A stretch of 41,124 nt of DNA, taken from positions 1-41,124 of the forward strand of contig JAJRRH010000154.1 in NCBI GenBank assembly GCA_024279715.1. Direction: 5' to 3'. The stretch is from Bacteroidota bacterium. Lineage in GTDB: Bacteria; Bacteroidota; Bacteroidia; Flavobacteriales_D; JABDKJ01. Below, one piece after another: positions 1 through 41,124 of this stretch. Made by a program: the position numbers and the translations under genes. Positions within the stretch are counted from its first letter, which is position 1. The number at the start of each line of letters is the position of its first letter. The notes beneath the pieces were generated by a model. It searched no databases, was not told the origin of the DNA, and worked only from the letters and a program-made list of their open reading frames with translations.

Positions 1-1689
1 AATAAACGAGAGATATCCCGAAAAAGTCCCTTCTCCTTGAATGGGCTTAAATCATCAAAACACACAAACTTAGGGCCTTTCTGTGTTTTTGAAAAAACCA
101 TCTACTACACCGTATCCACTAAGAATTTTAAAGGACACAATAATCTAAAGATAATAAAGGCTACTATTGATGATAATGGCAAAATCACAGATGAGCAAGA
201 ACTAGAAGTGTGCAAAAAAAGCTTCTCAGCGGCACATCCTACTATAAGCGAAGATGGAAAAAAACTATTCTTCTCCTCAGACATGCCTGGCGGTTTTGGT
301 GGTATGGATCTATATGTTTCCTATCTTACTGTTAGTGGCTGGGGTGTTCCAATTAACCTTGGCAATTGGGTGAACACCGTAGGCAATGAAGTTTTTCCTC
401 ATTATCACAATAACAAGATATACTTTTCTTCTGATGGGCTTGACAGTTATGGCGGTCTTGACATATATAGTGTAGATGATGATTACACCTTAGAAAATGT
501 AATCAACTTGAAGTATCCAATAAATACACCATTTGATGATTTTGGAATAAGTCTAATAGATGAAAACTCAGGCTACTTCAGTTCAAATAGACCAACGAGC
601 AAAAAGGGAGACAACCTATACTCATTCAAACTAAGAAAGATAGAAACAGAAAGCGCGAAAATAACAGGCATAATGAAACAAGAAGGCATTCCCATTGCCA
701 ATGCGGAAGTTCAACTACTAGATATGGATGGGAATGTCCTGGAAACAACCATGACGGATGCTAACGGTAATTTCGTTTTTAATCGCCAACCCGACCCCGG
801 TCGTTATGGTATTCAGCTAGCCAATACCACAGATAATTCAAAACACATATCGTTAAGTCTAACGGATGAAGTCGGCAATGTCATTAGTGAGTTACAAGTT
901 AATTCTAAGGGAGTTTTCGTCTTCGAGATGTTTGCGCTGGACGAAGTGGATGAACTCAGTCTTTTCACTCTAAATGACACTGATCCGTATATGTTAGATC
1001 TACGTGGTATCGTTTATCGAGACGTACCCGGCGACGTAAAAGCAATCTACAATATTGAGATTCAAGACAAGGATTACTTAGAGTTAGCGTATGTCAAAAC
1101 CGATGAAAATGCTCTATTTATCGCGGAAGACCTACCTTATGATGCCCGCTATATAATACAGGTGGAGACAGGAGAGCAAAACCTAAAAGTAGCAATTGTA
1201 GACCAAGATAATAATATTATCCAAGAACTGTTTACTCCAGGAAACAATCTATTTGCATACCAACACATCGGTGATCCAACAGAGCTTACATCTATTCTGG
1301 ATAATAACCAATCGACGGAGATAGTCATGAAAAACGAGTCTATAAAGATATCAAACATCTACTATGGATACGACTCTGCAAAACTAAACGCTGAAGCAAA
1401 AAAAAGTCTTAGCAAATTAGCGGAAACATTAAAAAACAATAAACGATTAACAATAGAGCTAATATCACACACAGACTCTAGAGGGACATTAAGATCTAAC
1501 GAAGACCTTTCACAGCGAAGAGCCCAATCTGCTAGGAAATACCTTATACGAAAGGGAGTGAAATCAAATCGCATAATCGCTAAAGGTTTCGGATGGAGCG
1601 AGCCTCTCATAGACTGTTTTAATCATGAATGCACCGAGGAGGATCACGCCAAGAATAGGCGTACCGAATTCAGGATCATTTCCAACTAA
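1..1689 (+). CDS. OmpA family protein with WD40-like PD40 repeats, a carboxypeptidase-regulatory-like domain and a C-terminal OmpA domain (5' end truncated by the window edge)
   Basis: The frame is open from base 1 without a stop, and the listed TTG start at 37 is probably internal. PD40-type repeats (TISEDGKKLFFSSDMPGGFGGMDLY), a KITGIMKQEGIPIANAEVQLLD segment, and an OmpA-like C-terminus (YYGYDSAKLNAEAKKSLSKL...SHTDSRGTLRSNEDLSQRRAQSARKYL). Confidence 0.88.
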   Translation, partial: NKREISRKSPFSLNGLKSSKHTNLGPFCVFEKTIYYTVSTKNFKGHNNLKIIKATIDDNGKITDEQELEVCKKSFSAAHPTISEDGKKLFFSSDMPGGFGGMDLYVSYLTVSGWGVPINLGNWVNTVGNEVFPHYHNNKIYFSSDGLDSYGGLDIYSVDDDYTLENVINLKYPINTPFDDFGISLIDENSGYFSSNRPTSKKGDNLYSFKLRKIETESAKITGIMKQEGIPIANAEVQLLDMDGNVLETTMTDANGNFVFNRQPDPGRYGIQLANTTDNSKHISLSLTDEVGNVISELQVNSKGVFVFEMFALDEVDELSLFTLNDTDPYMLDLRGIVYRDVPGDVKAIYNIEIQDKDYLELAYVKTDENALFIAEDLPYDARYIIQVETGEQNLKVAIVDQDNNIIQELFTPGNNLFAYQHIGDPTELTSILDNNQSTEIVMKNESIKISNIYYGYDSAKLNAEAKKSLSKLAETLKNNKRLTIELISHTDSRGTLRSNEDLSQRRAQSARKYLIRKGVKSNRIIAKGFGWSEPLIDCFNHECTEEDHAKNRRTEFRIISN

Positions 1690-1722
1690 GCGCTTTTGTT
1701 GAAAATCATTTTTTGTAATTAA

Positions 1723-1745
1723 GCTCAAAGGACTTTTCTTTGAGC
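1723..1745 (+). promoter_or_regulatory. Perfect 8-bp inverted repeat (GCTCAAAG-gactttt-CTTTGAGC) just upstream of purD
   Basis: Arms at 1723-1730 and 1738-1745; purD ATG at 1757. Confidence 0.5.
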
Positions 1746-1756
1746 AAAAATTATTC

Positions 1757-3040
1757 ATGAACGTTCTAATTATTGGATCTGGCGGAAGAGAACATGCTAT
1801 TGCATGGAAACTATCCCAAAGCAAAAAATTATCACAACTATTTATCACACCAGGGAATCCCGGCACTGAACAATACGGTACAAACGTCAACCTAAATATC
1901 GATGACATTGACAAACTCTGTTCCTTTATAGAAGACCATAAGATAGAAGTCGTTGTCGTTGGGCCAGAAATTCCGTTAGTGGATGGCATTCATGACAAAA
2001 TCATCAATAGTTCTTTGATCAACAAGCCAGTGGTCATTGGTCCGAAATCCAAGGGAGCTGCCTTGGAAGGAAGCAAGAAACATGCAAAAGAATTTATGAT
2101 TAGACATAACATTCCTACCGCTCGCTATCAATCCTTTGACAAGAATAATATTGCTAGAGCCCGAGCTTTTTTAGACGAACTAGAACCTCCCTATGTTCTT
2201 AAGGCGGATGGATTGGCAGCAGGAAAAGGAGTGCTAATCATAGAAGACAAAGAAGAAGCGCTTCAATCATTAAAAAATATGATTGAAGACCAACAATTCG
2301 GTTCTGCTGGCGACCAAGTAGTCATAGAAGAATTTCTAATAGGGATCGAGCTGTCTGTGTTTGTCCTGACGGATGGCAGTGATTATGTCATATTACCTAC
2401 CGCCAAAGATTATAAACGTATCGGAGAAGGAGATACAGGTTTGAACACTGGCGGCATGGGTGCTATTTCACCAGCACCCTCAGCTAGCAGAGAATTCCTC
2501 AATAAGGTAGAAGAAACGATAATAAAACCTACCATACAAGGATTGATTAACGATAATACGGACTACCAAGGCTTCATTTTTATAGGATTAATGGATGTAA
2601 ATGGCGAACCCAAAGTGATAGAATATAATGTTCGCCTCGGCGATCCCGAAACAGAGGCCATCCTTCCGAGGATTGAAAATGATCTGTTGGAATTATTCGA
2701 AGCCGTTCAAAACAAAACATTGGCTAATATTGACATAACTATAAATCCGCTGCCTTCGTGCACCGTAGTAATGGCATCAGGTGGTTATCCAGAGAGTTAT
2801 GTCAAAGGGTATCCTATTCTAGGACTTGACCAAAATGAAGATTCATTAGTATTTCATGCGGGCACAAAGTTTCATGACAAGAGCCTAGTAACCAACGGAG
2901 GACGGGTGCTTGCAATAACTTCTATTGGTGAAAAACTACCAGAAGCAATCGTTAAATGTTATCATACCATTGACAACATCACATTTGAAAAAAAATATTT
3001 TAGAAAAGATATTGGATATGAAATCCAAGAAGAAAATTAA
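1757..3040 (+). CDS. purD: Phosphoribosylamine--glycine ligase
   Basis: MNVLIIGSGGREHAIAWKL, GPEIPLVDGI, KADGLAAGKGV, NTGGMGAISPAP, EYNVRLGDPETEAILPR: GARS family motifs. Confidence 0.97.
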   Translation: MNVLIIGSGGREHAIAWKLSQSKKLSQLFITPGNPGTEQYGTNVNLNIDDIDKLCSFIEDHKIEVVVVGPEIPLVDGIHDKIINSSLINKPVVIGPKSKGAALEGSKKHAKEFMIRHNIPTARYQSFDKNNIARARAFLDELEPPYVLKADGLAAGKGVLIIEDKEEALQSLKNMIEDQQFGSAGDQVVIEEFLIGIELSVFVLTDGSDYVILPTAKDYKRIGEGDTGLNTGGMGAISPAPSASREFLNKVEETIIKPTIQGLINDNTDYQGFIFIGLMDVNGEPKVIEYNVRLGDPETEAILPRIENDLLELFEAVQNKTLANIDITINPLPSCTVVMASGGYPESYVKGYPILGLDQNEDSLVFHAGTKFHDKSLVTNGGRVLAITSIGEKLPEAIVKCYHTIDNITFEKKYFRKDIGYEIQEEN

Positions 3041-3219
3041 ATGATACCCCCTTCTTCTCTAGCTTTTTTGGCGTAATTCTTCATAGTAACCATCCAATAC
3101 CCTAAGGCTGCAAAACCTACCCCAATAAAGATGTAATTTGGAATATTTCCTAGTGGCTCTATCGTATAGATGAAGATTGTTTCAAAGATATCTCCTAAAC
3201 TGTAAATAAAATCTGTCAT
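3037..3219 (-). CDS. Small single-pass membrane protein, DUF6341-like
   Basis: 60 aa, central hydrophobic segment YIFIGVGFAALGYWMV and a basic tail. Short Bacteroidota proteins of this type next to purD are familiar. A TACTTTTG -7-like element lies on the minus strand (CAAAAGTA, 3240-3247). Confidence 0.72.
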   Translation of the reverse strand: MTDFIYSLGDIFETIFIYTIEPLGNIPNYIFIGVGFAALGYWMVTMKNYAKKAREEGGII

Positions 3220-3287
3220 AGTATCGTGATTTTCGATACAAAAGTAAGTATTATTGTCAATAATATTACAACAATTTTTAGGTATTT

Positions 3288-4289
3288 ATGATCCATAAGA
3301 TAGTAACATCAAACAAAATAGGGACTACGTTCCTTTTTCCATTAGTTTTATTGATTATTTTCATTCCGTTTTTTATAATAAACGTTGTCTCTAGCAACAA
3401 CTTATCTGTCTTTCAATCCTTCTTTATCAATGGAGAATCGAATTATCCTATCCTAATGAAGATATTGTTACTCGTAGTAATAATGATTTCGGCTTTTATA
3501 CTTCAAAAATCAATCCTCGGGCTAGAATTACAAAGAGACAGGGGCAATCATTCATTATATTGGTATGGTTTTTTCAATTGCTTGTTTCTCACTTCCGAAT
3601 TAGACCTCAGTATACCCATCTCTAATCTTTTACTTATTGCGGCATTGCTTCGAGTATTTTCGGTGTATCGAAATCAAAATGCTAATAAAGAGGCATTTGA
3701 CAGTGGACTATTGTTAGGAATGGCATCGCTATTCAATCCCTTTTACTCAATACTTATATTATTTATTCTGATCGCCCTTACAACCTTAAAGACACTCAAT
3801 TTCAGAGAAATAACACTATCATTTGTTGGTTTATTCACCCCCATCTTCTTCACCTATTTTAGCGCATATTTTTTTGACCTTGACATACAGGCTTATTACA
3901 CCCAGCTCAGTTGGAATCCAAAAGACATGCTATCCCTAATAAACAACAAGGTGGACAAGGCAACCTCCTTAGAGATATTTGGCAGCATAATGACATTATT
4001 GGTCATCGTCTATGGTGTTTTCAAATTGATTCAAATAGCAAATAGCGAAAACACAAGGAGAAGTAAGATTTTCCAGCTGCTGTTTATCCTTACTTTGTTC
4101 ATGGTGACCATACAGTTACTGAGCAGGCTCAATGGAATGAATTCTGCCTCGATAATCATATTATCCGTACCTATAAGTGCTATGATGATTCATTTCTTTT
4201 CAGGCAACAGACTTAAATGGATTCCATTAAGCCTCTTTTATCTTTGGTTTGTAACAGCACTAATAAACATATCGATACTTGCGTTCTAA
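3288..4289 (+). CDS. Polytopic membrane protein, DUF6427-like
   Basis: 333 aa with many hydrophobic segments. Family call from overall resemblance and position beside the DUF6341-like gene. Confidence 0.65.
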   Translation: MIHKIVTSNKIGTTFLFPLVLLIIFIPFFIINVVSSNNLSVFQSFFINGESNYPILMKILLLVVIMISAFILQKSILGLELQRDRGNHSLYWYGFFNCLFLTSELDLSIPISNLLLIAALLRVFSVYRNQNANKEAFDSGLLLGMASLFNPFYSILILFILIALTTLKTLNFREITLSFVGLFTPIFFTYFSAYFFDLDIQAYYTQLSWNPKDMLSLINNKVDKATSLEIFGSIMTLLVIVYGVFKLIQIANSENTRRSKIFQLLFILTLFMVTIQLLSRLNGMNSASIIILSVPISAMMIHFFSGNRLKWIPLSLFYLWFVTALINISILAF

Positions 4290-4351
4290 GATTGTTTAAA
4301 ATATGTGCTGAATCTTTGAAAACTCTACCATTATAAATATCAATGAAGTCG

Positions 4352-4359
4352 TACCTTTG
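4352..4359 (+). promoter_or_regulatory. Putative Bacteroidota -7 promoter element (TACCTTTG) for purQ
   Basis: Matches TAnnTTTG, 22 nt upstream of the purQ ATG. No convincing -33 TTTG at canonical spacing. Confidence 0.4.
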
Positions 4360-4380
4360 TAAAAACAAATATTAAACAAA

Positions 4381-5073
4381 ATGAAATTTGGTGTTGTTAC
4401 TTTCCTTGGGTCAAACTGCGACGAAGACATTAACCATGCACTATCTCAACATTTGGGTGCTGAAGTTGTGAGTTTATGGCATAAAGACACAGATCTTCAA
4501 GACTGTGATTTCATTATACTTCCAGGTGGATTTTCATACGGAGACTACTTACGATCTGGCGCTATCGCAAGATTTTCTCCCATCATGAATGAAGTTGTAA
4601 ATCATGCCAACAAAGGCGGTTATGTATTTGGAGTATGTAATGGCTTTCAGATATTATGTGAAGCCAAACTTCTACCGGGCACGTTATTGCACAACGTGGA
4701 TCATAAATTCATTTGCAAAAACACATACATCGTACCCCAATCAAACTCTGCTATGATTTGTGATGGATTAGATCATAACACAGCACTTAAAATTCCAATT
4801 GCCCATGGCGAAGGAAGATATTATGACAGCGCTGAGAATATAAAACGACTTAACGAAAACGATCAAGTTACTTTTAGATATTGTAATGAAAATGGTATCG
4901 TTACTGCAGACGCTAACCCTAATGGGTCTTTAGAAAACATTGCTGGAATATGCAACAGTACTAAGAATGTATTTGGAATGATGCCTCACCCTGAAAGAGC
5001 GGTAGATCCAATATTGGGTAATGAGGATGGGCGAAAAATTCTTGCCAACATGATATCAAATGTGATCGCCTAG
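4381..5073 (+). CDS. purQ: Phosphoribosylformylglycinamidine synthase subunit PurQ
   Basis: MKFGVVTFLGSNCDEDINHA, LPGGFSYGDYLRSGAIA, GVCNGFQILCEA, MMPHPERA: class I glutamine amidotransferase, PurQ type. Confidence 0.96.
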   Translation: MKFGVVTFLGSNCDEDINHALSQHLGAEVVSLWHKDTDLQDCDFIILPGGFSYGDYLRSGAIARFSPIMNEVVNHANKGGYVFGVCNGFQILCEAKLLPGTLLHNVDHKFICKNTYIVPQSNSAMICDGLDHNTALKIPIAHGEGRYYDSAENIKRLNENDQVTFRYCNENGIVTADANPNGSLENIAGICNSTKNVFGMMPHPERAVDPILGNEDGRKILANMISNVIA

Positions 5074-5076
5074 ATC

Positions 5077-5700
5077 ATGGTTAAACCAAAAATCATAGTT
5101 GGAATATCAGGTGGTAGTGGCTCAGGAAAGACTAGCTTGCTAAATAGCCTCCTTGATGTATACTCCAAAGATGAAATATGTATCGTATCACAAGATAATT
5201 ACTATCGACCTCTTAAAGAACAATTTGTAGATGAGAACGGCGAAGTTAATTTTGATTTACCAGAGTCCATTGATATAGAAAAATTCGTAGAAGATCTCAA
5301 CCTTCTCTCCTCTGGGAAACAAATTGAAAAAACGGAATACACATTCAATAATAACGCCAAAGAAGCTCAGACAATTGTCGTCAACCCAGCTAAAATTCTA
5401 GTCATCGAAGGACTTTTTATTTTTCATTTCAAAATGATAATGGAAAAAATTAATCTAGCTGTTTTTGTGCATACAGATCGAAATCTTCGACTTGAAAGAC
5501 GCATAAAAAGAGATGGTAAAGAAAGGGGATACCCTGAAGCCACTGTAATATATCAGTGGGAAAACCACGTAGAACCTGCCTTTAAAAGTTACCTAGAACC
5601 GTATAAAAAAGACTGTCATTTAACGATCAACAATAATGAATCCTATCAATTAGGACTTATGGAATTAAAGCGAATACTTGATAATAAGCTAAGAAAATAG
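5077..5700 (+). CDS. udk: Uridine kinase
   Basis: P-loop GISGGSGSGKTSLLN, SQDNYYRP, RIKRDGKERGYPEATVIYQWENHVEPAF. Confidence 0.92.
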   Translation: MVKPKIIVGISGGSGSGKTSLLNSLLDVYSKDEICIVSQDNYYRPLKEQFVDENGEVNFDLPESIDIEKFVEDLNLLSSGKQIEKTEYTFNNNAKEAQTIVVNPAKILVIEGLFIFHFKMIMEKINLAVFVHTDRNLRLERRIKRDGKERGYPEATVIYQWENHVEPAFKSYLEPYKKDCHLTINNNESYQLGLMELKRILDNKLRK

Positions 5701-5708
5701 AGGGTATT

Positions 5709-5739
5709 AAAAAGCCCAATGTTGAACACTGGGCTTTTT
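5709..5739 (+). terminator. Intrinsic terminator, potentially bidirectional
   Basis: AAAAAGCCCA-aTGTTGAACAc-TGGGCTTTTT directly after the udk stop. Confidence 0.85.
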
Positions 5740-5872
5740 AGAGAATGATATTCGATTGTTAATGATAATCTTCCGATCACCTAAGTGACCAATTCTTTTT
5801 TGGCAAATATACAATGTTAAACTCCACTTGTCAATGACAATTGCATGTTTGTCGATAAATATCTAGCGTTCA

Positions 5873-7504
5873 TCACATTTCGTTATGCAAACTATCCGTT
5901 GATTCACCAATTTCCTCTAATTCTTGACGATTTAGCCAATCTTTAGCATCCATCAATCCGTCTTTATCCATCACCCAGTAATGATTCTTTAAGTATTTTC
6001 TAGACCTTCGGGACACACCTTCAATCTTATCGATGATCAAATATATCTTATCCTCAAGATAAATACATTTCCCTTCAGGTACGGAGAGTTCGAATTTCAC
6101 TTGTTGCCCTCGTAGCTTATCATCCAATGGAAAAGAATATGTCGGATCAATTGACAATACGCCATCACTAATATCATAATCAAGCTCAATATTGTTAATT
6201 CTATCCTCCACATCACCATAATCGGATCCCCTTGCAGATTTTAGAACTCTCAATGATGCAGACTCACCGTCCTCACCCAGAACGATATCTAGACTTACAT
6301 TGCCCATTCGAACATTTCCATCATTAATATTTAAGCTGTTAATCTTCCAATCGTTAACCTTCCAATTATCTCCAGCCATTGGCGTTGATGATAATTTAAG
6401 ATTTAAAGTGTCAGAATTCATATGAATGTTGATATCACTACTTATGTCATCCTCATATTTGTATTCTCTCCCCAAATTAATGGAAGCAAATATGGTGACG
6501 AAAACTCCAACAATCCATGCCGTGACTAATGATGCACCTACCCCTCGATATGGCCATTCAAAACGGAACAACATTTTTAATCCTACTAGAAATATAGACA
6601 AAAGAGGAATACCTATAAGAAGGCATATTCCTAAAATAAACATTCCGCTATGAAGTGAAGAATCGAATATACCCATCATTAGTTCGTCAAGAGAAATTGG
6701 TGACATCGAGGTATTAATTTTGGCAAACGGCAGATTAAAGACCAGTCCGATTAAACCTAATAACAATCCTAGTCCCAAGAAAATAAACAATCCGCCTATT
6801 AAATACCCAACAAACTTAAAACCTAATCGTAGGAAGTCAGAAATGAAATCTATGACTTTAGAAACACCATTTTTTACCCCTCCTGTTCTCTTCCCAATAT
6901 TCTCAGCTTCAAATTTCACCTTTTCTATTCCTTCGTTGACTTTTTTTTTTATAGAGTCAATATCCACTGAATCGCCATGCATCCTTATCTTATCCGAAGT
7001 CGTTTTGGCTTCAGGAATAATAATAGCCATAATTATATAAGGTAGTATTCCTATTCCAAAGAAAAATACTGAGATAACTAATATCAATCTAATCCATACA
7101 GAATCGACCTGGAAGTAAGCCCCTAATCCAGCACACACCCCGCTCACAATTCCATTCTCTTTGTCTCTAAATAGCTTCTTGCCGGTAGCATTATACGACT
7201 GAGAGTTTGAACCACTACTTTGACTAGCTGTTTCTTCCTCTTCGTCGATATAAACTTCGGGTTCTCCCATTATTTCTATGACTTCCAAGACGTCTTTTTC
7301 TGTCACTACTTGTTTAGATGTATTTATTCTCTCTTCAAATAACTCTGCTATTCGCAGTTCAATGTCATCCAAAATTTCATCCCGACTTTCGTTGTTACTA
7401 AAATACCCTTTAATGGTGGACAAATACTTTCTAAGTCTGTCATAAGCGTCTTCTTCAATATTAAAAATGATCCCGCTTATATTTACTGATATAGTTTTTT
7501 TCAT
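5873..7504 (-). CDS. PspC domain-containing protein
   Basis: KKLFRDKENGIVSGVCAGLGAYFQVDSVWIRLILVISVFFFGIGILPYIIMAIIIPEA is a canonical PspC domain, with an N-terminal ISGIIFNIEEDAYDRLRKYL module. Confidence 0.92.
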   Translation of the reverse strand: MKKTISVNISGIIFNIEEDAYDRLRKYLSTIKGYFSNNESRDEILDDIELRIAELFEERINTSKQVVTEKDVLEVIEIMGEPEVYIDEEEETASQSSGSNSQSYNATGKKLFRDKENGIVSGVCAGLGAYFQVDSVWIRLILVISVFFFGIGILPYIIMAIIIPEAKTTSDKIRMHGDSVDIDSIKKKVNEGIEKVKFEAENIGKRTGGVKNGVSKVIDFISDFLRLGFKFVGYLIGGLFIFLGLGLLLGLIGLVFNLPFAKINTSMSPISLDELMMGIFDSSLHSGMFILGICLLIGIPLLSIFLVGLKMLFRFEWPYRGVGASLVTAWIVGVFVTIFASINLGREYKYEDDISSDINIHMNSDTLNLKLSSTPMAGDNWKVNDWKINSLNINDGNVRMGNVSLDIVLGEDGESASLRVLKSARGSDYGDVEDRINNIELDYDISDGVLSIDPTYSFPLDDKLRGQQVKFELSVPEGKCIYLEDKIYLIIDKIEGVSRRSRKYLKNHYWVMDKDGLMDAKDWLNRQELEEIGESTDSLHNEM

Positions 7505-7525
7505 GATGTATTGTTTATCTTGTGG

Positions 7526-7873
7526 TTAGTCGATTGTTTTTTTACTTGCTTGATTTACGGATTTCACTAATTCTTGCCATGTGCTATCCAGTTCTATCAA
7601 TGTTCGCTCTCCGAGTTCGGTCAGTCGGTAGTATTTCCTAGGAGGACCTGAAGTAGACTCCTCCCACTGGTATGCTAGCAGTCCGCCATTCTTCAGCCTG
7701 GTAAGCAATGGATACAACGTACCCTCAACTACTATCAGCTTAGCATCTTTCATCTCATGAATTATATCCGAAGGATATGCTTCCTTTTTTCTCTTTAATG
7801 TCCCAAGGATGCAATACTCTAGTATTCCTTTTCTCATTTGAGACTTTGTATTATCTATTTTAAACTCTGCCAT
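7526..7873 (-). CDS. PadR family transcriptional regulator
   Basis: GILEYCILGTLKRKKEAYPSDIIHEM...VVEGTLYPLLTRLKNGGLLAYQWEESTSGPPRKYYRLTELGE. Confidence 0.95.
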   Translation of the reverse strand: MAEFKIDNTKSQMRKGILEYCILGTLKRKKEAYPSDIIHEMKDAKLIVVEGTLYPLLTRLKNGGLLAYQWEESTSGPPRKYYRLTELGERTLIELDSTWQELVKSVNQASKKTID

Positions 7874-7892
7874 TCTTTACAGTACTTGTTGA

Positions 7893-7950
7893 TGCAAATA
7901 TATATGTTTTATCTAGTACTATGCTATGCATTGTACTATAATTATTTGCA
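7893..7950 (-). promoter_or_regulatory. Candidate padR promoter/operator: nested inverted repeats overlapping a TATATTTG -7-like element
   Basis: Outer arms TGCAAATA (7893-7900) / TATTTGCA (7943-7950); inner arms TAGTAC (7914-7919) / GTACTA (7933-7938). CAAATATA at 7895-7902 reads TATATTTG on the minus strand. Confidence 0.5.
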
Positions 7951-8135
7951 CCACCACCTTATCTAACTGTACTAAAGCGTTTTAATGAATATTATTAATT
8001 ACTTAAAATAATTTTTACGTAACAAAACAGTGTTTCGAGGGTAATTTCAGAGTGCTTTTATCGCTTAAAAAACACGTTGGACGTCATTTTTTAGTCTGAT
8101 TCTGAAAAAACAAGAAGAATGATTGATAATATGAA

Positions 8136-8726
8136 TTAGAATCTATTGCTGAAATTTAGCAATTCTATTTTTCTATTTTTCCACTTCCGATTCATCAATT
8201 CGAGCAATACGAAATCGATCATAGCATGTGCTATTGCGGCGGACCATATACCGTATTCATCGGTCATGAAGCCAAGAAAGGCAATCAAAAGAGTCATACT
8301 CAGACCATAAATACTGATCCGCCAGTCACGAGGGTCGATATATCCATGAATAATCACAAAGAAAAAAGCAGTAGTCCATATTCCTAGAAAGGGTTGTATT
8401 GCTCCTCGAAATAATAATTCCTCTCCTATTCCTGCACACAGAGAAATAATAATGATATCCAAATGACTTAGATTCAATTGACCAATTAGACCAAGGTACT
8501 TGCTAGATTTTGGACTCACCCATTTAGATTCAGAAATATACCATGCTAGCAATCCGGCTATGATTCCTACCATCAATCCTATTACCAATTGCTCCCATAT
8601 CGGGATATAACTCCTAAAAACGATTTGAAAATTATGGTCATTGAAAAAATACAACGCGACTATCCCTACCAAAGGAAAAACAATAAGCGTGATTAACGCC
8701 ATCAACAACAACTTAGACTTACTCAA
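8136..8726 (-). CDS. CPBP family intramembrane glutamic endopeptidase
   Basis: Motifs GEELLFRGAIQPFLG, FFFVIIHG and AIAHAMIDFVLL in a multi-TM protein (Abi/CPBP). Confidence 0.9.
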   Translation of the reverse strand: MSKSKLLLMALITLIVFPLVGIVALYFFNDHNFQIVFRSYIPIWEQLVIGLMVGIIAGLLAWYISESKWVSPKSSKYLGLIGQLNLSHLDIIIISLCAGIGEELLFRGAIQPFLGIWTTAFFFVIIHGYIDPRDWRISIYGLSMTLLIAFLGFMTDEYGIWSAAIAHAMIDFVLLELMNRKWKNRKIELLNFSNRF

Positions 8727-8736
8727 TATATGTAGG

Positions 8737-9498
8737 TTATATCATGAATGAACCATTATTGATGTCGATAGATTGACCCGTCATAGAGGTTTGTCCACCA
8801 GAAAAAAGATAGGCTACGAAATTTGCAATTTCATCAGGCTGAGACATTTTTCCTAATGGCACGAAACCCATCTGCTCTTCAAAAGCTTGTTCATAAGGTT
8901 TGTTAGTAGCATCCGCAATGGCCTGAATACCTGCCTTAGCCATTTCTGTCTCTACCCATCCTGGCAATATGGCATTAACCAATATTTTACTTGAAGCAAA
9001 ATCTATAGCCAAGGCTTTGACTAGCCCATTGACTCCAGTCTTGGCAGTAATATATGCTGGGTAATTTGGCACAGCAAATCGTGATAAACAAGACCCTGTA
9101 ATCAATATATGCTTATACTCCTGTTTGGAGGATTTTAGAAATGGTAAGCATTCCATAATGGTATAGTATGGCCCTGATATATTGGTTTGAATTATCTCTT
9201 CCCACCGATCGTTATCACCATATACATTTGCACCACCGATACCCGCATTTGCAAATACCCCCACAAGATTATCTTCGTTATTAATATTATTTTGAAAAGC
9301 ATGTTGCAATTGCCTTTTGTTTCCAACATCCACACTTATGACTTTATGACCACTACCAGAAAGTAGCTCTTTGGTCTCCTCTAAGCTTTCTATTGTTCTC
9401 CCGACTAAAAAAACTTGATACCCTTCTTCCGCCAGCTTCACGGCTGCTGCTCTACCTATACCAGACCCAGCACCTGTTATTAATATGGATTTTTTCAT
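8737..9498 (-). CDS. SDR family NAD(P)-dependent oxidoreductase
   Basis: MKKSILITGAGSGIGRAAAV (TGxxxGxG), YPAYITAKTG (YxxxK), GWVETEMAKAG. The start was moved from the ORF-track 9666 to ATG 9498, because the upstream extension antisenses the next gene. Confidence 0.93.
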   Translation of the reverse strand: MKKSILITGAGSGIGRAAAVKLAEEGYQVFLVGRTIESLEETKELLSGSGHKVISVDVGNKRQLQHAFQNNINNEDNLVGVFANAGIGGANVYGDNDRWEEIIQTNISGPYYTIMECLPFLKSSKQEYKHILITGSCLSRFAVPNYPAYITAKTGVNGLVKALAIDFASSKILVNAILPGWVETEMAKAGIQAIADATNKPYEQAFEEQMGFVPLGKMSQPDEIANFVAYLFSGGQTSMTGQSIDINNGSFMI

Positions 9499-9566
9499 CA
9501 ATACTTTTTTACAAATGTATTGAACTTTTAGCATCCTTACCCCATCCGATTCACACAAAATGAACT

Positions 9567-9574
9567 TATCTTTG
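9567..9574 (+). promoter_or_regulatory. Putative -7 promoter element (TATCTTTG)
   Basis: TAnnTTTG match 13 nt upstream of ATG 9587. Confidence 0.4.
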
Positions 9575-9586
9575 CAAAAAATAATT

Positions 9587-10144
9587 ATGGCATTAACCCC
9601 TACGACACAAATTGAACTTGGCTTTGTAGCCCCTTCTTTTTCATTACTAAACGTTGTAACAAACACATCTCAATCGTATGACTCGTTAAAGGGTAAAAAA
9701 GGCACGCTAGTGATGTTCATCTGCAATCATTGTCCATATGTCATTCATGTGCGACCAGAGTTGATACGATTAGCGAACGATTATATTCCCCAAGGCATTG
9801 GATTTATAGCCATTTCCTCCAATGACATAGAGGCTGTACCACAAGACTCTCCTGAAATGATGAGTAAACTTGCTAAGGATGAGCAATTTTCTTTTCCTTA
9901 CCTATATGATGAGAGACAATCTGTCGCCAAATCTTATGATGCTGCTTGCACACCTGACTTTGCATTATTTGATGCTTCAGATATTTGTGTGTATAGAGGA
10001 AGACTAGATGATTCTAGGCCAGGAAATGACATTGCCTTAAGTGGTAAAGATATGAGGCAAGCTTTGGATAATATAATTCACCAAAACCCGCAAGAAAAAA
10101 TACAATACCCAAGTCTTGGGTGCAATATAAAATGGAAAAAATGA
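9587..10144 (+). CDS. Thioredoxin-fold redoxin / AhpC-TSA-like protein
   Basis: LGFVAPSFSLLNV...KGTLVMFICNHCPYVIHVRPEL...CTPDFALFDASDICVYRGRLDD. Start set at MALTPTT. Confidence 0.88.
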   Translation: MALTPTTQIELGFVAPSFSLLNVVTNTSQSYDSLKGKKGTLVMFICNHCPYVIHVRPELIRLANDYIPQGIGFIAISSNDIEAVPQDSPEMMSKLAKDEQFSFPYLYDERQSVAKSYDAACTPDFALFDASDICVYRGRLDDSRPGNDIALSGKDMRQALDNIIHQNPQEKIQYPSLGCNIKWKK

Positions 10145-10725
10145 GACACAATTTAAGTGAAATCAACAATATAATAAAAGACCGTAGAACAGTATATCCT
10201 GAGCAGTTTTCAGACAGGCAAGTTCACAAAGAAATTATCACTAATATCATTCAAAATGCGACATGGGCTCCTACTCATGGCATGACACAACCCTGGCAAT
10301 TTAAGGTATTCGTGAATGAAGGACTTCAAAAATTGGCTGATTTTCTTGGCAGCTTTTACAAAGCCAACGTGCCATCTGATATCTACAAGGAGATGAAATT
10401 TAAAAAATTATCTACACGACCTTTGCTTGCGCCTGCTGTCATCGCAGTAGGAATGAAGAGAGACCCAAAAAAAAGCATCCCCGAAATAGAAGAAATAGAG
10501 GCTGTGGCTTGTGCGATACAGAACATGTACCTTACAGCAACTGCATATGGCATAGGAGCGTTTTGGGCAAGCCCAAAAATAATCTACAACCCGAAGATTA
10601 ATGATTTCTTTGGTCTTGGAGAGAAAGATAAATTAATAGGACTCATCTTTTTGGGATACCCAAAGGATGAATGGCCTAAAGGACAAAGAAAACCAATCGA
10701 TCAATGTACTGAATGGGTTGGGTAA
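10141..10725 (+). CDS. Nitroreductase family protein
   Basis: IIKDRRTVYPEQFSD...NATWAPTHGMTQPWQFKVF...AIQNMYLTATAYGIGAFWASP...LIGLIFLGYP. Proposed start ATG 10141 overlaps the previous stop (ATGA). Confidence 0.88.
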   Translation: MRHNLSEINNIIKDRRTVYPEQFSDRQVHKEIITNIIQNATWAPTHGMTQPWQFKVFVNEGLQKLADFLGSFYKANVPSDIYKEMKFKKLSTRPLLAPAVIAVGMKRDPKKSIPEIEEIEAVACAIQNMYLTATAYGIGAFWASPKIIYNPKINDFFGLGEKDKLIGLIFLGYPKDEWPKGQRKPIDQCTEWVG

Positions 10726-10737
10726 TACAAAATATGT

Positions 10738-11097
10738 ATGAATAACGACCCGATGTATGAAGCGCTACTCAACTTTAATAATTATGAGGCGCACCCATCT
10801 GAAAATAGTTATACTGTGTTTCATTTTGCAAAAAAAGAAGCGGCTCTATATTTTGAAAACCTCTTGATTGAAAATGATGTTTTTTTTGAAAAAGATGAAA
10901 CAGGCAACCATCGAAAGAAATATCTCTTTGGTGTAAAAACCAGAGATTTTGAGAAGGTTAAACCATTGAATAACTTGACGAAAGGATTGTATCGAGAAAG
11001 AACGATTAAGAATAAATTTGCAGGAGTTTTCATCCTTGTTGTTACGGCAATCTTGATCATTCTAGCAATCATCGGTTTTATCATTTCCAATCTATAA
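10738..11097 (+). CDS. Hypothetical protein with a C-terminal transmembrane helix
   Basis: 119 aa, C-terminal FAGVFILVVTAILIILAIIGFIISNL; complete ORF, co-oriented. Confidence 0.7.
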   Translation: MNNDPMYEALLNFNNYEAHPSENSYTVFHFAKKEAALYFENLLIENDVFFEKDETGNHRKKYLFGVKTRDFEKVKPLNNLTKGLYRERTIKNKFAGVFILVVTAILIILAIIGFIISNL

Positions 11098-11168
11098 AAC
11101 AGTATAGCATCAATACTGAAACAATTTCAATACTTTTTCGTTAGACTAAATGGAAAATTTATTGAAAT

Positions 11169-12323
11169 ATGCAACTCTTCACACTCTATAGTAGAAATGC
11201 TATACTGGCTATTATTGCCTTCACAACTATCTTTACCTCGAACATAGCGAAGGCAACAGATCCGCCTACCAATCCTCCAACCTATACTGGATCAAAGGAC
11301 ACCACCACTGCCCTAGTGGTCTATGGAAGCATTATACAAAACTCGAATAGCTCTATAAGCAATGAAATGTACACCTACTTAGATTCTATTCTAGACTTAG
11401 AGTATGTTACCAATGAAACTATCGAAGAAATTGCTTTCTGCAAATCACTCTTCGAAAAAGACGAAAAGGAATTATCCGAAATATCTGATTCTCTTTTTCA
11501 ACTTGACAAGATTCCATTTGCAATGATCAACGAAGTAAATTACCAGTTGTCTAAAAGGGACGAGGACATACCAATGGCATTTACAATTCCTTATGATGAT
11601 TCTCCATATCCGGCAAACAGCATTTACCAGAGTTGGAATACCACTCGTGCGCATCCTTATTCACTGGATCTGTCCAAAAATGATTCTATTATTTCACTTC
11701 AACTGACAGATGAAAACAATTTTTGCGACTATCAATTTCCGTTAAGAGGAAGAAACATAGTAACTTCTAAATTCGGTTGGAGACAAGGGCGAAACCATAA
11801 TGGATACGATATTGACCTTGAAGTTTGGGATCCAGTCAGATCTTCATTTGCAGGTGTTGTACGGGTTTCTTCCACAGTGGGTCATTACGGACGACTAGTA
11901 GTAGTACGCCACTATAACGGACTTGAGACGTACTATGCACACCTTCACAGATTCAAAGTGAAGACCGGTGATGTAGTTGAAGCTGGTGACATCATCGGCT
12001 TGGGAGGTAGCTCCGGAAGATCTACCGGAAGTCACCTTCATTATGAAATAAGACACAAAGGAATACCGTTAGATCCAGGGCAGATTGTTGATTTCAAAGA
12101 AGAAAAACTAATTTCTGATAATATTGTTCTTAGCAAGACAAAATGGAGTTATGGAATTATCCAAAAAAGTGTTACCTTTCACCTCGTTAAAAGAGGAGAA
12201 TATTTACAAAAAATAGCCGATAAATATGGGCAGTCAATCGATACATTATGCGATTTAAATGGGATAAAAAGAAATTCAGTATTAAAGGTCGGACAGAAAC
12301 TACAAGTACTTCCTTCTCAATAA
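11169..12323 (+). CDS. M23 family metallopeptidase with a C-terminal LysM domain
   Basis: GRNHNGYDIDLEVWDPVRSSFAGVVR...GLETYYAHLHRF...GRSTGSHLHYEIRHKGIPLDP, then LysM VKRGEYLQKIADKYGQSIDTLCDLNGIKRNSVLKVGQKLQVLP. Confidence 0.95.
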   Translation: MQLFTLYSRNAILAIIAFTTIFTSNIAKATDPPTNPPTYTGSKDTTTALVVYGSIIQNSNSSISNEMYTYLDSILDLEYVTNETIEEIAFCKSLFEKDEKELSEISDSLFQLDKIPFAMINEVNYQLSKRDEDIPMAFTIPYDDSPYPANSIYQSWNTTRAHPYSLDLSKNDSIISLQLTDENNFCDYQFPLRGRNIVTSKFGWRQGRNHNGYDIDLEVWDPVRSSFAGVVRVSSTVGHYGRLVVVRHYNGLETYYAHLHRFKVKTGDVVEAGDIIGLGGSSGRSTGSHLHYEIRHKGIPLDPGQIVDFKEEKLISDNIVLSKTKWSYGIIQKSVTFHLVKRGEYLQKIADKYGQSIDTLCDLNGIKRNSVLKVGQKLQVLPSQ

Positions 12324-13018
12324 GAACCCTGCTTGTTATAGTTTTCTTTAGTGCTGTCCAAAGTTCTTTTTCGCAAGACCTAGTCACTACGGTAGGCATT
12401 CAATATAAACCTATATTTTCAACAGATTACACTGGTGGAGGACTACAAACCACCATTGAAGACAATCTAAAAATGACCTTGGAATTACAAAGAGGTAGTT
12501 CCTTTGGGTTGATTATCCGCAAAGGAATGACGAAATCCATAAGTGTAGAAACAGGTATTAATTCTGTAACAAGAAGATTTGAATTAAATGTAGATGTTTT
12601 GGATACCAATTTTTCTAAAACTCTAAACTACAAACTGACCAATTACGAGATCCCTCTTCAAGGATTAGTATTCATTCAATTGGGCGAAAGATCATGGATA
12701 AATTCGTCCGTAGGCGTATCTCTTAGTTTTTTTCCAGGAGACCTTCTCACCACCAAACCATACTTCGCTGTACAAACCGCCCGATATCGCAGAATGCAGT
12801 TTGCCCTAATTGCGAATGTCGGTTACGAGTATAGAACAGAAAAAAGTGGCTATTGGTATATTGGCACTTCCTTCTACAATCCTTTTAGAGCTATCGCTCA
12901 ATCAGAAGGTCTATACAGCCCCTTTGGCAATGTCGAACAAAGAGCGAATATTGATATCAATGGCAACTATATCACTTTAGACTTCCGATACTTTTTTCAT
13001 GAAAAACCTGAGAAATAA
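12248..13018 (+). CDS. Putative outer-membrane beta-barrel protein
   Basis: Hydrophobic signal-like segment TLLVIVFFSAVQSSFSQ followed by alternating amphipathic strands and a C-terminal aromatic strand (YITLDFRYFF). The only ATG upstream of the signal is 12248, inside the M23 gene. Confidence 0.7.
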   Translation: MRFKWDKKKFSIKGRTETTSTSFSIRTLLVIVFFSAVQSSFSQDLVTTVGIQYKPIFSTDYTGGGLQTTIEDNLKMTLELQRGSSFGLIIRKGMTKSISVETGINSVTRRFELNVDVLDTNFSKTLNYKLTNYEIPLQGLVFIQLGERSWINSSVGVSLSFFPGDLLTTKPYFAVQTARYRRMQFALIANVGYEYRTEKSGYWYIGTSFYNPFRAIAQSEGLYSPFGNVEQRANIDINGNYITLDFRYFFHEKPEK

Positions 13019-13124
13019 TCAATTTCTGAGTTCATATTAATTTGTTCATTACTCTTTTTATTAGGCACATCTAAGCACGAGATTGGATTAAATTTGTAAT
13101 TCAAAACAAACACTCCTAATTACA

Positions 13125-15584
13125 ATGAGATTACTTTCAATTATTTTAGTATTCATAAGTATTAACTTCGCTTTATTCTCACAAGGTGAGACTTGCAATG
13201 AAGCTATGGAAATAACCATCAATAATACATATACAGCGGATGGACCTGCAACTGGTAACGGATGCTTCACTTGTGCGGGTACGGCAACCAATGCGGATTG
13301 GTATCAATTCACCCCCACGGCAGATGCAAGCATATCCATATCAAGTTGCATTAGTGGTCAAGATACACACTTCTATGTGTACACGGGAGATTGCGGCACT
13401 TTGACAGAGGTAGCTTCAAATGATGATAATGGATGTGGCGTAGGTACTAATTTTGCATCTTATGCAGAGCTGAACATAATAGCCGGCACCACATACTATA
13501 TCGAATGGACAGACCAATGGGCCAATGGATCCTTTGATTTTGTGATTGAAGAAATAGTGTGTCCTGCACCATCCAACCTTAGCTTCAGTAACATTACTGA
13601 CCAGTCGGTAGAAATAGACTGGACCTCAGCCAATATAGGCACTGACTTTGCACTCGAATATGGCGAGTTTGGATTCACCCAAGGTACAGGCACGATAATA
13701 ACAGGTGTACTTGGTACAGATGGTCCTTCCGTTCTGATTGAGGGACTTACGCCTGCCACAAGTTACGAATGTTATCTAACCGAAAACTGTGCTGGCGGTG
13801 CCGTCACTACCCAATCCATCAATTTTGAGACTTTTGTTGAACTGGCATCCAATGATCTTTGTGAAAATGCTATTGAGCTAACCTGCGGATTGAGCATTAC
13901 TAGTTCAAACATCAATGCCACGCTAGACACCAATGCGCCACAATGCGGACAGGTAGAAGTCGATGCAAATGGAATTTGGTATCACTTTACAGGAGAGGAA
14001 AGTTTTATCACCATCACGACATGTGCCCCAGTTGGATTTGATTCGCGATTGTCTGTTTATACCTCTGGAGATTCTTGCAACGACTTAGTGTGTGTCGTGG
14101 CGAATGACGATGACATAGATTGTACTAATTTTTCTTCTACTGTACATTTTACCGGGCAAACAGGTGTTGATTATTACGTATTGGTACATGGATTTGAAGG
14201 TTCTACAGGAGAGTTTACTATCAATTTAACATGTGAAGAACTCTGTTCACCTGTTCCGTCGAATGGAATGTGCGCCAATGCAACCCCAATTGACATTAGC
14301 GCAGATTGTGAGATGATTCCGGCTACGAATCAATGCGCTAGTTTTAATCTTATGAATCCAGAGTGTTCTCCTTTTCAAGAAACTCAGGATGTGTGGTACA
14401 CCTTCAACTCAGGGGATTCAGAAAGCGTAGGTATTACTGCCAATACTATTGATGCATCAGAGTTAGGGTTTTCAGTATATAGTGACTGTGGGGGTGAATC
14501 TATTATTTGCATTGAATCTTATGATGTCTTTACCGCATTTAGTGTTGAACCAAACACGGACTACTACATTCAGTTCTGGTCTCAATATGATGATGCAGGT
14601 AGTTTTGAATTCTGCCTTACTGACAATGTTTGTTCAGGTGCTTCCGATGTATCCGCATCAGTATCCGATACAGATGTTGTGATATCATGGACTTCAGCAA
14701 ATCCTGACCAAGCATTTATTGTAGAGTATGGAGAGGCTGGATTCATTCAAGGGAATGGATTCACAGTAACCGGTGTTTCTGGTACAGACGGACCTCCTGT
14801 CACTATCCCAGGATTGATGGATGACACACAATATGAATATTATATTACGGAAGCGTGTGAGTTTGGAGAATTTATTTCTGGCCCTCATACTTTTACTATT
14901 GGCAGTGTGCCTCCGATTAATGACGAGTGCGTTAATGCCACTGATATTCCTGATTGTATTTTCACAATTGATGGGACTACAATCAACGCCTCTGTTGCGC
15001 AAGTCCCTGAATGTAGCAGTGTCGCCTCCACCGCTCCTGGAGTATGGTATCATATTCCCCAAGCATTTGATCTTCTTACATATTCTGCCAGCACTTGTGA
15101 TAACGCAAGTTTTGACACAAAAATAAGTGTTTTTACTGGCTCTTGCGACAATCTAGTTTGCCTGGATGCCAATGACAATAGTGCTGCGTGTATAAATACG
15201 TCCTCATCTCAAATAATCTATAATACTTCAGAACCTGAAGTATGGATTCTTGTTCATGGCAATGCCTCTGAAACGGGAGATTTCACGCTTACTATGGATT
15301 GTACTGACGGAATTAATGAAATAGCAAACAGCCAAGAACTTGTTATTTCACCTAATCCAACATCAGGTAGTATTCGTATTGCATTTGATAATTCGAAATT
15401 CAATTCGGATATTACTGTTAAGATATTCAATACACTCGGACAAGAAGTATATAGTCAAAGTAAAATCAATCCTATGAATGGGTTAATTGATAATATCGAT
15501 CTGAATTTATTATCTAGCGGTCAATATTTCATAGCGCTTGGAGATAATAAAAACACAGTTCATGCTAAAATCACCATTGAATAG
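13125..15584 (+). CDS. Secreted multi-domain protein with a T9SS type A sorting domain, FN3-like and pre-peptidase-like repeats
   Basis: Signal peptide MRLLSIILVFISINFALFS. Repeated CxxAxxL...GxWYxF...SVYTG..C..LVCxANDD modules, two FN3-like repeats, and C-terminal NSQELVISPNPTSGSIRIAF...VKIFNTLGQEVYSQ...LLSSGQYFIAL. Confidence 0.92.
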   Translation: MRLLSIILVFISINFALFSQGETCNEAMEITINNTYTADGPATGNGCFTCAGTATNADWYQFTPTADASISISSCISGQDTHFYVYTGDCGTLTEVASNDDNGCGVGTNFASYAELNIIAGTTYYIEWTDQWANGSFDFVIEEIVCPAPSNLSFSNITDQSVEIDWTSANIGTDFALEYGEFGFTQGTGTIITGVLGTDGPSVLIEGLTPATSYECYLTENCAGGAVTTQSINFETFVELASNDLCENAIELTCGLSITSSNINATLDTNAPQCGQVEVDANGIWYHFTGEESFITITTCAPVGFDSRLSVYTSGDSCNDLVCVVANDDDIDCTNFSSTVHFTGQTGVDYYVLVHGFEGSTGEFTINLTCEELCSPVPSNGMCANATPIDISADCEMIPATNQCASFNLMNPECSPFQETQDVWYTFNSGDSESVGITANTIDASELGFSVYSDCGGESIICIESYDVFTAFSVEPNTDYYIQFWSQYDDAGSFEFCLTDNVCSGASDVSASVSDTDVVISWTSANPDQAFIVEYGEAGFIQGNGFTVTGVSGTDGPPVTIPGLMDDTQYEYYITEACEFGEFISGPHTFTIGSVPPINDECVNATDIPDCIFTIDGTTINASVAQVPECSSVASTAPGVWYHIPQAFDLLTYSASTCDNASFDTKISVFTGSCDNLVCLDANDNSAACINTSSSQIIYNTSEPEVWILVHGNASETGDFTLTMDCTDGINEIANSQELVISPNPTSGSIRIAFDNSKFNSDITVKIFNTLGQEVYSQSKINPMNGLIDNIDLNLLSSGQYFIALGDNKNTVHAKITIE

Positions 15585-15610
15585 ATCCTTTTTATTCTAG
15601 CAAGAAATCC

Positions 15611-15645
15611 ATAGCCGTATCCATTTTTGGTGCGGCTATTTTTTG
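15611..15645 (+). terminator. Intrinsic terminator after the T9SS cargo gene
   Basis: ATAGCCGtatCC-attttt-GGtgCGGCTAT followed by TTTTTTG. Confidence 0.75.
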
Positions 15646-15692
15646 TTTATAAATTTAACTGGATGCAATAACTGTTCTAAAACAAAATTGGT

Positions 15693-15700
15693 TAATTTTG
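15693..15700 (+). promoter_or_regulatory. Putative -7 promoter element (TAATTTTG)
   Basis: TAnnTTTG match 36 nt upstream of the DUF3127 ATG. Confidence 0.35.
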
Positions 15701-15736
15701 CACTCAATAATTTTAGTTACAAAAACATTCTACACT

Positions 15737-16102
15737 ATGTATTCAATTAATGGAAAAATAAAAGTTTTGGGCGAAGTTGCTCAAATCACTGATACATTCA
15801 AAAAGAGAGAAGTGGTACTTACTCTAGACTCTGGTCAATACCCACAACATATTTCATTTCAAATGGTTCAAGACAATTGCAACCTCGTAGATGGCATGGC
15901 TGTAGGAGAAGAAGTGAAATTTCATTTTGATATCAGAGGTAGAGAATGGACATCACCATCTGGAGAAGTAAAATACTTCAACTCTTTAAATGTTTGGAGA
16001 GCGGAGAAAGTTACTGCTGCTGCACCTGCACCTAGTGCGCCTGCTCCAGCGACCAGTGATGCTCCTCCATTGCCAGTGGAAGAAGACGATTTACCATTCT
16101 AG
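15737..16102 (+). CDS. DUF3127 domain-containing protein with an Ala/Pro linker and acidic C-terminal tip
   Basis: MYSINGKIKVLGEVAQITDTFKKREVVLTL...QYPQHISFQMVQDNCNLVDGMAVGEEVKFHFDIRGREWTSPSGEVKYFNSLNVWR is DUF3127-like; the tail is APAPSAPAPATSDAPPLPVEEDDLPF. Confidence 0.9.
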   Translation: MYSINGKIKVLGEVAQITDTFKKREVVLTLDSGQYPQHISFQMVQDNCNLVDGMAVGEEVKFHFDIRGREWTSPSGEVKYFNSLNVWRAEKVTAAAPAPSAPAPATSDAPPLPVEEDDLPF

Positions 16103-17280
16103 TCAACCGTACGCACATCATATATATCTCTCAATCGATTGCCGATAAGCATGAAGGAGAGAACCATAACCATGATACATAGACCAGGGATCACCGCTAA
16201 ATACGCTAGGTCTGTGGTGATAAATGGATAGTGGTCTTTGATCATCATGCCCCATGAAGGCATTGGTATCTGTGTGCCTATACCTAAGAAGCTAAGGCCT
16301 GCCTCAATGAGAATAGCAGAAGCGAAATTTGCTGCTGAAATGACTATTACTGGTCCAATAATATTGGGGAGAATATGTTTGGATATTATTCTATACTCCG
16401 AGTAACCGAGGGCTTTACCAGCCTCTACATAATCTAATTCTCGTGTGCTAATCACCTGTCCACGTACTACCCGTGCTACCTCTACCCACATAGTCAGTCC
16501 TACAGCAATAAACACTTGTACAAACCCTTTTCCCATCACAAGAGTAATAGCTATGACCATCAACAATGTCGGAATTGACCAAATCACATTTACAAACCAC
16601 ATTATCACATTGTCTATCCACCCTCGATAATACCCAGCAACTGCCCCCAAAGTAACTCCTATTACCAAGGATATCAATACAGAGATAAATCCAACAGACA
16701 ATGAAAATATTACCCCTCCCATCAATCGACTCAAAAGATCTCTTCCAAAAGTGTCTGTCCCTAAATAATAGGTTCTTCGTTCGATATTACGAAGCACATC
16801 ATTGTTAATTTCCGCAGAAGACATTCTAACGTCAGTTCCATCAATCGATACAAAACTTGCTGCATCATTAATGAATTGATAAGTGCTATCCACCATTGGG
16901 TACAAAACATCTGCGACCAACAAATTCTTTTCTTCGACTTCATCTAATGGCAAGAAAAACAATCTATCGCCTTCGATTCTATAATTCTGAATAGCAATTT
17001 CTCTGTACTCTCCCTCAGTCCCTCCAAAGAAAAGTCCCCCCAAAAGAGTACTGCTTTCTAATTTTTGGTTCTTCCGTACTTTTAGAATAGATACAGAATA
17101 CCCTGGTTTTTTCTTAGCCAAGACCAAGTTTTGCTTATTGGCATTTCTTGTGCCATCTGGTCGAATATATCCGCCCAAGACAGAAATCACTAATGCCATC
17201 ATTAGAATCACTAATCCAATGCGGGATCGGCTATCTTTCCATAATCGCGAGAAAAAACTTTTTTGTTCTGTCGTACTCAT
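16099..17280 (-). CDS. ABC transporter permease (DppC/OppC type)
   Basis: YLGTDTFGRDLLSRLMGGVIFSLSVG, EAGKALGYSEYRIISKHILPNIIGPVIV (EAA loop), EAGLSFLGIGTQIPMPSWG. Confidence 0.94.
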   Translation of the reverse strand: MSTTEQKSFFSRLWKDSRSRIGLVILMMALVISVLGGYIRPDGTRNANKQNLVLAKKKPGYSVSILKVRKNQKLESSTLLGGLFFGGTEGEYREIAIQNYRIEGDRLFFLPLDEVEEKNLLVADVLYPMVDSTYQFINDAASFVSIDGTDVRMSSAEINNDVLRNIERRTYYLGTDTFGRDLLSRLMGGVIFSLSVGFISVLISLVIGVTLGAVAGYYRGWIDNVIMWFVNVIWSIPTLLMVIAITLVMGKGFVQVFIAVGLTMWVEVARVVRGQVISTRELDYVEAGKALGYSEYRIISKHILPNIIGPVIVISAANFASAILIEAGLSFLGIGTQIPMPSWGMMIKDHYPFITTDLAYLAVIPGLCIMVMVLSFMLIGNRLRDIYDVRTVD

Positions 17281-18401
17281 TTTTTATATCTCCGTCCCTT
17301 CCAATTAAAATGTCCGAGTTGCGACTTAATGAAAACCATTGGGACAAATAGAAGTTGGATAAATATACTTAAAGGGTAAAACCAAAGAGCAGTAATTTTT
17401 TTAAACTTATAAGCAACCACTATTAAATAAAAGAAGTCTATCAAAACCTTTATACTAAAGACATACAGGAACAATTCTAATGCTTTAGATTCGAAAAAAC
17501 AAGCGACTCCAAGTCCCCAAATCATTATATACGTGAGGAGCACTGTCCACGCGACAACGGAAGTTGTGCGATCATTGTAGTGCATAGACTTTGAGGTCCA
17601 CCTCGCTCTTTGGTTTAGTAGGTCACTGAAGTTGTTAAAAGCAGAAGTCCTTGCGATTACAAATTCGTTCCATAACACACCTACGCCTTTAGGATACTTA
17701 GACTTAACTTGATGCATAAAAAACACATCATCCCCAGAGGCAATATGCTTATCCTTGGCATCGCTTCTGAATTCGTTGAAGACAGATTTTTTGAAAACAA
17801 AATTTGCACCATTACATATAATTGGGTTGTCAATTACTGCCCAAGCGGACGTAGTTCCAGCGAGTGCAAGTACATCCAAAGACTCAAACCAGCCTGCAAT
17901 GGATTTCTCGTTCTCAATTAGAACTGGTAGTATTAACATCTTCTTAGTGTCATCACTAAATACTGTTCGCACTTCATTCAACCACTCAGAGTGTAGGTGA
18001 ACATCAGCATCTAAAGTGGCTATTAAATCGAAACTTGCTTGCGCTATTCCAGAAGCAATAGCTCCTTTTTTCCCTGTTTCCGTTGAATTAATAATTTTAT
18101 AATCCCTGCTAAAACTTTCAAAAATGTACTCCTCTGTTTTATCATTACTCTGGTCGTCCACAAATATGATTTCAACCGAATGATTTTTAAAATTCATTTT
18201 ATCCAATGAACTAATGACTTTGACAATACGTTCTCTTTCATTTCTGAAGGGTATGATGATCGAGATTGGTATTAAACTATCCCTTTGGGTCTTTTTTACT
18301 TGATGAAACAATAAGATGACACATTGATACATTACCAACGCCGAGTATAGCACTATGAGAAAGAGTGACAGAAATCCTAAAACGGAAAAAAGATCAGTCA
18401 T
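17277..18401 (-). CDS. Glycosyltransferase family 2 protein, membrane-anchored
   Basis: PISIIIPFRNERERIVKVI...IIFVDDQSNDKTEEYI...IATLDADVHLHSEWL...QRARWTSKSMHY, with flanking TM helices. Confidence 0.92.
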   Translation of the reverse strand: MTDLFSVLGFLSLFLIVLYSALVMYQCVILLFHQVKKTQRDSLIPISIIIPFRNERERIVKVISSLDKMNFKNHSVEIIFVDDQSNDKTEEYIFESFSRDYKIINSTETGKKGAIASGIAQASFDLIATLDADVHLHSEWLNEVRTVFSDDTKKMLILPVLIENEKSIAGWFESLDVLALAGTTSAWAVIDNPIICNGANFVFKKSVFNEFRSDAKDKHIASGDDVFFMHQVKSKYPKGVGVLWNEFVIARTSAFNNFSDLLNQRARWTSKSMHYNDRTTSVVAWTVLLTYIMIWGLGVACFFESKALELFLYVFSIKVLIDFFYLIVVAYKFKKITALWFYPLSIFIQLLFVPMVFIKSQLGHFNWKGRRYKK

Positions 18402-19393
18402 TTATTGTTGTTCCTTGAGAGTGATTTTGGTGCAAAAATAAAGAACACGGCGCCAATTATCGACGGCAACATCATATTTATCAACCAGAGTATCAATGAA
18501 GCTACTACAATATATGCATCATTACCGATAATCGGGCCTAAAATAACCAATGCCGAGGTCTCTCTTAATCCAATACCAAAGAACATAGAAGGTAGCACAC
18601 TAATGACAAAAAAGCTTAAAGCCAACGGCATAAATAATGAGAAGAGACTCACAGAAGGGACAAAAATTAGTAATAACATAAAATATTGCAATAAGAAAAC
18701 TAAGTACCTAGCCGCACTCAATCCAAGAACAGACCATTTAATATGAATCGAATATTGCATTAACACTTTGAAGGAATCGCTTAACTTAAGTGAAGGTAAA
18801 AATCTATCCAAAGAATATATAATCTTGGTTGGAAAGAAATAAACGTAAGAAACGACTATTAGTAAGACAAAAGAAAACATAAATATATAGTCCGACTGCA
18901 AGAAGGCAACTTTGGATACTACAATTGCCGATAGCCCAACAATAACAGTGACGAACAGTTGGGCAAGACCACCAAAAACAGAAGCTATTACTGCTTCTCC
19001 TCTTACCTCCTTTGGAAAAAACCAAACCCTTCCAATAAAAGACCCTACTCTAAATGGGGTCAACATGGTGAATGCAAGCCCTGTAAGTACTGACCTATAA
19101 GCCTGTGAAATAGTTAATCTATGCGTATCTCTAAGTAAAAACCTCCACTTATAAGCCTCTATACCCCAATTGACGTAAGTTAAGGTTAAAACTGCCAATA
19201 ATAATATAACACCAGGCAAATGTGTTAATTTAATCAGCACATCATCCATTGAAATTGACAATTCAGGACTGCTAGAAAGTCGATTATAAACATACCATAC
19301 ACTCAGTACTAATACGCCAATAACCAATACTATTCGTAAATATGGTAATCTTCTACGTTGTCCGATTTGACTTAGTACTGCCGTTATGTCCAT
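18398..19393 (-). CDS. Lysylphosphatidylglycerol synthase TM region / UPF0104 flippase-like membrane protein
   Basis: NWGIEAYKWRFLLR...AYRSVLTGLAFTMLTPFRVGSFIGRVWFFP...ASVFGGLAQLFVTVIVG, typical of the UPF0104 family; multi-TM. Confidence 0.82.
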   Translation of the reverse strand: MDITAVLSQIGQRRRLPYLRIVLVIGVLVLSVWYVYNRLSSSPELSISMDDVLIKLTHLPGVILLLAVLTLTYVNWGIEAYKWRFLLRDTHRLTISQAYRSVLTGLAFTMLTPFRVGSFIGRVWFFPKEVRGEAVIASVFGGLAQLFVTVIVGLSAIVVSKVAFLQSDYIFMFSFVLLIVVSYVYFFPTKIIYSLDRFLPSLKLSDSFKVLMQYSIHIKWSVLGLSAARYLVFLLQYFMLLLIFVPSVSLFSLFMPLALSFFVISVLPSMFFGIGLRETSALVILGPIIGNDAYIVVASLILWLINMMLPSIIGAVFFIFAPKSLSRNNNK

Positions 19394-19560
19394 CCCACTA
19401 TATTTGTCACCGCGCTTTTTTTGTCTTTCCCGTATTGGTTATACAAACCTACGTAAAATAATGGCTTCCCGCTAGTTTCAAATGTATCTCAATGATTATA
19501 GACTCACTTTATCTATATCTATATAATTACTATAAAATAATTACCTTCGTCCAAGACAAC

Positions 19561-20136
19561 ATGTCAAAAACAAAAATCATAAAAGAACGGATTATTCTTG
19601 GAGTAGATCCGGGTACTGTAGCTATGGGTTATGGCATCATAAAAGTTGTGGGTAATAATACGGAACTACTCACTATGGGAGTAATTCTTCTTTCTAAATA
19701 CGATGACCATGCGATTCGTTTAAGGCATATCTTTAAAAGGATCATCTCTTTGATAGATGAATTTCATCCAGATGAATTGGCTATAGAGGCACCCTTCTAC
19801 GGGAAAAATGTACAGAGTATGTTGAAACTGGGGCGTGCTCAAGGGGTGGCCATTGCGGCATGTCTTAGCAGAGAATTGCCTTATGTAGAATATGCCCCTA
19901 AAAAGATAAAACAATCGGTTACAGGCAGTGGTAATGCTTCAAAGCAACAGGTCGCAGGGATGATTAAGAGTATTCTTGAACTTGAAAGCCTTCCATCTAA
20001 CTTTGATGCGACAGATGCTGTTGCTACTGCACTTTGCCATTTTTATCAATCTAAAAATGGGCTTAGTACAGGAAAGAAATATTCAGGTTGGAAATCATTT
20101 GTAGATCAGAATCCGAAACTAAATGCTAAAAATTAA
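19561..20136 (+). CDS. ruvC: Crossover junction endodeoxyribonuclease RuvC
   Basis: [81 protein letters not shown]. Start set at MSKTK (19561). Confidence 0.95.
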
Positions 20137-20525
20137 TTTGCATTACGAATTTTCTCAGCGATGATAAACAATTCATCATTGGTAAGCTTTAGTTTTTCTT
20201 TTGAAAAATTCATCTCCTCTACACTATTCATTGGCAAAAGGTGAATATGGGCATGGGCTACTTCCAAGCCGATGACCGTAACTCCTATACGACGACATGA
20301 TATCCCCTTCTTTATTTTTATTGCCACTTGTTTGGCAAAAATCATAAATTCTGACAACTCATCGTCTTCAATATCAAATATATAGTCTGTTTCCTTTTTT
20401 GGAATAACCAATACATGGCCTTCCACTAAGGGATTGATATCCAAAAATGCTAAGAATTGATTATCCTCTGCAACGATATGAGCAGGTATTTCTTTACTTA
20501 CAATTTTAGAAAAAATAGATGACAT
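20133..20525 (-). CDS. HIT family protein
   Basis: [44 protein letters not shown]...[14 protein letters not shown] (HxHxH variant). Confidence 0.95.
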
Positions 20526-20998
20526 TAACGAGTGATTTTCACTATTTCAAACTCTATAGTACCACCTGGAGTTTCTACTTCAGCAATCTCACCGACTGCT
20601 TTGCCTAACAATCCTTTTCCTAATGGAGATTCTATTGACACTTTTTTTAATTTTACATCGGCTTCATTTTCAGCAACCAAAGTATAGGTCATTTCGGCAT
20701 TGGATTTCACATTCTTAATCGTTACGGTAGAAAGTATGAATACCTTAGAGTTATCCATTTGAGATTCATCAATTAATCTAGCTTTGGCAAGACTCTCCTT
20801 AAGTTTTGATATTTTCATCTCCAACATACCTTGTGCCTCCTTTGCAGCATCATATTCGGCGTTTTCACTTAAATCGCCCTTATCCCGTGCATCAGCAATT
20901 TGATTGGAGATTGCTGGTCTATCTACAGACTCGTATTGTTTTAGCTCTTGTTTTAGTCTTGCTAATCCTTCTTCCGTATAGTATGATATATTACTCAT
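20525..20998 (-). CDS. greA: Transcription elongation factor GreA
   Basis: YYTEEGLARLKQELKQY...ISNQIADARDKGDLSENAEYDAAKEAQGMLEMKI...SPLGKGLLGKAVGEIAEVETPGG. Confidence 0.96.
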   Translation of the reverse strand: MSNISYYTEEGLARLKQELKQYESVDRPAISNQIADARDKGDLSENAEYDAAKEAQGMLEMKISKLKESLAKARLIDESQMDNSKVFILSTVTIKNVKSNAEMTYTLVAENEADVKLKKVSIESPLGKGLLGKAVGEIAEVETPGGTIEFEIVKITR

Positions 20999-21021
20999 AA
21001 TCCTAAGATTGTGTATTAATT

Positions 21022-21050
21022 AAAAAAAAGAAAACCCTTTAGGAGTTTTC
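21022..21050 (-). terminator. Terminator/attenuator-like hairpin in the predicted greA leader
   Basis: Minus strand: GAAAACTC-CTAAA-GGGTTTTC followed by eight T. Lies between a -7 element (21058-21065) and the greA ATG (20998). Confidence 0.6.
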
Positions 21051-21057
21051 TATAATG

Positions 21058-21065
21058 CAAAGATA
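21058..21065 (-). promoter_or_regulatory. Putative greA -7 promoter element (TATCTTTG)
   Basis: CAAAGATA on plus reads TATCTTTG on minus. No clear -33 TTTG at canonical spacing. Confidence 0.45.
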
Positions 21066-21093
21066 ATAAAAAAATAGTATTGCTAGGGCCACT

Positions 21094-21130
21094 AAAAAAA
21101 AGAGCACCTTTCGACAAGAAAGATGCTCTT
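21094..21130 (-). terminator. Intrinsic terminator of the PorV-like / T9SS / TonB receptor gene run
   Basis: Minus strand AAGAGCATCTTTC-TTGTC-GAAAGGTGCTCTT then a T-run; 20 nt downstream of the gene ending at 21150. Confidence 0.85.
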
Positions 21131-21149
21131 AAAAATTTCATCCTTGATA

Positions 21150-22196
21150 TTACATATCTATTCTAATCCCAATTCTATGATTTCCATCAAACTGGTTTGT
21201 ATCTTGATAAGAATAATCAAATCCTAAAACTCCTCCTTCATCATTGATAGGCACTTGAAGTGAAAGACCCGCACCGATACCGGTAAGAGAATTAGCAGTA
21301 TTAACTGTACCTATATTGGTTTCGTACATATAACCACCTCTTAAAGCGAAAGATTTACCAAGTCTATATTCTATACCAAATCTATACTGATCGTAAGTAA
21401 AAGAATTTGAGGTAAAGCTCCCAGAAGCAGTAATTTCATTTTTCTCATTCAGTAAGAAGTCGTAACCAACTCCCATTGAAATTAAAGAAGGTAATTCATA
21501 GTTCTCAGCTCTTTGATCGAGAGTCGTTACATAATCATTCAGGTTATCTTCCTGGATAATAGTAGAAGTGCTAAGCCCATCGCCTTCGTATTTCATGGTA
21601 GCTCCAACGTTCTTAAGATTTATACCAATTTTTATTTGATCTTTCTCACCAGTCACATACTGGATACCTGCATCAAATGCAACGCCGCCAGCTTTAAGAT
21701 TGTGTATAGATTCTGAAATCAACTTTACACTAACTCCTCCATATATACTGTTTGAGAATTCTTTAGCGTATGACAATCCAAGTATTGATTTTTTCACACT
21801 AAAAACAGATCCATTTCCATCAGGAACTAATGTAGTAGAATTGTTAAAATCTCCAAAATCAATAAAAGAATATGATATTCCTATAGTTGAAGACTCTCCT
21901 GCTTTTACACCAAGTGCTAATCCATATACTCCAACATCAGATCCTACCATATACCGAGTATTGGTGATTGCTACCTCCATTTTATTGACAAATGCCAATC
22001 CAGCAACATTCATAAAGGATCCTTCAATACCACGTACCGTAGCAATGTTGGAACTCATCAGTCCGGTACTTCGTGCCCACGGGTTTAGCAACAACTGCGT
22101 TGCACCAGCAGAACCTATTCTATCTTCATTTCCAGCATACGTATTTGTTGAACCAAATAACGCCATTGCGGTTAATATTAATATAATTTTCTTCAT
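21150..22196 (-). CDS. PorV/PorQ family outer-membrane protein
   Basis: Signal peptide, then GSAGATQLLLNPWARSTGLMSSNIATVRGIEGSFMNVAGLAFV, a typical PorV/PorQ N-terminal segment, and a beta-barrel pattern with C-terminal HRIGIRIDM. Confidence 0.85.
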   Translation of the reverse strand: MKKIILILTAMALFGSTNTYAGNEDRIGSAGATQLLLNPWARSTGLMSSNIATVRGIEGSFMNVAGLAFVNKMEVAITNTRYMVGSDVGVYGLALGVKAGESSTIGISYSFIDFGDFNNSTTLVPDGNGSVFSVKKSILGLSYAKEFSNSIYGGVSVKLISESIHNLKAGGVAFDAGIQYVTGEKDQIKIGINLKNVGATMKYEGDGLSTSTIIQEDNLNDYVTTLDQRAENYELPSLISMGVGYDFLLNEKNEITASGSFTSNSFTYDQYRFGIEYRLGKSFALRGGYMYETNIGTVNTANSLTGIGAGLSLQVPINDEGGVLGFDYSYQDTNQFDGNHRIGIRIDM

Positions 22197-22225
22197 AGTT
22201 TGCTTAATTATAATATTGTTTGATT

Positions 22226-25200
22226 TTAGAAGTCGTTGAGATCAAGTTTCCTAGTCACTCCAAACCATTTCACTACTTTATTCCCAATTCCTGGGGCATC
22301 GATATAGAATATATAAGCACCACCTGAAATAGGAATACTGTATTCATTCTTTAGATCCCATTCTAAGTATGTAAGATCATTATCTTTTGCTAAAGATCTC
22401 ACAAGAGTTCCAGATGTATTGAATATTTTAATCGTACACTCAGGAGGAAGATTGATGATTTTCACTCTATTATCCAACCTGCTATTTTCATAGTATGAGA
22501 ATGCATAATAAGGATTAGGTACCACATTGATTAAATCTAATGCACTTTCTGCAGTTGGTAAATCATTTATCACCGTTGTTGCTCCTTTAGTGCTAAACTT
22601 GTATAGAGGGAACCAATCATTCTCAGATAACGCTGCCATGTCATCGTCATATAAATCCACATCATCATAATCAAACAATCCATCAGGAGCAAGGTAAGGC
22701 GCCTCAAAATGTTTCGCAATGGTTGGATATCTCTGATAAGGTTTTTTAACCCTTAGTTTAATTGACACCTCATTTGGTATCAATCCATCCTGTACAGACT
22801 TCAACTCAAAACCTTCCTTAAGTAAAGGAAGCATTACCCAACTTATGGATGTCATTGCCGACTTTCTTAGTCCCACTGGTTTTGCATACGCATATTTGAA
22901 GAAACGTTTTGCTCCATCATAACTACCAACTCGGTCATTGTCACCTTTTCTTCGAGCCTCATTTCTGAATACGTAAATATAATGCATTCCACCAAATTTT
23001 GCATTTGCAGCACTTTCAGTTTCAAGGAAAGGATTCCACATTTGAGAGGTAGGATTCCAGATCATATCATCTCCATTTTCAGTTCCGAGGTAGCTATTTT
23101 CACCAAATGCCATATTCAATCTCTCACCTGTTTCAACATCTATTGCATATCCTGGGAACCATCCATAGCCAAAACTTTTTCCGATAAGATCTTCGTCTGG
23201 ATGATTGTTCCAATCACCTCCCCAGACTAATTTCTTCCATGATTCTTTCACATCATCATTAAAACTTTGACCACTACTGCCAGGCCACATATCATCATCA
23301 AGAAATGACTGGGTGATATTTTGTGCGCCAAAGTAAGATATCTCATCGGCATTACCGCCTTCCAATATATTCTTACCGTTCTTATCCACAGACAAAGCAA
23401 CTCTTGGGTAGAGTTTAAATGCCATACCTCCATCCGTATTCACTGGGAATTTTTGAATTTCTAGCACCGGTACTCTCGACCATTTAGATTTGTCATCTGT
23501 AAGTATGATGTCCACATTATTGATTTCTTCAAACCTTGTGGAAGTTGAGTTATTATTATTAGCTATATCCACAGGACCATTCCAGTTATGACCAGCCGTA
23601 ATCCACGGACTAACTGTACCACCAAGCACTCCAGCGTATTCAGAATTAGGATCTGGCACTCCTGAATTAACGGCGTTATAGTAACATTCATCATTGACAT
23701 CCGCATCTTCTTGATCAACTCCTTCCGGACAATCCCCTTGAGCAGTTCCAGAGCGTATCCAATTTTGCTCAGAGAAAACATCAACATCATTAACGCCAGT
23801 CAACCATTCGTTCGAAGGGTCATCAAATGTCATTGTAGCCCCAATAAATTCTGGTCTTCCACCTTGAATCGTCGTGAAATCGGTCACTTCTTTCTGCACA
23901 AGCTCTATCGATATTCCATAATCAAGCAATAAATATTCTTCTTGTACGCTTAGGGTTTTTGATGATTCTCCGATAACAGTTCCACTGCCATCAATTATCT
24001 CCCACTTTGTTTCTGTCGCATCAATTTCTGCTCCCTCACTTGGGTTGCCATCTTCTGAATGGAAGAATCGAATTTTGAAATCACCATCTTTTACATTCAA
24101 TGGATCGATTACTTTAATAGCTACCGGAGAACCTCCAGCTTTATATTCAAGTTCATCCACAATCCATGGAGATCCATCCATGATTTCATCAATACTTTTT
24201 TGGCTTAGCTCTAAGAAATTGTCACCTGTTCCAACACCTTCAACTCTGGTTAGAGGTAATAAATCTCCATAAGAAGCTGATATGATGGAGCCATTAGTTT
24301 CTGATTCTGTTTTATGAGGTATACCTTTTATTGCCGTAATCTCAGAGTTATTATAAGATAAACGCCCTTCTAAATATGGTGTTGCTTGCCCTTCCCCAGT
24401 ACCATCTTGAGCTATTGAAAATGGTGCCCATTCATTATAGGCATAAGCAATAACCATAAAGTAGTAAGGTTTATGATTGATCAGTGCTCCTCCTGAGAAT
24501 TTATCAGTTACCACTCTAAATGAATGTTTAATACCATCATCCGTACCTTGTACTTCTTCAACATAGTTGAATCCTCCAGATCCTGCTACTGCCGTCACAT
24601 TAAATATATCGTCCACACCATTATCAATATCCACTTGTGTGATTAGTCTTGCACGTTCTGCATCTTCAAGATCGGCAGCCTTCACTGTTCCGTCAAACAA
24701 CTGGTACACTTTATATCCTTCAAATCTGTAGTTTTTATCTTCTCCATCAGGAATACTAGCATCACTTTCTACATAAGATTCTGTTGCATCCGTTTGACTA
24801 AGATATAGAATTATCTCTTGGTCTAATTCTTGAATTGCTAACCCTGGGGCACCAGGCCCGTCCAAAATTTGGAAACAGTTATCAAACAATGCTTGCGCTT
24901 TATCATCCGCAATAAACAATGCATCTCTTAATGCATCAATTCCACCAGGTGCTTGTGCCCAAACCACACCTACCGTGATATTGTTAAACTCCCCAGGATC
25001 CAGCGTAAATGGTCCAGCAGACTGTAAGAATCTTCTATCTCCTTTCTCATTTCCATCAGTCTCTTCAGACCAAGGTTCTTGGACAAGACCGTTTGTACCG
25101 TAACCAAGTGGATCTGAATCACCAGGCACCACATAGTCACAAATCACATCGCCGCCTAAACCATCTCCACCATACGTGAAAGGCGCGCCATTTTGCCATC

Positions 25201-26569
25201 TACCAGTTAAATAATTATAGAATTCGACTGCATTTCCTGGATCAGTTTGAGGATTTGTACGCTGTCTATCATAATAAACGAATTTACTCATTCCTAGTCG
25301 TTCGTTATCCACAATAGTATCTGGCTCGTCCACATTTGGGTCATAAAATCCAAGACCAATACCTGGATAAGGTATAGCATTTTCGGATTCCCATAAGTTA
25401 GGATTGGGATCAATTAAGTTGTTGATACCATCTGCATCCATATAAGGCCCTTCAAAGAAATCAATTCCGACTGCAGGAGGGTCATCTCCATATCCTGGTG
25501 TACCCGAAACGGATTCGTCAAATTCATCCCCATTGTATGTGTATCCTAATCCTCTTTGCACGTCACAACCCACATAATCATCTTCACTGAAACCAACATC
25601 GGCATCAGCATATTGACCAAAATAAGTGTTTTGCAGTGTCTGAACCCCTCTATTAATCATTACGTAATTATAAAAGGTCATATTGTTAATCTCATCTGTT
25701 GTACCGTACACGAAAGCTTGGGCTTGTATTTCCATTCCAATTGGCTCACCATCCGTAGAACCAGTATGAATACCTCCATTATCATTGAACACCCACCACA
25801 GATTTTCATCTCCAAATAACGGGATTAAATCTTGCGGCCCTCTTGATCTACAATCCACATCACCAGCAATATCATATCCTGGGAAATCACCTTCTGCAGG
25901 ATTGTAGATGCCGTTTTCGCCTTCTGTTCCTACTCGTTCGCCGAAAGGTGCTAATCTAAATGCAAACCCCTCTGTTGGATTATTCCCAGGCCACTCATCA
26001 AAATATGCAGGATATGAATACCCATTTTCAAATGGAGGCTCGTTAATTGCTTCTGGTGGACACTCTCCAGCCGCAATACATTCTAAGGTACTCCAATATA
26101 AATTATGCAGTTGAACATCAGCCAAGCGGGTATGATAATGTCTATCATACTTTTGACATAACACATTCAACGCTGTAGCGCTTCCATCCACAGACAATGG
26201 CCCATTCCAATAATCGGTAGCACCACCTTGTCTATAAAGTACCGCTGCAAGTTTTAATTGTTGATCAGGTGTACGACCACCCATCCACAGTCCACCAGCG
26301 AAAAGGGCATTTACTCCTTGCCCACTAGGCACTTCATAAAGTGGGTTACTTTGATCATACCAAAGCAAACCGCTCGATTCAATACCAAACTCAACGTTAT
26401 TCAAGTTCAATGTAACATAAGCCGTTGGTGGAAAACAGGACTCTGATTTCTCCATTAATTTTTCGGAAGAATTGTTCACAGGTTGTACTCCCGGCAATTC
26501 TTTGTTTTTTGCATCAAGTCCAAAAGTCGTTAGACTGATTAATGCTATTAATAATATACTTTTTTTCAT
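22226..26569 (-). CDS. Giant secreted protein with a T9SS-sorting-like C-terminus
   Basis: 1447 aa. Signal peptide MKKSILLIALISLTTFGLDA. C-terminal LINVVPNPYYAFSYYENSRLDNRVKIINLPPECTIKIFNTSGTLVRSL...ISGGAYIFYIDAPGIGNKVVKWFGV. Confidence 0.85.
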   Translation of the reverse strand: MKKSILLIALISLTTFGLDAKNKELPGVQPVNNSSEKLMEKSESCFPPTAYVTLNLNNVEFGIESSGLLWYDQSNPLYEVPSGQGVNALFAGGLWMGGRTPDQQLKLAAVLYRQGGATDYWNGPLSVDGSATALNVLCQKYDRHYHTRLADVQLHNLYWSTLECIAAGECPPEAINEPPFENGYSYPAYFDEWPGNNPTEGFAFRLAPFGERVGTEGENGIYNPAEGDFPGYDIAGDVDCRSRGPQDLIPLFGDENLWWVFNDNGGIHTGSTDGEPIGMEIQAQAFVYGTTDEINNMTFYNYVMINRGVQTLQNTYFGQYADADVGFSEDDYVGCDVQRGLGYTYNGDEFDESVSGTPGYGDDPPAVGIDFFEGPYMDADGINNLIDPNPNLWESENAIPYPGIGLGFYDPNVDEPDTIVDNERLGMSKFVYYDRQRTNPQTDPGNAVEFYNYLTGRWQNGAPFTYGGDGLGGDVICDYVVPGDSDPLGYGTNGLVQEPWSEETDGNEKGDRRFLQSAGPFTLDPGEFNNITVGVVWAQAPGGIDALRDALFIADDKAQALFDNCFQILDGPGAPGLAIQELDQEIILYLSQTDATESYVESDASIPDGEDKNYRFEGYKVYQLFDGTVKAADLEDAERARLITQVDIDNGVDDIFNVTAVAGSGGFNYVEEVQGTDDGIKHSFRVVTDKFSGGALINHKPYYFMVIAYAYNEWAPFSIAQDGTGEGQATPYLEGRLSYNNSEITAIKGIPHKTESETNGSIISASYGDLLPLTRVEGVGTGDNFLELSQKSIDEIMDGSPWIVDELEYKAGGSPVAIKVIDPLNVKDGDFKIRFFHSEDGNPSEGAEIDATETKWEIIDGSGTVIGESSKTLSVQEEYLLLDYGISIELVQKEVTDFTTIQGGRPEFIGATMTFDDPSNEWLTGVNDVDVFSEQNWIRSGTAQGDCPEGVDQEDADVNDECYYNAVNSGVPDPNSEYAGVLGGTVSPWITAGHNWNGPVDIANNNNSTSTRFEEINNVDIILTDDKSKWSRVPVLEIQKFPVNTDGGMAFKLYPRVALSVDKNGKNILEGGNADEISYFGAQNITQSFLDDDMWPGSSGQSFNDDVKESWKKLVWGGDWNNHPDEDLIGKSFGYGWFPGYAIDVETGERLNMAFGENSYLGTENGDDMIWNPTSQMWNPFLETESAANAKFGGMHYIYVFRNEARRKGDNDRVGSYDGAKRFFKYAYAKPVGLRKSAMTSISWVMLPLLKEGFELKSVQDGLIPNEVSIKLRVKKPYQRYPTIAKHFEAPYLAPDGLFDYDDVDLYDDDMAALSENDWFPLYKFSTKGATTVINDLPTAESALDLINVVPNPYYAFSYYENSRLDNRVKIINLPPECTIKIFNTSGTLVRSLAKDNDLTYLEWDLKNEYSIPISGGAYIFYIDAPGIGNKVVKWFGVTRKLDLNDF

Positions 26570-26632
26570 ATTATGGATGTAATTATATTACGGGTGAATT
26601 TCACCCAAAAATCAATTGTCTTTTCTCTGTGT

Positions 26633-29600
26633 TTAAAAATCCATTCGTACACCTATCTGGATCGTACGAGCCATTCCGTAGTTGTAAGGGTTTTCAAGTC
26701 TTAAGTTATAATAATTTGTGAAAGCAGCAGAATCTTCAGCACCATCAATTTCTTGCTGACCAATACCTGAAGTTAGGTAGCCATCATTACTTGGTGAACC
26801 CGTGTAGGAATATACATTACGTACAATCTTTGTGTTCAATAAATTGTTAACTAACAGATACACATTCATGTTGCTAGTCTTCGCTTTGTCTTTTTCATCA
26901 TCTTTTCCAAATTTTAACGTGATATCACGATCAATTTGAAGATTCAACTGTGCTGATCCAGGCATATTCGCACCATTTATTGATCCATTTAGCCCTCTTG
27001 CACCGTCTAATAAACTACCTGCTATTTTTCTAGAATTGTATGGTGTTCCTGATCCTATATCCGCTATCAGGTTAGCCCCCATATTCTGGAATACTTTCTT
27101 ACCAAACCATACTGGCCCATTATAATCACTCCCTGAACCATATCTATAATCCATAACAATGTTTATAGCGTGTCTTCTATCATAATCCACAGGATTGATA
27201 ACTCTTAAGTTTGGCTCACCATTTCTTGCCAAGGTCTGACCCGAAGCAGAGTTTGAACCAGTACTATTTGCGAATTGCAAAGTGTAATTTGCGAGAAGTC
27301 TTACATTACCTGTACGACGTAGATCAAACGCGAAAGTCATTCCTTTTACCGTACCAAAATCAATATTTTCATACGTTAGATAATTGTTTGGCCATGCATT
27401 CGCTAAAAACCTAACATTCAATTGATCACTCATATCACGATAAAACCCTGAAATCTTTAAGGAAGAGCTCTTTGTTAACACTTGCTGAAACCCTAGTTCA
27501 TAGTCTACTGTTCTGGAAGGACGAAGATTTGGATTGTTTGTCACAGAATTACTTCTTGTCTCAATAAAGTCATAATGAACAAGATTTAATCTGTTTTGAC
27601 CAGCACCTGGTCTTTGTGTCAGTACGTCATAATGGGCGAAAAATACCGCCTCATCAGATATTGGAAATGAGAATGCTAAACGAGGCATCACGTTTATTAC
27701 CGGCTGATAATCAACAAAAGCTTGAGGGTCTAGGAATTGTGAACCATCGGCAGCAACAGTCTCCGGTGTCAAGTATGGCACTACAGTAGAGCTTTGAATT
27801 AAATCTGGACTACTTACAAACACACCGTCTGCAGTATACCAGTCATTTCCATCTCTATACCCAACAACATTTACGGTACTCGCTTCATAGTCCTCTACAT
27901 ATACCACATAATCATCACCAATATTGGAAGGTGCTTGAAGATTATCAATTGGATTGTTACCCACTGTATAGTAGTCACCTACTATATAATTATCCTTTAA
28001 CACTTTTTGATTTGCATCATATCTATCTACTCTGACACCAACATTGAAGATAATATCATCAAAGGAGAATTTATCCATCAAGAAGAATGCATTGTAAATT
28101 GGTCTAAAAGCACCCAACTGTTTCGTTTTATATCCTTTATCATCTACCGCATTGAAATAGTCATCAAAACTTGGATCAGAAGTAAGTTTATTACCCTTGT
28201 GATCAAAACCATAATAACTTACTAGTGACGATCCATTAGCCAAAAGATCATCTGCACTAAACATGTCTATGCTCAACTGCTCAGGACTTACAGCATCAAT
28301 ATTTGCTTGTTCGATATCATTTAAGCCCATTGACTCTCTAAAGTTCAGGTTAAATAGTGTTGGGTCATCTGTAGCTGCCAACGCCCAATCATATTGAAAA
28401 AATCCATCCACTGGCACATCACTTTGAACGGAACCAACCACTTCCGTTTGTCCACCTAACAGTTGACGACCACGAGTCCATAGTCCAACAGGAGCGAGAT
28501 CATATCCTCTATCAACTCTTTGTTCATATTCGACCCCAAGTGTAATGGCATGGTCACCAACATCCGCAGAACCAGATGCTACTAATCGCATTTGGCTATT
28601 ATCTCTTTTTCGGTATAAGTTATTTGCTAATCCAGGAGCATTCCATAATCTATAAATACTCCTTGGCACATCTCCGTTTCTTAATACACCTGCAGCAGAA
28701 ATATTCTCTAGACTCATCGTTGCATTAGGATCATCAATTGAATTGAAATATTGACTGGTAATTCCTGCCAAATCTGGATTCACTGAAGATGGCGTAAAAA
28801 CAACTAAAGTATCTTGCACACCACTTTGGTGCATAGCTCCATTTTCAAATTCATACGTTTTTGTTTGGAAAATATCGAACTTTCCAACATGCCCATATCC
28901 AAAGAAGTTCTCTCCATGCTGTTTATCTTCTATCACTCTGTTGAATTTAGAGTAATCTGCACTAATTGTGTAAAAAGCATTCTTGATTTTAGCCTTACTA
29001 TCTGCACTATCATCAGACTTAAATCGCTGAGTAAACCTCACATACGTTCTCCAAGAAAGATCTTTTCTGTTTTCATTATTTTTATAGTTCAACAATGAGT
29101 TAGAACGTCCTTGTCCACCGGGGAATCCATTAGTTCCTGTATATCCTCTAAAAAGAAATTCATTTGTATTCAGATAATCACCAGATGCTCCCACAGAAAG
29201 TGTCACATCCGGACTAACATTATAATCTATTTTACCAGAGACAGATGCACCTGTTCTACCTGCATTTCTACTAGCAGCTCTGTGCTCGAAGTCACCGGCC
29301 TGTAATAAATTTGCTCTAGAAGAGGTACTATAGGAAGTAGATCCATCGTCGTTTAAAACTTCAGAAATAGCAGAAGGGTTCGCCTCTATATCTGCCAATA
29401 CATCATCTTTTACATACCAGTTACCAATAGCGGATGGACGTGAATCTTCAAACTGACGCACATTACCTGACAAGAAGAATCCTAGTATTGGAGAGGTCTT
29501 AGTGCCTGCTGAATCTTTTCTAAAAACCAAAGGTCCGGCGAAGAATCCCTCCAATTGAGTTCTTCCAAAAGCATCTAACCCGACATTCTTATCTCCTGAT

Positions 29601-30331
29601 CTAAATCCAGATGTTAAAAAATCAAAACCGCCAAAGAAAGTGCTTTGCGCACCCCGAGTAGTAATATTAATCACTCCCCCAACAGCATCACCAATATTAG
29701 CAGGTAATCCACCTGTAATTACTGACACTTCTTGAATTGCTGCTTTAGGAAGATTCGCACTTCCTCTAACTTTAATACCATCGATATATACAAAAGTATC
29801 ACTACTTCTTGCTCCCCTCACAGAAACTTCCCCTTCGGCCGTACCTGAAGAAGACACCCCACCAACAGTACTTGCTACGGATGTAGCAGAACGGGCAGAC
29901 ATTTTGGATATATCCTCCCTAGAAACTGACCCCCCAGAAGAACCTCCATCTTTTTCAATCAAAGGTTTTTTATACTGAACAATAATCACTTCATCAAGAT
30001 TAACTCCTGATTCCATTAAGAAATCTTGGTACTTTATTTTACCACCTGCAACAACAACACCTGAGACCACACGAGGATTATAACCAACAAAATCACATCT
30101 AACATTATATGTGCCAACAGGAATTGGCTTTATAGTGAATTTTCCATCAAAGTCCGTAGCACCTGCTGCAACTTGAGTCCCTCCATTTAACACAACAACT
30201 GTTGCAAATGGCAAAACCTCACCTGTGGTCTTATCTTTGACTATTCCTTTAAGTGTACCTGAAGTCGATTGAGCTACTGCACCTGCAGTAATTAATAGAC
30301 ATAAAAACAATGAGTATAGATTTCTTAACAT
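26633..30331 (-). CDS. TonB-dependent receptor with a carboxypeptidase regulatory-like N-terminal domain
   Basis: Signal peptide; SGTLKGIVKDKTTGEVLPFATVVVLNGG; plug SVSREDISKMSARSATSVASTVGGVSS...GEVSVRGARSSDTFVYIDGIKVRG; barrel with C-terminal RTIQIGVRMDF. Confidence 0.93.
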   Translation of the reverse strand: MLRNLYSLFLCLLITAGAVAQSTSGTLKGIVKDKTTGEVLPFATVVVLNGGTQVAAGATDFDGKFTIKPIPVGTYNVRCDFVGYNPRVVSGVVVAGGKIKYQDFLMESGVNLDEVIIVQYKKPLIEKDGGSSGGSVSREDISKMSARSATSVASTVGGVSSSGTAEGEVSVRGARSSDTFVYIDGIKVRGSANLPKAAIQEVSVITGGLPANIGDAVGGVINITTRGAQSTFFGGFDFLTSGFRSGDKNVGLDAFGRTQLEGFFAGPLVFRKDSAGTKTSPILGFFLSGNVRQFEDSRPSAIGNWYVKDDVLADIEANPSAISEVLNDDGSTSYSTSSRANLLQAGDFEHRAASRNAGRTGASVSGKIDYNVSPDVTLSVGASGDYLNTNEFLFRGYTGTNGFPGGQGRSNSLLNYKNNENRKDLSWRTYVRFTQRFKSDDSADSKAKIKNAFYTISADYSKFNRVIEDKQHGENFFGYGHVGKFDIFQTKTYEFENGAMHQSGVQDTLVVFTPSSVNPDLAGITSQYFNSIDDPNATMSLENISAAGVLRNGDVPRSIYRLWNAPGLANNLYRKRDNSQMRLVASGSADVGDHAITLGVEYEQRVDRGYDLAPVGLWTRGRQLLGGQTEVVGSVQSDVPVDGFFQYDWALAATDDPTLFNLNFRESMGLNDIEQANIDAVSPEQLSIDMFSADDLLANGSSLVSYYGFDHKGNKLTSDPSFDDYFNAVDDKGYKTKQLGAFRPIYNAFFLMDKFSFDDIIFNVGVRVDRYDANQKVLKDNYIVGDYYTVGNNPIDNLQAPSNIGDDYVVYVEDYEASTVNVVGYRDGNDWYTADGVFVSSPDLIQSSTVVPYLTPETVAADGSQFLDPQAFVDYQPVINVMPRLAFSFPISDEAVFFAHYDVLTQRPGAGQNRLNLVHYDFIETRSNSVTNNPNLRPSRTVDYELGFQQVLTKSSSLKISGFYRDMSDQLNVRFLANAWPNNYLTYENIDFGTVKGMTFAFDLRRTGNVRLLANYTLQFANSTGSNSASGQTLARNGEPNLRVINPVDYDRRHAINIVMDYRYGSGSDYNGPVWFGKKVFQNMGANLIADIGSGTPYNSRKIAGSLLDGARGLNGSINGANMPGSAQLNLQIDRDITLKFGKDDEKDKAKTSNMNVYLLVNNLLNTKIVRNVYSYTGSPSNDGYLTSGIGQQEIDGAEDSAAFTNYYNLRLENPYNYGMARTIQIGVRMDF

Positions 30332-30569
30332 ACAATTTGGTTTGTTGAATTTGTTTCTTCAATTAAATAATCGAAGGACGTAAAGATATATATTTAATTA
30401 TCTATTTTACAAATAAAAAATACATTATGATATTGCAACCAATATCTTCTTTGAATAACCCTTTGAAAACTAATTCTTTTAATAATTCATGGGACAAATC
30501 TAATATAAGAAATTAATATCTCCCTATAATTACACCAAAGTATTTCAAAAATATTACAGTTCTATGGCT

Positions 30570-30899
30570 TTATCTACGTATTTTCTTACGTCTGAACAGT
30601 CTTTTAAAGAATGGGGCTCTTTTCCCCTGATCATACCTCCTCGCTTGTTTTCTTGATTGTTTCATCCTTTTACGGACAGCCCTTTCTTGAAGCTTAAGGT
30701 GTCTTTTTTTTCCTTTCTCCTCCGCACGTTCGGTATCTTTTTCTCGTTGATCTTGCTTTTTCATCGCCTCCTTCTGCGGATTCTTTTTACTGCCACGCTT
30801 TCGTTTTTGTGCTTCCGCTGTATTTACAAACGATACACTCACAATTATCACGAGTAATACTCCCTTTACTAAAGTTGAAGTTTTGGATGCTCTATTCAT
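30570..30899 (-). CDS. Small exported, extremely basic protein
   Basis: 109 aa; signal-like VLLVIIVSVSFVNTAEAQ followed by a Lys/Arg-rich chain with almost no hydrophobic residues. Confidence 0.65.
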   Translation of the reverse strand: MNRASKTSTLVKGVLLVIIVSVSFVNTAEAQKRKRGSKKNPQKEAMKKQDQREKDTERAEEKGKKRHLKLQERAVRKRMKQSRKQARRYDQGKRAPFFKRLFRRKKIRR

Positions 30900-30961
30900 A
30901 TAGATTAAAAAAGGTTTTATACATATTATATATGGTAACGATAATATTTAATAAAATAATG

Positions 30962-30969
30962 TACTTTTG
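30962..30969 (+). promoter_or_regulatory. Putative -7 promoter element (TACTTTTG)
   Basis: TAnnTTTG match upstream of the lipoprotein gene at 31028. Confidence 0.35.
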
Positions 30970-31027
30970 AATACGTTTTTTATATCGCATTCAGTTATTA
31001 ATGATATTAACCTCAAATATAGTTTCC

Positions 31028-31456
31028 ATGAATAGAACAATACTTGTTCTTTCCATTTTGTTATCCATAACAGCATGTAAGGATAAACCCAACAGTCAAA
31101 ATATACCGGAAGTATTTGTAGACATCTCCCTTTCACTGAGCTTACCTGCCTATTCACCCCTTATCATACCTGGAAATTCAATTTATATCACAGGAGGCTC
31201 TAATGGTATAGTCGTATATGCTTTATCAAACGAAGAGTATATTGCGATAGACAGACATTGCTCCTACGATATTGATGGCTTTCATCGTGTAGTCGTAGAC
31301 CCTCTAAATAACACGACATTAGTGGACAGTGTGAATTGCACATCTGTGTTTTCCATTTTTAATGGGGATGTCATTCAAGGACCGTCCAGTATTCCCCTCA
31401 AGAGGTACAACACAGAGTATTTCTCTGGAAGCAATGTCTTACGAATTTATAATTAA
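31028..31456 (+). CDS. Lipoprotein with a Rieske-like fold, His ligands apparently absent
   Basis: Lipobox LSITAC; then PGNSIYITGGSNGIVVYALSNEEYIAIDRHCSYD...NCTSVFSIFNGDVIQGPSSIPLKRYNTEYFSGSNVLRIYN, resembling Bacteroidota Rieske-type lipoproteins. Confidence 0.65.
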   Translation: MNRTILVLSILLSITACKDKPNSQNIPEVFVDISLSLSLPAYSPLIIPGNSIYITGGSNGIVVYALSNEEYIAIDRHCSYDIDGFHRVVVDPLNNTTLVDSVNCTSVFSIFNGDVIQGPSSIPLKRYNTEYFSGSNVLRIYN

Positions 31457-31480
31457 TCTTTTTCTTCAATTCTCTGAAAT

Positions 31481-31514
31481 AAAAAAAGCCCTTCACTTTG
31501 AAAGGGCTTTTTAT
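31481..31514. terminator. Bidirectional intrinsic terminator between the convergent lipoprotein and ahcY genes
   Basis: AAAAAAAGCCCTT-cacttt-gAAAGGGCTTTTT. Confidence 0.88.
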
Positions 31515-31531
31515 ACAACGTTTTTAAATTT

Positions 31532-32845
31532 CTAGTATCTATATAAATCAGGTTTGAAGGGCCCCTCTTTTGGCACATTGATATATTCACTTTGCTCATC
31601 TGTCAGCACTTCAAGCTCTACGCCTATTTTAGCTAGATGCAGCATTGCTACTTTTTCATCCAAGTGTTTTGGCAGAGTATATACCTTATTCTCATACTTG
31701 TCTGTATTTTCCCAAAGCTCTAATTGTGCCAACACTTGATTTGTGAATGAATTAGACATTACGAAAGATGGGTGACCTGTCGCACAACCAAGATTTACCA
31801 ATCGCCCTTCTGCAAGAATGATGATATCGCTACCATTAATAGTATATTTATCGACTTGAGGCTTTATCTCAATTTTTGAAGATCCATGGTTTCCATTTAG
31901 CCAAGCCATGTCGATTTCATTATCAAAGTGGCCGATATTACAAACGATGGCTTTGTCTTTCATTAATGGAAAATGATCCTTATTGATTACATTCTTGTTA
32001 CCAGTTGCAGTCACTATAATGTCTGCCTCAGGTACAGCATTAATCATTTTCTTGACTTCATACCCGTCCATTGCGGCTTGTAGCGCACATATAGGATCTA
32101 TCTCAGTAACGATTACACGAGCGCCTGCCCCAGATAGGGATGCTGCAGAACCTTTTCCAACGTCTCCATATCCACCAACCACAGCTACTTTACCAGCCAA
32201 CATTACATCAGTAGCTCTACGAATGGCATCTACAAGAGATTCTTTACAACCGTATTTATTATCGAATTTAGACTTGGTAACAGAATTATTGATGTCGATG
32301 GCAGGAAGTATTAATGTTCCTTTCTCTTCACGCTCTACTAATCTATGCACTCCTGTAGTCGTTTCTTCGGAGATACCTTTAATACCTGCAGCCAATTCAG
32401 GATATTGATCTAATACCATATTGGTTAAATCACCACCATCATCCAAGATCATATTTAGTGGTTTGCCTCCTTCAAACATTAAAGTTTGCTCAATACACCA
32501 ATTGAATTCCTCTTCCGTTTCTCCCTTCCAAGCAAAAATAGGAATTCCAGCTGCTGCCATGGCTGCTGCTGCTTGGTCTTGGGTAGAAAAAATATTGCAT
32601 GAAGACCAACGCACTTCAGCTCCCAACTCAACCAAGGTTTCCATTAGTACTGCGGTCTGTATTGTCATATGAAGACAACCTGCGATTCTTGCTCCTTTTA
32701 ATGGTTTTGAGCCTCCAAATTCCTTTCTTAGCGACATTAACCCTGGCATTTCTGCTTCTGCTAATTCTACTTCTTTTCTCCCCCAATCCGCTAGGTTGAT
32801 GTCTTTTACTTTATACTTTAATACTTCTGCTTTTAACAAGTCCAT
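31532..32845 (-). CDS. ahcY: Adenosylhomocysteinase
   Basis: [72 protein letters not shown]-terminal KPDLYRY. Confidence 0.97.
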
Positions 32846-32879
32846 TTACTATAGTTTTTTCCTTATTTGTAATATTGTA

Positions 32880-32887
32880 CAAAAGTA
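32880..32887 (-). promoter_or_regulatory. Putative ahcY -7 promoter element (TACTTTTG on minus)
   Basis: CAAAAGTA on plus, 35 nt upstream of the ahcY ATG. Confidence 0.4.
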
Positions 32888-33016
32888 GGGTTTTTCTTTT
32901 TATTAGCTACTGTCGAATGGTTTAATGATTTAACTTAAGAAATGATTTCAAACGATAGTATTAAATATATAGTTAATGTGATTAGTTTTATCCGAGTATT
33001 AGAAGTTTACATTATC

Positions 33017-33024
33017 TATCTTTG
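33017..33024 (+). promoter_or_regulatory. Putative -7 promoter element (TATCTTTG) for the PPTase gene
   Basis: TAnnTTTG match 73 nt upstream of ATG 33098. Confidence 0.35.
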
Positions 33025-33097
33025 ACTTGCCAATAGGACTACATACAGTATGTATTATTGGCTATATTTACTACCGAATTTTAAAACAAAATCATAT

Positions 33098-33733
33098 ATG
33101 GCATTGATTATTAACGAGATATTGGATGGTCAGGATCATTTAGCGGTCTGGCATATTACTGAGTCTTTGGTAGATATGGAAAAAGATTTTTTCGCTTCGG
33201 ATAGATCTACCAAGGATTTTTCGAAGTATAATGCCATCAAACTTGATAAATTAAAAAAGCAATGGTTAGCAACGCGGCTGGCTCTTCGTGTTATTAAGAA
33301 AATGGATCCTACAATAGACTATGATGAGCATGGCGCCCCTTGGCTGCAGATTGATGGATGGGAAATTTCTATCAGTCACTCCGGAGATTGGGTAGCTATT
33401 TTGCTTTCTCACCGATCTATGTTGGGGGTCGATATCCAGGTTTTTAATGAGAAAATAAAAAATATTGCCACTAAGTTTTCTAGCCCCTCAGAACTTTATA
33501 AGTGGCAGAAAAACAACAGCATGGACTATTTACATGCTCTATGGACAGTAAAAGAAAGTGTCTATAAAGCTTTTAAACATAGTCAGGCCTTTAAACAGAT
33601 TATAGTCGCAAATGATTTTCCTTTTGACCAGCAATTGCTTCGATGTGAGGTAGAACGGGGGAATAAACGTTATGATTTTTTGGTGGATCATCGAAAGATG
33701 GATGGTTTTTATTTGTCTTTTGTTCGATTATAG
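33098..33733 (+). CDS. 4'-phosphopantetheinyl transferase superfamily protein
   Basis: DEHGAPWLQIDGWEISISHSGDWVAILLSHRSMLGVDIQVFNEKI...LHALWTVKESVYKAF: PPTase motifs. Start set at MALIINEI. Confidence 0.92.
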   Translation: MALIINEILDGQDHLAVWHITESLVDMEKDFFASDRSTKDFSKYNAIKLDKLKKQWLATRLALRVIKKMDPTIDYDEHGAPWLQIDGWEISISHSGDWVAILLSHRSMLGVDIQVFNEKIKNIATKFSSPSELYKWQKNNSMDYLHALWTVKESVYKAFKHSQAFKQIIVANDFPFDQQLLRCEVERGNKRYDFLVDHRKMDGFYLSFVRL

Positions 33734-33795
33734 GGCGGATGTTTATTGGATGTTTGTAACAATGCTACAATATGACAAGGCTCCAGCACTATGTA

Positions 33796-33833
33796 CTCGC
33801 TCAGTTACAGCGCCTTGCGACAACTCGAGCGAG
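33796..33833. repeat. Strong intergenic stem-loop
   Basis: CTCGCTCAGTT ... AACT(c)GAGCGAG, 11 bp with a 1-nt bulge. Confidence 0.5.
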
Positions 33834-34039
33834 GGGCTTTAAATATACTCGAAATTATATGTTGTGAGAAGCCCTTCCTACAAACAAAAGGTTGTCTCTT
33901 CTCCAAGACTTACTTAAAAAACGAGCCTCAGAAGTCCCGTTCAAGACTGTTTTACATCGCTCTCATTCCTAAGCACTCACCCTCAAAACTGTTTTGGTTC
34001 ATTATAAATACCTATTTTTGACAAAAAAACATCAGAACG

Positions 34040-34774
34040 TTGAATATTTTTAATCAGATACAACTTAGCGCACTTGAGAAAAAGAAGCTGCTTGCTGTCT
34101 TGCTTGATCCAGATAAGATTGATAATGGCAATATAGCACAGACGCTAGGTTTCTACTCCAAGATAGGTGTGGATTTCCTATTCATAGGTGGTAGTCTTTT
34201 GATTTCTTCAAATTTTGCTGAAGTGGTGAAAAAGGTAAAGTCGTTATGTGACATTCCTATTGTACTCTTTCCAGGCAGTGTGATGCAAGTAAGTGATGCG
34301 GCGGATGCTATTTTGTTTTTGTCGCTCATATCGGGGCGTAATGCTGATTTACTGATAGGACAACATGTGTTAGCTGCTCCTACTTTGAAAAAATCTAGTC
34401 TTGAGATTATTCCAACAGGATATATGCTTGTGGATGGGGGGAAGAGTACCACGGCACATTACGTAAGTCAATCGCTGCCAATACCAAAGGATAAACCTGA
34501 AATTGCTGCTTGTACTGCTATGGCTGGTGAAATGCTTGGTCTAAAATTGATGTACCTTGACGCTGGCAGTGGTGCTGACTTGCCTGTGAGTGCTGAAATG
34601 ATAGAAGCTGTAAAGAATAGTACGAACGCACCTCTTATTGTAGGTGGTGGAATACGCACAAAGGAAGGCGTGAATCAAGCTTTTGATGCGGGAGCTGATG
34701 TTGTGGTTATTGGTAATTCACTTGAAAAGAATCCTGCATTGCTGGAAGAAATGATGGGCTTTGGCGTGATTTAA
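34040..34774 (+). CDS. Geranylgeranylglyceryl/heptaprenylglyceryl phosphate synthase family protein
   Basis: LLAVLLDPDKID...GVDFLFIGGSLL...PIVLFPGSVMQVSDAADAILFLSLISGRN...YLDAGSGAD...LIVGGGIRTKEGVNQAFDAGADVVVIGN. TTG start. Confidence 0.93.
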   Translation: MNIFNQIQLSALEKKKLLAVLLDPDKIDNGNIAQTLGFYSKIGVDFLFIGGSLLISSNFAEVVKKVKSLCDIPIVLFPGSVMQVSDAADAILFLSLISGRNADLLIGQHVLAAPTLKKSSLEIIPTGYMLVDGGKSTTAHYVSQSLPIPKDKPEIAACTAMAGEMLGLKLMYLDAGSGADLPVSAEMIEAVKNSTNAPLIVGGGIRTKEGVNQAFDAGADVVVIGNSLEKNPALLEEMMGFGVI

Positions 34775-34795
34775 ACATGTACAAACAACCAATAT

Positions 34796-35176
34796 ATGTT
34801 TTGTTCTAGACGCATTTTTTTACCATTTCTTTTTTTAATAATTTTCATCTCTTCTTGTGACATAGAGAAGAACTGGTATTACAATATTCAAAACAACTCA
34901 TCTGACACTCTATGGATCTACACTACAAATATTATAAAGAGCGATAGTATTTCCATTGCTCCAAATGAAATTGAGTTACTGAATACCGATAGTGAGTGTT
35001 GCGGAGGCCATAAAATATATGAAAACATTGAGAACAATAATCTTGAAGAGGTACTTATTTCGAATCTTGATACTACGATAGAAATAATGGACTTGGAGTG
35101 GGAGTGGGAGTATGTTAAAACGGGTAAGTATACGGCCGAATACAATCTAATCCTAACAGACGAAAGATTTAACTAA
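34796..35176 (+). CDS. Hypothetical lipoprotein
   Basis: Signal and lipobox FLIIFISSCDIEKNW; 126 aa. Confidence 0.7.
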   Translation: MFCSRRIFLPFLFLIIFISSCDIEKNWYYNIQNNSSDTLWIYTTNIIKSDSISIAPNEIELLNTDSECCGGHKIYENIENNNLEEVLISNLDTTIEIMDLEWEWEYVKTGKYTAEYNLILTDERFN

Positions 35177-35311
35177 TCTTCTCGTTAAATAATAAATTAC
35201 TCATTACGATTTCGAATAACACCATGAAAGAAAAGGAATCTTTCAATTGTTAACCCGAAAAATTCATCAATTTTTCAGCGATTAAGTAACACCGCAAGTT
35301 TGGGGTTTTTC

Positions 35312-35333
35312 AAACACCCAAATTTGGGTGTTT
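35312..35333. repeat. 22-nt perfect palindrome AAACACCCAAATTTGGGTGTTT
   Basis: Perfect self-complementarity in the intergenic region between the lipoprotein and the TonB receptor. Confidence 0.6.
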
Positions 35334-35402
35334 CTAAATCGGGGTTTCACGCTTTGCTTCACACAACCCATCTCGCAGTTCTGCTGAGCTTGTCGAAGTA
35401 TC

Positions 35403-35428
35403 CATACAATAAACTTCGTTTTTGTATG
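35403..35428. repeat. Stem-loop CATACAA-taAACttcGTTt-TTGTATG
   Basis: 7-bp outer arms with inner AAAC/GTTT complementarity; directly follows GAGCTTGTCGAAGTATC. Confidence 0.45.
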
Positions 35429-35518
35429 AATAAAGCGGGTTAATGCATCCAATAATCTACTCTTCTGCTCTCAACAACCCAAGTTATTCGAAGCACCGGT
35501 CATGGTCTCCATATCTAA

Positions 35519-37834
35519 CTAAAATTTGAAACTTACACCTCCCAACAAATTAAACCCTGCTTGTGGGTAATACCCAACATATCCCGGCCCCCAATATCCA
35601 TTGGATTCATATTCTGCATCTAAGATATTATTAAGCAGTAGTGAAAGATTGATGGACTTAAAAGTGGTTTTTGGTTTGATCGTATAATTAATACTAACAT
35701 CATTGACAAGGTATGAATCCAACTTTGATAACGGTGCTTCAATATTACCCATAAATTGTTCGCCTACATATTTAGTTAGGAGGGTTATCCAAAGAGAATT
35801 TACTGGATTGTAAGCCAATCTATTTCCAGCGATTATCCCTGGAGAGAAACTAATTTTTGTATTTCCTAACTCTTCTAAGCCATTTTCGTTGGACGTGAAA
35901 AAATTTATATTCTCGTTTTTGCTTAATGTGATATTTGGAATAAAATGTAGTCTCTCATGCAATACAAAATTCGCATCGAACTCCAATCCGGCGCGGTATG
36001 ACTCTCCTATGTTCGTCTTGACAGGAGCTCCCGTATCATCTAATGCACCAGTTAGCACCAATTGATTTTTATAATTCATAAAGTAGGTGTTGACATTGAT
36101 TGCTGATTTGCCTATTTTAACTCTATACCCCAATTCAAGATCGCTCAATTCTTCCTGTTTAGGGTTTCCATTTTCATAGTCATTTCGACTAGGCTCTTTG
36201 TTTGCCAAAGCATAGGATATGTATGCTAGACCTGATTTAGTTTTGTACGAAAGACCGACTTTTGGATTGAAAAAACTGAAAACATCTTCTATTTCATTTT
36301 CGGCTACACCACTTGCATTATAGCGTACGTTTCTCAATTGAACATCAGTAAATAATTGTAACTGATTACTAAAGCTATAAGTGTTTTTCCAGTAAATGTT
36401 TTTCTCCGTTTTGTTTCCAAAAAAATCATAATAACGTTCTCTTATATCCGCTCCGAAAGTTATTTCTGCCCATATAATTTCGCCAAAATGGTCGCCATTA
36501 TATTGATTAAATGAAAACCCTAAGATTGATTCTACTTTTTCAGAATGATAGGTTACGGAAGTAATTGCTCCATAGAAGTTATTATTTAGCCATTTTCTCC
36601 GGATTAAGTCTGTCATTCCAAACTCACCTACAGGAGCATTGATATAGTCAGTAATATTCTCATCTTGTTTATACTGCTCATAATACCCCCTACCCCAAGT
36701 ATAATGTCCTGTCAAATTGAAGTTGAAGTTGTCATTTATTTTTTGGTTAAGTAACAACTGATAGTGATCCTGGCTGTAGTGATCGACCTGATTGTCATAA
36801 TATAGAACGTTGCCATCATCATCATAATGCTCTCCAGCGAAGTTATGTGTACGATCACTCGCCAAGGTCTCAGGATCTACGCCATACCATGCTTGATACG
36901 TTTCCTCCAATCCACCAAAAGCGAGGGCCTTTATCATTGTATTTCCTTTATTGTAGGATAGCTGGGTGAAATATGAACTCAAATCGGAAGATGCTCTATC
37001 GATATAACCATCTGATTTTATTCTTGATAATCGTCCGATGAAATTAACACTGTTATTGAGTAATCCTGAATCAAATTTTAGACTTGCTTTTCGTGTGTTA
37101 AATGACCCTGCTGAAGAGGATATTTCCACGCTTGACTCGTTCGATATTCCATCCGTCAATAGGCTTAGATTGGCGCCAAAAGCGCCTGACCCATTAGTGG
37201 ATGACCCAACACCTCTTACCAACTGTACGTTTTCAACGGAAGAAGTGAAGTCTGGCAGATCGACCCAATAAGTGGTTTGACTTTCCGAATCATTGTATGG
37301 CACACCATTGATGGTGACATTGACACGAGTAGCATCACTGCCTCGCACACGCATACCTGTATATCCAACACCCGCTCCCGCATCAGAAGTAGTGACTACA
37401 GAAGGTAGGTAATTTAGAAGAATCGGCAGATCTTGCCCTAGGTTTCTCTCAGATAATTCACTTTTACTTAGTTCTGAAAAAGACATAGGACTTGTCTCTT
37501 TTTCTCGGATGGCAGAGATTAAAACTTCATCCATGACGTTCACACTAAAGATTAGTTTTATGTCTTGTTCAGTATCTTTTTCTATTTGGATAGTGATAGA
37601 ATAGTCATCATATCCAATACGTGTTGCATGAAGAGTATGACTGCCTTGGCTTACTTCAATCCTGTATTCACCGTTGGCGTTCGTTAAGAGGTAGAATGAC
37701 TGATCATCTAGGTTAATTGTAACATCTTCTAATGGGTCGTTTTGGGCATCGGTGACAGTTCCATAGATCGTGAATTGCGCTTGTGAAACAAAGGTCACAA
37801 ACAATAAGAGTAGGGTAATAAAAAGACTACGCAT
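35519..37834 (-). CDS. TonB-dependent receptor, likely thiamine-related by its upstream riboswitch
   Basis: Signal MRSLFITLLLLFVTFVSQA; FTIYGTVTDAQNDPLEDVTINLDDQ; plug YTGMRVRGSDATRVNVTINGVPYNDSESQTTYWVDLPDF; C-terminal GFNLLGGVSFKF. Start set at 37834 because the ORF-track extension runs through the riboswitch. Confidence 0.93.
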   Translation of the reverse strand: MRSLFITLLLLFVTFVSQAQFTIYGTVTDAQNDPLEDVTINLDDQSFYLLTNANGEYRIEVSQGSHTLHATRIGYDDYSITIQIEKDTEQDIKLIFSVNVMDEVLISAIREKETSPMSFSELSKSELSERNLGQDLPILLNYLPSVVTTSDAGAGVGYTGMRVRGSDATRVNVTINGVPYNDSESQTTYWVDLPDFTSSVENVQLVRGVGSSTNGSGAFGANLSLLTDGISNESSVEISSSAGSFNTRKASLKFDSGLLNNSVNFIGRLSRIKSDGYIDRASSDLSSYFTQLSYNKGNTMIKALAFGGLEETYQAWYGVDPETLASDRTHNFAGEHYDDDGNVLYYDNQVDHYSQDHYQLLLNQKINDNFNFNLTGHYTWGRGYYEQYKQDENITDYINAPVGEFGMTDLIRRKWLNNNFYGAITSVTYHSEKVESILGFSFNQYNGDHFGEIIWAEITFGADIRERYYDFFGNKTEKNIYWKNTYSFSNQLQLFTDVQLRNVRYNASGVAENEIEDVFSFFNPKVGLSYKTKSGLAYISYALANKEPSRNDYENGNPKQEELSDLELGYRVKIGKSAINVNTYFMNYKNQLVLTGALDDTGAPVKTNIGESYRAGLEFDANFVLHERLHFIPNITLSKNENINFFTSNENGLEELGNTKISFSPGIIAGNRLAYNPVNSLWITLLTKYVGEQFMGNIEAPLSKLDSYLVNDVSINYTIKPKTTFKSINLSLLLNNILDAEYESNGYWGPGYVGYYPQAGFNLLGGVSFKF

Positions 37835-37840
37835 TGTTAG

Positions 37841-37862
37841 AAAAAAGTATGTAGGAGTACAT
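37841..37862 (-). terminator. Weak terminator-like hairpin, possible riboswitch expression platform
   Basis: Minus strand ATGTA-CTCC-TACAT-ac-TTTTTT between aptamer and start codon; only 5 bp. Confidence 0.35.
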
Positions 37863-37870
37863 TCATCAAA

Positions 37871-37943
37871 ATCCCTTTCAAGCATTATCTCGACAGGTTC
37901 AATGGGTATAATCTCAGCCCTTGTATTGAAGGCACCCCTGGGT
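37871..37943 (-). promoter_or_regulatory. TPP (THI-box) riboswitch aptamer
   Basis: Minus strand: ACCCAGGGGTGCCTTCAATACAAGGGCTGAGATTATACCCATTGAACCTGTCGAGATAATGCTTGAAAGGGAT. Contains THI-box landmarks GGGGTGCC, GGCTGAGA, ATACCC, GAACCTG, GATAATGC and AGGGA in order. Confidence 0.95.
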
Positions 37944-38105
37944 TTATGTAGCGGCGAAGGTAAGGTTTTTTTGTTTGAGAATTTTTTTTCCGAATAGTCG
38001 AACTTAAGGAATCTCTTTTTGCGCTTCGCATTCTTTCCTTCTAGGGTTAATTAAATGGGGGTTCGACGGTTCTATCTTAAAAATTTGCGGCAAAAGAACG
38101 ACGGC

Positions 38106-39053
38106 TTATATAATGTTCAATGTCTGATTTTTATCCCGATGAAGCTGAACAACCAAATCTTCAATCGAGTCAAACTTCCTTTCATCACGTAGCTTCTTGA
38201 TGATACAAACAGAGACTGTCCTTCCATAAATCTCTTTTGAAAAGTCAAACAAGTGAACTTCAACCGTTTTCTCTGTAGGATCATCGTTCATGGTGGGCTT
38301 ATATCCAATATTGAGCATACCCAGATGCCTTTCACCATCCACAGATGCATGGACTGCAAAGACCCCAGTATCAGGAAGTATCTTATCCTTATTCACATGT
38401 AAATTGGCCGTAGGAAAACCAATTTTACGACCTCTTTTATTGCCGTGCTCTACCTCTCCTTTAAAAATATAGTCATGACCTAAGTACAATGAAGCTTTTA
38501 CCATATCTCCATTATAAATGGCTTTTCGGATTTTGGTGGAACTTACATTGATATCTTCGATTGCTTTTGCTGAAATTTCTTCTACCTCATATTGATATGT
38601 TGATGACAAATCCTGAATCAAAGCAAAATCCCCTTCCCTATTTCTGCCATAACGATGATCGTATCCAACTACTACAGTATGGGCACTGACACCATTCACC
38701 AATAGATCTCTTATGTATAACTCGGGTTTCATCCGAGCGAAATCCTCCGTGAATGGGTGGATGATAAGATGTTGTAATCCTGCTTTTTTGAGTAACTCAA
38801 TCTTTTCGTTCATCGTAGTTATCATTTCCAATGATCGATATGGTGATAGTACTTTTCTAGGATGCGGATCGAAAGTTAGCAATACAGACTGACCTCCAAT
38901 CTCCTGCGCTATTTCATTGATACGACCTATTATTTTTTGATGTCCAATATGCACACCATCAAATGTTCCGATGGTTAGTACAGGTTTTACAATGTTCCGA
39001 AACTCGGACAGTCCTTGGTAAACTTTCAAATGTGCAGCTATTAAGTTTGGCAA
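38106..39053 (-). CDS. ribF: Bifunctional riboflavin kinase/FAD synthetase
   Basis: VLTIGTFDGVHIGHQKIIGRI, LLTFDPHPRKVL, VVGYDHRYGRNREGD, ISSTKIR-like NVSSTKIRKAI, GNKRGRKIGFPTANL. Confidence 0.96.
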   Translation of the reverse strand: MPNLIAAHLKVYQGLSEFRNIVKPVLTIGTFDGVHIGHQKIIGRINEIAQEIGGQSVLLTFDPHPRKVLSPYRSLEMITTMNEKIELLKKAGLQHLIIHPFTEDFARMKPELYIRDLLVNGVSAHTVVVGYDHRYGRNREGDFALIQDLSSTYQYEVEEISAKAIEDINVSSTKIRKAIYNGDMVKASLYLGHDYIFKGEVEHGNKRGRKIGFPTANLHVNKDKILPDTGVFAVHASVDGERHLGMLNIGYKPTMNDDPTEKTVEVHLFDFSKEIYGRTVSVCIIKKLRDERKFDSIEDLVVQLHRDKNQTLNII

Positions 39054-39105
39054 AACTAGTTAAATTATCCCAAATATACCCGCCTAAGTTCAATCAAAAA
39101 AGTAT

Positions 39106-39144
39106 TTTAGCATTTGCTAAAGTATGATAATAATACTACTTTTG
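39106..39144 (+). promoter_or_regulatory. Promoter/operator of the ArsR-MerTP operon
   Basis: Inverted repeat TTTAGC-attt-GCTAAA (39106-39121) containing a -33-like TTTG (39113-39116), 20 nt upstream of -7 element TACTTTTG (39137-39144). Confidence 0.7.
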
Positions 39145-39148
39145 TTGT

Positions 39149-39523
39149 ATGAAAAAAGTGACTTGCGTACGATTAGAAGCTAACGAGAAACAAATTCAAC
39201 GATGCCATGAGTCTATTCGCCTTGTTGAAGTCCATATTATTGAATTGGCAAACGTTCTGAATCTTGTTGGAAATGCTGTTCGACTCAAAATAGTGTATTT
39301 ACTGCATGCTGAAAAAGAATTATGTGTATGCGATATAAGCGATGTGCTACAGATGAACGTTTCGGCCATCAGCCAACACTTAAGAAAATTAAAAGATGGC
39401 GACCTTGTCACAGCCAAGAAGGAGGGGCAAACAATTTATTATTCGATAAAAGAGGATTATAGAAAGACGCTTTCTCCGATTTTTAGGCAGATAAATTCAC
39501 TGAAAAAAATGGAATTGGTATGA
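39149..39523 (+). CDS. ArsR/SmtB family metalloregulatory transcriptional repressor
   Basis: LANVLNLVGNAVRLKIVYLLHAEKELCVCDISDVLQMNVSAISQHLRKLKDGDLVTAKKEGQTIYYSI; ELCVCD metal-site motif. Confidence 0.95.
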   Translation: MKKVTCVRLEANEKQIQRCHESIRLVEVHIIELANVLNLVGNAVRLKIVYLLHAEKELCVCDISDVLQMNVSAISQHLRKLKDGDLVTAKKEGQTIYYSIKEDYRKTLSPIFRQINSLKKMELV

Positions 39524-40104
39524 AAAAGGAAAATGCGGTTTTAGGCTCGGGTGTTATAGCAGCGTTAGCAGCATCTTCTTGTTGTATCCCACCTGTGGTT
39601 GCAGCCATAGCGGGAATTGGAGGTGTCTCTTCAGGGCTTTCCTGGATGGAACCCTTGCGCCCCTATATGATTGGTCTGGCTGTAGTTTCTATCGGCTACG
39701 CTTGGTATGACCACCTTAAACCCAAAAAAGAGACGGATTGTTGCCCCTTAGAAAAACCAAAATTTTATCAAAGTCGAAGTTTTCTCATTGGTATCACACT
39801 TTTTTCTCTAATCTCGATTGGGTTTCCATACTTTACAAAGGATTATTTTCCAGAGAAACTAACCAACGACACCATCGTTACGACGGAAGAAAATATGGAG
39901 GAAAAGCGAATTGAAATAGAAGGAATGACATGTGTAAGTTGTGAGCATCACATGAATACTGCACTAATGAATTCAGACGGTGTAATAGAAGCTTCCTCAT
40001 CTTTTGAAGAAGGATATACAAACGTACGATATGACAAAACCAAGACTGACTTAGAAACACTTAAAAAGCAAATCGAGAACGAAACTGGCTATAAAACAAA
40101 ATAA
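39520..40104 (+). CDS. merTP: MerTP-type mercuric transport fusion protein (MerT + MerP/HMA domain)
   Basis: N-terminal AALAASSCCIPPVVAAIAGIGG (MerT Cys pair) with TM helices; C-terminal HMA domain IEIEGMTCVSCEHHMNTAL. ATGA overlap with ArsR. Confidence 0.93.
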   Translation: MKKENAVLGSGVIAALAASSCCIPPVVAAIAGIGGVSSGLSWMEPLRPYMIGLAVVSIGYAWYDHLKPKKETDCCPLEKPKFYQSRSFLIGITLFSLISIGFPYFTKDYFPEKLTNDTIVTTEENMEEKRIEIEGMTCVSCEHHMNTALMNSDGVIEASSSFEEGYTNVRYDKTKTDLETLKKQIENETGYKTK

Positions 40105-40113
40105 ACCAACAAT

Positions 40114-40344
40114 ATGAATAAAAATATCATTCTACAATCCACGCTTACCTGTCCGTTTTGCCATCATCAGAAGGAGGAAACAATGCCAACTGATTCGTGT
40201 CAGTTTTTTTACCAATGTGAAAAATGCGACAAGGTGATGAAAGCCAAAGAAGGAGACTGCTGCGTTTATTGCTCTTATGGGACGGTAGCATGTCCACCGA
40301 TACAAGAGGACGTCAGTTGTGAGGATAATAACTGTTGCAGTTAA
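40114..40344 (+). CDS. GDCCVxC domain-containing protein (Cys form)
   Basis: TCPFCHHQKEETMPTDSCQFFYQCEKCDKVMKAKEGDCCVYCSYGTVACPPIQ. Confidence 0.93.
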   Translation: MNKNIILQSTLTCPFCHHQKEETMPTDSCQFFYQCEKCDKVMKAKEGDCCVYCSYGTVACPPIQEDVSCEDNNCCS

Positions 40345-40363
40345 TACTTATTCTTTATACATC

Positions 40364-41119
40364 ATGAAAAGAGTACTTTTTATTTTTTTGAACATGATTG
40401 CAGCAACTGCCTATTGCCAAGGGCCACCTATCAGTTGTGAAACCCCAGTTATGCTTGGACTTGAAGGAAATGGCATACGCACTTTTGGTAAGTTTATAAA
40501 AAAAGAACATAGTAACGTTTATATTCAACCCATTGGCATTCCTTACAATGTTACGACCAAGTTTCAAATAGGCAGCATCATACCATACAAGAGAGTTCGC
40601 CTAGCAGAAGAAGTAACAAATTCAGGTATTGCTGACGTGACTATTTTTGCTAAATATCAACTATTCAAAAAGGATATGACTGCGAAGACATTTAGAGTTT
40701 TAGTGAAAGTAAAACAGACCTTGCCTACTGGAACGCAAGTAAGTTCGAATCGATACAACACGTACTTCGGTCTAGTAATTGGTAGGGTTGCTTCGACTAT
40801 CGGAACATATGGAGACGTTGGCTTCATCTACAATTCGGAACAGGCTAGCGATAAAATAGCATACAACTTTTCTCTTGGCATTCCCTTATTAAAACCTCAA
40901 TATCCACAAAAACAAATCAATGTGTTTCTAGAATTTAATGGCAACTATTTAATAGACAATAAAGCCAATACTTTATTCTTCAGTCCAGGATTTCAATTTA
41001 TTCCAGGCAGACGAGTCTTGTTTGAAACAAGCTTTCAAAAACCAATAGTAGAAGATGAATCATCTTTGAATAAAACGAAATACAGAATGATTGTTGGTAC
41101 TCGTTTTTTAATAAATTAA
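40364..41119 (+). CDS. Putative outer-membrane beta-barrel protein of the mer-like cluster
   Basis: Signal MKRVLFIFLNMIAATAYC; beta-strand-rich sequence (KTFRVLVKVKQTLPTGTQVSSNRYNTYFGLVIGRV, C-terminal KYRMIVGTRFLIN). Start set at 40364. Confidence 0.75.
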   Translation: MKRVLFIFLNMIAATAYCQGPPISCETPVMLGLEGNGIRTFGKFIKKEHSNVYIQPIGIPYNVTTKFQIGSIIPYKRVRLAEEVTNSGIADVTIFAKYQLFKKDMTAKTFRVLVKVKQTLPTGTQVSSNRYNTYFGLVIGRVASTIGTYGDVGFIYNSEQASDKIAYNFSLGIPLLKPQYPQKQINVFLEFNGNYLIDNKANTLFFSPGFQFIPGRRVLFETSFQKPIVEDESSLNKTKYRMIVGTRFLIN

Positions 41120-41124
41120 ACTAA

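Follow-up and report, generated by a model that had tools for sequence, protein, structure and literature searches.

What does a TPP-type aptamer sense, and what does it control, once the site that reads the diphosphate has been lost? TPP riboswitches are viewed as being among the most conserved RNA sensors, with a strict reading of the diphosphate. The window, a 41,124-nucleotide stretch of a Bacteroidota genome, raises this question through an element on its minus strand, placed between ribF (39053-38106) and a gene for a TonB-dependent receptor (35519-37834). The initial annotation had listed ordered THI-box landmarks at this site; all of them were located, and a covariance-model scan aligned the element to RF00059 from end to end (37949-37855, minus strand; 41.5 bits, E 5.3e-7):

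37855-37949, minus: variant TPP-family aptamer (full-length RF00059 match; conserved core from GGGG to AGGGA, 37938-37872)
37931-37938, minus: 5' strand of P2, GGGGUGCC, whose GGGG is also targeted by a C-rich anti-aptamer segment
37912-37917, minus: J3/2 CUGAGA, an unaltered pocket that holds the aminopyrimidine (HMP) ring (RF00059 alignment, variant/canonical comparison)
37907-37904, minus: ACCC, ordered THI-box landmark
37900-37894, minus: GAACCUG, ordered THI-box landmark
37888-37883, minus: AUAAUG, ordered THI-box landmark holding the L5 UAAU
37876-37872, minus: AGGGA, ordered THI-box landmark

Both the P2/P3 arm with the J3/2 UGAGA pocket and the L5 UAAU loop of RF00059, which docks on P3 in that family (here as AUAAUG), are present in the window. 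At 41.5 bits, the aptamer falls short of the RF00059 gathering score of 54.3 bits, and a default Rfam scan at this threshold reports no match in the window; it is nevertheless the sole credible RF00059 match in its own genome, which is 71.6% complete. The cmsearch check proposed in the initial annotation is thus formally negative at the gathering threshold, yet comparison with relatives overrules it: we judge the element to be real despite its score, since RF00059 is matched in 58 of 60 related genomes, mostly below the cut-off as well, and the match is just upstream of the receptor gene where that gene is present.

This comparison covered G000-G059, a set of 60 genomes from the order to which the window's own genome belongs. 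Twenty of the 58 matching genomes score above the cut-off, while G027 and G038 carry the variant yet yield no RF00059 match. A receptor orthologue was found in 49/60 genomes at E 1e-60, in four further genomes the aptamer is followed by a receptor that is more distantly related, and wherever the receptor is present in this order, the aptamer adjoins its upstream side. ThiC occurs in exactly seven of the 60 genomes, all without the receptor and with canonical aptamers upstream of ThiC. In the other 53, ThiC is absent and aptamer plus receptor are present. Hence, receptor and ThiC are mutually exclusive in this sample.

The regulated gene itself reads as follows:

35519-37834, minus: TonB-dependent outer-membrane receptor, 771 aa (Pfam; orthologues behind the same aptamer)

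The protein comprises a signal peptide, a CarboxypepD_reg-like domain, a plug and a barrel, with Pfam matches to PF07715 and PF13715 that identify plug and outer-membrane receptor. Its longest open reading frame starts at 37885, an AUG that lies inside loop L5 of the aptamer, while translation from 37834 gives a protein whose N-terminus resembles a signal peptide (MRSLFITLLLLFVTFVSQA), and the starts in relatives mostly lie 40-180 nt downstream of the aptamer. The earlier correction of the start from 37885 to 37834 therefore holds. No solved structure matching the receptor by sequence was found. In the receptor tree, the protein sits in an all-variant clade of Flavobacteriaceae (98-99% local support), away from G001-G003 of its own family (loci L025, L023 and L028); horizontal transfer may have brought in both receptor and aptamer. 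At 39149-40104, next to ribF, the window encodes an ArsR-family regulator and, after it, a MerT-like protein that includes a fused heavy-metal-associated domain.

Given the exclusivity of ThiC and receptor over the 60 genomes, the receptor is very probably an importer of thiamine or a precursor, as had been predicted from the sequence and as the placement of the aptamer supports as well. Many relatives have, directly before aptamer and receptor, a gene of the pnuC/pnuT type as well as one for a NadR-like P-loop kinase; together with the missing ThiC, these neighbours support import of thiamine or a precursor. Looking for thi and pnuT genes in the rest of the genome, as initially suggested, we found ThiL; ThiC, ThiE (TMP-TENI) and TPK_catalytic were not found in this assembly, which is 71.6% complete. 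A pnuC/pnuT-like gene and kinase pair lies on another contig of the genome and resembles the pair adjoining the receptor in relatives. There (L244 on contig C167 of G000, 1366-2603), the gene for the PnuC-family transporter overlaps that for the NadR-like P-loop kinase. We rejected the transporter as a dedicated PnuT because NCBIfam calls it PnuC with a NadR-like kinase. As TPK_catalytic was not found and ThiL is present, this kinase might phosphorylate thiamine to TMP.

When the aptamers preceding the receptor were written out, they fell into two kinds, canonical and loop-less. The canonical kind follows CCUG-AU-(P5)-CG-N-AGGGA, whereas the window carries the loop-less form:

37873-37898, minus: variant P4-P5, ACCU-G-UCGAG-AUAAUG-CUUGA-A-AGGG (covariation over 54 distinct variant sequences)

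In the window, P5 consists of five pairs and is continuous up to a G.A mismatch on P4, with a U-A and a C-G pair at its base occupying the former pyrophosphate-binding internal loop. This J4/5-J5/4 loop (G60/A61/U62 and C77/G78 in thiM numbering) is gone in the variant: G60 is kept, and two pairs are found at the positions of A61/U62 and C77/G78. Among the 54 distinct variant sequences, these pairs form in 51 (94%) and 50 (93%), respectively, each with six standard pair types, and for P4-P5 as a whole the covariation score reaches 0.480 as compared to a shuffled mean of 0.117 and to at most 0.122 with slid partners. In the canonical sequences, by contrast, G78 is invariant (34/34) and C77, A61 and U62 are each at least 90% conserved. 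The CUGAGA pocket, GGGGUGCC, ACCC and GAACC (J2/4 included) are the same in both kinds, and the L5 UAAU is nearly invariant among variants, which is partly imposed by the search pattern. Three loci (L026 and L027 in G037 and G057, L231 in G223) have an intermediate P4-P5 in which the CG of J5/4 is kept and J4/5 is shortened; they are possible steps between both architectures.

In the known aptamer, C77 and G78 bond the pyrophosphate, and G60, C77 and G78 hold the metal ion (PMC3764141, PMC7824784), while the HMP pocket contacts are made by G40/G42/A43 (PMC7824784). The designation of the element as a TPP riboswitch thus stands in part. A THI-box aptamer does lie directly before the receptor and is conserved across Bacteroidota, but an ordinary TPP sensor is not supported, because pyrophosphate- and metal-contacting nucleotides are absent and covarying base pairs are found instead. 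A search of the open-access literature returned no published TPP variant without the J4/5-J5/4 loop, although this does not prove that none exists.

Scanning GTDB species genomes with a pattern that describes the variant aptamer only, we obtained at least 118 loci, nearly all from Bacteroidota (Flavobacteriaceae, Saprospiraceae, Lewinellaceae, Marinilabiliaceae and Bacteroidales). Among the matches listed, the receptor lies downstream in 107 of the 111 variant loci with a readable ORF (L141 being counted by weak similarity only); the other four of these listed matches precede ThiC (two), an ECF transporter ATPase in Lactobacillus and a fragment resembling a receptor start. In the Lactobacillus nasalidis locus (L157, 551-2682, minus strand), the loop-less aptamer is upstream of the ECF transporter ATPase and a T component; judged by its sequence, this is the same loop loss outside Bacteroidota (in Bacillota), before another putative transporter. 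In a survey of 248 genomes from the phylum, every group had the canonical form, and the loop-less one was nearly confined to the class of the window. Of 14 variant loci tested, 11 were under the Rfam cut-off or unlisted. The variant branch is widespread in Bacteroidota and poorly detected, and annotation by Rfam threshold overlooks much of the regulation of thiamine import in this phylum.

Both kinds can reside in one cell. In 11 genomes (G071, G114, G152, G239, G259, G267, G310, G311, G312, G315 and G316), which are non-independent as they stem mostly from Flavobacteriaceae plus one genus of three, the canonical aptamer precedes thiS/thiC, thiM or pnuT and the loop-less one the receptor, and the reverse was never seen. 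An exception to this division of labour is found in two Marinilabiliaceae (G308, L278; G309, L284), where the variant is also upstream of the thiS-thiC operon. Besides, loop-less and canonical aptamers occur in tandem, in either order, before one receptor gene at L129, L153 and L115, a possible case of two-input control. On a tree of 194 receptor sequences, with the tandem loci L129 and L153 labelled by their gene-proximal aptamer, the aptamer kind changes 13 times as compared to about 53 times if shuffled, and at least five of the 13 changes are forced by well-supported branches. As read from this tree, the aptamer kind is inherited in blocks, yet has been switched repeatedly.

The sequences flanking the aptamer contain candidate elements for its expression and output:

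37955-37962, minus: Bacteroidota-type -7 promoter element TACCTTCG (motif enrichment over orthologous loci)
37853-37860, minus: C-rich anti-aptamer segment GUACUCCU, which can pair with AGGGGUGC of the aptamer (37939-37932)
37841-37862, minus: small hairpin AUGUA-CUCC-UACAU followed by U6, a possible but weak expression-platform hairpin

The -7-like element noted initially is borne out by comparison: TANNTT[TC]G is found no more than 45 nt upstream of the aptamer, at a fixed spacing, in 146/175 loci as compared to 7.2 expected by shuffling. Some 33 nt upstream of the start codon, the C-rich segment is complementary to the GGGG of P2, and its motif occurs in 89 of 120 variant leaders (35.7 expected) and in 38 of 45 canonical ones (11.4 expected). 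The bases flanking this segment correspond to those flanking its target in the aptamer more closely than in permuted data (0/2000 and 1/2000), a comparison that still includes sequence relatedness. Promoter and expression platform are common to both kinds. As to the hairpin and T-tract that had also been proposed, both exist (37862-37849 and U6 at 37846-37841), but the stem is weak and A-U, and the terminator scan called no intrinsic terminator at the window hairpin, so that a terminator reading is weak. A P1 pairing of UACAU with AUGUA is possible in the window; across 175 loci, however, P1-type complementarity is no better than chance (4.81 vs 4.71 in shuffles), and we rejected a P1/hairpin switch as the general mechanism on this ground.

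We consider it somewhat probable that the element is a cis-acting riboswitch of a variant TPP/THI subclass that controls an importer of thiamine or a precursor with OFF logic and without reading the diphosphate. What the computations show of this model is the variant architecture with its conservation and covariation, its association with the receptor gene, and an anti-aptamer segment that co-evolves. The host is apparently unable to make the pyrimidine half of thiamine. In the variant, the pocket for the aminopyrimidine is retained, as is the L5 loop that closes the arm, and the internal loop of the second arm has been turned into a continuous P5 helix with a G.A mismatch on P4. With the pyrophosphate-reading site replaced by a plain helix and the pyrimidine pocket intact, ligand recognition is likely altered. 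On the most economical reading, the ligand would be of the thiamine type, recognised through its pyrimidine without diphosphate reading; thiamine itself is the likeliest candidate, otherwise HMP or TMP. That a new subclass senses unphosphorylated thiamine or a pyrimidine precursor after loss of the pyrophosphate-reading site is a tentative proposal, to which we give slightly less than even chances. Ligand binding would stabilise P2, the C-rich leader segment would be freed from its pairing with the P2 GGGG, and the freed segment would lower receptor expression. Ligand identity and OFF logic are inferred from the sequences, and control may act on transcription or on translation. Counting against the model, canonical and variant aptamers both precede orthologous receptors, and the repeated switching of kind on the receptor tree could mean that either can functionally replace the other. 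The variant before thiS-thiC in Marinilabiliaceae, the non-independence of the 11 genomes and the chance-level P1 weigh against it as well. In Bacteroides thetaiotaomicron, a response to thiamine was seen for the biosynthetic operon but not for the transcripts of OMthi and pnuT (PMC5613172), a result that agrees equally with translational control and with a different ligand.

The same switching, with one receptor family served by both kinds, also favours a variant that still senses TPP, the diphosphate and Mg being held by the backbone or the major groove of the rebuilt P4-P5 helix. The change would then tune affinity, e.g. through weaker binding, so that import is shut off later than biosynthesis. 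The promoter and expression platform shared by both kinds agree with such an arrangement, as do the tandem aptamers, given that tandem TPP aptamers for a single ligand are known from Bacillus anthracis. It is hard to reconcile, however, with the fate of C77 and G78, the sole directly pyrophosphate-contacting and essentially invariant nucleotides, which are now freely varying pairs, nor would it lead one to expect that the two kinds are strictly assigned to different genes within 11 genomes. We regard continued TPP sensing as plausible but somewhat doubtful.

If the aptamer were decaying and non-functional, a mere relic in the 5' UTR, its score under the Rfam gathering cut-off, the lost pyrophosphate site and a P1 no better than chance would all be accounted for, but not the compensatory changes in P5, the conserved HMP pocket and L5, or the promoter spacing and co-evolving anti-aptamer motif that are maintained across Bacteroidota orders; we consider decay very unlikely. 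Equally improbable, in our opinion, is the fully canonical TPP riboswitch of the initial annotation with a score lowered by sequence drift. Although the RF00059 match is full-length and TPP riboswitches are known to control OMthi receptors in Bacteroides (PMC5613172), the drift is non-random: no member of the variant set has the loop, covarying pairs being present instead, and canonical aptamers within the same genomes retain the internal loop. We therefore favour the variant that leaves the diphosphate unread. If its ligand is indeed unphosphorylated thiamine or the pyrimidine precursor, the same cell could adjust import to the vitamin and biosynthesis to the coenzyme, with the variant used mainly for the uptake receptor and canonical copies for synthesis. 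A large natural group in which the diphosphate site is swapped for a plain helix would represent a natural switch of specificity, and what cells sense when they control the import of vitamin B1 becomes directly testable.

Compared with known systems, the window RNA shares P2, P3, the J3/2 UGAGA, J2/4, P4 and the L5 UAAU with the TPP aptamer (RF00059, THI element; E. coli thiM), and both are found in 5' UTRs of thiamine genes. It differs from it in that the C77/G78 loop is replaced by two covarying pairs and a G.A mismatch, in an apparently rudimentary P1, and in that most variant members tested score under the gathering threshold. A functional counterpart is OMthi/omr, an outer-membrane transporter for thiamine under the control of a TPP riboswitch (B. 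thetaiotaomicron BT2390; PMC5613172, omr PMC2211319), for which thiamine import is supported by genetics (PMC5613172). There, too, a TonB-dependent receptor follows a TPP-type aptamer, but the window contig lacks pnuT or tnr3 beside the receptor, and the aptamer subclass found here has not been described for that system. Another riboswitch, that for HMP-PP (thiS motif), senses a thiamine-pathway compound other than TPP and occurs in tandem with TPP riboswitches (PMC6478431), yet it has an unrelated fold with a terminator-embedded aptamer and is found mainly before thiS, whereas the window RNA is a modified TPP aptamer. Finally, variant riboswitch classes with altered ligand specificity have been described within the guanine class (PMC9295807) and for the change from SAM to spermidine (PMC10853860). 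The loop-less aptamer resembles these in its altered ligand-contact positions and its distinct gene association, with a ligand that we infer to be thiamine-like.
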